IMG/VR virus record: IMGVR_UViG_3300009103_000055
Coordinates: 1-45,122 of that record
Origin: a virus
Direction: 5' to 3' (one strand)
DNA length: 45,122 bases
Shown in pieces: positions 1-45,122 of the stretch. The notes beneath the pieces are model-generated. The model made no database searches and was not told the origin of the DNA. It worked only from the letters and a program-made list of their open reading frames with translations. The translations under genes and the position numbers were made by a program. Numbering within the stretch: position 1 is the first letter of the stretch; every line of letters starts with the position of its first letter.

Positions 1-65
1 TAATTAAAACAAAAATAAAAATCGTTTTTTATGTGATTAAAAAACTGATTAAAAATGCGATTTTT
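1..65. repeat. Terminal direct repeat, left copy (65 bp)
   Basis: Bases 1-65 are identical to 45058-45122. This is what a linearised circular assembly looks like when a k-mer overlap is left at both ends, so the unit genome would be 45057 bp. A true short terminal redundancy of the virion DNA cannot be excluded from sequence. The copy contains an 8-bp inverted repeat (AAAAATCG at 17-24 against CGATTTTT at 58-65) and a repeated TGATTAAAAA at 34-43 and 46-55, spaced 12 bp apart. Confidence 0.95.
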
Positions 66-67
66 TA

Positions 68-87
68 TTTGTTTAATATTAAACAAA
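68..87. repeat. Perfect 20-bp palindrome
   Basis: The centre GTTTAATATTAAAC is extended by three matching bases on each side, giving a perfect 20-bp dyad. It sits inside the loop of the 31-nt inverted repeat, in the gene-free region. Its size and symmetry suit a binding site for a dimeric DNA-binding protein. The HTH protein at 5125-5361 and the HigA-like protein at 44548-44991 are candidates, but no evidence links either to it. Confidence 0.85.
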
Positions 88-115
88 ACTAAAAAACTAT
101 ACAAACTAACAGCTA
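85..115. repeat. Right arm of a 31-nt inverted repeat across the genome junction
   Basis: Partner of 45024-45054; the only differences are two single-base mismatches. The surrounding region 1-189 has no gene and is very AT-rich. Confidence 0.85.
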
Positions 116-133
116 AATTGAACATTCTGCTTA

Positions 134-196
134 ATTCTTCACTGACCAAAATTCTTCACTGACCAAAATTCTTCACTGACCAAAATTCTTCACTGA
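134..196. repeat. 17-bp tandem repeat (about 3.7 copies)
   Basis: The unit ATTCTTCACTGACCAAA starts at 134, 151, 168 and 185, the last copy being cut short. The array runs into the stop codon (TGA at 190-192, minus strand) of the 148-aa gene and otherwise lies in non-coding DNA. Unit length, copy number and position beside an AT-rich dyad resemble plasmid and phage iterons, so a role in replication initiation is possible but not shown. Confidence 0.9.
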
Positions 197-636
197 GAGT
201 TTTTACAATATTCCATTTTTTCCACCATGCTATATATCTCTCCCCACGTATTCTCATCCATACGATACGAAACCTGATGAATGTTATGGTTTGTTAGATC
301 CAAGCCATCATCCAGATACGATCCGATCTTAGCATGCAATAAGTTAATATGACTATCTAACTGTTGCACCCTAGCCCATAGTTTTTCAAACTCGCCTCTG
401 GTAACATTCATTACTTCGTCAGGATCAGCTTGCATATCACCCCAGTTGCCGGTTTCTGGGTACAGATCCTCCTCGTTAATTTCTTTAGTAACTGATTGTA
501 CTAATCCTAATTCCAATTGCTCAGAAATTTCTTCAATTCTTCTTGTATCACGTGGTTTTAATTTTTCAGTTTTCATTTGCTCAGAAATTTCTTCAATTCT
601 TCTTGTATCACGTGGTTTTAATTTTTCAGTTTTCAT
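190..636 (-). CDS. Hypothetical protein with duplicated N-terminus (148 aa)
   Basis: I do not recognise this protein. It is hydrophilic, and the first 20 residues (MKTEKLKPRDTRRIEEISEQ) are repeated exactly, because a 60-bp tandem duplication (517-639) copied the start codon and the following 19 codons. The outer ATG (634-636) has a good ribosome binding site, GAGG about 9 nt upstream, which decides the start; the inner ATG at 574-576 lacks one. The middle is acidic and the C-terminal part looks helical. It is the last gene of the leftward early operon and its stop lies in the 17-bp repeat array. Confidence 0.7.
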   Translation of the reverse strand: MKTEKLKPRDTRRIEEISEQMKTEKLKPRDTRRIEEISEQLELGLVQSVTKEINEEDLYPETGNWGDMQADPDEVMNVTRGEFEKLWARVQQLDSHINLLHAKIGSYLDDGLDLTNHNIHQVSYRMDENTWGEIYSMVEKMEYCKNSQ

Positions 637-639
637 TTG
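517..639. repeat. 60-bp tandem duplication
   Basis: Positions 517-579 match 577-639 exactly with a period of 60, an in-frame duplication of the 5' end of the 148-aa gene. The absence of any divergence points to a very recent event, or to an assembly duplication. Confidence 0.9.
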
Positions 640-654
640 TGCTTTCCTCTTTGT

Positions 655-747
655 TTAGCAGTTTATGTAATAATAGCTTAATAACGAGAAAAACACAAAT
701 AAATTTAGCATTTCTCCCGCCGTGTCAACAATAACTTCCTTGTTCAT
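655..747 (-). CDS. Tiny membrane peptide (30 aa)
   Basis: An ATG at 745-747 opens a 30-codon frame. It begins MNKEVIVDTAGEML and continues into a hydrophobic stretch (LFVFFSLL) likely to span the membrane. The start overlaps the stop of the upstream 103-aa gene as ATGA, and GAGAGG lies about 6 nt upstream, so translational coupling is likely. Nothing in the sequence gives a function. Short single-pass peptides in early phage operons often act on the host envelope or signalling, but that is only analogy. Confidence 0.55.
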   Translation of the reverse strand: MNKEVIVDTAGEMLNLFVFFSLLSYYYINC

Positions 748-1055
748 AATATGCCTCTCATCCAGCATAACCCTAAAATATTGAAAACAGCCCTACTACC
801 ATCTATTAATACTTTTTCTTTTGTAAAACTCTTAGCGCAATAAGAAGTCGGTAGTATTCTTTCTTTTCTCATAACATGAGGAGTATGGAGTTTTATTTGG
901 TGGTAGTTTTCACCCCCTACTACTTCTACCGTACAACCCCAAGGTAGATTATGTAGAGCCTCTATAGTGCTATCATAAGCTTTAAAGCCTATTTCGGTAT
1001 TACCTAGTAGGAAACATTGGAATTCACCAGAACACATAACCATATTACTTACCAT
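744..1055 (-). CDS. Hypothetical protein (103 aa)
   Basis: No family was recognised. The protein has several cysteines, a Gly/Val-rich centre (TVEVVGGENYHQIKL) that could be a small beta fold, and a basic C-terminal half. The annotated ATG (1053-1055) overlaps the end of the exonuclease gene. A second ATG at 1041-1043, two bases after the exonuclease stop, is an equally good start and would shorten the protein by four residues. Tight packing on both sides supports it being a real gene of the leftward operon. Confidence 0.6.
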   Translation of the reverse strand: MVSNMVMCSGEFQCFLLGNTEIGFKAYDSTIEALHNLPWGCTVEVVGGENYHQIKLHTPHVMRKERILPTSYCAKSFTKEKVLIDGSRAVFNILGLCWMRGIL

Positions 1056-1599
1056 CCTCGTATCTCAAAATTTTAGACCACATGTAGTTGATATACTGAG
1101 CCTGGTCAATAGCGTCGTCTAGAGCGTTATGCTTCACACCCGTCATACCCTTAGACAAACCGCCGCGCTGAGATTCATACATATCTTTCACAGTGCGGAA
1201 ATCCCGAATGTTCCAAAACTTCCAAGGTATTTGTAAATCGTGCTGCCGATAGGCGTCTTCTAATATGGAAATATCAAAGGTTGGTCCATTACCCCACACT
1301 TTAGCATCGGGAGGTAAGAACTCAGATAACTCCTCCAAAACCTCTACTAGATCATCAATACCTTCCAATGCGGATTTGGCTTTTGCATCTTGGCTATCCC
1401 ACCATCGCATAGTATCAGGGCAACATCTACGACCTTGCTCAAGCCAATCTAACTCACGGTAGAAAGTGTTCTCAACGTCTACTTTACCTAACCTGGGATC
1501 AAATAGCACGGCCCCTATACTAACAATAGCTGCGTCACTACCTTTATCGTTTGTCGCCATTGTTTCCAAGTCAATCATTACGTGCCTAAGAGATTTCAT
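1045..1599 (-). CDS. DEDDh 3'-5' exonuclease, Rv2179c/DUF5051-like
   Basis: The protein has the DEDD nuclease layout. Motif I is MIDLETMA (residues 8-15) with the catalytic Asp and Glu, motif II lies in the NGPTFDISIL segment with Asp near residue 108, and motif III is KHNALDDA near residues 160-167 with the His and Asp. Small phage proteins of this type (184 aa) are annotated as RNase T-like or DUF5051 exonucleases and could act on RNA or single-stranded DNA. GGAGG 9 nt before the ATG fixes the start. It overlaps the 59-aa gene upstream and the 103-aa gene downstream. Substrate cannot be read from sequence. Confidence 0.88.
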   Translation of the reverse strand: MKSLRHVMIDLETMATNDKGSDAAIVSIGAVLFDPRLGKVDVENTFYRELDWLEQGRRCCPDTMRWWDSQDAKAKSALEGIDDLVEVLEELSEFLPPDAKVWGNGPTFDISILEDAYRQHDLQIPWKFWNIRDFRTVKDMYESQRGGLSKGMTGVKHNALDDAIDQAQYINYMWSKILRYEDGK

Positions 1600-1765
1600 C
1601 TAATTGTTCCTCCAGCTTATTAATTTGAGAGTTAATGGAATGTTGCTCGGCGATAAACTCGGATATCTCATGGGGATCATTAGAAGATTTCTGCATCTTA
1701 ATCAATAATCTCCATTGCCAGTTCAACACTCTGATTTTCAATTTAATCTTTAATTTCTTTAGCAT
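1586..1765 (-). CDS. Small basic/coiled-coil protein (59 aa)
   Basis: The start overlaps the stop of the upstream 52-aa gene as TAATG, and the end overlaps the exonuclease start by 14 nt. The N-terminus is strongly basic (MLKKLKIKLKIRVLNWQWR) and the C-terminus is heptad-like (INSQINKLEEQLDEIS). The basic amphipathic start could contact membrane or nucleic acid, and the C-terminal helix could mediate oligomerisation; both are inferences. The overlaps at both ends and an upstream GGGG-type ribosome binding site are the main evidence that it is translated. Confidence 0.55.
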   Translation of the reverse strand: MLKKLKIKLKIRVLNWQWRLLIKMQKSSNDPHEISEFIAEQHSINSQINKLEEQLDEIS

Positions 1766-1923
1766 TAATCCCTACCCCCTGTCATTATTATCGACCCAGT
1801 TAGCAAATACGTTATAAACCACATAGGCGTACCTATCTCTTCCCCTGCGAAATATGTCAAAGCATTAACAGCTATAACGCAAGTTAACAATATTCCTGAA
1901 ATTACAAAAATGGCGGTTCTCAT
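1765..1923 (-). CDS. Small two-helix membrane protein (52 aa)
   Basis: The ATG at 1921-1923 overlaps the stop of the upstream lipoprotein gene as ATGA, and GAGG lies about 11 nt upstream. The product has an N-terminal hydrophobic helix (AIFVISGILLTCVIAV) and a second one (MWFITYLLTGSIIM) separated by an acidic turn, which predicts a two-pass inner membrane protein. No family was recognised. Its place directly after a lipoprotein-like gene could mean a shared role at the host envelope, but this is speculation. Confidence 0.6.
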   Translation of the reverse strand: MRTAIFVISGILLTCVIAVNALTYFAGEEIGTPMWFITYLLTGSIIMTGGRD

Positions 1924-2162
1924 TGTTTACAGTTCCTCAATACTGAAGCTGGTACAATTTTATCATTATGGGAATTAGAAACAACATATACATAATTATT
2001 CCTAACCTTACTGGTACCAATCGCAAAACTACTAACTACGACCTCCTCGCCCAACATTTCACAAATATACCCTACCTTTAATCCCACACCGTCTCCGGAA
2101 ATAGGTGGTTCCCCGCAAGAAATACAAGCCGCACAACTTAATATTAAAATTAAAAATTTCAT
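1920..2162 (-). CDS. Putative small lipoprotein (80 aa)
   Basis: A short hydrophobic N-terminus (FLILILSCAACISC) ends in a Cys followed by GEPP, which resembles a lipoprotein signal peptide although the residues before the Cys do not match the classic L-A-G-C consensus well. The mature part is about 64 residues with two further Cys that could form a disulfide. Early-expressed phage lipoproteins are sometimes superinfection-exclusion factors; here that is only a possibility. Coupled by ATGA to the next gene. Confidence 0.6.
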   Translation of the reverse strand: MKFLILILSCAACISCGEPPISGDGVGLKVGYICEMLGEEVVVSSFAIGTSKVRNNYVYVVSNSHNDKIVPASVLRNCKQ

Positions 2163-2166
2163 TTTT

Positions 2167-2508
2167 CTACCCTCTAGTTATTAGTTTATCTGCAAAGCTG
2201 TTTAATACTTCTTCCATATTGGAAATAATCTCGCACGTAGGTTTTTCTTGTAAGTCACACAAAGATGAGCCTAAAACAAAAACCATTTCCTCCAAGTCCC
2301 TAACTCTATCAGGATCAAATTCACCGCACTTAATCTTAACCGTTCTTTCTAGCTGCGAATTGACTTCTTTGACCGCTTTAATTTCCTTTTCCAATTTACC
2401 AATACGTTCTCTCTGTGCATTAATCAATCGCTTATTAGATTCAACCTTAAGTTGCAAGCCACTAATATTTTTACCTAGCCGTTCTATCTGTGACCCTACT
2501 CCTGTCAT
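2167..2508 (-). CDS. Coiled-coil protein (113 aa)
   Basis: The ATG overlaps the primase-helicase stop as ATGA. Residues 5-60 show a regular heptad pattern rich in Leu, Ile, Lys and Glu (for example QIERLGKNISGLQLKV and ERIGKLEKEIKAVKEV), so the protein is probably a dimeric coiled coil. The rest is mixed charged sequence with Cys at two positions. No family was recognised. Coupling to the primase-helicase suggests an accessory replication role, but the sequence does not show it. Confidence 0.65.
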   Translation of the reverse strand: MTGVGSQIERLGKNISGLQLKVESNKRLINAQRERIGKLEKEIKAVKEVNSQLERTVKIKCGEFDPDRVRDLEEMVFVLGSSLCDLQEKPTCEIISNMEEVLNSFADKLITRG

Positions 2509-5084
2509 AATATATCCTCCGCATCAATGTGGTCTTTAAGCTTACCGCCATAAACCTTCATTTGGTTAGCATGTCCAGCTCTTATCGTAAAACCTAAGTC
2601 TTCCAAATCTTTCTTGAAAGTCATCTTCTTTTTCATGTTTTTGATGTCTATTCCGTTTTCTTCACACCAGTTAGTATAGATGCTTCCATACAATAAACCT
2701 AATGATGTAACAGAATCTTGAGGATTACAAGTTTTTTCTATAGTTTCTTTAACAAAGCGAACTACATTATTAGCAACGCCCAACCACTCTTCCTTAGCAG
2801 ATTCACAGCTTTTAGGTACTTGGAACTTGCCCCGGTTTCTCAAGCGTTCTATACCTTCTAGCATAAAATTCAGAACACCTGACATTTCTTCCTTACTGCT
2901 AATTATGTTATCGACCCTATCTAAATCCTCTACATTGCCTTGAGCTGTGAATTGACGGTTGAAAGGTATTATGTGCGCTCGACGAATCATACCGTGACTT
3001 AAATCTTTAATAGCTGGGAAGCCGTTACTACACATAATAACACTGCCTGAATACATAAAGTTGAACCTAGCTTTATGTTTAGGGTTAGCTTCCATCTCTG
3101 AGTTCTCACTAAGTAGTTTCATACCTGCGTCCTTGAGCATATAGTTAGCCGGTAATTCTTGAAGTGTTATACACAGCTTGCCCAACAAACTAGCAGTAAC
3201 ATGCTCATCGGCGCTATCAGTACCTACGGCTAATACCTTACTTGTACCGGGTAATAACGCCCTCTTAAGTATAGCGCCTAACACTTTAATTAAAGTACTC
3301 TTACCGTCACCACCTGGGCCTCTGAACAGATACCAACTAGCGATATTTTTATAAGGCTGAAGCATATAACCCATTATTTCACCTATGTGGCGTACCATAT
3401 CTTCGGTATCGTCATACAGGTCGAATATCTCTCTTATGGTTTGCATGAACAACGGACATTTAGCACTTGGGTCATAGTCTACATCTAGGCAGTTGATCAT
3501 GTAGCTTCTATAGTTATGTTGCTTAAGAACATGTGTTCCGTCTTTATGTATCCATAGTTCTCCGTTCTTACAGTTAATAATACTCTTAGGCATATCTAAA
3601 GTATGTAGCCTATCCGTCATTGTTGATACTTGTATACGTGTCAGCTTAACAGCTTGGTTGATAAGACTAATCTCATTGTAAGAAATGTCCATTTTAGCTT
3701 TAAGGGTATGTAACACACTTTGTATAAGTTTAGCTAAGAACTCATCGTTGATTTCAATCCAATGGGTTTTGTAGAAAGCCCATAACATACCGGCGGGGGT
3801 GTTTATTAAATGGCGACCTTCGTTAAAAGTCTTCTCTAAAGTCTTTTTACTTAATAGTAAGGCGAAGTCGTCTGATATCTTAGAATCTAGTTCCTTGAGC
3901 AGTTTGTTTATCTGGGATTGTTTTAATATTTTCTTGGATATCAGTATTTGTTGCGCCTTAACAGACTCAATACTACTAGAAGCTTTAATAAGCCTTAAAC
4001 AAGTCATTAGGTCTTCATCGCTACAAGTCTGCTGTAGATCATTGGCATAGCTTATAGCAGCGCCTTCAACACCGGCTTCCCCTTCTGGTGTACTATAGAT
4101 GTCGTCTACGTCTATTTCCCTAGCGGCTTCCTTAACGGTTTCAATCATTTCTGATTCTTCGCTATTCTCATCGTCCTTAATGTCCGGCATGGATGAAAAG
4201 CTCAAAGCCGCTTTAACTTCTTTAGATTCCTGACCGCTATTCTTAAGTTCTCTAATTAAAGTACCAGCAGTATAAGCTATTTCCTTATTAGATAAACTTT
4301 CCCATCGAGATCTAATACTATTCTCTTCGTTAGCGTACTTTGAATCTTGTAAAGACCACTCTACAAATTCTTCAATACCTTCGCCGTTGGTAGCATGGTG
4401 AGAGGCACATAGTAATGGGAACCATGAATCATTATCAGAATAGTCTTCCGGTTCTAACTTAGATAATACCATATCTCTAAGCTGATCACCGTTCAAACAA
4501 CCTTGACCTGATGAGTAATCTGTCTTCTTAGGTAGCGGTCTTTCTATCTTACCAATTATAGAAGCCGGGAGTTCCTTACGCTCACATTCGTTTACCCACG
4601 TGTAATATTCACCGTTGGGGTGTTTAGAACCAGCGCATAAAACTTGACGCCCCTTCCTCTTAAATTCTACACCGGGGAAGTCTTCAACCGTTTCTCTAAT
4701 AGTACGGTAGTCTAATCCTTCTGGTAAATTGAAATATAAGTGGTAACCGCCGCCGCCGGTTTGAACAGAAGGTACGTCCGACACCATATCTTCAAAATCA
4801 AAATAACCAAATGTATCGGCTAATTTATCTTCTACGTCTTCGCCGTTGTAGTTACGGGGATCCATATCCACAACAACTTCATTTTCGTTTATCCTATAAC
4901 CTAAGTTATAACCGGATTCGATCCAAGAATCGTAATCATTACGGTCATACTTACGAGTAGTCCAATCCATATCTTTAGGGGTCTTACCTCTTTGCTTACC
5001 CTTCTTCATTTTATTCCATGGGTTGATGGGAATAATATCAGACCCTTTAGAATAATGTCGCAATTGAGATTTATTATACGCCAT
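2505..5084 (-). CDS. Primase-polymerase fused to SF3 (D5-like) helicase
   Basis: This 859-aa protein has two modules. Residues about 15-180 form a bifunctional primase-polymerase domain: VVVDMDP near 70-76 gives the catalytic Asp pair and TGGGGYHLYF near 110-120 the nucleotide-binding His segment. The C-terminal third is a superfamily 3 helicase with Walker A GPGGDGKST near 590, an acidic LQEL strand near 640 and the sensor segment VIMCSNGFP near 685. Such fusions prime and unwind DNA at phage and plasmid origins. It follows the HTH gene and is transcribed opposite to the DNA polymerase gene. Confidence 0.93.
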   Translation of the reverse strand: MAYNKSQLRHYSKGSDIIPINPWNKMKKGKQRGKTPKDMDWTTRKYDRNDYDSWIESGYNLGYRINENEVVVDMDPRNYNGEDVEDKLADTFGYFDFEDMVSDVPSVQTGGGGYHLYFNLPEGLDYRTIRETVEDFPGVEFKRKGRQVLCAGSKHPNGEYYTWVNECERKELPASIIGKIERPLPKKTDYSSGQGCLNGDQLRDMVLSKLEPEDYSDNDSWFPLLCASHHATNGEGIEEFVEWSLQDSKYANEENSIRSRWESLSNKEIAYTAGTLIRELKNSGQESKEVKAALSFSSMPDIKDDENSEESEMIETVKEAAREIDVDDIYSTPEGEAGVEGAAISYANDLQQTCSDEDLMTCLRLIKASSSIESVKAQQILISKKILKQSQINKLLKELDSKISDDFALLLSKKTLEKTFNEGRHLINTPAGMLWAFYKTHWIEINDEFLAKLIQSVLHTLKAKMDISYNEISLINQAVKLTRIQVSTMTDRLHTLDMPKSIINCKNGELWIHKDGTHVLKQHNYRSYMINCLDVDYDPSAKCPLFMQTIREIFDLYDDTEDMVRHIGEIMGYMLQPYKNIASWYLFRGPGGDGKSTLIKVLGAILKRALLPGTSKVLAVGTDSADEHVTASLLGKLCITLQELPANYMLKDAGMKLLSENSEMEANPKHKARFNFMYSGSVIMCSNGFPAIKDLSHGMIRRAHIIPFNRQFTAQGNVEDLDRVDNIISSKEEMSGVLNFMLEGIERLRNRGKFQVPKSCESAKEEWLGVANNVVRFVKETIEKTCNPQDSVTSLGLLYGSIYTNWCEENGIDIKNMKKKMTFKKDLEDLGFTIRAGHANQMKVYGGKLKDHIDAEDIL

Positions 5085-5124
5085 CTTTGGCTCCTGCTTA
5101 AATTAAAGTTGATAGGTTGTTAGG

Positions 5125-5361
5125 TTAAACCATATCGGGTCTTAATTGCTTAGCAGTGAAGTAATCTTTAAAAGTAGGGTGGGAAGCCACTAGATTAGCA
5201 CCGTCTTTGCTTATGCGTCCTCTAGATATCCAGTTGCGAACAGTCATCGCATTAACGTTTAACATCTTAGCTAGGTGGTTGGGGCCGCCCGCCGACTGTA
5301 CTAATGTTTCTAGTTGAGAAGCGTGCTCTTTTTCTAATTGGTCTTTAGTTAGTTCTAACAT
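5125..5361 (-). CDS. Cro/YdaS-like helix-turn-helix regulator (78 aa)
   Basis: Residues about 22-52 read as a helix-turn-helix (GGPNHLAKMLNVNAMTVRNW), with Asn-Ala-Met-Thr-Val-Arg in the recognition helix. Size and layout match small phage Cro-type repressors. It is the first gene of the leftward operon, directly beside six 12-bp repeats (5424-5495) that overlap promoters in both directions, so it is the natural candidate to bind them. No larger CI-like partner was seen. Whether it works in a lytic timing switch or relates to lysogeny is unknown; no integrase was found. Confidence 0.8.
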   Translation of the reverse strand: MLELTKDQLEKEHASQLETLVQSAGGPNHLAKMLNVNAMTVRNWISRGRISKDGANLVASHPTFKDYFTAKQLRPDMV

Positions 5362-5423
5362 TCTATTACCTTATATTTAAGTTGATAGTAATTGTTTATA
5401 AAATATGACTTCCATTTTATAAT

Positions 5424-5495
5424 ACGTTTATTATTACGTTTGTTATTATGTTTGTAAATATATTTGTAAAAATGTTTGTAAAAATGTTTGCTTTT
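5424..5495. repeat. Six 12-bp tandem repeats, probable operator array
   Basis: Six imperfect copies start at 5424, 5436, 5448, 5460, 5472 and 5484, with consensus close to ATGTTTGTWAWW. A 12-bp period is slightly more than one helical turn, so a repressor could bind neighbouring copies on a slowly rotating face. The array contains the -35 and -10 of the leftward promoter and the -35 of the rightward one. Iterons of a second origin are the alternative. Confidence 0.85.
5430..5458 (-). promoter_or_regulatory. Leftward early promoter (predicted)
   Basis: On the minus strand TTTACA (5458-5453) and AATAAT (5435-5430) are separated by 17 nt, a close sigma70 match. Both boxes lie in the 12-bp repeats. 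It would drive the HTH gene starting at 5361 and the primase operon behind it. Confidence 0.55.
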
Positions 5496-5516
5496 GTGAT
5501 TAATATGCGTAATAAT
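5488..5516 (+). promoter_or_regulatory. Rightward early promoter (predicted)
   Basis: TTGCTT (5488-5493) and AATAAT (5511-5516) are separated by 17 nt. The -35 box lies in the last 12-bp repeat, so protein bound there would block it. Transcription would start near 5523 and leave a leader of about 60 nt before the first gene at 5585. Confidence 0.6.
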
Positions 5517-5584
5517 GGTTTCAAGCTTGAGGGGAGAACTCTCTAAAGCGCTAAAACACTAAACTAGATAAACAGGAAAACAAC

Positions 5585-5764
5585 ATGGCTAAGTACACTA
5601 CTAAGCACGTTAAAGAAACTAACTCTGTAGTTCTTTATAAAGGGAATCGAATCGTAGATGTTTGTTTGGTTTCCGATCTCAACGATAATTGTGTAGTTAA
5701 GACTTCCAACTATGTTGCCTGGTTCAATTGCGTAGAACCTTCCCAAGTAGAGCATCTTGTTTAG
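5585..5764 (+). CDS. Small hypothetical protein, first gene of the rightward operon (59 aa)
   Basis: The ATG follows a strong leader with AGG 9 nt upstream; the same AACAGGAAAACA leader recurs before other genes of this operon. The product begins MAKYTTKHVKETNSVVLYKG and is a mixed, soluble sequence with three Cys and a Val-rich centre suggesting a small beta fold. No family was recognised. As the first gene after the early promoter it would be made soon after infection, a position often used for host take-over proteins. Confidence 0.7.
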   Translation: MAKYTTKHVKETNSVVLYKGNRIVDVCLVSDLNDNCVVKTSNYVAWFNCVEPSQVEHLV

Positions 5765-5828
5765 TAGTCTGTAATAACCTGCTAATACCCCTAAACATTA
5801 AACTCAACCTTAATAGGAACTTAAAACA

Positions 5829-6467
5829 ATGCAAAACTTTGTAAACTATCAGATCGCCCTTACCCCTGAGAACGCACCGCTTATCGACAAGGTGAACGAG
5901 CTTATTTTAGGTGGTGAAACGGTTAAAGCGGAAACTAAGCCTGAACCTAAAGCTAAACCTGAGCCTAAAGCTAAGCCTGAGCCTAAAGCTAAGCCTGAGC
6001 CTAAAGCTAAAACTGAGCCTAAAGTTGAAGAAACTGCCGGTGTAGATATTAAGCTTGTTAAAGATGCTTTGCGAGCAGCTAAGAAAGAACACGGTGAAGA
6101 ATTCTGCCTTAGCTCTATGTTAGCCCTAGGTGGGGGTGAAGGTTTAAGCCTAACTAGAACTCTATCTAGCTTGGAAACATCTGTTCACCAAACACTAATT
6201 GATACTTTATCTGCTGGTCCTCAAGACGTAGATGTACCTGAAGAAGTAGACCTACCTGAAGATGATGGTTTAGGTGAAGATGATGGTTTAGGTGAAGATG
6301 ATGACGTACCTACTCCAGAAATGGTAAAAGATGCTCTTAAGGCTATGGCTAAGGTAGATCGCGCAGCGGCTAAAAAGCTAATGACCGACAACGGAGCCGA
6401 TAGTCTTAGTAAAGTAGCCGACTTAGGCCCAGAAGCCCTAAAAGCTATTATGCAAGGTGCTGTTTAA
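5829..6467 (+). CDS. Repeat-linker protein with two related helical domains (212 aa)
   Basis: Three parts are visible. After a short N-terminal region, residues about 36-67 are five copies of an 18-bp repeat (5940-6029) encoding Pro-Glu-Pro-Lys-Ala-Lys type units, a stiff charged linker. A helical segment follows (VKDALRAAKKEHGEEF) and the C-terminus repeats a similar pattern (VKDALKAMAKVDRAAAKKLM), separated by an acidic Asp/Glu stretch. The C-terminal pattern resembles a small helical domain seen at the ends of various phage proteins. Function is unknown. It sits before the DUF2800/DUF2815 recombination pair. Confidence 0.75.
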   Translation: MQNFVNYQIALTPENAPLIDKVNELILGGETVKAETKPEPKAKPEPKAKPEPKAKPEPKAKTEPKVEETAGVDIKLVKDALRAAKKEHGEEFCLSSMLALGGGEGLSLTRTLSSLETSVHQTLIDTLSAGPQDVDVPEEVDLPEDDGLGEDDGLGEDDDVPTPEMVKDALKAMAKVDRAAAKKLMTDNGADSLSKVADLGPEALKAIMQGAV

Positions 6468-6515
6468 TATTAAACCGGGCGGGGAAACTCGCCCTACACT
6501 TTAGGAGTGTTAATA

Positions 6516-6794
6516 ATGAAAATATTCTGCTGTTTAGTCATTTGTGTTACGCTTGTTTTTGGAATGTCAGTGTTTGGTTGTGTTATCACAGTACGTTACC
6601 TACATCAAGACCCAATGTTAGTGGGCTTATTGTTACCTCTAGTGGTAGCCTCATATTTAATTGCGGCGCTGGTGTTTATTGTATTTATTGAATCTTCGTT
6701 ACGTAAATTATACTTTTCTATCAGGCCGGATAATAAGCTAAACAGTAAATCCGGTGCTTCACGTAATCGTACACAAAACCCAATAGTAGGTTAG
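6516..6794 (+). CDS. Two-pass membrane protein (92 aa)
   Basis: The N-terminal hydrophobic segment (CCLVICVTLVFGMSVFG) and a second (LLLPLVVASYLIAALVFIVF) predict two membrane helices. They are followed by a basic cytoplasmic-type tail rich in Arg, Lys, Ser and Asn. The ATG at 6516 is chosen over an upstream GTG at 6507 because the AGGAG ribosome binding site (6503-6507) overlaps that GTG. It is an odd member of a replication operon. It is not an obvious holin because the lysis genes lie elsewhere, and function is unknown. Confidence 0.68.
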   Translation: MKIFCCLVICVTLVFGMSVFGCVITVRYLHQDPMLVGLLLPLVVASYLIAALVFIVFIESSLRKLYFSIRPDNKLNSKSGASRNRTQNPIVG

Positions 6795-6798
6795 AACA

Positions 6799-8025
6799 AT
6801 GGCTAAGCATGCAAAATTAAGTTGTTCCGGCTCAGAGCGTTGGATGACTTGCCCAGGTTCGGTTAAGCTTATCGATGCTCTAGAAGTTCAAGACAAACCT
6901 ACTATCTATGCAGCGATGGGCACAGTGGCTCATGAAATAGGCGAGAGCTGTTTAAAATCTCAAGGTTACCCGGCTGATTTGGAAGGAGCAGTTTTCACAC
7001 AAGACGGTTTTACCATAACTGTAAACAATGAGATGGTAGAAGCTGTTGAGATATACACCGAGTATGTTGAAAGAAACATAACCGAAGCATTAACACAAGC
7101 CGATATAGATCTCAATATGATCGTTGAGCAGTGGTTAGATCTAACATCGCTAGGCGTAGAAGGTTTGGACGGCGGTACTGCTGACTGTATCTTAATAAAT
7201 AAAGAGCACGAGCATATTGAGGTTATTGACTATAAGCATGGGCAAGGTGTGGCGGTTGAAGTAGAAGGTAACACCCAAGCTATGTGTTACGCTATTGGGG
7301 CAATGATAAAGTTAGGTATTGGGGAGCTACATAAGTGGGAAGTGACAATGACCATCGTTCAGCCCCGTAAGCCTCACCCTGATGGTGTTATACGATCCCA
7401 CACCATGAAATCTGAAGATCTGTGGGCCTGGGCTTATGACGAGCTAATACCTAAAGCTAAAATGACACATTTAGACGATGCCCCATTAGGTGCTAGTGAG
7501 AAAGCTTGTAAGTTCTGCCCAGTGGCAACATGTACAGAGCGTAATAAGCGTGTACAAGAAGTAGCCTTAGCTGACTTTGACGAAGTGTCTTCTACATTAC
7601 CAGATCCTAAAATGATGACACCTGAGCAAAAATCATTTATAGCTAAGAATGCTAAAATGATTACAGATTTCATCAAAGCTGTTGAATCCAGCGTCACTGG
7701 TGAGATGGTTAAAGGTTCTGAAGATTATGAAGAAGATTTCAAACTGGTACGTAAAACCACCCGTAGAAAACTGTACGATGAAGCTTTAGACCCTATCGCT
7801 TCACCTTTATTCGACCACTTAAAAGAGGAGGAATTATACGAAAGTAAACCGATAAGCTTAACAGAAATTGAGAAAAAGCTCAAAAAGAAAATAGGTGCTA
7901 AAGATGCTAAATCTGTAATGGAAGAAGTTGCTTTCAAGCCGGAAGGCGAGTTGGTAATGGCCCCGATATCAGATAATCGCAAAGCAGTAGCACCACCAGT
8001 AAAATCAGACTTTGAAAATATTTAA
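6799..8025 (+). CDS. DUF2800 PD-(D/E)XK nuclease, Cas4/RecB-like
   Basis: DUF2800 proteins are phage RecB-family nucleases. The nuclease core shows GGTADCIL near residue 125 and VIDYKHG near 145, the Asp and the D-x-K of the PD-(D/E)XK fold. An early Cys motif (SCSGSERWMTCPGS, residues 8-21) plus ACKFCPVATC near 236-245 is the split 1+3 cysteine arrangement that binds an iron-sulfur cluster in Cas4 and AddB. It is followed by the DUF2815 gene, its usual phage partner, which points to DNA end processing in recombination or replication. Length, 408 aa, is typical. Confidence 0.9.
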   Translation: MAKHAKLSCSGSERWMTCPGSVKLIDALEVQDKPTIYAAMGTVAHEIGESCLKSQGYPADLEGAVFTQDGFTITVNNEMVEAVEIYTEYVERNITEALTQADIDLNMIVEQWLDLTSLGVEGLDGGTADCILINKEHEHIEVIDYKHGQGVAVEVEGNTQAMCYAIGAMIKLGIGELHKWEVTMTIVQPRKPHPDGVIRSHTMKSEDLWAWAYDELIPKAKMTHLDDAPLGASEKACKFCPVATCTERNKRVQEVALADFDEVSSTLPDPKMMTPEQKSFIAKNAKMITDFIKAVESSVTGEMVKGSEDYEEDFKLVRKTTRRKLYDEALDPIASPLFDHLKEEELYESKPISLTEIEKKLKKKIGAKDAKSVMEEVAFKPEGELVMAPISDNRKAVAPPVKSDFENI

Positions 8026-8038
8026 CAGGAAAACAGAA

Positions 8039-8587
8039 ATGAAAGTTATTTTAGAAAATGTTCGTTGCTCATACGTATTCGCCGATAAGCCTAACAAAGA
8101 CGGCAAATATTCTATCCAACCTTTAGTGCCAGAAGGCAGTAAGGCTCACAAGAAGTGCATGAAAGCTGTGGAAACGGCTTTTATTGAAAACTTTGGCGAG
8201 AAAGAATGGAATTCTAAAACACGTAATTCCCGTTACAAGTTGCCTTTGCGTGTTGGTAATGAAGAGCGAGAAGGTGAAGAATATGAAGACGTTATCTTCT
8301 TCAACGCTAATAGTAAGAATAAACCGGGCATTATTAACCGAAACAAAGAAACGGCAATGCCAGAAGACTTGGAAGAGTACTGTTATAGCGGTGCTTACTT
8401 CAATGTCTCTGTTACTTTCTACTCGTTTAAGTCTCAAGAAGGCGGTAAACCGGGTATCGCTGCCGGTTTCAACAACCTTATGCTAGTTAAGAAAGGTGAT
8501 CAGTTAGGCGGGGGCGCTTCAGCCAGTAAGGACTTTGAGGAGTTCGCAGTTGAAGACTTCGACGATGATTTCGAAGACGATATTTAA
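8039..8587 (+). CDS. DUF2815 single-stranded DNA-binding protein
   Basis: DUF2815 proteins have an OB-type fold and act as phage single-stranded DNA-binding proteins. Here 182 residues start MKVILENVRCSYVFADKP and end in a very acidic tail (EEFAVEDFDDDFEDDI), the feature by which SSB proteins recruit replication partners. The ATG at 8039 follows an AACAGGAAAACAGAA leader; an in-frame ATG at 8012 lies inside the DUF2800 gene and lacks such a site. A terminator-like hairpin follows at 8598-8622. Confidence 0.88.
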   Translation: MKVILENVRCSYVFADKPNKDGKYSIQPLVPEGSKAHKKCMKAVETAFIENFGEKEWNSKTRNSRYKLPLRVGNEEREGEEYEDVIFFNANSKNKPGIINRNKETAMPEDLEEYCYSGAYFNVSVTFYSFKSQEGGKPGIAAGFNNLMLVKKGDQLGGGASASKDFEEFAVEDFDDDFEDDI

Positions 8588-8597
8588 TTGATCCCAC

Positions 8598-8622
8598 GGC
8601 CCCGCGTAAGTGGGGTCTTTTT
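8598..8622 (+). terminator. Rho-independent terminator after the DUF2815 gene
   Basis: An 8-bp stem (GGCCCCGC / GTGGGGTC, with two G-T pairs) closes on a GTAA tetraloop and is followed by TCTTTTT. It probably sets a partial stop, keeping the SSB transcript more abundant than the genes that follow. Confidence 0.8.
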
Positions 8623-8640
8623 AATTTTAAGGTTGATAAT

Positions 8641-9195
8641 ATGAATTTCATGATTGATTTTGATACTAGGAAAGTTTTATGTTTCTCAGAAGAAAAAGAA
8701 CCTTTACAAGAATATGTAGATTCTGAAGGTTTGGATATGGCTGTCGCTATAGTTAGCAATGAGGAAGAGCTCGCTTTGCAATTCTCATTCGATGAGCTTA
8801 GTGATTTGGCTGATAATGAATCTGTTGGATTGGAAAATCCTAGTACGGTTGAAATATGGGCACAGTTAGAAGATAACAGCTTGGACTACCACGAGTTCCC
8901 AGATATAGCTGATTTGGATGACCATGTAGCACCAGTTAAGACTAAGAAAACCAGCGCACCTAAACCCAAAGCTGAAAAACCTAAGAAGAGAGCTTCAAGT
9001 TACGAAGGTAAAACTTTCCAAGTGGGTAACGAAGAACCACCCAAAGGTCGGCATACTAAAATAGTTAAGTTTGTTGAGGAAAAAGGCGAAGCTACCTACG
9101 AGGAAATATGCGAGTTTGTGGGCGATTGTAAAGGCGGCCCTCAACAACATGTCAACTGGTCAGCTAAGAAAGGTTTTATACAGGAGGCTTTATGA
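8641..9195 (+). CDS. Hypothetical protein with basic linker and C-terminal helical domain (184 aa)
   Basis: Three parts are visible: an acidic N-terminal region (residues 1-95), a Lys/Pro/Ala-rich linker (KKTSAPKPKAEKPKKRAS, about 101-118) and a C-terminal domain of about 55 residues. The pattern of that last domain (TKIVKFVEEKGEATYEEICEF, then a basic stretch) looks like a winged-helix DNA-binding fold. The stop overlaps the start of the glycosyltransferase as ATGA, so the two are translationally coupled and may work together. No family was recognised, and the winged-helix idea is by eye only. Confidence 0.7.
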   Translation: MNFMIDFDTRKVLCFSEEKEPLQEYVDSEGLDMAVAIVSNEEELALQFSFDELSDLADNESVGLENPSTVEIWAQLEDNSLDYHEFPDIADLDDHVAPVKTKKTSAPKPKAEKPKKRASSYEGKTFQVGNEEPPKGRHTKIVKFVEEKGEATYEEICEFVGDCKGGPQQHVNWSAKKGFIQEAL

Positions 9196-9980
9196 TTGAG
9201 GACTTTACTATCTTCATACCGACTTCTGGTAGAACAGGTAGGCAAACAACATTGCACTCTTTACGCGTTAGCGATGAACTACTGTCTAAAACAATATTAG
9301 TTGTACCAGAAGACGAATACGAAGAGTATGAAGAAGAATACGGTTTAGAAGTAGATGTCTTGGCCTGTAACGCAAAAGGTATAGCCGCTACGCGCCAATA
9401 TATCGTAGATAACTGCGAAACCCCATATCTATTCATGCTAGACGACGACATGGTTTTCTTCAGGCGAGAATTCGAAAGTGTTAAACTGGCTAAAGCAACA
9501 CCTGAAGAATTGGAAGATATGTTCTCTACTTTGTTGTTCTGGTTACAATACGAAGGTTTTCCAATGGTCGGTGTTAGCGCTAGACAAGGTAATAATCATG
9601 TAGAAGAAGATTACCGCGATGTCACCCGGCAAATGAACTTCCATGGTATAAGTGTAGAAGCTTTTAGTAACTACATGCTAGATTATAGCGAAATTGAAGT
9701 TATGGAAGATTTCTATGTACTACTAGATCTATTTACTAAAGGTGGTAAGAACCGTGTGATGTACGAATACTGCTGGAATCAAAGAGGCTCAGGTGCTGAC
9801 GGCGGTTGTAGTTCTTATCGTGATAATGATATGCAATCTAGAGCGGCCAACCAACTAAAAGAAATGTTCCCAGAATTCGTAACCGTTGTGGAGAAGGAAT
9901 CCAAGAGTAGTTGGAAAGGTATGGAGAATAGAACCGATGTACGCGTACAATGGAAAAAAGCTTATGAATCTCACATCTAA
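9192..9980 (+). CDS. TET-associated-type glycosyltransferase (TAGT/GREB-like), putative DNA base modifier
   Basis: The protein is a GT-A type glycosyltransferase. It opens with FTIFIPTSGRTGRQTTLHSL, has VVPEDEYEEY near residue 38, GIAATRQYIV near 65 and the metal-binding MLDDDM with Asp 84-86. This pattern is that of the glycosyltransferases named for their association with TET/JBP oxygenases in phages, which put sugars on hydroxymethylated pyrimidines in DNA. No TET-like oxygenase is seen here. Instead a thymidylate-synthase-family gene follows 12 nt later. The usual GT-A donor is a nucleotide sugar; which sugar cannot be read. A surface-glycan role is the alternative. Confidence 0.75.
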   Translation: MIEDFTIFIPTSGRTGRQTTLHSLRVSDELLSKTILVVPEDEYEEYEEEYGLEVDVLACNAKGIAATRQYIVDNCETPYLFMLDDDMVFFRREFESVKLAKATPEELEDMFSTLLFWLQYEGFPMVGVSARQGNNHVEEDYRDVTRQMNFHGISVEAFSNYMLDYSEIEVMEDFYVLLDLFTKGGKNRVMYEYCWNQRGSGADGGCSSYRDNDMQSRAANQLKEMFPEFVTVVEKESKSSWKGMENRTDVRVQWKKAYESHI

Positions 9981-9992
9981 AGGTACTAAGAA

Positions 9993-11009
9993 ATGAAAGT
10001 AATAAACGCAAGAAACGTAAACGAAGCTTTACAATTAGGTGTAAATTATATATTCCAAGAAGGGGTAACGGTTAATAGTCGTAACGGTATGACATTGGAA
10101 GCACCTACGCCGGTAGCTACTGTTTACCAAAAACCAAACGAGAGAGTCCTTATCGATCCTGTTCGTGACGCTAACCCTTTCTTCCACTTCTTTGAATCTC
10201 TTTGGATTTTAGCTGGCCGTAAGGATGTTGAGTTCTTGACCGAATTCAATAAACAAATGGCTCTTTATTCCGATGACGGTGAGGAATTCAATGCGCCTTA
10301 TGGTTACCGTATGCGTTACGGCGTTAATATAGACAACGATCAGATACTAAACGTAATTAGTATTTTAAACGAAGATAAAGATAGTCGCCAAGCAGTTATT
10401 CAAATATGGGATGAAGCCGATCTGTATAAGAAAACTAAAGATAAAGCGTGCAATATGTCTGTTGTTTTCAAAATTAGAAAAGACAACAAGCTCCATATAA
10501 CTGTTTATAATCGCTCTAATGATATGTTATGGGGAGCTTATGGTGCTAACGTTGTGCAGTTTAGCATGCTCCAGGAATACGTGGCGGCGGCTCTAGATCG
10601 TAAGATAGGAACTTACACTCAAGTCTCCAATTCATACCACGTATACCTAACCGGTAAGGGTGGAGAACTAACTCAGAAAATGAAGGAGCGTCATTTTAAC
10701 CGAGGTATTATTTTTGACCCATATACGACTGACGAAATGGTAAATATGTCTATCGACCCTTACGATTTTGAAGCATTTGATCACGATCTTAGGTTGTTCT
10801 TTGATAGCTATGATGAGGATAGATTAGAAGCCTGTTTAGATAAAACTTATAATTCTCCTTATTTCACAATGCTAGTATTACCTATGCTGAGAACTTTCAG
10901 AACTCACAAGTTAATCGGCCCAGGCGAAGCTTTACGACAATTAGATTCTATCGGCAGTGATGATTGGGCGATTGCTTGTGAACAATGGTTGCGCAACCGG
11001 ATAAAGTAG
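9993..11009 (+). CDS. Thymidylate-synthase-family enzyme, probable pyrimidine hydroxymethylase
   Basis: Core features of thymidylate synthase are present. The catalytic Cys is residue 153 in KACNMSVVFKI, preceded by DSRQAVIQIW. YNRSNDMLWGAYGANVV follows, with Asn 186 aligning by eye with the TS Asn that recognises uracil. In T4 dCMP hydroxymethylase this position is Asp, so uracil is the likelier substrate. The His after the catalytic Cys is replaced by Asn, and Trp residues around the folate site are absent (NAPYGYRMRYG), as in phage hydroxymethylase variants. The product would be hydroxymethyl-dUMP or dTMP. Length is 338 aa. Confidence 0.85.
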   Translation: MKVINARNVNEALQLGVNYIFQEGVTVNSRNGMTLEAPTPVATVYQKPNERVLIDPVRDANPFFHFFESLWILAGRKDVEFLTEFNKQMALYSDDGEEFNAPYGYRMRYGVNIDNDQILNVISILNEDKDSRQAVIQIWDEADLYKKTKDKACNMSVVFKIRKDNKLHITVYNRSNDMLWGAYGANVVQFSMLQEYVAAALDRKIGTYTQVSNSYHVYLTGKGGELTQKMKERHFNRGIIFDPYTTDEMVNMSIDPYDFEAFDHDLRLFFDSYDEDRLEACLDKTYNSPYFTMLVLPMLRTFRTHKLIGPGEALRQLDSIGSDDWAIACEQWLRNRIK

Positions 11010-11017
11010 TTTATAAT
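10989..11017 (+). promoter_or_regulatory. Internal promoter before the HD nucleotidase (predicted)
   Basis: TTGCGC (10989-10994) and TATAAT (11012-11017), a perfect -10, are separated by 17 nt. It overlaps the 3' end of the TS-family gene and would start about 25 nt before the ATG at 11048. Confidence 0.6.
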
Positions 11018-11047
11018 TGAAAACACACTCAAAACAGGAAAACAGAA

Positions 11048-11575
11048 ATGAATATTAACAAACTCAAAACAATCAGGAAAGGTCTTAAAGTTGAGCGCTT
11101 ACATACAATACCTCACGTTCAACCTTATAATAATGGTTTTCATTCTGCTAACGCGGCCTTAATAGCTTTAGAGTTGTGTAAAACTAATAATGTAGATTAT
11201 CATCGAAGTTTTATAATAACTCGATATATGTTACTCCACGATGTTGCAGAAGGTTACACCGGCGATATACCTGCAAACGTTAAGTGGGATAATCCTCATC
11301 TAGCAGGGATGTTAGAAAGTTTGGAAAGAGATTGGGGTAGGGCTAAAGATTTAGATATACCCACTTTACCTGATAACTGTAAAGCTATCTGCAAAGTAGC
11401 CGACCTAGCTGAGCTGGGGTTCTACGCAGTTGATGAGATCAAAATGGGCAATTCCAATATGTATGTTGTTTCTGAGAATGTTATCGATGCTTTAAACAAA
11501 ATTAGCCAGTCTACACGCTTAGAAGGTGTAGACGAACTCATAACTTATATTAAAGGGGGTTCAAGATGGAAGTAA
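11048..11575 (+). CDS. HD-domain 5'-deoxynucleotidase (YfbR-like)
   Basis: The metal-binding HD pattern is complete: His32 (GFHSAN), His64-Asp65 (LLHDVAEG) and a later Asp in CKVADLAEL near residue 120. TGDIP directly after the HD pair and the 175-aa length match YfbR-type enzymes, which remove the phosphate from deoxynucleoside monophosphates. In a phage with a modified base such an enzyme can drain the normal monophosphate so that the modified one is used. It has its own promoter and an AACAGGAAAACAGAA leader. The specific substrate cannot be told from sequence. Confidence 0.85.
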   Translation: MNINKLKTIRKGLKVERLHTIPHVQPYNNGFHSANAALIALELCKTNNVDYHRSFIITRYMLLHDVAEGYTGDIPANVKWDNPHLAGMLESLERDWGRAKDLDIPTLPDNCKAICKVADLAELGFYAVDEIKMGNSNMYVVSENVIDALNKISQSTRLEGVDELITYIKGGSRWK

Positions 11576-11985
11576 ATGATTATCAAGTAGGGGGAGACCA
11601 CTACAATAAACGTAAGTATCAACATTGGGATATGGTTATCGATACCGGTATGCACTATGTCTTAGCTTGCGCTACTAAATACGTTAGCCGCTGGCGTGAT
11701 AAAAATGGTGTTGAAGATTTGCGTAAATGCGCTCAGTACATTAGCAAAGCCGTAGAAAGCAACATATCAGGCTTACCAGCTAACGTTAATGATAAGTATG
11801 AAGAAGTAGATAGGTTCGCAAAACAGCACGATAAGCTATTAGATTCAGAAATCATAAAGTTAATATCTTTTGGTTTTTACGGCGAGGCTACTGACTTACT
11901 AAATGTCACAATTAGAAATATAGAAGCCGGTAGATTATCAGCTCACGGCGAACCGACATCTTCATACACAAATCAGGATAGATAA
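11566..11985 (+). CDS. DUF3310 protein (139 aa)
   Basis: The first 70 residues match the DUF3310 family: QVGGDHYNKRKYQHWDMV, then a helix leading to ATKYVSRWRDKNGVEDLRKC. The family is common in phage nucleotide-metabolism regions, sometimes labelled nucleotide kinase-like, but its activity has not been firmly settled to my knowledge. The last 60 residues are an extra helical tail. The start overlaps the HD gene end by 10 nt, with GGGGG upstream. Its place between a nucleotidase and dCTP deaminase supports a nucleotide-pool role. Confidence 0.8.
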   Translation: MEVNDYQVGGDHYNKRKYQHWDMVIDTGMHYVLACATKYVSRWRDKNGVEDLRKCAQYISKAVESNISGLPANVNDKYEEVDRFAKQHDKLLDSEIIKLISFGFYGEATDLLNVTIRNIEAGRLSAHGEPTSSYTNQDR

Positions 11986-11986
11986 A

Positions 11987-12532
11987 ATGTCATTAATTAG
12001 TTATAACGGTTTAGTAAAATTGGTAGAACAAGGTGTAATCGACGCACCGATGGAAAATATTAACGGCGCATCGATAGATATCACTTTGGATGATATTATT
12101 ATGATGGAGAACGTACCAGGGGCTTACGGGCCGGTAAACCTTAAAGAAAAAGAAACCATTTGTATGGATGAATGTAATATTGCTCATCGCACTATTACGT
12201 TACCTCCTGGAGAGTTTATACTAGCTAGTTCCAGGGAAACTTTCAATCTTCCCAATAATATTGCGGCTGAGTACAAGCTTAAAAGTTCCTTAGCACGTTC
12301 AGGTCTTCAGCACTTATTAGCAGGTTGGGCAGACCCTAGTTGGAATAACAGTAAATTGACCTTGGAGCTTAAGAATATAACTCGGTCACATTATTTACAA
12401 CTGGAACCAGGTATGAAGATAGGCCAGATGGTTTTCTGGGAATGCGAACCTGTACCAGAAGAACACGGTTATGCTTCCAAAGGGCAATATAACAACCAAA
12501 AATCTGTAACGGCTAGTAAAGGTGTAAGATGA
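11987..12532 (+). CDS. dcd: dCTP deaminase / dUTPase-fold protein
   Basis: The protein matches the dCTP deaminase family. LPPGEFILASSRETF is followed by KLKSSLARSGLQHLLAGWADPSW, with Ser/Arg positions of the nucleotide pocket, and by TLELKN, whose Glu is the general base. Then comes LEPGMKIGQMVFW. The reaction is dCTP to dUTP, or to dUMP in bifunctional members. The bacterial Arg before SSLAR is Lys here. The product feeds dUMP to a thymidylate-synthase-type enzyme, in line with the gene at 9993. It is coupled by ATGA to the DNA polymerase. Confidence 0.87.
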   Translation: MSLISYNGLVKLVEQGVIDAPMENINGASIDITLDDIIMMENVPGAYGPVNLKEKETICMDECNIAHRTITLPPGEFILASSRETFNLPNNIAAEYKLKSSLARSGLQHLLAGWADPSWNNSKLTLELKNITRSHYLQLEPGMKIGQMVFWECEPVPEEHGYASKGQYNNQKSVTASKGVR

Positions 12533-14370
12533 CAAAAGGCGTAGTTGTGTACGACGTAGAGTGCTATATCAACTACGTCCTTATTAAGTTCAAAAACCTG
12601 CAAAGCGGTAAGATTGCGGGTTTTGAAATGTTCCATGATTCACAAATAGAGATAGGTAAAATCCTATGGATTCTTAATAATTACACATGCGTCACCTTCA
12701 ACGGTATTAAGTACGATTCTGTTATAGTCGATGCTCTTGTAGCCGGTTATAATAACAAAACTATCAAGGCTATATCTGATGATCTTATTGTTGAAAACAA
12801 ACAACCTTGGATGGTAAGAAGAGATTATAATATCGAGGAATTAGACTACGATCATATTGACTTGATGGAAGTAGCCCCTCTTAAGGCTTCTCTTAAGTTG
12901 TACGGTGGTAGGTTGCATTCTGAGAAGCTACAAGACCTACCTATAGAACCTTCAGCCGTAGTAACCAGAGAAGAAGCTGATCTCCTAGATAGGTATTGCG
13001 ATAACGACTTAGCAGTTACTGAAATGATGTTCAACCATCTAAAAGGGGAAATTGAACTACGCGCTAAAATGTCTGAAGAATACGGCGTTGATTTAAGATC
13101 CAAATCCGATGCTCAAATCGCTGAGGCGGTTATACGTAACGAACTGGAAATTAAGTACGGCAAGCAACCCAAACGCCCTAAGATAGCAGTAGGTACGCAA
13201 TATAACTATAAAGCGCCGCATAATTTACACTTTAAAAATCCAGTGTTAAAAGATTTGTTTGAGCAATATACGAACAGACCTTTCGTAGTTAGTAAGAGCG
13301 GACATGCTGAATTTGAATTTGAGATAAGGGAAGAGGATCGTAATAAGAAAGGGGTGTTGCCCGATTCTAAGAAAAAGCTAAAATTCCAAATAGGTTCCAC
13401 TACGTATACCGCTGGGGTTGGGGGATTACATAGTTGTGAGAAGAAATCACGCCACACCAATGATAATTGTATACTTAGGGATTACGACGTGGCTAGTTAT
13501 TACCCGCGTATTATCCTTAATAACGAACTGTACCCCAAGCATATAGGTAGGGAATTCTTATCTATCTATAATTCCATAGTTAACAGGAGGCTAAAAGCCA
13601 AGAAAGAAGGCGATAAAATTACAAATGAAAGTTTGAAAATTACCATTAACGGTTCTTTCGGCAAGTTCGGTAATAAATGGTCATGTATATACTCACCAGA
13701 TTTAATGATGCAAGTGACTATCACTGGGCAACTTAGTTTGATAATGCTGATAGAGAAGTTAGAAGATGCTGGTATCCAGGTTGTTAGTGCTAATACCGAT
13801 GGTATCGTAACCAAAATACCTTACGAACTAGAAAGCTTAGCTGAGGAAATAACTTCAGATTGGGAATTTGAAACTGGTTATGATTTAGAAGGTACGGATT
13901 ACCTGAGCCTTAATAGTAGGGATGTGAATAACTACATAGCTGTTAAAGAATCAGGGTGTAAAGGTAAGGGCGCGTATTCAGATAAAAGTGACCACTTCTA
14001 CATGCTTAGGAGTAATCCAACTTCTGATATATGCGTAGAAGCTGTTAAGGAGTTTTTATCAAATAAAATACCATTGGAAAAAACTATCAGGGGATGTGGC
14101 GATATAAGGAAATTTTTAACTCTTAGGACGGTTAATGGCGGGGCTATTAAGGATAACGTGTTGTTAGGTAAGGCTATCCGCTGGTATTATGGGGCGCATG
14201 AACTCGATGCTATCTATTATAAAACTAGCGGCAATAAAGTTCCTAAATCTGACGGCGGCGTACCTATTATGGACCTACCTAAAAACTTACCTGGAGATTT
14301 AGATTACGAGTACTATGTGGATAACGCTAGATCTATATTAAAAGACATAGGTTATAAAATAACAATATAA
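12529..14370 (+). CDS. Family B DNA polymerase, compact phage type (613 aa)
   Basis: Both activities are visible. The 3'-5' exonuclease has Exo I YDVEC (Asp9, Glu11), Exo II TFNGIKYDS near residue 63 and Exo III YCDNDLAVTE near 155. The polymerase has motif A RDYDVASYYPR near 317, motif B LKITINGSFGKFG near 370 and motif C SANTDGI near 421, where the usual D-T-D is N-T-D. The protein is shorter than cellular family B enzymes. No terminal protein gene is evident, so priming probably comes from the primase-helicase. Confidence 0.93.
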   Translation: MTKGVVVYDVECYINYVLIKFKNLQSGKIAGFEMFHDSQIEIGKILWILNNYTCVTFNGIKYDSVIVDALVAGYNNKTIKAISDDLIVENKQPWMVRRDYNIEELDYDHIDLMEVAPLKASLKLYGGRLHSEKLQDLPIEPSAVVTREEADLLDRYCDNDLAVTEMMFNHLKGEIELRAKMSEEYGVDLRSKSDAQIAEAVIRNELEIKYGKQPKRPKIAVGTQYNYKAPHNLHFKNPVLKDLFEQYTNRPFVVSKSGHAEFEFEIREEDRNKKGVLPDSKKKLKFQIGSTTYTAGVGGLHSCEKKSRHTNDNCILRDYDVASYYPRIILNNELYPKHIGREFLSIYNSIVNRRLKAKKEGDKITNESLKITINGSFGKFGNKWSCIYSPDLMMQVTITGQLSLIMLIEKLEDAGIQVVSANTDGIVTKIPYELESLAEEITSDWEFETGYDLEGTDYLSLNSRDVNNYIAVKESGCKGKGAYSDKSDHFYMLRSNPTSDICVEAVKEFLSNKIPLEKTIRGCGDIRKFLTLRTVNGGAIKDNVLLGKAIRWYYGAHELDAIYYKTSGNKVPKSDGGVPIMDLPKNLPGDLDYEYYVDNARSILKDIGYKITI

Positions 14371-14385
14371 TTTTAGTAAAAACAC

Positions 14386-14414
14386 TTGCTTTATCGTAAA
14401 GTATAAACCATAAT
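14386..14414 (+). promoter_or_regulatory. Strong promoter of a stand-alone gene (predicted)
   Basis: TTGCTT (14386-14391) and CATAAT (14409-14414) are separated by 17 nt. The layout is nearly the same as the early promoter at 5488. It lies in the gap after the polymerase gene and would start near 14421. Confidence 0.6.
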
Positions 14415-14466
14415 GAAATCTCAACTGACACCTTTGGTCGGGATCAAACTAAACAGGAATATTAAA

Positions 14467-14805
14467 ATGACAGAAAATGTAAAAGTATCAAAAACAGAAG
14501 AACTTAAGCAAATCCAAGCGCAAGCAAAAGAAGCTCGTGAGCGTGCCAAGGCTATCAAAGCTGAGTTAGATGCAGGTAAAGAAGATCGTAAGAAAGCTCG
14601 TAAAGACTTAGCTCAAGCTCGTAAAAATATCGATACTTCAAAATCTACTCTGCGCGGCCTAACTGCCCAAACTTACAATTCTATTAAGTCTGGTGATTCA
14701 GACGCTGTTAAAGATCTTGCTAACGAGATCATGGAAGCAGCTACCGCTCTAGTCGGCGCATTAGGCGTAGCTGCCGAAGCGATTGAAGAAATTGAAGGTT
14801 TATAG
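14467..14805 (+). CDS. Small helical, charged protein with its own promoter and terminator (112 aa)
   Basis: The sequence is almost wholly helical. A Lys/Glu/Ala-rich coiled coil (ELKQIQAQAKEARERAK, then QARKNIDTSKSTLRGL) is followed by a second helical hairpin (IMEAATALVGALGVAAEAIEEI). The ATG at 14467 has AACAGG upstream and is preferred over an upstream in-frame ATG near the -10 box. Codon use looks smoother than in its neighbours (GCT, CGT, AAA), which with its own promoter and terminator suggests high expression. No family was recognised; a DNA-coating or histone-like role is a guess. Confidence 0.75.
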   Translation: MTENVKVSKTEELKQIQAQAKEARERAKAIKAELDAGKEDRKKARKDLAQARKNIDTSKSTLRGLTAQTYNSIKSGDSDAVKDLANEIMEAATALVGALGVAAEAIEEIEGL

Positions 14806-14828
14806 TTTCCCTTGTAAAGCAGTACTTT

Positions 14829-14851
14829 AGCCGGGTTCGCCCGGCTTTTTT
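14829..14851 (+). terminator. Rho-independent terminator after the 112-aa gene
   Basis: A 7-bp GC-rich stem (AGCCGGG / CCCGGCT) closes on TTCG and is followed by six T. It ends the transcription unit that begins at the promoter at 14386. Confidence 0.9.
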
Positions 14852-14866
14852 ATACCTGGAGAAAAC

Positions 14867-15208
14867 ATGTCAGTTAAAGATTTTATAAAAATCGCTCATA
14901 AAAAAGTGGAGCTGAATAAGCAAGTAAAAGAATCCGATATAGAGGGTAAGTTCGTCACCTATGCCAAATCTAGAGGTTGCTGGGCTATAAAACTAATAAT
15001 TCTAAACAAGAGAGGTTTCCCAGATAGGACGGTGTTGTTACCAGGAGGTAGGGTAATCTTTATAGAATTCAAGAAGAAAGGTAAAACGCAAACTGAACTT
15101 CAAAAATCTATAGAAAGGAAACTGGTAGGTTTAGGGTTCAAGTATTACGTGTGCGATGAGATGGGCCAAGCTGAGAATATATTGAGAGGTTTGTTACGTG
15201 GCGATTAA
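14867..15208 (+). CDS. VRR-NUC domain nuclease (113 aa)
   Basis: This is a stand-alone VRR-NUC protein, the PD-(D/E)XK-type nuclease domain also found in FAN1. ESDIEGKFVTYAKSRG gives the N-terminal helix with a catalytic Glu, GFPDRTVLLPG the Asp, and VIFIEFKKKG the E-x-K. Phage versions of this size are common next to SNF2-type helicases, exactly as here, and are thought to cleave branched DNA. The downstream helicase start overlaps its end by 11 nt. Confidence 0.92.
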   Translation: MSVKDFIKIAHKKVELNKQVKESDIEGKFVTYAKSRGCWAIKLIILNKRGFPDRTVLLPGGRVIFIEFKKKGKTQTELQKSIERKLVGLGFKYYVCDEMGQAENILRGLLRGD

Positions 15209-16628
15209 ATGGTTACCTAGGCGTTATCAATGGAAAGCGCTTTTCTTCATGTTGAAAAATAATTTCGGCGCTCTGTTTTTAGACCCCGGCCTAGGTAAAA
15301 CCTCAACAACACTAGCGGCTATAAAAATATTACTCGGTTGTGGTAAGTCTAAAGGAGTACTCCTTATAGCACCTTTGAGAGTTTGTCGCCTGGTGTGGCC
15401 TAATGAAATAGCCAAGTGGGAAAACTTTAATCATTTGTCTCACACTTTCTTACACGGAGACAATAAACCTAGCTTGTGGGAAAAGAGAGATGTATATCTA
15501 ATAAACCCGGCGGGCTTACCTTGGCTATATGATGAGTTACTAGCGGGCTTACAATTCGGTAAACCTTGCCCGTTCGATATGCTTGTTGTGGATGAGAGCA
15601 CCAACTTTAAAAACCCCACCGCCAAAACTAGATTTTTATTATTGAGAGATATGTTACCGCTTTTCAAAAGAAGATATCTTCTAACGGGCACACCAGCCCC
15701 GAAAGGTCTGATGGATTTGTGGTCTCAGATTTATTTGGCTGACGGGGGTAGCTCACTAGGTGAAAATTTTTACAAGTTCAGGAATAAGTATTTCTACACA
15801 GAGGACTATAACCAATATAACTGGATGCTTAAAAATGGCTCTGAGGATAACATACAGAAAGCGGTTTCTGAAGTAGTCATTGAAATGTCATCTGAAGACA
15901 ATTTGAATATGCCGGAATTGATGTTCAACTACATCGACGTTGAGATAAGTCCGAAAGCATTTAAAATCTATAAGAAAGTGGAAAAGGAATTTTTCGCTGA
16001 GATAGACGGTAGTAGCGTTACTGCTGAAGCGGTAGCTCAAGCATCTATAAAATGCCATCAGATTTCTAACGGTAGAGTTTACGAGGACATAGATACCGAA
16101 GGTATGGAAGAACATGAAATACGCAAAGCTATGAGGGATAGGAAAGTTATAAAGGTACACGATGCTAAAATAAAAGCTCTAGGCGAGCTATTAGGGGAGC
16201 TACAAGGTAAACCCGTACTGATAGCGTATAACTTCAAACACGATTTAGATGCTCTCAAAGAATACTTAGGTGAAGATACTCCGCATATCGGTAGCGGCGT
16301 ATCAGAATCTAAAACTGAAGATTATGTTAGGCGCTGGAATAAAGGGGAAATACCAGTATTATTAGGTCACCCGGCTAGTATGGGTCACGGACTTAACCTA
16401 CAATCCTCAGCTAACGATATCTGTTGGTATAGCTTAACTTGGAATTTAGAAGAGTATATGCAGTTTAACGCTAGGATATATAGACAAGGTGTTAAAGGGG
16501 CTGTTAGGGTCCACCATTTGGCTTCTAACGGTACTATAGACAAAGCTATGATATTAAGGTTAGATAGCCGCGCCAAACAGCAGCGCGACTTGAGGGAGGC
16601 TATAAAGCAATACAGAGCTAAGATTTAG
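15198..16628 (+). CDS. SNF2-family DNA helicase/translocase (476 aa)
   Basis: Motifs in order: I LDPGLGKTSTT near residue 35, II VVDESTNFKN near 132, III LLTGTPAPKGLMDLW near 158, V PASMGHGLNLQSS near 395, and VI FNARIYRQGVKG near 425. This is the compact phage SNF2 type. It probably moves along double-stranded DNA together with the VRR-NUC nuclease. The start codon is GTG, overlapping the VRR-NUC stop. Its 3' end overlaps the convergent holin gene by 11 bp and no terminator was seen between them. Confidence 0.92.
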   Translation: MAIKWLPRRYQWKALFFMLKNNFGALFLDPGLGKTSTTLAAIKILLGCGKSKGVLLIAPLRVCRLVWPNEIAKWENFNHLSHTFLHGDNKPSLWEKRDVYLINPAGLPWLYDELLAGLQFGKPCPFDMLVVDESTNFKNPTAKTRFLLLRDMLPLFKRRYLLTGTPAPKGLMDLWSQIYLADGGSSLGENFYKFRNKYFYTEDYNQYNWMLKNGSEDNIQKAVSEVVIEMSSEDNLNMPELMFNYIDVEISPKAFKIYKKVEKEFFAEIDGSSVTAEAVAQASIKCHQISNGRVYEDIDTEGMEEHEIRKAMRDRKVIKVHDAKIKALGELLGELQGKPVLIAYNFKHDLDALKEYLGEDTPHIGSGVSESKTEDYVRRWNKGEIPVLLGHPASMGHGLNLQSSANDICWYSLTWNLEEYMQFNARIYRQGVKGAVRVHHLASNGTIDKAMILRLDSRAKQQRDLREAIKQYRAKI

Positions 16629-17019
16629 TGTAACGGATACCAATAGCGGCAAGGACGACAGCACCCATAAGGTAACCGATATCAACACCTAAAGATTCAA
16701 GGGCTTTTAGAGATATATTTAGAGCGTCGCTCATATTAGTTGTTCCCAAGAAAGCGGTTTCCATACCTCCTAGGAACATTTGAACATACGGCCATAATAT
16801 AACAACAGTTACCAGCTCATCTTTCCAAGTAGAATCTTGTTTTATCTGACCTATAGATTCCCATTCCTGGCGATTAAGAACAACCTCTTGCTCGTTTTTC
16901 TGCTTAGCTTCTCTGAGCTTGCCATTGATTGTAACTTTGGCTAGCTTCCTATCTTCTCTTTTGGAAAGGAAGTTAGAAGCTAGGTTGATGCCGGCGCTTA
17001 CTAAGTTTAAAGGGTTCAT
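16618..17019 (-). CDS. Holin, GTA-type 3TM-like (133 aa)
   Basis: The protein starts MNPLNLVSAGINLASNFLS. It then has a charged helical stretch (KREDRKLAKVT to NRQEWESIGQIKQDS) and a C-terminal membrane part with segments near TVVILWPYVQMFLGG and YLMGAVVLAAIGI. This layout matches the holin-like family known from gene transfer agents and many phages. The ATG at 17019 is chosen because GGAG lies 7 nt upstream, inside the endolysin stop region; the frame extends further but without such a site. It is the last gene of the late operon. Confidence 0.75.
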   Translation of the reverse strand: MNPLNLVSAGINLASNFLSKREDRKLAKVTINGKLREAKQKNEQEVVLNRQEWESIGQIKQDSTWKDELVTVVILWPYVQMFLGGMETAFLGTTNMSDALNISLKALESLGVDIGYLMGAVVLAAIGIRYTKS

Positions 17020-17023
17020 AAAA

Positions 17024-17410
17024 CTACTCCACGAATTCCACATGGGGCATATCACAGAAACCTTTCCACAGACCTCCCCATTTAATCCTATAACCAAGAT
17101 TAATAGCCGCTTGTAAAAACGCGGCTCCGATAATAGCTAAATGTTCCTTTTCCCAGCTGGCTTTGCCGTCCACATAAGCATAGAAGTCTAAAGCGTCACC
17201 GCTCTGGTGCTTAGACTTAGAAACATAGCCGTCACACTTAGACTTGCCGTCCATATAAAGATCATTCTGATATTCGGCTGTGCGCTTACCACCGCCTTTA
17301 GGGATACCGAAATCTATAGTTGAGATACGTATGGCCTCATGGCATATTTCAACCATCTCAGACCTAACACCTACCATATTATTTAGAGAGTTTTTACCCA
17401 ATCTGAACAT
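17024..17410 (-). CDS. Endolysin, M15-type peptidase
   Basis: The zinc site of the M15 (D-Ala-D-Ala carboxypeptidase / L-Ala-D-Glu endopeptidase) family is complete: SKHQSGDALDFY gives H-x3-G-x3... with the first His and Asp ligands, and MPHVEF near the C-terminus the catalytic Glu and last His. It cuts the peptide part of peptidoglycan at lysis. The start at 17410 avoids most of the overlap with the tail fibre gene; an upstream in-frame ATG at 17455 would add 15 residues. There is no signal peptide, so it needs the holin next door. Confidence 0.88.
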   Translation of the reverse strand: MFRLGKNSLNNMVGVRSEMVEICHEAIRISTIDFGIPKGGGKRTAEYQNDLYMDGKSKCDGYVSKSKHQSGDALDFYAYVDGKASWEKEHLAIIGAAFLQAAINLGYRIKWGGLWKGFCDMPHVEFVE

Positions 17411-17411
17411 A

Positions 17412-18383
17412 TTATGTAGACCTATAACCAAAACCTCTGATGAACAACTTAACATAAGAGGAAGAGAATGGGATATTGCTAAAATCGTAATCTAGCAATA
17501 TATCGAAAAGCTTACTAGCGGCTTGTAAACCTACGCTAAAAGTCTCAGTCCTCTTAACCCTAACAGGTTGCCCAGAAGTTACAGGTTCGTAGAAAGCAAA
17601 GACTAAATTGTTGTCACCTTTAGCAGAACTATCCGCATTACGGCGGTTATGTAATGAGAAATCTAAAGCCCCAGTAGAATTAGCCGTGGTATTTATATCT
17701 ACGAGCACCATAACTTCTAAAGACTTAGCTTCATCAGGTACACCTAAAGAACTCATGGCTCCGAAAGTTACATCTGGAGAATCTGCACTTCTACCAACAC
17801 TATACCAAGTATTAGTAGTTAGTGCGTTAGCTAGGTTCAAAGGGGTTTGAGAAATACCATTGAAATTATAATTGCTTATGGAATGTTCAAAGCCGGCAAC
17901 GGTCGGACCTTCAATTTCGTCAAGAGCTTCAGTCAATGTTAGGCCGCTTGCTCCTACCAGGCTATTATTAGCTATTTCGTCTGTACTTAAGGAATCTAAT
18001 ACGTCTCCCAGCGTTGACCCTGGCAAGGAAGTATTATTTACAATATAATCCGTACTTAAAGCAGGTTCCCAGTTGGCGGGAGAGCTTATCGGGTCATTAC
18101 CACTATTGTCTGATGTTTTAGACCGATATAAAACCAAATCGCTACCCAACGTTATACCGCCTGTTTGGTAATTGGTATCTATATCCCATTTGGAAATTCC
18201 GAATTCGCTAAGATGTTTTAAAGCCTGGGAAAAAGTTTGTTGTAAAAAATTAAAAGTTTCGTGAGGGGGTATTTCCACTCCCCATCCATTTTGCCATTTG
18301 GTGTCCCCTGGGTCTACTACGTCAGGGGCAGCTGCTAACTCTGCCCACACCCTAGTGATATCAGGTTTATCTGTTGCAGCCAT
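17412..18383 (-). CDS. Tail fibre/collar-type structural protein (323 aa)
   Basis: The N-terminal 110 residues have the common phage tail-appendage pattern (DITRVWAELAAAPDVVDPG, then FNFLQQTFSQALKHLSEFGI and LVLYRSKTSDNSGNDPISSP). The middle repeats short Ser/Leu-rich segments (NNTSLPGSTLGDVLDSL, NNSLVGASGLTLTEALDEI). The C-terminal 150 residues look like a beta-rich tip domain. It lies after the DUF2612 baseplate gene and before lysis genes, the usual place for the receptor-binding protein. It is short for a long fibre. No chaperone gene follows. Confidence 0.7.
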   Translation of the reverse strand: MAATDKPDITRVWAELAAAPDVVDPGDTKWQNGWGVEIPPHETFNFLQQTFSQALKHLSEFGISKWDIDTNYQTGGITLGSDLVLYRSKTSDNSGNDPISSPANWEPALSTDYIVNNTSLPGSTLGDVLDSLSTDEIANNSLVGASGLTLTEALDEIEGPTVAGFEHSISNYNFNGISQTPLNLANALTTNTWYSVGRSADSPDVTFGAMSSLGVPDEAKSLEVMVLVDINTTANSTGALDFSLHNRRNADSSAKGDNNLVFAFYEPVTSGQPVRVKRTETFSVGLQAASKLFDILLDYDFSNIPFSSSYVKLFIRGFGYRST

Positions 18384-18396
18384 GTAGGTTCTCCTA

Positions 18397-19734
18397 TTAT
18401 ATCGGCCCGTTTAAGTCGGCATAATTAGCAGTTACGCCGGCTGGTTTTGGAATTATGTTACCATTGGTTATAATTAATTTTTCATTGGTACTGAGCACTT
18501 TACCTATCGTTACCGTATATTCAGCCTCAGCGCCTTCTACGATAGTAACGTCTTGTACGTCAAATATTGTTTGTATTTGGTCTATGGTTTCGTTTATGGT
18601 GGCCGTAGTTATATTTTTGAAAGTCCTAGCTCGTATGAACAATCTATATTCTTCATCTGTTAGCGATCTAAGACCCGTAGTATTCTCACCGAGAGATCTA
18701 AACCTACCACCTACCGTGGGATCACTAAGTGTTCCGAAGGAGTTGGCTTGGGGGTTACCCTGGAAACCAAAATAAACAACTTCAGAAGCATCTAACAGTT
18801 CCCTAGGCTGACCTACCAATTGTCCTAATATGTCTAACTGCTTACCTACTGCTGTGTCTATACTTCTACCGTTAAGTATATCTTGGAATACACCTTCTAA
18901 AGTATCCGCTTCACTAAGCATGGCGCATAGATAATCTCTAAGGTTAGATTCTCTAAACTGAGTTACCAATCTAGATAAAGCTAGCTCTTTATGGTTTATA
19001 ACTTCTATAGGTACAGGTTGTTCAAATTCAGTTCCCGTTTCCATAGAGAAAGACGCGCTCTCTATAGGATCTGTGGAAGCAAAATCCGCTGTTATGGGCG
19101 GCGCTAAGAACTCACCTGTATTCAAAGTTATTATGTCTATATATTGGTAATATCTTTCAGATCCTACGAATCCCCCGTTATACGCATATGCCCTTAGTAC
19201 GTGATCAGACCCGGTCTGAGCTGTATAAGACCCAGAATAAGAAGCGCTTAGCTGGTTATTTATGTATATTAAGTGGCTAGAACCATTATAACCGAACGTT
19301 ACTTTAAACCACTCTCCTAAAGGAGGTTGTAAATCACCTATTTCAAAATCATTAGAAGATACTCCGTCGTACCACACATAAACCAGCTTATTATTAATTA
19401 TTCTAAGCCTAGGCCCAGAGGAGCTAGCGCCGACAAAATTATTTAATGAGAATACTAAAGACTGACCAGTATCTGGTAATTCTTCTATGTATAAATATGC
19501 CGAAAAGGAAAATGAACCCGGTAGGTTAAAAACAGAGCTATCATCCGAAGTCATTATACATATTTGAGTCGGCTGAGCGCTTAGGTATTTGGAACCTTCT
19601 ATCGGTAGCGGAGGCCCTACTTCTTCCAGTTTCAAACCCGATGAAAACTCGCATCTTAGGCCGTAATCGTCATCCATCCCTTGAGGGGAACCAGATAGTG
19701 TTCCCTCGAAACCTAACCTAAACACTTCAGCCAT
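18397..19734 (-). CDS. Baseplate-tail protein: LamG-like domain fused to DUF2612
   Basis: Residues about 40-215 read as a concanavalin/LamG-like jelly roll (FSFSAYLYIEELPDTGQSLVF, WFKVTFGYNGSSHLIYINNQL). Residues about 255-445 are DUF2612 (LSRLVTQFRESNLRDYLCAML, then AVGKQLDILGQLVGQPRE), a family that follows baseplate J genes and links the baseplate to fibres. The linker carries ASTDPIESASFSM, the same motif repeated in the head-region protein at 33246-34442. The LamG domain could bind host glycans. It overlaps the baseplate J gene by one base. Confidence 0.82.
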   Translation of the reverse strand: MAEVFRLGFEGTLSGSPQGMDDDYGLRCEFSSGLKLEEVGPPLPIEGSKYLSAQPTQICIMTSDDSSVFNLPGSFSFSAYLYIEELPDTGQSLVFSLNNFVGASSSGPRLRIINNKLVYVWYDGVSSNDFEIGDLQPPLGEWFKVTFGYNGSSHLIYINNQLSASYSGSYTAQTGSDHVLRAYAYNGGFVGSERYYQYIDIITLNTGEFLAPPITADFASTDPIESASFSMETGTEFEQPVPIEVINHKELALSRLVTQFRESNLRDYLCAMLSEADTLEGVFQDILNGRSIDTAVGKQLDILGQLVGQPRELLDASEVVYFGFQGNPQANSFGTLSDPTVGGRFRSLGENTTGLRSLTDEEYRLFIRARTFKNITTATINETIDQIQTIFDVQDVTIVEGAEAEYTVTIGKVLSTNEKLIITNGNIIPKPAGVTANYADLNGPI

Positions 19735-20918
19735 TATGAATTCACCGTAATATTAGCGATATCAAAACTAGAAATCTCATCTATATCAATAGTAATATTG
19801 TTTTCCAAGGTAGGCGATGGGGAAGTACCTATTAATATGGAATCTATATCATGCCCGCTAGCCGCTAGGTTTACAGGGGTGAATAGGCGAGATTGGATAA
19901 CATCGTCGCCAACTCTAAATTCTCTACCTTGTACTAAATTACCTTCAGCATAATCTATTATAGCTTGTTTAATCAGATCGTCCCCGTTGGCCGGGTAGTT
20001 AGAATCTATAGTCAGATCCACTATTATGTATATGGGTATAAGAGTGGGTCTTGAAAAACCTATATCGTGAGGGTTGTCTTGATCGTCAAGTACCTGAACT
20101 GTTGTGGTGCCAAAAGCCTCAATACCTATGGGTTTCTTAACAAAAATACCTTGTGCCACATCGGCGTCTAGACCACCAGAAACTATAACGTTAAAGGAAT
20201 GAGCAGGTAAACCATTACTATCTACGGCATTGGTATCGTTTTCCAACACATTGACAGAAGTGACCCCATCAATGTTACCCACTTCAGCAGCTATGGAATC
20301 TATAACCGCTGATGCCGCTTTAGCCACTGAATTCTCACGCCTAACCCTTAGCTCCACATCAGTTTCTTGATTGGTGCCTAAGTCAGCATCCAGAGCATTA
20401 GTGACGCTAAGATTACCAGATAAAGGAGTGTCGATAACTGTTAGCGTACCGGCTGAAGCTTCTATCGGGCCTGTATCTATACATTTAGCTAACACATCAG
20501 CTGTACCAGCAGAAATAGTAACTTCTTCAGTTGTTGAGAACTGAACGTTTATACCGCTAACCGGATCAGTACTAACTTTAGTATTCGTAGGTATTACAGA
20601 ACCGTTATCGCCTGTGAAAGTTAATGTTACAGAGCTGTTTGTTGCTTTCAGCCTACGTATACCGTTGAGCTGTACCAAGTTTGAAAGAGTGGTTTGCGTC
20701 GCAGAAGAAGGGTTAAAAGCGTTATAGCATATTTCAGCCAATGCCCATAGGTTGGCATCGGATTCTGAATAAATACCGTTAACTTGCCCGTCGGGGGAAT
20801 CCGGGGATATATTTACATTTTCCCCAAGTACCGATTTTAAAGCTTGATTTTTATCTTCTAAAATATCGGGTAATCTTTTTATAGAAAACCCTTCTGGGGT
20901 AACACCGAACTCAGACAT
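19734..20918 (-). CDS. Baseplate J-like protein (394 aa)
   Basis: This belongs to the baseplate J (gp6-like wedge) family. The N-terminus has the signature FGVTPEGFSIKRLPDILED, and the middle has the Ile/Val/Thr-rich beta domain with TNSSVTLTFTGDNGSVIP and IPIYIIVDL. The C-terminus has the helix-strand part with YAEGNLVQGREFRVGDDVI. It forms the wedge ring of the contractile tail baseplate. Neighbours gp25-like, spike and hub confirm the context. Confidence 0.92.
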   Translation of the reverse strand: MSEFGVTPEGFSIKRLPDILEDKNQALKSVLGENVNISPDSPDGQVNGIYSESDANLWALAEICYNAFNPSSATQTTLSNLVQLNGIRRLKATNSSVTLTFTGDNGSVIPTNTKVSTDPVSGINVQFSTTEEVTISAGTADVLAKCIDTGPIEASAGTLTVIDTPLSGNLSVTNALDADLGTNQETDVELRVRRENSVAKAASAVIDSIAAEVGNIDGVTSVNVLENDTNAVDSNGLPAHSFNVIVSGGLDADVAQGIFVKKPIGIEAFGTTTVQVLDDQDNPHDIGFSRPTLIPIYIIVDLTIDSNYPANGDDLIKQAIIDYAEGNLVQGREFRVGDDVIQSRLFTPVNLAASGHDIDSILIGTSPSPTLENNITIDIDEISSFDIANITVNS

Positions 20919-21276
20919 TCAGACTAACCTCTGATAAATTTATTTCTCCGAATGTACTAATCACATTCATATTGATTGTTAATTTCCTAGAGGGGCTTTT
21001 CTCATAAGACATAGAAAAGTCAGTAATCCTAGACACTCCTGGTACGTTAAGAACTTCAGATTTCAATATACTCTCTATATTATTAAGGTTAGCGGGCTTA
21101 ATAAATATATCTTCTAACCATGGTATACCTATAGAAGTATTTAAAAACCACTCCCCCAAGTAAAATAGAAGGGTGGTTTTTATACGTTGAGAAACCTCTT
21201 CAGCATCAGAAACCCTTTTTATAATACCGTTCTCAACAACTAAATTGTTATTAGAATCTAAATACTTACTTATCAT
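20911..21276 (-). CDS. Baseplate wedge protein, gp25/W-like (121 aa)
   Basis: The pattern RIKTTLLFYLGEWFLNTSIGIPWLEDIF is the lysozyme-like fold of gp25/W-type wedge proteins, with Gly-Glu-Trp-Phe and Gly-Ile-Pro-Trp typical of this group. The C-terminal strand-rich part follows (VSRITDFSMSYE). It sits between the spike gene and baseplate J and overlaps both by a few bases, the standard myovirus order. Confidence 0.85.
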   Translation of the reverse strand: MISKYLDSNNNLVVENGIIKRVSDAEEVSQRIKTTLLFYLGEWFLNTSIGIPWLEDIFIKPANLNNIESILKSEVLNVPGVSRITDFSMSYEKSPSRKLTINMNVISTFGEINLSEVSLNV

Positions 21277-21956
21277 GGGTTTGGCCCTAGTGTAACAGAA
21301 GGTATACCATCAGCATTAGTAAAGTTATGAGAATGAGTGCTTCCGATATTCTTACCATTAGAAGCAACATTACCTGTAACATCTAAGTCCCCAGTCATAT
21401 CTAGATTGCCTGAGTGGGTAATATTACCGTTTATCTCTAAGTTGCCTTTTATTTTAACCCCAAAGCTTCCTAGCTGCAAACTAATAGAGGCATCTTCATT
21501 CCTAATCTCTACCGCTTCGGTATTAAAGTCGCTTAATTTATTCGGTTTGGAATACAAACCTAGTATAGCGACCCCATCAGATAGATCGTGGAACCTCCTA
21601 GCTGCTGGCTCCTGAACACCGCCTTCTTCGTACCACTTATCGAAAGACCTTTCGCAAAATTCCAATAAACATTCGTCACCTTGTTTAACTGGGAATGTCA
21701 TAGCGTAACCGCCAGCCCTAGGGAATGCGACAGGCACATTAATACATAAAGGTAGATTGACAGGAGTTATTATTGTTTCTGACCCCGTTTCCGTTTTATA
21801 TCTTCTTTTTATAGCGGGCTGAACGCTAGCTGTTTGAGTTTCCGGGTCAAAAGAATCTACTATTCCGGGCATGGAAGTATGTAGGTCTTTCAATGCTGAG
21901 GATATTGCTGTTTTTATAACACTCGCTTCAGTAGCTAAGTTCTCATTATTAGACAT
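21273..21956 (-). CDS. Baseplate spike protein, Gp138 N-terminal/gpV-like (227 aa)
   Basis: Residues 25-110 match the OB-fold of phage spike proteins (LHTSMPGIVDSFDPETQTASVQ, LPLCINVPVAFPRAGGYAMTF, QGDECLLEF). The C-terminal part has short repeats (GNLEINGNITHSGNLDMTGDLDVTG cut into Gly-Asn/Asp-x-x-hydrophobic units), a trimeric beta-helix needle, and ends with HSHNF, a His-rich tip like metal-binding spike tips. It pierces the outer membrane on contraction. Confidence 0.85.
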   Translation of the reverse strand: MSNNENLATEASVIKTAISSALKDLHTSMPGIVDSFDPETQTASVQPAIKRRYKTETGSETIITPVNLPLCINVPVAFPRAGGYAMTFPVKQGDECLLEFCERSFDKWYEEGGVQEPAARRFHDLSDGVAILGLYSKPNKLSDFNTEAVEIRNEDASISLQLGSFGVKIKGNLEINGNITHSGNLDMTGDLDVTGNVASNGKNIGSTHSHNFTNADGIPSVTLGPNP

Positions 21957-22815
21957 TGAATGTTATACCTTTAATATTAGAAAGCCAATCGCCCCTACGA
22001 GAATCCCCTCTATGGGTAACTTCTTGTACCTTATAAAAACCTTCGGCTGACGTTCTAGGTATGCTTTCTCTTAAGAAAATATTAGATAAAGAAGTATCCG
22101 CCGATTCTGATTTTATCTGGAAAACACCGTTAGGCACTAAGTTCCTATTTAATAAAGAGCTAACATCCGCACCTACCTCGGTTATAACTGGAGAATTTAT
22201 CATTCCTGTAGAAGATGTCAGAACAACCGCTTCAAAATTAGATATAGGTGTGTCTAAAGGCGTAGTTATTATTTCTCCATCCTGGATACTCCAGGTAAAA
22301 CCGTATTCTTCTGCCATTTTATCCATTATATCTTTGGACGCTCCAGATAGAGTCTGACCTCTAATCTTATCTTTAGCAGAAGGTAAACCTTCAAGCTTAC
22401 CTATATCTAAATTAAAAGAATCTATAACTTCTCTTATCGCGTCCCCAGAAGATATATTCCCAGTAAAGGATTTGTTAAATATAGAATTCTGCCAAGAGGC
22501 TTGGCCGTCGCCAGCGTATATAACGGCATAGGTTTCTGTGGAGTTCCTAGGCTGGAAAACGTTACGTATTTCGCCTTTGAACAACAAGCCTATGTCTTCC
22601 CCATAACCTACGTCTAATCTAACATTATTGAATTTCCTCTGTATGAAAGACAGAGTATCTTTGGAAACGTTAGTTATGGATATTCTAGCTAGGTTTGGGA
22701 AAGACAAAGTACTCTTAGTTATTTCAAACTCTATATGTAAGCCCGATATCTCCTTAGAATTGCCGTCTACGTCTGTAACAGTTAGCCGGTAGTTCCTACC
22801 GTATTGTCTAGCCAA
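21949..22815 (-). CDS. Baseplate hub protein, gp27/gpD-like (288 aa)
   Basis: The N-terminal strand pattern (YRLTVTDVDGNSKEISGLHIEFEI), the DVGYGEDIGLLFKGEI segment near residue 73 and the later WSIQDGEIITTP are typical of small myovirus hub proteins. The C-terminal part (YKVQEVTHRGDSRRGDW) matches hub domains too. It joins the tail tube to the spike. It is placed directly between the plug-like 108-aa gene and the spike gene and overlaps both. Confidence 0.78.
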   Translation of the reverse strand: MARQYGRNYRLTVTDVDGNSKEISGLHIEFEITKSTLSFPNLARISITNVSKDTLSFIQRKFNNVRLDVGYGEDIGLLFKGEIRNVFQPRNSTETYAVIYAGDGQASWQNSIFNKSFTGNISSGDAIREVIDSFNLDIGKLEGLPSAKDKIRGQTLSGASKDIMDKMAEEYGFTWSIQDGEIITTPLDTPISNFEAVVLTSSTGMINSPVITEVGADVSSLLNRNLVPNGVFQIKSESADTSLSNIFLRESIPRTSAEGFYKVQEVTHRGDSRRGDWLSNIKGITFNV

Positions 22816-23134
22816 GAGAAGCTACCTCTTCGTCTGTTAAAACGAAAACTCCAGATGTAATACCTAAGCCCTCTTCCGAAGGATCTAAAGAAACATCTTC
22901 TAAATTCAAAACATACGCGTTATCTATGGGTACATCCGGGTACTGATCGAATAAATCAACACCGCCAACTAAAGAGACACCTCTAACTAAAGATAAACCT
23001 GCTTGGGAAATACTTATTTTCCATTGGGGCGGATTGTCCCTATTGTTCAAAGTTATTTCAAAATCATAAACGATACCATTCACAGATTGTGAAAATGTTT
23101 GGTGAGGATCGCTTGTAAGGTTTAATTCTATCAT
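22808..23134 (-). CDS. Baseplate plug-type protein, DUF6983-like (108 aa)
   Basis: This is a small beta-rich protein: FSQSVNGIVYDFEITLN, then PPQWKISISQAGLSLVRGVSLVGGVDLF. Such proteins sit between the tape-measure/Dit genes and the hub in many myoviruses and have been grouped as baseplate plug proteins. The family name is from memory of the pattern and less sure than the structural role. The 8-bp overlap with the hub gene is consistent with one assembly unit. Confidence 0.65.
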   Translation of the reverse strand: MIELNLTSDPHQTFSQSVNGIVYDFEITLNNRDNPPQWKISISQAGLSLVRGVSLVGGVDLFDQYPDVPIDNAYVLNLEDVSLDPSEEGLGITSGVFVLTDEEVASLG

Positions 23135-23141
23135 ATTATCC

Positions 23142-23756
23142 TCACCCTGATATCCAATCGAAAACGGTTTTTAAAACAGAAGAACTTTTAGATTCTTCGG
23201 GCACTACTGGTTCTTGCCTACCTCTCTTAACAACAGGGGAAGCTTGATCTGTTGTTACCCCTTCTTTGAGGTTTTCTTTTTGCAATAAAGTAGTCTCTGT
23301 GTCGGCTATGAATAGCTTCTTAAACCTCATGTTAAGCCTTACGATATTAGAAGTTTTAGAAGTCTGAGTCACAGATATCTTAACCAGTAACATATCTGTA
23401 TATTTTTCAAGTTTGGTCTGAAGGGTTACCAGCTCCCTTCTATTCTGTAGTTCTTTGAGCAACCTATATGCTTCGGCGCTACGCGTCTCATTACCTTCAG
23501 TAGATGATCCAAACAACCCGGTAACATTATCAACAATTTGCCCTATTGACGAAGTTCCTAGTGGCGTGTTAGTTACCACTGCAACCACATCTACGAAATT
23601 AGGCTCCTTGACAGAATGGTCGGTAACATTAGCTCCTAGCTCAACAGGGTTATCAGTAGTGGTAACTTCATCTTCATGGGATTCGCTAACTACCGCGTCG
23701 AGCTGAATACCTTCTATAGACTTATTAACCCTTATAAATAATTGCTCAAAAGCCAT
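23142..23756 (-). CDS. Dit-like tail protein (204 aa)
   Basis: Near the N-terminus IQLDAVVSESHEDEVTTTDNPVELGANVTDHSV matches, in separate pieces, the N-terminal domain of Dit-like phage tail proteins (AVVSESH, then NPVE, then TDH). The C-terminal half is helical and then polar and Pro/Glu-rich. It follows the tape measure gene, as expected for a tail-tip or baseplate initiator. Confidence 0.75.
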   Translation of the reverse strand: MAFEQLFIRVNKSIEGIQLDAVVSESHEDEVTTTDNPVELGANVTDHSVKEPNFVDVVAVVTNTPLGTSSIGQIVDNVTGLFGSSTEGNETRSAEAYRLLKELQNRRELVTLQTKLEKYTDMLLVKISVTQTSKTSNIVRLNMRFKKLFIADTETTLLQKENLKEGVTTDQASPVVKRGRQEPVVPEESKSSSVLKTVFDWISG

Positions 23757-25274
23757 CTATATATCCACCGATGTTTCTACATCTTGTATACTTTGTTGGA
23801 ATTTATTATAAACTGAATTAGCCACATCTTTAGGATCAGCGTTGTTAGATTGTATATTTATATTCATAGTATCTACCGAAGTGGTACTATTAGTGCTGTT
23901 CACATTAGATTGGTTGTTCTGATTATTAATAGGTTGTAATTGTGAAGGGGAAATAGGTGTTATAGGCGATGAACCAATAACTCCCATTTGCTCTGGGCCG
24001 CCCCCAAATATAAAATCTCTTATGTTATCGAGAGTCGAAGGCTCGTATTCAACACCTACTTTAACTGGGGTTTCTTCTATACCTATCAAACTACCTATGA
24101 AACCAGGAAGATTACCTATAAATTCTTTAAAATCTTCAAAAGTACTATTTTTAAACAAACCTATTAGATCATTTAACCCTTTAAAAGACATAGCTACCAT
24201 ATCGCCTAGTGTGGCAAAAGCGGAAGCTACCGAAATTATCAAATCTCTATACTCTGGGAAATCTTCCATCATTTTCCCAAGTAAGCTGTCTCCTCCTTCA
24301 AATAAGGTCTTAGCATCTTCCATTAACGCTATCACTGATGCTATAGCAGCGCTAATCAGAACCGGTAATGCTAACATTATACCATTGAAAACAAGAGCAG
24401 CTAAGGAAGCGGATCTAAATAAAGCTATGAGAGCTGATAAATGAGTGAGTATTTTTAACCCTAAGAATACGACAATAGCAGTAGAAAGGATTTTTATAGC
24501 TTTAGTAGCCATATCTATCCACTTAGGCATATTTAGCTCTATAATTTCACGATTAGCTTTCCACCAGTCAACCAGAGCTTCGTTTATAGACTTCATAGCC
24601 GGCGCTAAGGATCTAACTATAACTCTACTTATCTGCTTTATAACTTGCCAAACCATAGTGAGGCTATCTGCAAATTCGGCAGATAATCTAGCGTCTTCCT
24701 GAGTAGTTACGCCTATAGCCTCTATTTCGCTTATGTAACGTTGTATCGCTGCTGGGCCTTGCTGTAGAAGACGTATAGATTCTCCTAAACCCAGCTTGTC
24801 GGCTAGCTCTATCTGCCTAGCTTTATCTAAACCTTGGAGCTTACCTGATACTTCCAGTAATAAGTCACTTGTTCTTTTTATCTTACCGTTTGTATCTACA
24901 GCAGATATACCCAATAGGCCAAAAGCCTCTACACCTCCGCCCACACCTCTAGCAGATTCAGAAGCCCTAATAGATAGGGTTTTTAAGGAAGAGCTCATAC
25001 CTTCAGCAGAACCGCCCGATAGGACTAATGCTTGCTGAAGAGCGTCTATCTGGCCTGCTGTCTCACCTATCTCTTCTCCCAATTTCCCTTGGGCATCTGA
25101 GGCGGCTGTGGTAGTTACTGTTAGAGCTGTTAGCGCAGCAGCACCACCAGCCGCAAATTTTACAAGCCCGGATATTAGGTCGGTGGTGCTTTTTACATCA
25201 TTCCTAAACTCATCTAGTTCTTTAGGGTCGTATTCGAAACCTAGAGCGACTAATAATTCTTCTAGAAAGTCCAT
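23757..25274 (-). CDS. Tail tape measure protein (505 aa)
   Basis: It starts MDFLEELLVALGFEYDPKEL and has a Gly/Ala-rich hydrophobic segment (VKFAAGGAAALTALTVTTT, residues 38-56). Long helices follow, then a second hydrophobic region near residues 265-320 (IKILSTAIVVFLGLKI, LVFNGIMLALPVLI), and the tail end is Asn/Ser/Gln-rich. At the usual 1.5 angstrom per residue it predicts a short contractile tail of roughly 75 nm. It lies directly after the frameshifting chaperone gene. Confidence 0.88.
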   Translation of the reverse strand: MDFLEELLVALGFEYDPKELDEFRNDVKSTTDLISGLVKFAAGGAAALTALTVTTTAASDAQGKLGEEIGETAGQIDALQQALVLSGGSAEGMSSSLKTLSIRASESARGVGGGVEAFGLLGISAVDTNGKIKRTSDLLLEVSGKLQGLDKARQIELADKLGLGESIRLLQQGPAAIQRYISEIEAIGVTTQEDARLSAEFADSLTMVWQVIKQISRVIVRSLAPAMKSINEALVDWWKANREIIELNMPKWIDMATKAIKILSTAIVVFLGLKILTHLSALIALFRSASLAALVFNGIMLALPVLISAAIASVIALMEDAKTLFEGGDSLLGKMMEDFPEYRDLIISVASAFATLGDMVAMSFKGLNDLIGLFKNSTFEDFKEFIGNLPGFIGSLIGIEETPVKVGVEYEPSTLDNIRDFIFGGGPEQMGVIGSSPITPISPSQLQPINNQNNQSNVNSTNSTTSVDTMNINIQSNNADPKDVANSVYNKFQQSIQDVETSVDI

Positions 25275-25295
25275 GGTTCCTCTTCAATCTAAGTT

Positions 25296-25930
25296 CTATT
25301 TGGGTTTAGGTTGCAAGCTTATCTTATAATCTATAAGTTCGCACATCATAGCTAAGTCGTCTATCGAATAAGTACCATCTTGTAACTCTTTCAAAGTACA
25401 CATTGGCGGTTCAAACAATATAGGCTTATGCAACATGAAGTTTATGTTCGGGTAATCTTTCTCTAGTTTGGAAAACCCGTTGACAGACTGGCCAGATGTT
25501 GAACTTTGTCTACCAACTGGCCTGGAATAAAATTTGAATAGTTTACCTTCAGTACGAAAAAGAATACTTGGTATATTTCCGACAAACTATCTGCATCAAA
25601 AGTAGAGTCAAAAGTACCGTTAGTTATCTTAGTGCCATCACAAGCAACACCAATAATACACTCTTTCATAAAAGCTACGATCTCTTCGGGGTTTGAAGAA
25701 AGAAACAATTGTTCCAAACCCTTACCGAAAGCGTTAGCGCCTTTTTCTATTTTATCTGAATCGCTAGATTCTTCTTTCTCTAATGAAGCCAATGCACCAG
25801 CTATAGTAGATATAGAGCCTGCGAAAATTTTAGCTAATTTTATTTGGTTTAAGAAAGCTTTTTCTGCTGACCATTGGGTAACATTAAACTCTCTTTCGCC
25901 TATATATTTGGTTTCTGTCTTACAACCCAT
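25296..25930 (-). CDS. Tail assembly chaperone, frameshifted long (GT-type) product (about 211 aa)
   Basis: Reading in frame to the TTT at 25474-25472 and then slipping back one base continues through 58 codons to a TAG at 25296-25298. The extension starts SKLEKDYPNINFML and includes LKELQDGTYSIDDLAMMCE, a pattern like small T-type chaperone parts in other phages. No good ribosome binding site precedes an internal ATG, so frameshifting rather than separate initiation is likelier. The extension fills the whole gap before the tape measure gene. Confidence 0.75.
25463..25930 (-). CDS. Tail assembly chaperone, short (G-type) product (155 aa)
   Basis: This gene lies between the tail tube and the tape measure, the position of tail assembly chaperones. 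The protein is mainly helical (FLNQIKLAKIFAGSISTIAG, AFGKGLEQLFLS, EIVAFMKECIIGV). It ends three codons after a GGGTTTT heptamer at 25472-25478 (minus strand), which fits a programmed -1 frameshift into the next open frame. The family is not recognised by sequence alone; the call rests on position and the frameshift. Confidence 0.8.
   Translation of the reverse strand: MGCKTETKYIGEREFNVTQWSAEKAFLNQIKLAKIFAGSISTIAGALASLEKEESSDSDKIEKGANAFGKGLEQLFLSSNPEEIVAFMKECIIGVACDGTKITNGTFDSTFDADSLSEIYQVFFFVLKVNYSNFIPGQLVDKVQHLASLSTGFPN
25472..25478 (-). other. -1 slippery heptamer GGGTTTT
   Basis: In the reading frame of the chaperone the codons are xxG GGT TTT, so the heptamer fits X-XXY-YYZ with X = G and Y = Z = T. 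The zero-frame stop follows two codons later at 25463-25465. Confidence 0.75.
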
Positions 25931-26035
25931 TATTTTTCTCCCGACAAGAAATTTACCCGGCCAAATAATTCTGAAGGGAAGAACGCTACTTTGGCCGGGA
26001 TCGTAGCGCTATGTAACCTTCCCTTCAGAAACTCG

Positions 26036-26458
26036 CTATACGCCGCCTCTATGGAGCATATCTAATCTTTCAACAACAATACGCCATTCCTGACCACCAA
26101 CACCTCGACCACGATTCATATCTGCAGGGCGCGGGATATAACCTTGTGTACCAGAAACAATATCGTTACCTCTAACATCTTTAAACTGAACAAAAACAGG
26201 TACGAAAAACCCGTTCTCCTGGGTAGATATTAAAGAAGACATATATGCGTTGTCGTCAGAACTCTGCATTAGCCTGAAGATGAAGTTGCCAGTGCGAGAA
26301 GCGCTAAGCACAACAGTCATCTCGCCATCAACACCTTCTTCATGGGAAGCCGAATCTTCCAAGCGGCCCATTTGGATAACATCGTCACCATCGTCGTAAC
26401 CGGTTATTTCTTTACCGTTTACTATCAATGTTGTGTTTAAAAAACTATAATCTTTCAT
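26036..26458 (-). CDS. Tail tube protein, DUF3277-like (140 aa)
   Basis: This matches the DUF3277 tube family: MKDYSFLNTTLIVNGKEITGYDDGD at the start, then VVLSASRTGNFIFRLMQSSDDNAYMSSL in the middle and NRGRGVGGQEWRIVVERLDML at the end. Tube rings form the inner channel under the sheath. It lies directly after the sheath gene, as expected, and before the tail chaperone gene with a 105-nt gap holding nothing recognisable beyond the chaperone ribosome binding site. Confidence 0.9.
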   Translation of the reverse strand: MKDYSFLNTTLIVNGKEITGYDDGDDVIQMGRLEDSASHEEGVDGEMTVVLSASRTGNFIFRLMQSSDDNAYMSSLISTQENGFFVPVFVQFKDVRGNDIVSGTQGYIPRPADMNRGRGVGGQEWRIVVERLDMLHRGGV

Positions 26459-26469
26459 TTAAAGTTCTC

Positions 26470-27954
26470 CTATCGCTCAAAAGTAACGTTAACTTGAGCA
26501 CCGTGGATAGCTCCAGCGCCAATCAAAGTAATAGAAAGACCTGGGTAGTTACGAGCATCCACATCAGACTGATTTATTTCAGATACGGGCAAAGCGACTA
26601 CTTCATAACCGTTAGGTAAGAATCTACCGTCTATCGTTTCACCTGGGGCCGCTAAACCGTTACGGACAGCCTCGTCACATGCACGAATACAAGCCTGTTC
26701 CAAAATAGCCACACCTTTATCCGTATATGGAACCTTGGTTGGGGAAGTTAAGAGTGCTCCAAAAACATTACTTTGAACAGCGTTTTGGAACCAATCGATA
26801 CCATGTACTTCATCAAAGAAAGTGCCGTTCGCCATGAATGATTCAGCGTACATAGAACTATCGCCGACCAATATTAGAGCGTTAATATTCTTAGAATCCA
26901 AAATAGCTTTTTCGTTTTGAGAAATAAGTTCATTCTCAATACCTGGCATCTGTTTGAACTTCAAAGTAATAGTGCTGTTAGGCTGATTGAAATCGACAGT
27001 CGCTGCTCTACCTGCTACAGACATAGAAGGGTATTTTTCAGAGTTAGAAGCGTATGTAGTAATTGATCTTCGGTAATTACCATTCTTTAGAACAGAACCG
27101 ATATCAGAGCTAACGTTAGCCTTACTATTGGTGTCGTTACTTGTGTTCATTAGAACCTTAACTCTCGCACCAACCCAGTCACTAGCAGCAACGATAGCGT
27201 CTTCACCGTTAATTTGAACTAGATCTCTAACTTCTTTGGTGAAACCTAACATATACCAATCAGAGTCTTTTTGCTCAATAGCATCTAGAGATTGAGTTAT
27301 AGTTTCAGCAACTACACCAGCGGAAACAACACCAGAATTTAAACCTAACAGTACCGAAATATCTGTACCGACAGCAGGATCAACAGCAGAAGCGATAGTA
27401 ATAGACGAAGAAGCACCCGTGGTACCAGAAGTGATTCTGAAATACTCGCCTGTTGCTTGGTAAGTACATACAGCTGAAGAATAACCGCCCGTACCTACTG
27501 ATTGAAGACCGGCTTGTATTGTAGCCGCTACATCATCCATAGAAGTATCTGATGAAAAATCAAGAGTTGTAATATCTTCAGAATCACCGTCGATACTAAT
27601 CTCAAAACTACCGTCCGTAATCGCCTGTATAGCCGATAGGTTGGTAGCGTTGTTTTCGTACTTAGAACCTAGCAACTCACCGTTAGAATCGCTACCAGCT
27701 CGGACTGATACTTTTAGCTTTGTAGGCTTAGGTTGCTGTGAGAAATAAGAGTTAGCAGCAGCAACCACTTCACTATCTGAAGGCCAGTCTAAAGCGACAG
27801 CCGATGCATTATTATATAAACGGATTCTTTCACTCAACCCAATGACGCCAGTTTCGGCAGTCACTATGTTAAGTGTTCCAAACCCCGCTCTAGCTGGAAA
27901 CGTAGCGCCGATACTGACGGAAACGTTAACAACACTGGAAACTGGAATAGTCAT
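26470..27954 (-). CDS. Contractile tail sheath protein, DUF3383-like (494 aa)
   Basis: The N-terminus (VVNVSVSIGATFPARAGFG, ERIRLYNNASAVALDW) and the later FKQMPGIENELISQNEKAILDSKNINA with the C-terminal PVSEINQSDVDARNYPG fit the DUF3383 sheath-like family. The middle has an inserted Thr/Ser/Gly-rich variable domain near residues 120-220. A sheath gene next to a tube gene proves a contractile tail. It overlaps the upstream neck gene by one base (TAATG). Confidence 0.9.
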   Translation of the reverse strand: MTIPVSSVVNVSVSIGATFPARAGFGTLNIVTAETGVIGLSERIRLYNNASAVALDWPSDSEVVAAANSYFSQQPKPTKLKVSVRAGSDSNGELLGSKYENNATNLSAIQAITDGSFEISIDGDSEDITTLDFSSDTSMDDVAATIQAGLQSVGTGGYSSAVCTYQATGEYFRITSGTTGASSSITIASAVDPAVGTDISVLLGLNSGVVSAGVVAETITQSLDAIEQKDSDWYMLGFTKEVRDLVQINGEDAIVAASDWVGARVKVLMNTSNDTNSKANVSSDIGSVLKNGNYRRSITTYASNSEKYPSMSVAGRAATVDFNQPNSTITLKFKQMPGIENELISQNEKAILDSKNINALILVGDSSMYAESFMANGTFFDEVHGIDWFQNAVQSNVFGALLTSPTKVPYTDKGVAILEQACIRACDEAVRNGLAAPGETIDGRFLPNGYEVVALPVSEINQSDVDARNYPGLSITLIGAGAIHGAQVNVTFER

Positions 27955-28484
27955 TATTGTGCCTCGATTTCAAAATTATATTTTAAGCCGCGATATTGAA
28001 ACTCAGCAGAAACGGTCGCAGCACATATAGCCTTGACAATTTCTTCATCTGTCTCTATAACGTTAACCGTTACATCAAACTGCGACGATTCTTCCCAAGT
28101 GTCTTCCAATACTCGGGATATCTTCCTAACGGGAGATCTCTCTAATAAGCCAACACCTATAGTACTAAACATAGATTGGACGGTATTTTTAGCCATACCT
28201 ATATAAGTCTTGTTGGCATTATCTATAGACGAATCTCTGAAGAAAGATAGGGAGAACATGTAAGATCTGGAAACCTTAACTTTAGAGTCTAGGTCTGTTA
28301 CGGGGTCTCTTTCATCATACTCATATTCTTCAGTAGATAAGTTTTTAGAACTTATGTAAGATACAGAAGCGTATGGGCCTACGGGCCTCATAGCGCCTTT
28401 CTGCTCGGCCTTAATAGCAAAACCGCTACTCATCATAACTAAATTGATGGTATCTCTAAGTAACTTGTTTAGGACTTCTTCCAA
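27954..28484 (-). CDS. Neck/tail terminator protein, LIC_12616-like (176 aa)
   Basis: Helical N-terminus (LNKLLRDTINLVMMSSGFAIKA) followed by strands (GPYASVSYISSKNL, SYMFSLSFFRDS), a short helix and further strands (QFDVTVNVIE, ISAEFQYRGLKYNFEI-like end). This is the fold pattern of tail terminator proteins that cap the tail before head joining. It sits just before the sheath gene and after head-closure genes. Family name is moderate confidence; position is strong. Confidence 0.72.
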   Translation of the reverse strand: MEEVLNKLLRDTINLVMMSSGFAIKAEQKGAMRPVGPYASVSYISSKNLSTEEYEYDERDPVTDLDSKVKVSRSYMFSLSFFRDSSIDNANKTYIGMAKNTVQSMFSTIGVGLLERSPVRKISRVLEDTWEESSQFDVTVNVIETDEEIVKAICAATVSAEFQYRGLKYNFEIEAQ

Positions 28485-28485
28485 T

Positions 28486-28848
28486 TTATTGTACTCTTGC
28501 TATTAGAGATGTAGTTTGACCATAGGCCGACCACGGTAACACTTTAACTACTTTCCAAGTTATAGAGTCGAATATTACTTCGTCCCCTGCAACCTGGGCT
28601 TTTTCATCTGGTGTCCTAACTGGTTTGTTAGATATCATTGTTCTAACATCTGAAGTTCTTTCGCCTTCAGATAACATTTTCAATTCTTTACCGCTTGGCG
28701 GCTGGACAGAAGCTAACATTAAAACTCTTCCAGCCTCAGAATTAGGCTGTGCTAGCCCGTCATCGTAACCGCCATAATTATAACGTACCCTTAGAACTCT
28801 TTTGTTAGCCGTATCACCATCTATAGCTTCTTTGACGCTTATAGGCAT
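28486..28848 (-). CDS. Head closure/neck protein (120 aa)
   Basis: This short beta-rich protein lies between the gp10-like gene and the tail terminator. VKVLPWSAYGQTTSLIARV at the end and VFDSITWKVVKV-like strands (VIFDSITWKVV) are typical of head-closure or stopper proteins, where a similar short ending reports the electrical-plug-like fold. I assign the role mainly by gene order. No motif is diagnostic. Confidence 0.6.
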   Translation of the reverse strand: MPISVKEAIDGDTANKRVLRVRYNYGGYDDGLAQPNSEAGRVLMLASVQPPSGKELKMLSEGERTSDVRTMISNKPVRTPDEKAQVAGDEVIFDSITWKVVKVLPWSAYGQTTSLIARVQ

Positions 28849-29300
28849 TATTCGACCTCGTACGTTATTGTTTCTAAAAGATGACCCGTATCTACCAACG
28901 GATTACCTTCTCTATGAACTAAAGGCGGCTCTTTTATATCTACTATTTTCTGCCTAACATCGGTTTGTACTATTAAGCCCAATTTACCCAATCCCAACTC
29001 GGCAGATATTTCGCCTTTTAATATTTTAGCACCTAATTTCCTAGTTAAGCCCAAATATTTTTTATCATTTTCAAAAACAGTGCTTCTTAAAAAGCTTCTT
29101 TCTGGAACACCATTTTCAGGACTACCAAATTCATGCACCGAACCTACCATTATGACCGATGTACCATCTGGGTAATTATTGCTACCTTTAGGTAACCCAA
29201 CTTTTACTATCGGGTTCTTTGGCATTGCTTTCTTAAGCTTATTTATTTTAGAGTCTACGTTCTTAGGTTTCTTTTTAACCTTAACTTTAGACTTCAACAT
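28848..29300 (-). CDS. Tail completion/connector protein, HK97 gp10-like (150 aa)
   Basis: The protein starts MLKSKVKVKKKPKNVDSKI, a very basic end. In the middle MVGSVHEFGSPENGVPERSFLRST carries the HEFG...PERSFLR pattern of gp10-like minor tail/connector proteins. The ATG at 29300 is chosen because the frame upstream begins with a weak TTG. It overlaps the DUF4054 gene by 7 bp and the head-closure gene by one base. Confidence 0.75.
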   Translation of the reverse strand: MLKSKVKVKKKPKNVDSKINKLKKAMPKNPIVKVGLPKGSNNYPDGTSVIMVGSVHEFGSPENGVPERSFLRSTVFENDKKYLGLTRKLGAKILKGEISAELGLGKLGLIVQTDVRQKIVDIKEPPLVHREGNPLVDTGHLLETITYEVE

Positions 29301-29680
29301 ATAACCGCTATTCCTGAAAAACAACTATTTCTAATGTTCAAATATTGCTGACCGTATATAGTAGAAGATAAGAACTCATCGGTTTCAGATCTTTCTCTAG
29401 TACTAACAGCCCTAGTAACAGAAACACCGCCTGCTGATTTAGAAGAAACCGGACCAGCTTTGGAACTAGAATCCCCAGCTTCAGCAGAAGAAAGTGTTTC
29501 CATTAGATGAGCGGCGTAATAACATTGAGCCATATTATATTTGCCGCACCAATTAGATTCATCATCTCCAATGAAACAAGCTGCGTCATCTAGAAACAAC
29601 TGGATCCTAGGCTTTACATAAACCTGATCATCTGCAAATTCAGGAAACCTAGTTCTAAAATGTTCTACTGTACAAACCAT
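29294..29680 (-). CDS. Head-tail connector, DUF4054-like (128 aa)
   Basis: FRTRFPEFADDQVYVKPRIQLFLDDAACFIG at the start and YNMAQCYYAAHLMETL in the middle are the DUF4054 pattern, an adaptor that binds under the portal. The Ser/Ala/Gly-rich region after (SSKAGPVSSKSAGG) and the C-terminal GQQYLNIRNSC are typical too. It is the first of four neck genes in a row. Confidence 0.85.
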   Translation of the reverse strand: MVCTVEHFRTRFPEFADDQVYVKPRIQLFLDDAACFIGDDESNWCGKYNMAQCYYAAHLMETLSSAEAGDSSSKAGPVSSKSAGGVSVTRAVSTRERSETDEFLSSTIYGQQYLNIRNSCFSGIAVIC

Positions 29681-29681
29681 A

Positions 29682-30122
29682 TTATTTCTTCGTTATTAGC
29701 CATAAAAAATAACCAGTTAAAAAAGCGACTATTACTTTTAACAGCCCAACACCGAACTCTTTATGCCCCTCATTCTTATCAGAAACAGACTTGTTATTTG
29801 AAACCTTACCTTTTACATCTTCAGAGTTTTGCTCTAAGACTCCAACTCTCCTAATAAGGCTCATTTGTTCTGTTTTCATGTGCTGCTGGTCCATTTGTAG
29901 CTCGTGTATATAATCAGCATTACGTTGAGTGTTGGCATCTAACCTTGCCACATCTCTTCTCATGTGCCCTACATCGGCTTCTATCTTAACCAGACCTTCA
30001 AGCGAATCATCTATATTATCTAACTTGGAATCCATTCGGTCTAGTTGCTTCCATAACCTTTCCTCTGACATATTGCTTACAGTCTGGGGGTTAGATAAGT
30101 TTCTATCTTTATCCCCTCTCAT
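29682..30122 (-). CDS. Coiled-coil protein with C-terminal membrane anchor (146 aa), XhlA-like layout
   Basis: The central part is a coiled coil (LWKQLDRMDSKLDNIDDSLEGL and RRDVARLDANTQRNADYI) and the C-terminus has one membrane helix (GLLKVIVAFLTGYFLWLI) with a basic end. The order resembles XhlA-type lysis accessory proteins. I choose the ATG at 30122 (GGGAG about 10 nt upstream). A GTG at 30206 would add 28 residues but would put the hairpin at 30151-30178 inside the gene. Its place among neck genes is odd for a lysis gene, so a structural role is possible. Confidence 0.6.
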   Translation of the reverse strand: MRGDKDRNLSNPQTVSNMSEERLWKQLDRMDSKLDNIDDSLEGLVKIEADVGHMRRDVARLDANTQRNADYIHELQMDQQHMKTEQMSLIRRVGVLEQNSEDVKGKVSNNKSVSDKNEGHKEFGVGLLKVIVAFLTGYFLWLITKK

Positions 30123-30150
30123 AATTGAACAATCTCCCGGATGATTGTTA

Positions 30151-30185
30151 CCAACAAGGCGCAAAAGCACCTTGTTGGGTTTTTT
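30151..30185 (+). terminator. Terminator-like hairpin facing the plus strand inside the late operon
   Basis: A 12-bp stem with one mismatch (CCAACAAGGCGC / GCACCTTGTTGG) closes on AAAA and is followed by GTTTTTT on the plus strand. On the minus strand, the direction of the surrounding genes, the hairpin is followed by TAACAATC rather than T. So it would end antisense transcripts and only weakly pause late ones. Confidence 0.7.
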
Positions 30186-30211
30186 CCTTTCCTTTAGAAG
30201 CTCCACAGCAA

Positions 30212-30520
30212 TTATGAAGCATCACCAGAACCGCCTTGACTAGCACCTTGCGTATTACCGCCCGGCGCTACAACAGGTTCTACCTTTACTTTAGCTTCTG
30301 TGTCTGGATCACGTTCCATGATCTGTTCGTCAACATGTTCACCGAAGTCAATAGAACCTTTCTTCTTTAAAGAAACCACGTATGCGTCTTCTTTAACCAA
30401 GTTCCAAACGTCGTCAGAAACAACGTTGAAACCAGGAGCAATACGAACTGTGATTTTCTTACCTTTCGCCAAAACTTTAATATTGAATTGACGAGCAGTT
30501 TTATTTAATATACCGGCCAT
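30212..30520 (-). CDS. Hypothetical virion-associated protein (102 aa)
   Basis: It begins MAGILNKTARQFNIKVL, has a short strand region (KKITVRIAPGFNVVSDDVW) and a basic helix, and ends in an acidic then Gly/Ser/Gln-rich flexible tail. Small proteins of this pattern follow DUF2184 capsid genes in related phages, but I do not know their function. Five bases separate it from the capsid gene, and the hairpin at 30151-30178 follows it. Confidence 0.65.
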   Translation of the reverse strand: MAGILNKTARQFNIKVLAKGKKITVRIAPGFNVVSDDVWNLVKEDAYVVSLKKKGSIDFGEHVDEQIMERDPDTEAKVKVEPVVAPGGNTQGASQGGSGDAS

Positions 30521-30524
30521 GATA

Positions 30525-31565
30525 TTAAATTCCTGTTAGGATGTTTAAAGATAGCGGATAGTAGATGTTCAAACCGGCCAAGCGAGAACGAGTTGGAACT
30601 TCAAATTCCAATCCTTTCTGTTGAACTGGCATAAATTCTAGTTCCACTGGGATTTCAAGTTGGAGCTTATCTGGGTCGCGATCATAAATAACCATAGCAT
30701 CTGCAGAAAGCTCAGGGTTGTTAGCAGCTACACATTCGTTAACAGGGATGAGATCTTCCAAGCTGTTTAGATATGGGCTATTGTTAACAAGATACTGAGC
30801 AATAGTGGTATCGCTGTTCGCAGAACGAGGAGTACTCATAATGTAAGACCACTGTGCTGGAGGAAGCATAACGGTATTACCGCGCTCTACCATCTTAGTA
30901 GTTTCAAAAATATCAGAGAAACCATCATTTACGTCCGCTAAGATTTGGTCAGGCGTCTTATTAACCCACTCAGTACCAGAGCCGCCGTCTACTACGGAAC
31001 CAGTAGGGATATTAGGGTTATCGAACAAACCCGGTAAGCCTGATGTCGCATCACCATAGAAAGCAACCTCGTTAACTTTCTGCTCATTGGCTCGGCGAAC
31101 AGCATTAGCTCGACGTTGATCTAGAGAAGCGCCTGTGAGCTGAGAAGAACGGATCTCATCAATGTTATAGCCATAAGCAGCACCGACCGTACGAACAGGA
31201 ATAGAGGTTTCTTTACCTGCAACGTCGGCTCGAGGTAGATCATCAGCGTAAGCGTTGATGATTTTAGCAGAGCCTACCATATCGTAAGTACGATATGTGA
31301 TAGTAGTAATGCCGTCACCACCTTCGTTAGAAACTGGGAAAAGCATACGAGCTTTAAGCTCAGCGTATTTTACGTCGTAGCTTTTAGCTTTGATTTTTTC
31401 CAATTGGCGTTGGAAGAAAACAGCGCCGTCAGCATCCATATAACCCTTTTTGTAAGAGTCGTAAATAGAAGCATCTAGCTGTACGCTTTCGCCATCTAAT
31501 GTAAATACGGCTTCGTGACCGTGATCGGCAAAAGAAGTCTTGCCATCTCGTAAGATAATTGACAT
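30525..31565 (-). CDS. Major capsid protein, DUF2184-like (346 aa)
   Basis: The protein matches the DUF2184 family of HK97-fold capsid proteins: QLEKIKAKSYDVKYAELKARMLFPVSNEGGDG in the N-terminal arm, then YRTYDMVGSAKIIN, PVRTVGAAYGYNIDEIR, RRANEQKVNEVAFYGD and MLPPAQWSYIM. Length, 346 aa, is normal. It follows the cement-protein gene and scaffold/protease gene, as expected. The N-terminus may be trimmed by the maturation protease, but no cleavage site was identified. Confidence 0.93.
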   Translation of the reverse strand: MSIILRDGKTSFADHGHEAVFTLDGESVQLDASIYDSYKKGYMDADGAVFFQRQLEKIKAKSYDVKYAELKARMLFPVSNEGGDGITTITYRTYDMVGSAKIINAYADDLPRADVAGKETSIPVRTVGAAYGYNIDEIRSSQLTGASLDQRRANAVRRANEQKVNEVAFYGDATSGLPGLFDNPNIPTGSVVDGGSGTEWVNKTPDQILADVNDGFSDIFETTKMVERGNTVMLPPAQWSYIMSTPRSANSDTTIAQYLVNNSPYLNSLEDLIPVNECVAANNPELSADAMVIYDRDPDKLQLEIPVELEFMPVQQKGLEFEVPTRSRLAGLNIYYPLSLNILTGI

Positions 31566-31578
31566 TTATATTCTCCTA

Positions 31579-32058
31579 TTATGAGCCGGCTGTTGTGTCA
31601 GTGTTTTCTAAAACAAGAACCGCTAGTTCTCCGGCGGCAGCTGTAGAGTCCCAGTAAGCGCCGTCTAGAGCAGTTTCACCCGAACTAGCTGCGCCTTGAT
31701 CAATAACACCTGTTGTATTATTGTATTTAACCGCTTGTCCAGGGGTACAACCAGCCGGACAAACAGCCCAAACAGAACCTCGACGAAGAATACCAGCGGT
31801 TTCTTTCTGAGAGTATTTGATAGCACCAGTGTTATCAGCACCTTCTCGCTCTAGAGAACGGTAAGTAACACCTAAGAAATCTGTACCACCTAGAACCGCT
31901 TGTTTATCTTTGTCAGTGCCGCGACTAACAGCAGCTCCGAAACCGATACCGTTAGCGGTTTCAACATCGCGAGAAATGCGTACTGACTCACCGATAGCGT
32001 AGATAAGGCCCGCATAAGCAACGCCTTGGTTTAGATCATATGAAGTTTGAGCTGGCAT
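31579..32058 (-). CDS. Structural cement protein of the capsid (159 aa)
   Basis: MPAQTSYDLNQGVAYAGLIYAIGES and VTYRSLEREGADNTGAIKYSQKETAGILRRGSVW fit, in separate pieces, the phage cement proteins that clamp the capsid surface; PAGCTPGQAVKYNNTTG follows. The fold is a small beta barrel. It overlaps the scaffold/protease stop as TAATG and is 13 bases before the capsid gene, which fits co-production. Confidence 0.8.
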   Translation of the reverse strand: MPAQTSYDLNQGVAYAGLIYAIGESVRISRDVETANGIGFGAAVSRGTDKDKQAVLGGTDFLGVTYRSLEREGADNTGAIKYSQKETAGILRRGSVWAVCPAGCTPGQAVKYNNTTGVIDQGAASSGETALDGAYWDSTAAAGELAVLVLENTDTTAGS

Positions 32059-33206
32059 TATTTAGCTTCTCCTTTATATAGGTTTCTAGATTCTTTAACG
32101 AACTTGTCTCGCGCCACCAAAGAAGCCGGGCGATAAGGTTTAGTTGTTTCAGAATCTTTAGTTGTTGTGTTTGAAAGGGCATTATCTAGAGCTTGCTGTG
32201 GGTTAGAAGAGAACCCGTCAACAATTAGATCAAAAGCCGCTTCAACATAAGAATCGCCTTTAGAATCCATTTGAACATTAGGTCGTAAAGAAGTAACAAC
32301 TTCACGCTTAATAGTAAGCTCGTCTTTACCTTCCCATTTTAGGTTAGGGGCGATTTTAGAAACCTTAGAGATAAACTCGGCGCGGTCAGCTACCATTTTA
32401 TCTAAAGATTCAGCGCTTGGTACTTTACTTAATGCGTCATCGATTTTAGCCTGCATAGAGTCTTCGGTTTTCTTGGATTTCTCCTTTTCTTCCGCCAACT
32501 CATCTTCAGCTTCTTTCTTAGCATCTTTTTCTTTTTGGGCTTCTTTCTCCGCGTCTGCTAAGCGTTGCTGCTCCTTACCAATAGCTTGAGCTGCTTGTTC
32601 AGATACGTCGTAATCAACCCCATCGATTGTGACTTTAGCCATAACTGACTCGTCTCCTGTGGTGGGTGAATTATCGGCCACTCTGCAAGCAGACCCGGCG
32701 CGACCTTTTGTTACAATGGCAATATGATTGCCACGAATGTTCCTCTGCATGGCTTCATAAGGCTCACCATCAGGGGAAACACCTGGTGTCCAATCTATAT
32801 CGGCAACATACCCATTGGACAATTCTACTTTGCCATCATTGATCTTATTAATAACCAACGCATCGGTGACAAAAAGTTCTGTTTCTGCGAAGTCTTCTAT
32901 TTTCTTGACTTCTGGGCCAGAATGACCCACTGTGTATTTCTTGGAATTAGAAGCGTTAACTAGCTCTGGGGGGTGATCGTCAGTAACCGGCTTGTTAGAA
33001 AAAGAGCTTAGCGACGTATCGCTAAATACTTCTTCCGGCGGACGATAAACAGATATTATTCGGTTAGGATCGCCGTCAGAAATTCCCATTTCTGAAGCTC
33101 TATATTTTTGTATACCTGTACGGGCAATCTTTGCCGGAACAATGAGGTAGCCCTCATCTGTATAAACTCTTTTCGTGTTAAGGTTCATACGGTCTTGCAA
33201 ATACAT
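32058..33206 (-). CDS. DUF2213 capsid maturation protease fused to a scaffold domain (382 aa)
   Basis: Residues 15-180 match DUF2213 (VYTDEGYLIVPAKIARTGIQ, NKPVTDDHPPELV, VGHSGPEVKKIEDF, MQRNIRGNHIAIVTKGRAG), which is found in the protease position of phages with DUF2184 capsids. Residues about 205-250 are a highly charged coiled coil (KEQQRLADAEKEAQKEKDAK), the scaffold part, ending in the basic C-terminal helix (ASLVARDKFVKESRNLYKG). The protein would guide capsid assembly and then be cut. Protease activity is inferred from the family. Confidence 0.82.
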   Translation of the reverse strand: MYLQDRMNLNTKRVYTDEGYLIVPAKIARTGIQKYRASEMGISDGDPNRIISVYRPPEEVFSDTSLSSFSNKPVTDDHPPELVNASNSKKYTVGHSGPEVKKIEDFAETELFVTDALVINKINDGKVELSNGYVADIDWTPGVSPDGEPYEAMQRNIRGNHIAIVTKGRAGSACRVADNSPTTGDESVMAKVTIDGVDYDVSEQAAQAIGKEQQRLADAEKEAQKEKDAKKEAEDELAEEKEKSKKTEDSMQAKIDDALSKVPSAESLDKMVADRAEFISKVSKIAPNLKWEGKDELTIKREVVTSLRPNVQMDSKGDSYVEAAFDLIVDGFSSNPQQALDNALSNTTTKDSETTKPYRPASLVARDKFVKESRNLYKGEAK

Positions 33207-33245
33207 AATCTAACCTTAAGTAAATTTTCTTTTAATAAGTTTATA

Positions 33246-34442
33246 TTATTTACTCAAAACTGTAAATGTAAATATAGATGATTTTTTCTTACCAGAAAAA
33301 TCCGACTCTTCAGCCGTAATATAGGATTCCCAATCCCCACCTATAAATATGTCTCCTTCCTGAAAAGTATATTTAACATTATTAGCACTAACAACCAAAC
33401 CATCAGCCTCACCCACTCTCAATATTGTACGGTATGTATCCGGGCTTTGTAAGTTTAGAACTGTTATTTTGTCGGTTAGGTCAAACGGTGTTTCAAAAGT
33501 AGCATTTAGGCTTAAGGAGTTACCAAACTCACCAAATATCATCTCTTCGCCAAACGTAACATCACAGTCTACATTTCCAGGGGTAGATTCAGCTCCATCT
33601 AAGGTTTCCCCTCTAGTTTCCAATACTGGGAATATACATATTGAAGACTTTCTAGATTTAGAGTTATCTAAGTCCCTAGCTATGATGTAGGCTTCCCAGT
33701 TACCCGCTACGCAAACGTCCCCTTCTTCGAAGCTGTAAGAGACAGTATCGGGGGTAACAACAATGCCATCTTCTTCAGTCAAAGTAAGTTTGGTTTTATG
33801 GTTATCAGGGCTATCCACTACTAAAGTTACATTTTTAGTAGTTAGGTCAAACGGTGTTGTGAATTGAGCGCTTAGGGTTATCAGGTTGCCATACTCTCCT
33901 AGCACCATAGTGTCGCCAAAGCTAACCGTACCTTCTATGTCTGTATCCGTACCTTCTTGAGTGCTTACTATGAACGTAGCTACTTCTATGGGGTCAGTAG
34001 AAGATAGTGTTGCCGATATATCTAAAGAAGCTCCAAAATCAGCGCTTTCAATAGGATCTGTAGAAGATAGTGTTGCCGATATATCTAAAGAAGCTCCAAA
34101 AGCAGCGCTTTCAATAGGATCTGTAGAAGCTAAAGATAGGTTTAAGGCGGGCAAAGCTTCTACAGTCATACCAAAAGCAGCGCTTTCAATAGGATCTGTA
34201 GAAGATAAAGATAAGTTTATGGCGGGTAAAGTTTCTACAGTCATATCAAAAGCAGCGCTTTCAATAGGATCTGTAGAAGCTAAAGATATATTTATAGCTC
34301 CGGTAGTATTGACGCTAAAGTTAGCATCCTCTATCGGATCTGTTGAGGATAAATTTAGATCTATAGCAGGTATGAAAAATTCTGGAGCACCTTTAGGTGT
34401 CCCAGAAAAACCAATACCGCCGAAGCTACCTACAAAGGACAT
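33246..34442 (-). CDS. Repeat-rich head-region protein with two Ig-like domains (398 aa)
   Basis: The N-terminal 165 residues contain six copies of a short motif, STDPIE(S/D)A-x-F, spaced about 20-27 residues apart. The corresponding DNA (about 33985-34350) is a tandem repeat with nearly identical 25-30-bp blocks. Two homologous beta domains of about 100 residues follow (TPFDLTTKNVTLVV and TPFDLTDKITVLNL start the same strand), close to the N-terminal domain of baseplate/fibre upper proteins. It probably decorates the head or binds carbohydrates. It shares the STDPIES motif with the protein at 18397-19734. Confidence 0.7.
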   Translation of the reverse strand: MSFVGSFGGIGFSGTPKGAPEFFIPAIDLNLSSTDPIEDANFSVNTTGAINISLASTDPIESAAFDMTVETLPAINLSLSSTDPIESAAFGMTVEALPALNLSLASTDPIESAAFGASLDISATLSSTDPIESADFGASLDISATLSSTDPIEVATFIVSTQEGTDTDIEGTVSFGDTMVLGEYGNLITLSAQFTTPFDLTTKNVTLVVDSPDNHKTKLTLTEEDGIVVTPDTVSYSFEEGDVCVAGNWEAYIIARDLDNSKSRKSSICIFPVLETRGETLDGAESTPGNVDCDVTFGEEMIFGEFGNSLSLNATFETPFDLTDKITVLNLQSPDTYRTILRVGEADGLVVSANNVKYTFQEGDIFIGGDWESYITAEESDFSGKKKSSIFTFTVLSK

Positions 34443-34451
34443 ATCTAAACC

Positions 34452-37172
34452 TTATTGGATTAAGAACTTGTTACCCGCTACCGGGGCCGAACCGTTGGTA
34501 GTTTCTGTAAATGTGAACAAGCCGGTTGTAGAATTATAAGATTCGATCCTAGCTCCCGACTTTTCAAGAGGGCCATCTATCCAATATATAACCCTATTCT
34601 TATACTGATCATCCGACAAACCTGTTAAGTTAGTAGTCATCTCAGTGGAACTCAATGTACCTGCTATCGCTTGGCCAGAACCTATCGTCTTAGTTGAATC
34701 TGAAAGGTTAGTAGCAGCTGCAGAGTCCCCAGATATTAACGTTACATTACTAGATACGGTATCGTTTACAGATTTTACAGAAGTACCAGATAAATCTACA
34801 ACAGAAGTGGGGTTTTCTATGTTGGCCTGGTCTGTACCTATATTACCTGAAGCTGTGAGGTTCATAGTGTGAGGTATCTTAACATCTACAGCGTTAACTT
34901 TATCTCTAATATCACCGATAGTAGATTCTTCTACGGTTAAAGTACTGGAATTATCCACTACTTTAATATCGCCCGCCACGTAAACATTACCTCCAGTACA
35001 AGAAGCATCAAAGGTCAATACGCCGTTACCGCTTATAGACAAACTGTCCGCCGGGGTCATGCCCGTAATGTTAAGACGCCCATTATAACCGCTAAGAGCC
35101 ATATCCACAGCAGTAACATTATCCCCGTTCATATCTACAGTAGGAGGGTTAATAGAAGCACCGCCAACATTCTCAAAGCAATTAGACCATCCAAAAGTAG
35201 CCTTAGAAACCAATTCTATATCACCGGCCAAACCACAATCGACCATATTACAAACCCCAACCTGAACATCTTCTAGTCCGCACTGATCGAAAACACATCT
35301 AGAAGATGCTGTGGAGTTACCTGTAATACCAGATTTCATAAATATTGAGCCGCTGATATCTTGCCCATTAAGTATGAAGAATTGACCACTAACAACATTA
35401 AAAACATAACCGTTATAAGATTGGTCTAGGGTGTATGCAAAAGCCCCTAAGAACCTAAGTTCTGTTATATTAAATTCATCCGCTATGGTTTTTGCATCTG
35501 TTAAATTATCACTAGGGTTAGTGGTCGTACCGTTGATGAACTTCGTAGTACCTGGGTTACCGCTCAAGGCGCTTATATAAACAGCCCCGTTGTCGTATCC
35601 CCCGTTACGTGTAGTCGAATGAACAACTCCGGGTAAAATATCAAAAGTACTAGTGGCGTCAGGTGATGTTTTAAAAGAGGGAGCAACTGTTGCAACTTTA
35701 GTAGTACCATTATATTCAGTTATTATATGAGCCTGTTCGCTACCTGTACCGCCGGTAATTACCAATTGATGACGGTTATAATAATCATCAATACTCGATG
35801 CTGAAGCGTCCAAGGTTATACTTGTACTTGAACCCCCCTGAGCCAATCCTGAATGTAGGATTGTGCCCGCTACAGGTAATGTCGTGTAAGCAAAACTTAG
35901 ACGATCAATATGCAAATCAGCTGAAGTTAATGTTGTAGCTTCAAACCTGAATCTTACTTTGCCCTGATCGGCGCCGGATCCAGTATGCCTAGTTAGAAGT
36001 TCTCTTGTCCTAACAACATTCGTACTACTCGTCTGACCTAAATAGTCCCCTACAATATCCCATTGGCTAGAGTTCCAATCCCAGGCTTGTACTGTTAATG
36101 TGTCGTTACCACCTTTTAGGAAACCGACAATTTCTACACTAGCTGCTACGGCTTGTGTGGGTAGAGTTACCAAATACTCAATGTCCATAGTGCCGCCCAC
36201 ATCCTCTATCTGATGGTAGACACCATTAACGGTCTCTGTATCTGTGAATGTACCGGTTACAATAACTCCGACAGTCCCTGTGAACCCTGTAGCGGGTGTG
36301 TTCAATAGACCGCTAGATGTAGATATGGAACCTATCTGATCTTGTGTTGCTGGGAACAGTGGCCCAGTTAAACCGGTAGTACCGTCGTATTGATTCTTAA
36401 GGTTTGTAACTGATGTTGTATCACCAATCAAAGACCCTATATCCATTCTACCGTTGCCATCTATAGACATAGAAGACCAGTTAGTCGGCGCCGAAGATAC
36501 TGTGGTAACTGTATCTACCAAATTAAAATCGGTATTGGCTAAATCTACCGTAGCTACCGAGTTAGCGATATCAGCCCAGTTAATACCAACTTGCCCCGAA
36601 GCAGTCACAGATAAAGGGAACGATATTTTACTGTCTAATGTATCTGTTTGGGCTTCTAAAGAATCGGTCGTATTATTGAAAGTGTCCCAATCAGCCGTAG
36701 CAGACTTGGAAACAAGCTTAGCAAAAATAGAATTGTTCGCTACGTCGCTACCTGCGACAGAATTGCTAAGCAGATGATCCAAACCTAAAGAAACTAAAGA
36801 TGTATTTACCTCTGTGCCTACTTCTGATTGGGATAAGTTCTCTAGCCCGTTTAAGTATTTAGCATCATGCGTATTAGCAGGTAGTACAGACAGCTCTTTC
36901 CAAACTGGTGCCGCGCCGGCCACATTAACAGAAACCTCCAACGAACCATTGGTATTAGTATCTGTAGAATTTAGGCTTATTTCATACCAACCACCGGTAT
37001 CGTGCGTAGCTCCTCCGGTTTGGTTTTTCTGAAGGAAACCTGCTCCATTCTTAGACAAAAGGATGTCGGATTGGTTTATAGTTAGCCCTGTCTCAGGAGT
37101 AACACCGTCCGTACTATCTACAAACGGCCCTATCCTAAAAGTAGCACTGGTGCTTTGTTTTAATTCGCTCAT
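34452..37172 (-). CDS. Large head-fibre-like structural protein (906 aa)
   Basis: The N-terminal pattern (TSATFRIGPFVDSTDGVTPE, TGLTINQSDILLSKNGAGF) is common in large phage proteins encoded among head genes. The rest is strand-rich with Thr/Ser/Asn repeats, and a region near residues 555-760 suggests a beta-helix (DNLTDAKTIADEFNI, SGSIFMKSGITGNSTAS). It overlaps the 337-aa beta-helix gene by four bases (ATGA), so the two are probably parts of one fibre. Head fibre is likelier than tail fibre because of position, but either could be true. Confidence 0.65.
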   Translation of the reverse strand: MSELKQSTSATFRIGPFVDSTDGVTPETGLTINQSDILLSKNGAGFLQKNQTGGATHDTGGWYEISLNSTDTNTNGSLEVSVNVAGAAPVWKELSVLPANTHDAKYLNGLENLSQSEVGTEVNTSLVSLGLDHLLSNSVAGSDVANNSIFAKLVSKSATADWDTFNNTTDSLEAQTDTLDSKISFPLSVTASGQVGINWADIANSVATVDLANTDFNLVDTVTTVSSAPTNWSSMSIDGNGRMDIGSLIGDTTSVTNLKNQYDGTTGLTGPLFPATQDQIGSISTSSGLLNTPATGFTGTVGVIVTGTFTDTETVNGVYHQIEDVGGTMDIEYLVTLPTQAVAASVEIVGFLKGGNDTLTVQAWDWNSSQWDIVGDYLGQTSSTNVVRTRELLTRHTGSGADQGKVRFRFEATTLTSADLHIDRLSFAYTTLPVAGTILHSGLAQGGSSTSITLDASASSIDDYYNRHQLVITGGTGSEQAHIITEYNGTTKVATVAPSFKTSPDATSTFDILPGVVHSTTRNGGYDNGAVYISALSGNPGTTKFINGTTTNPSDNLTDAKTIADEFNITELRFLGAFAYTLDQSYNGYVFNVVSGQFFILNGQDISGSIFMKSGITGNSTASSRCVFDQCGLEDVQVGVCNMVDCGLAGDIELVSKATFGWSNCFENVGGASINPPTVDMNGDNVTAVDMALSGYNGRLNITGMTPADSLSISGNGVLTFDASCTGGNVYVAGDIKVVDNSSTLTVEESTIGDIRDKVNAVDVKIPHTMNLTASGNIGTDQANIENPTSVVDLSGTSVKSVNDTVSSNVTLISGDSAAATNLSDSTKTIGSGQAIAGTLSSTEMTTNLTGLSDDQYKNRVIYWIDGPLEKSGARIESYNSTTGLFTFTETTNGSAPVAGNKFLIQ

Positions 37173-38182
37173 GCTCTCATGTTCCTATAATATCTTGTGA
37201 AAACCGGTACGTTTGAAGAAGGTGGCCCCCCACTCACTATTTCATAAGCTCCGATTGTAGGTGCTGAACCGTCTCTAGTTTGCCCGAATATATCTACTGT
37301 TACACCTGATATCGGCGTTCCTGCTGATTCTATGTCTCCGCCTTCTTTAGCCGTCAAGTCGCAGGTAGTGTTATTACCTGTATCTGATATAATTTCATTG
37401 GCTGGGGTCGCATTAAGTACAGAATTTGAGGCTGTTGAACTCTCCCAACTAGACAAGTCTGTAACGCAGTAATCAACATTATTATTAATTGTCTGGACTT
37501 GGAAATCAGAGGAGCCTAACATCAAACAGTTAGTGAAATCCGTAGCTTGGTATTGGTCAAAAACAACCGAACCCGGAGAAGACGAAGTATTGTACAAAGT
37601 ACAATATTCCCATTGAGACTGCCTACCTTTAACAAACTCAGCGCCGTTAAAATTACATATAACCGCACCGTTTGTGAGCTTGCTGAAATCACCAGAACCG
37701 TTTCTAAATAATATGAAAACTCCTGTGGAAGAAGAGCTATCGGCAATAAATTGTTCGGCTATAAACGGTTGGGTATGGCTGTTAGAAACTAATACCAGGG
37801 CGTTACCTGTACATTTCATAGCCAACTGACTAATCTTAAACTTACTGTCACCCGAATGAGTGAACATGTTTGTCCAGTTAGCCGTCATTCTAAGACGAGC
37901 ACCTGTTATACCGTCGTACCTTAAAGGCGTGGAACCGGCTGTAGAGTTGTCTATAAATGTGTCGCCGGGCTTACCCCTAAGATGTATAAATCTAGTGCTA
38001 TCTGTGGTTATACCACCAACTGTCACCACTACAGATTGAGTAAGCTCTTCATTTACAATCTCACCCACCCAAATTTGATCTAGAGAAACTAGGTTTGTAG
38101 GGCAAGCGGCTATCCATGAAGCTACTGAAGTGTAGTCTCCTGAACCACTACTGTCTATCGTGCTGATAACTTCTGTTGGCAT
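37169..38182 (-). CDS. Predicted right-handed beta-helix protein (337 aa)
   Basis: The N-terminal TVEVIST-like start (TEVISTIDSSGSGDYTSVASW) is the DGSGDY-type opening of pectate-lyase-like beta-helix proteins, and short strands with Asn/Ser/Gly turns follow in a regular pattern (GNALVLVSNSHTQPFIAEQFI, SGDFSKLTNGAVICNFNG). The C-terminus has FGQTRDGSAPTIGAYE, a common ending of such phage proteins. It may bind or cut polysaccharide; no catalytic site was identified. Confidence 0.68.
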   Translation of the reverse strand: MPTEVISTIDSSGSGDYTSVASWIAACPTNLVSLDQIWVGEIVNEELTQSVVVTVGGITTDSTRFIHLRGKPGDTFIDNSTAGSTPLRYDGITGARLRMTANWTNMFTHSGDSKFKISQLAMKCTGNALVLVSNSHTQPFIAEQFIADSSSSTGVFILFRNGSGDFSKLTNGAVICNFNGAEFVKGRQSQWEYCTLYNTSSSPGSVVFDQYQATDFTNCLMLGSSDFQVQTINNNVDYCVTDLSSWESSTASNSVLNATPANEIISDTGNNTTCDLTAKEGGDIESAGTPISGVTVDIFGQTRDGSAPTIGAYEIVSGGPPSSNVPVFTRYYRNMRA

Positions 38183-38599
38183 TTAAACCTCTACAGTTTC
38201 TACAGGGGCACCAGATTTTATAACTTCTCTATTTCTAATTTGTTCCGCAGTGTGAGAAAATATAAATTCCCAATTGGCTCGGTCCAATTCTTTTTCGTTA
38301 GATACAATGTCTAAAGTTAGGCCGTCTAGATCTATGTATTTAGACCTTGGTTTCAATTTAGGCTGAGAAGAAGGGTCTCCTATGGGTTCTTCAGGATATA
38401 GAAATAGTATGGCTTCGGACATATCCAAATCGTCTACCCTAATAATAATCCTGTTTTCGTCGTTTTTCTCTTTTTCTGACCAGGGGAAGCCCACATTTTG
38501 TATGTCGATTACATCGCCCCTTTTAAGAAGCTTGGAATCGGAGATCTCGCTTTCCTCGTTAACCTTATCTTGTCTTTGTATCATTAGCTCAACAGGCAT
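38183..38599 (-). CDS. Hypothetical protein (138 aa)
   Basis: The ATG at 38599 is chosen because GAGAGG lies 7 nt upstream; the frame extends 13 codons further without such a site. The sequence is acidic and polar with strand-like segments (NRIIIRVDDLDMSEAILFLY, KYIDLDGLTLDIV) and a helix at the end. No family was recognised. It lies between the sulfotransferase-like gene and the beta-helix gene, and overlaps the former by 11 bp. Confidence 0.6.
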   Translation of the reverse strand: MPVELMIQRQDKVNEESEISDSKLLKRGDVIDIQNVGFPWSEKEKNDENRIIIRVDDLDMSEAILFLYPEEPIGDPSSQPKLKPRSKYIDLDGLTLDIVSNEKELDRANWEFIFSHTAEQIRNREVIKSGAPVETVEV

Positions 38600-39170
38600 C
38601 GTAGAACCTCTCGAAGAATTTACGCCTAGTCCTAACAAAAGAACTGTATATTTTTAGATTCTCTTCTGTTAAATCTATGGATTCTAATTCAGGTATGGCT
38701 GGTGAATTGTTACCGGTGTTTCTAACCAAAGGCCAAGAATTAAAACCGAAATAAGGCCATTTGGTATCTAACTTTAAGCCGTAGGAATCATTAACATTAA
38801 ATAGGTCTTCGTTTCTATCTTTATGGTCTACCCTAATATACAAGGGGTCCAAGATATCTATGTTGTTTATGACTAAGTCCCACTCAGTAACCCAATCTTT
38901 CAAATCTTTATTTTGGTTTTGCCAACTATAGGCACACCTTAAAGGGTGGCGTAGAGGGACAATAGTGGGGTTATCTTTAGCTAATATTACAAAACGACCT
39001 ATGTTATATATGTCCGGATGAGCATAGAACAAATCGTTACCCTCAGATGGTTTTTCTTCTGGGTTCTTACGATTAAAATAACCAGGCTGAGGTATATCAA
39101 CCTGGCCTAAAAACATACTAGCTACCAATCTAGAACCAGTATGTTGAACAGCCGGCAATATAACTTTCAT
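38589..39170 (-). CDS. Sulfotransferase-like P-loop protein (193 aa)
   Basis: Near the N-terminus AVQHTGSRLVASMFLGQ fits the phosphosulfate-binding loop of sulfotransferases (Thr-Gly-Ser followed by hydrophobic residues). TIVPLRHPLRCAYSWQNQN near residue 72-90 fits the 3'-phosphate motif (Arg-x-Pro ... Ser). The usual catalytic His/Lys is not certain. Such genes are found in some marine phages next to head or fibre genes and might modify virion or host glycans, but no target is known. It is placed between the decoration protein and the beta-helix proteins. Confidence 0.62.
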   Translation of the reverse strand: MKVILPAVQHTGSRLVASMFLGQVDIPQPGYFNRKNPEEKPSEGNDLFYAHPDIYNIGRFVILAKDNPTIVPLRHPLRCAYSWQNQNKDLKDWVTEWDLVINNIDILDPLYIRVDHKDRNEDLFNVNDSYGLKLDTKWPYFGFNSWPLVRNTGNNSPAIPELESIDLTEENLKIYSSFVRTRRKFFERFYDAC

Positions 39171-39171
39171 A

Positions 39172-39558
39172 TTAACTAGGTGTTGCGTGTGTTAAAACAC
39201 CAGAGTTCCAAGTTACATCTTGACCTGCTGTCGCGCTAGTGTTATCCACAATAACGTCAGTGCCAGATGTTCCCGCTGTAAACTTATCAAAAACAATGTC
39301 ACCGTTGGAATCTTTAGTGCGAGCTTCGGCGATAGTTCCTGTTGCTGCGGCTGCAACTGTTTTAGGAAGGCCGCTGAATGTTAATGTGTTACCTGAAACA
39401 ACAGCTGAAGGATCATTAAGATCGAAAATAGCGATAACAGTCGAAAAACCCGAATCGCCTAGTTCTAAAGTACCATTACTAGATCCAGAGTCCATACTAT
39501 CAACTCCTACTTGCATCCTAGCGGTTCTATCGGCTGCTTTTGCATAATTCCAAGGCAT
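39172..39558 (-). CDS. Phage virion decoration-like protein (128 aa)
   Basis: MPWNYAKAADRTARMQVGVDSM, then NGTLELGDSGFSTVIAIFDLNDP, TLTFSGLPKTVAAAATGT and TAGTSGTDVIVD are a repeated beta-strand pattern seen in small phage proteins encoded next to head morphogenesis genes. They are likely surface decorations, but experiments on this group are not known to me. Composition is low in charge, with no Cys. Confidence 0.65.
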   Translation of the reverse strand: MPWNYAKAADRTARMQVGVDSMDSGSSNGTLELGDSGFSTVIAIFDLNDPSAVVSGNTLTFSGLPKTVAAAATGTIAEARTKDSNGDIVFDKFTAGTSGTDVIVDNTSATAGQDVTWNSGVLTHATPS

Positions 39559-39568
39559 ATTATGTTCC

Positions 39569-40405
39569 TCAAATTTTAATTATTGGTTGGGCAATACATC
39601 TACATTGTATGTCTTCACCCGGATGGCCTGTATCTGGAGGGGGTGAATCCCATCTAAAACGTTTACCGTCTTTAGAAGCATGGGATTTTCTAACCCTCTC
39701 TCCGTCTCTCGCACTTACCCAAATATACTCTTCTATACCTAGGTTTTGCTGACGTTGTTGGTTCAACGCCGAATTCAACTTAGAAGTTTGATCTCTAGCA
39801 ATTATTTTAGCACGATTTTTTGTAACTTTACCAATATCCTGGAGATCTTTTATCATAGAAGTGGCTTTTTTACCTTGCGTAGTACCGGTAAAGACAGCGT
39901 TTTCTACTTTTTTAAAATACTCATCAGGTATCGATTTAATCAGGGACACGTTAGCGCTAGTACTAGCTACCAATGTGTCTTCAAGACCTTCATTCTGAAT
40001 TATGGTTTGCAGATTAACACCAACAACATTCTCTATAGACCTATAGAACCTATCTTTATTAGCTGAGCTAACTTGATAAGTAAATTCATTAGCTACAACT
40101 TTAGCTTGTTTGTCTAGATCTTTATATTTATTTCTCAAGTTTTCAAAAACCTGAGTTAGTGTTGTAGCATAGGCGTCATTGATACCAAAAGATGAATCGT
40201 TAACGTACTCAGGCTCATATTGCCTGAGTAACGGAACAACATAATTATTGATATCATTCTGCAGACTAGAAGTTAGGTTTAATAGGGAATTCCTATATCT
40301 AACTTCAGGAGATTTAGGCGCTTTGACCTTCCCGCCCTTCCTCTCCTTCTTCTTGGTTTTCTTCGTTGGATCCGATAGGGTTGTTCCCAAAGGCGTTATC
40401 ACCAT
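39569..40405 (-). CDS. Head morphogenesis protein, SPP1 gp7-like (278 aa)
   Basis: The C-terminal part (RAKIIARDQTSKLNSALNQQRQQNLGIEEYIWVSARDGERVRKSH, in parts) and DTGHPGEDIQCRC at the end are the SPP1 gp7 / Mu F domain, with the Cys pair of the phage minor head protein family. The N-terminus is basic. The ATG at 40405 follows GGAG by 9 nt and is preferred over the GTG one codon earlier. It overlaps the portal gene end by about 90 bp in another frame, which is unusual but common for this pair. Confidence 0.88.
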   Translation of the reverse strand: MVITPLGTTLSDPTKKTKKKERKGGKVKAPKSPEVRYRNSLLNLTSSLQNDINNYVVPLLRQYEPEYVNDSSFGINDAYATTLTQVFENLRNKYKDLDKQAKVVANEFTYQVSSANKDRFYRSIENVVGVNLQTIIQNEGLEDTLVASTSANVSLIKSIPDEYFKKVENAVFTGTTQGKKATSMIKDLQDIGKVTKNRAKIIARDQTSKLNSALNQQRQQNLGIEEYIWVSARDGERVRKSHASKDGKRFRWDSPPPDTGHPGEDIQCRCIAQPIIKI

Positions 40406-41732
40406 CACCTAAATCTCCAAGGTCTTCTAAGTCTTTGATATCTTCGTCTTCGATGTTAGTATATGTATCTTTTTCTTTTAGCTGTTTAGCAACCGCCGCT
40501 TCCGTCACAACACCTCTATCTAGATATATGGCGTCTCTCTGTGCCTCTACGAATTCTACGTCAGCTTCTTCTTTAGGCGTCATTTGGAATAAAGAATTGA
40601 AGATGTAAGATAGGTCGGCATCTTCAGATAAACCTAAGCTCTTAGCCATAATAGTATCAAAGTAGTCCAATAATGGCTTATAAGTAGATACCTGATCTGA
40701 CTTAATTTTGTCGTAGTAATTCTTTAAGTCGCCCTCACCAGTAGCGTTGAAACCACTAGCTGAAACACCTAATAAGCGTGTAGCTGGAATATCAGATGCC
40801 GCCGACAATATTTGTGCATAGCGATCTATAAGATCAGGAAGACCTGAGAATGTCTTATTCTTAATATCGTAATCTTCCTCCATATCCAACAGTAGAGCAT
40901 TGTTAAATGACTTCATGGAACTAGCTAATGTGAACCTTTGAACCATCAGTTCCCTCTGCTTAGGGTTAGCTATTTGATTCATAAAATTCTTTATTTTAAA
41001 TACATCTATGTTAGATTCGTAGACAATGCTAGCACAGCTATCTACGACAGTGTCAAAGTTAGTAATAGAATCATATAGTCGCTGAATAACACTGTTAGAA
41101 TTATAATTGTTATCTCTAAAAAGTTTATAAGGTATTTCTTGTCCATCAAACCTAAGAACGCGGCTATGGTGGATAACCACACTAGTTTCATTGAACCTAT
41201 AGTACTCAGGCATACCGAAATTCTTATCCAATGGGTTCTGTGTCGGTTCTGCTGAATCTCTATTAACACGATGCCTGTCTACTACTTGTATATGCCTCAA
41301 CCCTCCCGGTTTAATAGCATTTATATCAAGCGGCATATCAGGTGTCTGACCGTCGTCAACGGACATAACTATATAGGCTGTGCCATACAATCTGCCAAAC
41401 CTATGAGCTCTCTCAAACATCTTCCGAAGAGATAATCGTTCTTCCTCTTTTTCTAATTGATCGATTACTTTAGGATCAATATCGCCGTTAAACATTCTCC
41501 ATTCACGAGTCATGTCTTCAGGAATAATATCAACTACTTTACCGGCAAGCCAATTCTCAGTATATAAGGCTTCTAACTCTTCTCTGCAGCCGGACTTACT
41601 TATGTCGTTCTTACTGGTAAAAGTAGAATTAGACCTCTTATCTTTACTTGTACCGAGACTAGCCGCTAAGTTAACAAGGCTATCCTCTATCGTGATTTCT
41701 TCATCCAATATTTCAGCTTTCACTTCACTCAT
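40314..41732 (-). CDS. Portal protein, DUF1073-like (472 aa)
   Basis: The sequence matches the DUF1073 portal family: LEALYTENWLAGKVVDIIPEDMTREWR near residue 52-78, then FGRLYGTAYIVMSVDDG, GGLRHIQVVDRHRVN, PEYYRFNETSVVIHHSRVLRFDGQ and LLGVSASGFNATGEGDLKNYYD. Portals form the 12-fold DNA gate of the head. The start is an ATGA overlap with the terminase gene. The C-terminal 50 residues are highly acidic and overlap the head morphogenesis gene. Confidence 0.93.
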   Translation of the reverse strand: MSEVKAEILDEEITIEDSLVNLAASLGTSKDKRSNSTFTSKNDISKSGCREELEALYTENWLAGKVVDIIPEDMTREWRMFNGDIDPKVIDQLEKEEERLSLRKMFERAHRFGRLYGTAYIVMSVDDGQTPDMPLDINAIKPGGLRHIQVVDRHRVNRDSAEPTQNPLDKNFGMPEYYRFNETSVVIHHSRVLRFDGQEIPYKLFRDNNYNSNSVIQRLYDSITNFDTVVDSCASIVYESNIDVFKIKNFMNQIANPKQRELMVQRFTLASSMKSFNNALLLDMEEDYDIKNKTFSGLPDLIDRYAQILSAASDIPATRLLGVSASGFNATGEGDLKNYYDKIKSDQVSTYKPLLDYFDTIMAKSLGLSEDADLSYIFNSLFQMTPKEEADVEFVEAQRDAIYLDRGVVTEAAVAKQLKEKDTYTNIEDEDIKDLEDLGDLGDGDNAFGNNPIGSNEENQEEGEEGREGQSA

Positions 41733-42487
41733 TTTGAAATAGCCTCTTCGCTATATAACGGTTTTTCAAATACCAATAAATCCTCAACAGCATCTAGGGT
41801 CGGGTCTATTTGGTCGTCATGTTTGTGTGTCATCATAGGTGAGAACTTTCTAAACTCATCTTTATAGTCGCTAACCCAAGGAGCATCTTCAGGTATATGT
41901 ACCCAGCCCATAGCAAAATATTTAACAGCTCCCATAGACCTTAGTACTTTATCGGTGTTTCTCTGGATACCCTCAACAGGTATGAAATAGTCTTGCTTAA
42001 CAGATTGTATGAGACTAGAACCAGAACTCTTATCCTCAATCTTAACTATCTGCGCCCCATTGGGTTTATATATGCTCGGTTTATGCTTATTCCAAAACGC
42101 CACAAGGTTAGATTCTAATTGTGGAGCTTCCCATTTGCCTCTCAATTGGTCAATTAGGAATATACCTTTTGATGGGGATAAGCCCCACATCTGGAACACG
42201 CTCCAGTCATTATGTTCCTTAGTTTTCTGTGCCGTATCGCAGTATATACGATACATACAAATATCAGGCGGTAGTACCGTATAGTATCTCCAGTATTCAT
42301 CTTTGAACATTCCGCCGCCTGGGGGTGATGGTTCTTGCTGATACTGGCTAGCGTGAGTATAAGGATCGCCTTTCTCAATAACTTCTAATTGTTCTACTGT
42401 ATGTTTGAATCCCCACAACGCAGAACCAACAGGTATCTCAGAAGGGATATCTCTAAATGCATCAGCGCTAAAAAGCATATTGCTCAC
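41729..42487 (-). CDS. Terminase large subunit, nuclease half (frame +1)
   Basis: The RNase H-like nuclease domain is visible: YCDTAQKTKEHNDWSVFQMW (first Asp), QIVKIEDKSSGSSLIQ (second acidic residue) and THKHDDQIDPTLDAVE (third). QYQQEPSPPGGGMFKDEYW is the usual segment before it. It is read in a frame one base ahead of the ATPase half. It could start at ATG 42475-42477 with AGGTGAG a few bases upstream, at the GTG 42487, or by +1 frameshift from the ATPase half. A normal large terminase is one polypeptide of about 540 aa. Confidence 0.85.
   Translation of the reverse strand: MSNMLFSADAFRDIPSEIPVGSALWGFKHTVEQLEVIEKGDPYTHASQYQQEPSPPGGGMFKDEYWRYYTVLPPDICMYRIYCDTAQKTKEHNDWSVFQMWGLSPSKGIFLIDQLRGKWEAPQLESNLVAFWNKHKPSIYKPNGAQIVKIEDKSSGSSLIQSVKQDYFIPVEGIQRNTDKVLRSMGAVKYFAMGWVHIPEDAPWVSDYKDEFRKFSPMMTHKHDDQIDPTLDAVEDLLVFEKPLYSEEAISK
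42468..42474 (-). other. Frame-change site TTT-TAG-C in the large terminase
   Basis: In the ATPase frame the codons are GCT TTT TAG, followed by C. Removing one T of the five-T run joins ...EQYAF to SADAFRDIP in one frame. tRNA-Phe on TTT can re-pair on the +1 TTT, and the A-site stop with 3' C resembles the release-factor-2 recoding site (CTT TGA C). Confidence 0.6.
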
Positions 42488-43334
42488 CTGTAGACATAGC
42501 TTTTAATACGCCGTTGATATCTATACGCTTACCATGTGTATAATCTTTATTGTAAGGTTTTTGTAGTATTTCTTCTGTTAAGTGCGTAGGTATTACCAAG
42601 TGATGCCACATATCTCCCGATTTACCTTTTAACAGATAACCTGTCAAGTCTTCTTCATGAATGCGCTGCATAATAACAATCATCGGCACTGTCTCAATTG
42701 CTAGGCGGCTACGCATAGTATTGTTAAACCCATTATTGATAACGTTACGTTTAACATCTGAATAAGCATCTTTAGGCTTAACCGGGTCATCAATAACAAA
42801 AGCGCCTGTGAAACCTTCCTCCATTCTGCCTGCTCGGAAACCTGTTATTTGGCCTCCGGCCGGGACAGCTAACATACCGCCGCCTTCCTGGTTAAACCAC
42901 TTTTTATTACCGCTCTTATCGGTACGAATTTTCATAGGCCAAAGCTGCTGGAACTCTGGTAGTTCTACGGTATCTTTTATTTTAGAGGAGCTTTCTTGAG
43001 CTAGATCGCCAGAATATGAGGCGTGTATAAATTTAGCCCTACTATTTACGGCCAGCCCTCGCGCTATAAAGTTTATTACGGCCTGCTCTGTTTTGGTATA
43101 GCCTGGAGCGATATTGATGACGAGGCGATTTATATGTCCGTCCATTACGGCTTGTAGGACGTACTCAATTACATAATGGTGCCAATTGCGTAACATGGGG
43201 GCACCTTCCCTAAGCTTGAAGAAATAACGCATAAATTGCATGCCGTCTTTTTCAAGCATGTAGCGAAGCATTCTGACTTCATTGTCAGACCAAATTATTT
43301 CGCCTTCTTCTAATATGCGCTCTTTAGAACTCAT
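42468..43334 (-). CDS. Terminase large subunit, ATPase half (288 aa)
   Basis: The packaging ATPase is visible: NIAPGYTKTEQ (Walker A variant, residues 75-84), GAFVIDDP (Walker B) near 177 and MIVIMQRIHEEDLTGYLLKG (coupling motif) near 216-235. The frame ends EQYAF followed by TAG at 42468-42470. The missing nuclease continues in the +1 frame straight after. The stop lies after TTT in a run of five T and before C, as at a +1 recoding site. Sequencing error in that T run is the simplest alternative. Confidence 0.88.
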   Translation of the reverse strand: MSSKERILEEGEIIWSDNEVRMLRYMLEKDGMQFMRYFFKLREGAPMLRNWHHYVIEYVLQAVMDGHINRLVINIAPGYTKTEQAVINFIARGLAVNSRAKFIHASYSGDLAQESSSKIKDTVELPEFQQLWPMKIRTDKSGNKKWFNQEGGGMLAVPAGGQITGFRAGRMEEGFTGAFVIDDPVKPKDAYSDVKRNVINNGFNNTMRSRLAIETVPMIVIMQRIHEEDLTGYLLKGKSGDMWHHLVIPTHLTEEILQKPYNKDYTHGKRIDINGVLKAMSTGEQYAF

Positions 43335-43722
43335 CGTTAAATATTTCCTTAAAGAGCTCTATTTCTTCCTCTGTTAAAGGGGTAGCTGAGGAATCTTCTT
43401 TGTTAGACTTGTCATCGAGTTCGATTTGTTTCTTTTTAGGGTGAATATACTCAGATAAGGATTTAGCAGCTGATAAAGATTTGTCTAGCGGTACATTGGT
43501 ATATTTAAATCTAGAAACAACATGATCTACAATTTCAGCCCAATCAGAACGGCTAGGCTCTCCCCCGCTAAAATCATCTATGTCTCTAACCAGAGCATAT
43601 ATAGACGATATATCTCTGGGATCTTGCCCGTTCATTACGGACTCCATAAAAATCAAAGGATCGACTAATTCACCTTTATTTATGAGTTCTCTATATTGTT
43701 CAACAGTTATAGGTTCAGACAC
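43324..43722 (-). CDS. Terminase small subunit (132 aa, GTG start)
   Basis: This helical acidic protein lies directly before the large terminase and overlaps it by 11 bp, the usual position of the DNA-recognition subunit. The middle (VVSRFKYTNVPLDKSLSAAKSLSEYI) may be the oligomerisation helix pair. The C-terminus (TEEEIELFKEIFNDEF) is acidic, as in subunits that dock on the large terminase. Start is GTG with GGGGGT about 8 nt upstream, and that G run is one arm of a strong hairpin (43723-43773). Confidence 0.75.
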   Translation of the reverse strand: MSEPITVEQYRELINKGELVDPLIFMESVMNGQDPRDISSIYALVRDIDDFSGGEPSRSDWAEIVDHVVSRFKYTNVPLDKSLSAAKSLSEYIHPKKKQIELDDKSNKEDSSATPLTEEEIELFKEIFNDEF

Positions 43723-43773
43723 TACAATTACCCCCAGCTTAATTTTAGTTTAACTTAAGAGGGGGTAATTGTA
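43723..43773 (-). promoter_or_regulatory. Hairpin covering the small-terminase ribosome binding site
   Basis: A perfect 13-bp inverted repeat (TACAATTACCCCC, 43723-43735, and its complement at 43761-43773) with an inner CTTAA/TTAAG pairing would fold directly before the GTG start. The GGGGG that serves as ribosome binding site lies in the stem, so translation of the small terminase may be held down. No T run follows, so it is not a normal terminator. Confidence 0.65.
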
Positions 43774-43796
43774 AATTAAGAAGGTCAGTTTAGATA

Positions 43797-44060
43797 TTAA
43801 GAGTATAGAATAGACCTAACCCTCTCTAGGTCTTTTAGCGGGGCGTCTTCCAACTTATCACCAAACCAATACCATTTGTTTAGCTCTCGACTAAACTCAC
43901 CGTAAGGCACTATATCATTATGCCTCATGTGCAACGGGCTAGGAACACTATCGGTAATCATACTAATTATAAAATTCCTAAGATCAGCGCTAGTATGATC
44001 ATCGCAATACACACTTTTGCCTTCCACCCTCTTACCACAAACAATACAGAACATTTTCAT
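43797..44060 (-). CDS. Small zinc-ribbon-like protein (87 aa)
   Basis: The N-terminus has four likely metal ligands: MFCIVCGKRVEGKSVYCDDH, with C-x2-C and then C-x2-H. The rest is mixed charged, with WYWFGDKLEDAPLKDLERV at the end. Small zinc-ribbon proteins in phages often bind nucleic acid or act on host RNA polymerase, but there is no direct clue here. GGAGG lies upstream of the ATG. It sits before the terminase genes. Confidence 0.68.
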   Translation of the reverse strand: MKMFCIVCGKRVEGKSVYCDDHTSADLRNFIISMITDSVPSPLHMRHNDIVPYGEFSRELNKWYWFGDKLEDAPLKDLERVRSILYS

Positions 44061-44085
44061 TCCTCCTATAGAGCTAAGGAAGTTT

Positions 44086-44307
44086 TCACCCTTCCCATTT
44101 AACGCATATTGAATCTATCTGTAGAGTACCATCTTCTAGTAACTCTACAGTATTTTTGTAATATTCACCGTCCCCACAAGCTTCCCATATTCTAACCGCT
44201 GTATTATAAGGAGTGATCATAATGGGGGTGGTGACTAACGGCTCTGGAATATGAGTAGCACAACCAACATTAAACAAGATCGATAAAACAACAATTAACT
44301 TTTCCAT
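44086..44307 (-). CDS. Putative small lipoprotein (73 aa)
   Basis: The N-terminus (MEKLIVVLSILFNVGC) is a typical short lipoprotein signal with Gly-Cys at the processing point, although Asn at -3 is not the classic residue. The mature part is about 57 residues with two more Cys. Outer-membrane spanin subunits are also short lipoproteins, but this one is not Pro-rich and lies far from the lysis genes, so spanin is unlikely though not excluded. Confidence 0.62.
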   Translation of the reverse strand: MEKLIVVLSILFNVGCATHIPEPLVTTPIMITPYNTAVRIWEACGDGEYYKNTVELLEDGTLQIDSICVKWEG

Positions 44308-44366
44308 AATACTTCCTCTTTATAAATTGGTCCCTCTTAGGGGTTGGTGTTTAGGCTTGAATCCTA

Positions 44367-44534
44367 TCAGCCTCTGAAGTATGTAGTTTTATTATCATGA
44401 AAGCAAGATTTATTTTTAGAAATACATTTATCCTTCATTTCTTGATAACGCTTTTCCATTTTATAATTAAGTACTATTAAGGATACAGCAACAATTATTA
44501 CCCAAAGTATAATACTTATTAGTAAAGTGTCCAT
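44367..44534 (-). CDS. Small single-pass membrane protein (55 aa)
   Basis: An ATG at 44532-44534, with AGGTG about 8 nt upstream, opens a 55-codon frame. Residues 4-23 (LLISIILWVIIVAVSLIVLN) are a clear membrane helix and the remainder is basic and polar with two Cys. It fills the space between the HigA-like gene and the lipoprotein gene. No family was recognised. Positive charges after the helix suggest that the C-terminus is cytoplasmic. Confidence 0.65.
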   Translation of the reverse strand: MDTLLISIILWVIIVAVSLIVLNYKMEKRYQEMKDKCISKNKSCFHDNKTTYFRG

Positions 44535-44547
44535 ATTAATTCACCTA

Positions 44548-44991
44548 TTAGTAAATTGAGAAAGGTAAAGATCTTTGGCTAGATACCACATGAGGCTTAA
44601 GTTCTAAGTTCTCATGTATAAATTTCAGCTGATCAACAGTGAAGTTTAAATCTTTACCACCGTTTATCTGTGTTAGATATATTCTAAGTTTCTTTGTAAT
44701 GATATTTTCTGTAGATAGGCCGTTATATTGTGATTCTTGCCATGAGTCGTAGTCGGCTTGTGCGTTTAACCATAACCTATGAGAGACACCGGTATAGTCT
44801 TCCAGCTTCCTAGCCAGATAGTGGTCGCAACGGTTAGAACCTGCTAAAAACATTTCAAAGGATTTAAGATCTACTCTCATTGCCCTGGCTATTCGGCGGA
44901 TCTCATCCTCACCACCAGAATTCTTTACAAACTCAATAAGGAATATTTCTCCAGGGTGAAGCGGGTTTTCCCATCTATCGTTAGTTTCCAT
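44548..44991 (-). CDS. HigA-like antitoxin-type HTH protein (147 aa)
   Basis: LHPGEIFLIEFVKNSGGEDEIRRIARAMRVD, then RLWLNAQADYDSW near residues 70-82, fit the HigA/VapI antitoxin HTH family (HPGE... and WLNLQ...YD). The ATG at 44991 follows GGAG by 8 nt and is preferred over the ATG at 45018. The 55-residue C-terminal extension is not part of the usual 90-100-aa antitoxin. No HigB toxin gene was seen nearby. It is the first gene after the genome junction, so it could be a regulator of late genes or a lone antitoxin against host HigB. Confidence 0.75.
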   Translation of the reverse strand: METNDRWENPLHPGEIFLIEFVKNSGGEDEIRRIARAMRVDLKSFEMFLAGSNRCDHYLARKLEDYTGVSHRLWLNAQADYDSWQESQYNGLSTENIITKKLRIYLTQINGGKDLNFTVDQLKFIHENLELKPHVVSSQRSLPFSIY

Positions 44992-45023
44992 TGTAATTCT
45001 CCAGATATTTTTCTTCATTTCAC

Positions 45024-45054
45024 TAGCGGTTAGTTTGTATAGGTTTTTAGTTTT
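45024..45054. repeat. Left arm of a 31-nt inverted repeat across the genome junction
   Basis: This arm is the reverse complement of 85-115 with 29 of 31 positions matching by eye. On the closed circle the arms are separated by 87 nt that include the 65-bp terminal repeat and a 20-bp palindrome. Both arms carry the string CTATACAAACTAAC when read towards the outside. It lies just upstream of the HigA-like gene, so it could serve an origin, a promoter/operator, or both. Confidence 0.85.
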
Positions 45055-45057
45055 ATT

Positions 45058-45122
45058 TAATTAAAACAAAAATAAAAATCGTTTTTTATGTGATTAAAAA
45101 ACTGATTAAAAATGCGATTTTT
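45058..45122. repeat. Terminal direct repeat, right copy (65 bp)
   Basis: Exact copy of bases 1-65. Joining the two copies closes the circle in an intergenic region between the minus-strand gene ending at 190 and the minus-strand HigA-like gene starting at 44991, so no gene is broken at the junction. Confidence 0.95.

What the first reader, a model, noticed from the sequence alone, without database searches (positions are those of the whole stretch)
9192..12532. Candidate DNA base hypermodification module without a TET oxygenase
A TET-associated-type glycosyltransferase (Asp 84-86 triad; IPTSGR, GIAATRQ and MLDDDM pieces) is followed by a thymidylate-synthase-family enzyme that keeps the catalytic Cys153 and a uracil-type Asn186 but lacks several folate-site Trp, an HD 5'-deoxynucleotidase, and dCTP deaminase. 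Known members of that glycosyltransferase group sit beside TET oxygenases that make the hydroxymethyl acceptor after replication. Here the acceptor could instead be made at the monophosphate level: dCTP to dUMP, then 5-hydroxymethyl-dUMP, with normal dTMP removed by the HD enzyme. The module would then glycosylate hydroxymethyluracil in DNA. A missing piece is a kinase for the modified monophosphate.
Basis: partly seen in the sequence, partly recalled or inferred. Interest (0 to 1): 0.78.

Follow-up and report, generated by a model that had tools for sequence, protein, structure and literature searches.

The report
Phage module for sugar-coated hydroxymethyluracil DNA
A small virus of bacteria appears to build its DNA with hydroxymethyluracil in place of thymine and then attach a sugar to it with one glycosyltransferase, a two-enzyme route to a DNA base like the 'base J' of trypanosomes that I did not find reported in phages.

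Summary
The genome looks complete (65-bp terminal repeat); TET, 5hmU-DNA kinase, HMUDK_hel and thymidylate kinase were not found. The synthase homologue has the residues of dUMP hydroxymethylases (SPO1 gp29, phage M6): catalytic Cys, His147 to Asn, Asn177, both folate-site Trp lost.

In 17 related loci readable upstream, the slot before this hydroxymethylase is swappable: 5hmU-DNA kinase, GT-B glycosyltransferase, or TAGT with or without extra genes. Across 59 TAGT sequence clusters, 43 lie near a dUMP-type hydroxymethylase, 4 near a dCMP-type and 6 near TET; none has both.

Special here, and in a Manatee Spring phage, is the pared-down form: the other 41 dUMP-type clusters also carry HMUDK_hel, the partner of the 5hmU kinase. 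Predicted product: glycosyl-5-hydroxymethyluracil. Sugar, linkage and activity are untested.

The parts
9192..9980 (+). TAGT-family (GT-A) glycosyltransferase, proposed to glycosylate hmU in DNA
   Evidence: PF20691 1.5e-20; phrog_842 2.5e-56; DDD 84-86 invariant; viral fold neighbours are TAGTs
9993..11009 (+). dUMP hydroxymethylase (thymidylate-synthase superfamily)
   Evidence: residue pattern of SPO1 gp29 and M6; phrog_5131 3.9e-106; nearest solved fold MilA hydroxymethylase
11048..11575 (+). HD-family YfbR-like 5'-deoxynucleotidase, proposed to trim competing dNMPs
   Evidence: PF12917 3.2e-12; HD motif; same position in M6 and MW202897
11566..11985 (+). DUF3310 protein, conserved module neighbour of unknown role
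   Evidence: PF11753 3.2e-06; conserved next to HMase-HD
11987..12532 (+). dCTP deaminase, proposed feeder of the dUMP pool
   Evidence: TIGR02274 96.9 bits over cut-off 92.8; PF22769 9.2e-31
12529..14370 (+). phage DNA polymerase, proposed to incorporate hmdUTP
   Evidence: phrog_1252 2.1e-189
1..65 (.). left copy of 65-bp direct terminal repeat (suggests a complete or circular genome)
   Evidence: identical to 45058-45122
45058..45122 (.). right copy of the terminal repeat

Best explanation
A TET-independent DNA hypermodification module. The dUMP hydroxymethylase converts dUMP to 5-hydroxymethyl-dUMP; dCTP deaminase helps supply dUMP and the HD enzyme trims competing deoxynucleotides. A thymidylate kinase, probably the host's, leads to hmdUTP, which the phage polymerase incorporates in place of some or all dTTP. 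The TAGT then transfers a sugar from a host nucleotide-sugar to the hydroxymethyl group of hmU in DNA, giving glycosyl-5-hydroxymethyluracil, chemically like base J. Shown here: gene identities, active-site residues, probable completeness, gene order, absences, and the slot swap with a 5hmU-DNA-kinase relative. Inferred: activities, pool roles, kinase source, DNA as the acceptor, sugar and linkage, protection from host nucleases.
For: HMase residues identical in type to SPO1 gp29 and M6, not ThyA or T4 gp42; MilA is the nearest solved hydroxymethylase by sequence and fold; nearest named phages are the M6/YuA group, whose DNA carries hmdU-derived bases (PMC6449724). The TAGT slot in sibling phages holds a 5-hmdU-DNA-kinase relative, a GT-B or a TAGT. 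Census: 43 of 59 TAGT clusters near a dUMP-type HMase, 6 near TET, none with both. A second complete genome, MW202897, has the same TAGT-HMase-HD-DUF3310 set without HMUDK_hel. T4 beta-GT can glucosylate 5hmU in single-stranded or G-mispaired DNA, so the chemistry is feasible (PMC4111573).
Against: No biochemistry. 41 of 43 dUMP-type TAGT clusters also carry HMUDK_hel, which the window lacks, so this GT may lack a needed partner. The TAGT model is only moderate (pLDDT 68.5) and its PDB neighbours are generic GT-A enzymes. No phage thymidylate kinase. The census profiles came mainly from HMase-associated TAGTs.
Confidence: 0.74

Rival explanations
1. Ordinary thymidylate synthase plus an unrelated glycosyltransferase that modifies host surface sugars or virion proteins.
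For: TAGT PDB fold neighbours include cell-wall and polysaccharide GTs such as TarS, TarP, WrtF and K4CP.
Against: Both folate-site Trp lost and His147 is Asn; MilA outranks all TS; TAGT is in the slot of a 5hmU-DNA-kinase relative; TAGT/HMase pairing recurs in 43 clusters; viral fold neighbours are TAGTs.
Confidence: 0.07
2. hmU is made and placed in DNA, but the GT is inactive or unused because its HMUDK_hel partner is lost, leaving bare hmU as in SPO1.
For: HMUDK_hel is near-universal in HMase-linked TAGT clusters (41 of 43) and absent here.
Against: The GT keeps every position invariant across 10 diverse TAGTs including D84-86; TET-linked TAGT clusters lack HMUDK_hel too (0 of 6); MW202897, in another TAGT branch, keeps the same reduced set.
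Confidence: 0.11
3. The final base is more elaborate than a simple sugar, through unrecognised window genes acting after the GT.
For: Sibling loci pair TAGT with radical SAM, a second TAGT-like GT and HMUDK_hel.
Against: None of those is in the window and replication-region ORFs scanned showed no other tailoring enzyme.
Confidence: 0.06
4. Cytosine pathway as in T4: the TS homologue makes hmdCMP (or hydroxy-dCMP like AfhB) and the GT decorates modified C.
For: T-even TAGTs act on glucosyl-hmC (PMC13216743); two TAGT loci, L122 and L123, have dCMP-type HMases.
Against: Asn at the specificity position, not Asp (meaning from PMC8670742); AfhB is a much weaker fold match than MilA (5e-12 vs 1e-18); dCTP deaminase in the operon would work against a C pathway (inference).
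Confidence: 0.02

Closest known systems
Thymidine hypermodification of Pseudomonas phage M6 / YuA group
   Same: dUMP-type hydroxymethylase (39-41% identity in the group), followed by HD nucleotidase and DNA polymerase in the same order; hmdU in DNA as the handle (PMC6449724)
   Different: M6 has 5-hmdU DNA kinase (PF18748), HMUDK_hel and the amino acid:DNA transferase ADDT and no TAGT listed in the region; the window has a TAGT and none of those
T-even phages: dCMP hydroxymethylase plus DNA glucosyltransferases, including TAGT (T6, HP3)
   Same: monophosphate-level hydroxymethylation, then sugar added in DNA; TAGT next to the hydroxymethylase
   Different: cytosine not uracil; in T2/T6 the TAGT adds a second sugar to an already glucosylated base (PMC13216743); window GT about 25% identical to HP3 TAGT
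TET/JBP-associated TAGT systems
   Same: same GT family, 39% identity to the L099 TET-linked TAGT; one GT, no HMUDK_hel
   Different: hydroxymethyl group made after replication by TET, no hydroxymethylase
Base J pathway of kinetoplastids (JBP1/2 plus JGT)
   Same: predicted product is a sugar on hydroxymethyluracil
   Different: T is oxidised in DNA by TET-family JBP there; hmU would be made before replication here; sugar and linkage unknown
SPO1 / SP8 hmU phages
   Same: dUMP hydroxymethylase with the same active-site pattern (gp29)
   Different: described as carrying 5hmdU without added sugar; no TAGT seen in the SPO1 region read

Membership tests
dUMP hydroxymethylase (SPO1 gp29 / M6 type) | catalytic Cys and uracil-type Asn (ThyA C146, N177) | tested here: met
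   Cys153 and Asn186
dUMP hydroxymethylase (SPO1 gp29 / M6 type) | loss of folate-site Trp80/Trp83 and Asn at 147, as in SPO1 gp29 | tested here: met
   W80 absent, W83 Tyr, H147 Asn; same type in SPO1 and M6
dUMP hydroxymethylase (SPO1 gp29 / M6 type) | dUMP to hmdUMP activity | not testable with these tools
   needs an enzyme assay
Thymidylate synthase (ThyA) | Trp80/Trp83 and His147 of the methylase active site | tested here: not met
   NCBIfam ThyA equivalogs far below cut-off
dCMP hydroxymethylase (T4 gp42) | Asp at the pyrimidine-specificity position | tested here: not met
   Asn186 in the window
TAGT glycosyltransferase (PF20691) | sequence over the family cut-off with its Asp motif | tested here: met
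   74.5 bits vs 27.5; D84-86 invariant
TET/JBP-TAGT modification system | TET/JBP dioxygenase in the genome | tested here: not met
   no PF12851 match in the record
M6-type thymidine hypermodification module | hydroxymethylase-HD core beside the polymerase | tested here: met
M6-type thymidine hypermodification module | 5-hmdU DNA kinase and HMUDK_hel | tested here: not met
YfbR-like 5'-deoxynucleotidase | family profile over cut-off and HD metal motif | tested here: met
   47 bits vs 25.9; H64-D65; substrate not tested
dCTP deaminase | equivalog profile over curated cut-off | tested here: met
   TIGR02274 96.9 vs 92.8; whether it also acts on dUTP was not tested
Base J or base-J-like product | glycosyl-hmU present in DNA | not testable with these tools
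   needs virion DNA and LC-MS

The most novel reading that the evidence does not exclude
A pared-down, TET-free pathway in which one hydroxymethylase and one TAGT make glycosyl-5-hydroxymethyluracil (a base-J-like nucleotide) across a phage genome. It belongs to a large class in which TAGTs use hmU made before replication, with HMUDK_hel as an exchangeable hmU-DNA recognition partner shared by kinases and glycosyltransferases that this lineage has dispensed with.
Probability: 0.5. Interest if true: 0.78.

Novelty: new variant of a known kind. Interest (0 to 1): 0.62.

Why it matters
[quoted passage not shown] The pairing found here gives many such TAGTs a testable substrate: hmU made by a dUMP hydroxymethylase. 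If right, base-J-like DNA may be widespread in viruses, and this module is about the simplest recipe for it, useful for making glycosyl-hmU DNA and for studying defence against modified thymines.

Tried and rejected
Capsule/LPS GT reading: PDB fold hits are generic GT-A, but viral fold hits are TAGTs and the context is DNA modification. Ordinary TS rejected on residues. Cytosine reading rejected on Asn186. Fragment explanation for missing genes weakened by the terminal repeat. A single-sequence TAGT search of viral contigs found nothing; alignment queries were needed. A TAGT scan of bacterial genomes confirmed no relative, so no host is assigned. HMUDK_hel had no significant solved relative. 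In the second half of the census TET was sought with one TET protein only, so a divergent TET could be missed there; the Pfam TET model was used for the window and the first set. Some distant members, such as L120 and the second GT of L014, do not reach PF20691. C-terminal TS positions could not be compared reliably. Deep branching in the HMase tree is unresolved. Key papers (Iyer 2013, Lee 2018, Lee 2021, Lee 2025) were not held, so an earlier prediction of the hmU-hydroxymethylase/TAGT pairing cannot be excluded; PMC4111573 reports earlier proposals that TAGTs glycosylate hmU made by JBP-like enzymes and that mycobacteriophage Acadian may make GlcNAc-5hmU.
Full report
CHECK OF THE OBSERVATION. 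The 9192 product is a TAGT-family glycosyltransferase (PF20691, 74.5 bits against a 27.5 cut-off; phrog_842). The 9993 product is TS-family. The 11048 product is YfbR-like HD and the 11987 product passes the dCTP deaminase equivalog cut-off. The contig ends are a 65-bp direct repeat, and the rest includes a myovirus-like structural block (tail sheath, baseplate, portal, terminase). It is probably one complete genome of about 45.06 kb, so genes not found are probably truly missing.

THE TS HOMOLOGUE LOOKS LIKE A dUMP HYDROXYMETHYLASE. Aligned with E. coli ThyA, T4 gp42, SPO1 gp29 and M6 gp58, the window enzyme keeps the catalytic Cys, has Asn at the pyrimidine-specificity position (meaning of 177 and 147 from PMC8670742), has Asn where ThyA has His147, lacks W80 and has Tyr at W83. 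SPO1 gp29, annotated as dUMP hydroxymethylase, and M6 have the same type of pattern. Its nearest solved structures by sequence and by predicted fold (mean pLDDT 91.6) are the MilA hydroxymethylase, ahead of all thymidylate synthases. Its nearest named phages are led by the M6/YuA group and Pam3; M6 DNA carries hmdU-derived bases (PMC6449724). In the tree it lies in a supported clade of nine virus sequences (97/98).

THE SLOT UPSTREAM IS SWAPPABLE. Twenty loci on 19 contigs encode HMases at 53-61% best-segment identity, and wherever the fetched stretch is long enough they share HD and DUF3310, and mostly DCD and POL, with the window. Seventeen loci could be read upstream. There the slot holds: a P-loop kinase plus HMUDK_hel (L002, L005, L006, L016); a GT-B glycosyltransferase plus HMUDK_hel (L004, L008, L009, L012); TAGT plus radical SAM plus HMUDK_hel (L010, L011, L013, L017); TAGT plus a second TAGT-like GT plus HMUDK_hel (L014, L015, L020, L021); TAGT plus HMUDK_hel (L019). 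The kinase is a 5-hmdU DNA kinase relative: L005 and L006 just pass PF18748, while L002 and L016 fall below the cut-off. M6 has the same kinase, HMUDK_hel, HMase, HD, polymerase order. The TAGT thus occupies the place of an enzyme class known to act on hmU in DNA (PMC6449724).

CENSUS. Two profile scans of virus contigs, pooled with siblings and named phages, gave 117 TAGT loci in 59 clusters at 70% identity. A dUMP-type HMase (Cys-Asn...Asn) is in the fetched stretch of 43 clusters, often within 1 kb; a dCMP-type in 4; TET in 6; no source in 5; one had only a poor partial TS match. None had both TET and HMase (P about 2e-5 if clusters were independent, which they are not fully). HMUDK_hel is in 41 of 43 dUMP-type and 0 of 6 TET clusters. 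The two exceptions are the window and MW202897 (Manatee Spring myovirus, circular complete record), which fall in different TAGT branches. The scan profiles came mainly from HMase-associated TAGTs, so the proportions are biased, and TET detection in the second set used one query only.

MECHANISM. Shown: gene content, residues, order, absences, swap. Inferred: DCD and HD shape the pool; hmdUMP is phosphorylated by a host kinase (no phage thymidylate kinase; human thymidylate kinase is implicated for hmdUMP, PMC10603095; phiW-14-infected cells contain hmdUTP, PMC5977210); the polymerase incorporates hmdUTP; the TAGT adds a sugar. T4 beta-GT glucosylates 5hmU in single-stranded or G-mispaired DNA, so the chemistry is possible (PMC4111573). 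The sugar and linkage cannot be predicted; no sugar-nucleotide synthesis gene was recognised in the ORFs scanned.

WEAK POINTS. The TAGT model is moderate (pLDDT 68.5); its PDB neighbours are generic GT-A, though viral-library neighbours are TAGTs. HMUDK_hel may be a needed partner elsewhere. Its absence here means either that this GT works alone, as TET-linked TAGTs apparently do, or that it is impaired.

NOVELTY. TAGTs without TET are known in T-even phages and solitary TAGTs have been noted (PMC13216743). hmU hypermodification is known in M6 and ViI (PMC6449724). A JBP-linked hmU-glycosylating role for TAGTs was proposed earlier (cited in PMC4111573). Joining hydroxymethylase-made hmU to TAGT glycosylation was not found in the papers that could be read, but several key papers were not held. 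Rated a new variant of a known kind.

Noticed in passing
L005:7151-7999, L008:7106-7999, L010:6957-7826, L014:2069-2944, L019:7132-7998: HMUDK_hel (PF18723), the partner of the 5hmU-DNA kinase in M6, stays constant while the catalytic enzyme beside it changes between kinase, GT-B and TAGT; it may be a general hmU-DNA recognition subunit.
   Followed up: partly
L014:1251-2015, L015, L020:5141-5866, L021:3077-3841: A second, divergent TAGT-like glycosyltransferase follows the first in some siblings, which suggests a disaccharide or two alternative sugars on hmU.
   Followed up: partly
L004:5635-6894, L008:5896-7143, L009:5896-7143: In four sibling phages an unrelated GT-B (group 1) glycosyltransferase takes the TAGT slot beside the same hydroxymethylase, a possible independent hmU glycosyltransferase.
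   Followed up: no
L010:5896-6960, L013:1411-2532, L017:191-1255: A radical SAM/SPASM protein sits between TAGT and HMUDK_hel in some siblings; its substrate (sugar or base) is unknown.
   Followed up: no
L122 (ts at 2390), L123 (ts at 13078): Two TAGT plus HMUDK_hel loci have dCMP-type hydroxymethylases (Cys-Thr...Asp), so HMUDK_hel is not confined to uracil pathways.
   Followed up: no
L082:6716-7279 (M6 gp054): The M6 protein matching PF18748 (5-hmdU DNA kinase) is annotated 'terminase small subunit', and sibling kinases hit phrog_800 under the same misleading name.
   Followed up: yes
window 5829-6467: Protein with a lysine/proline/glutamate-rich repeat (KPEPKA units) at the start of the replication operon, conserved in position in siblings; function unknown.
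   Followed up: no
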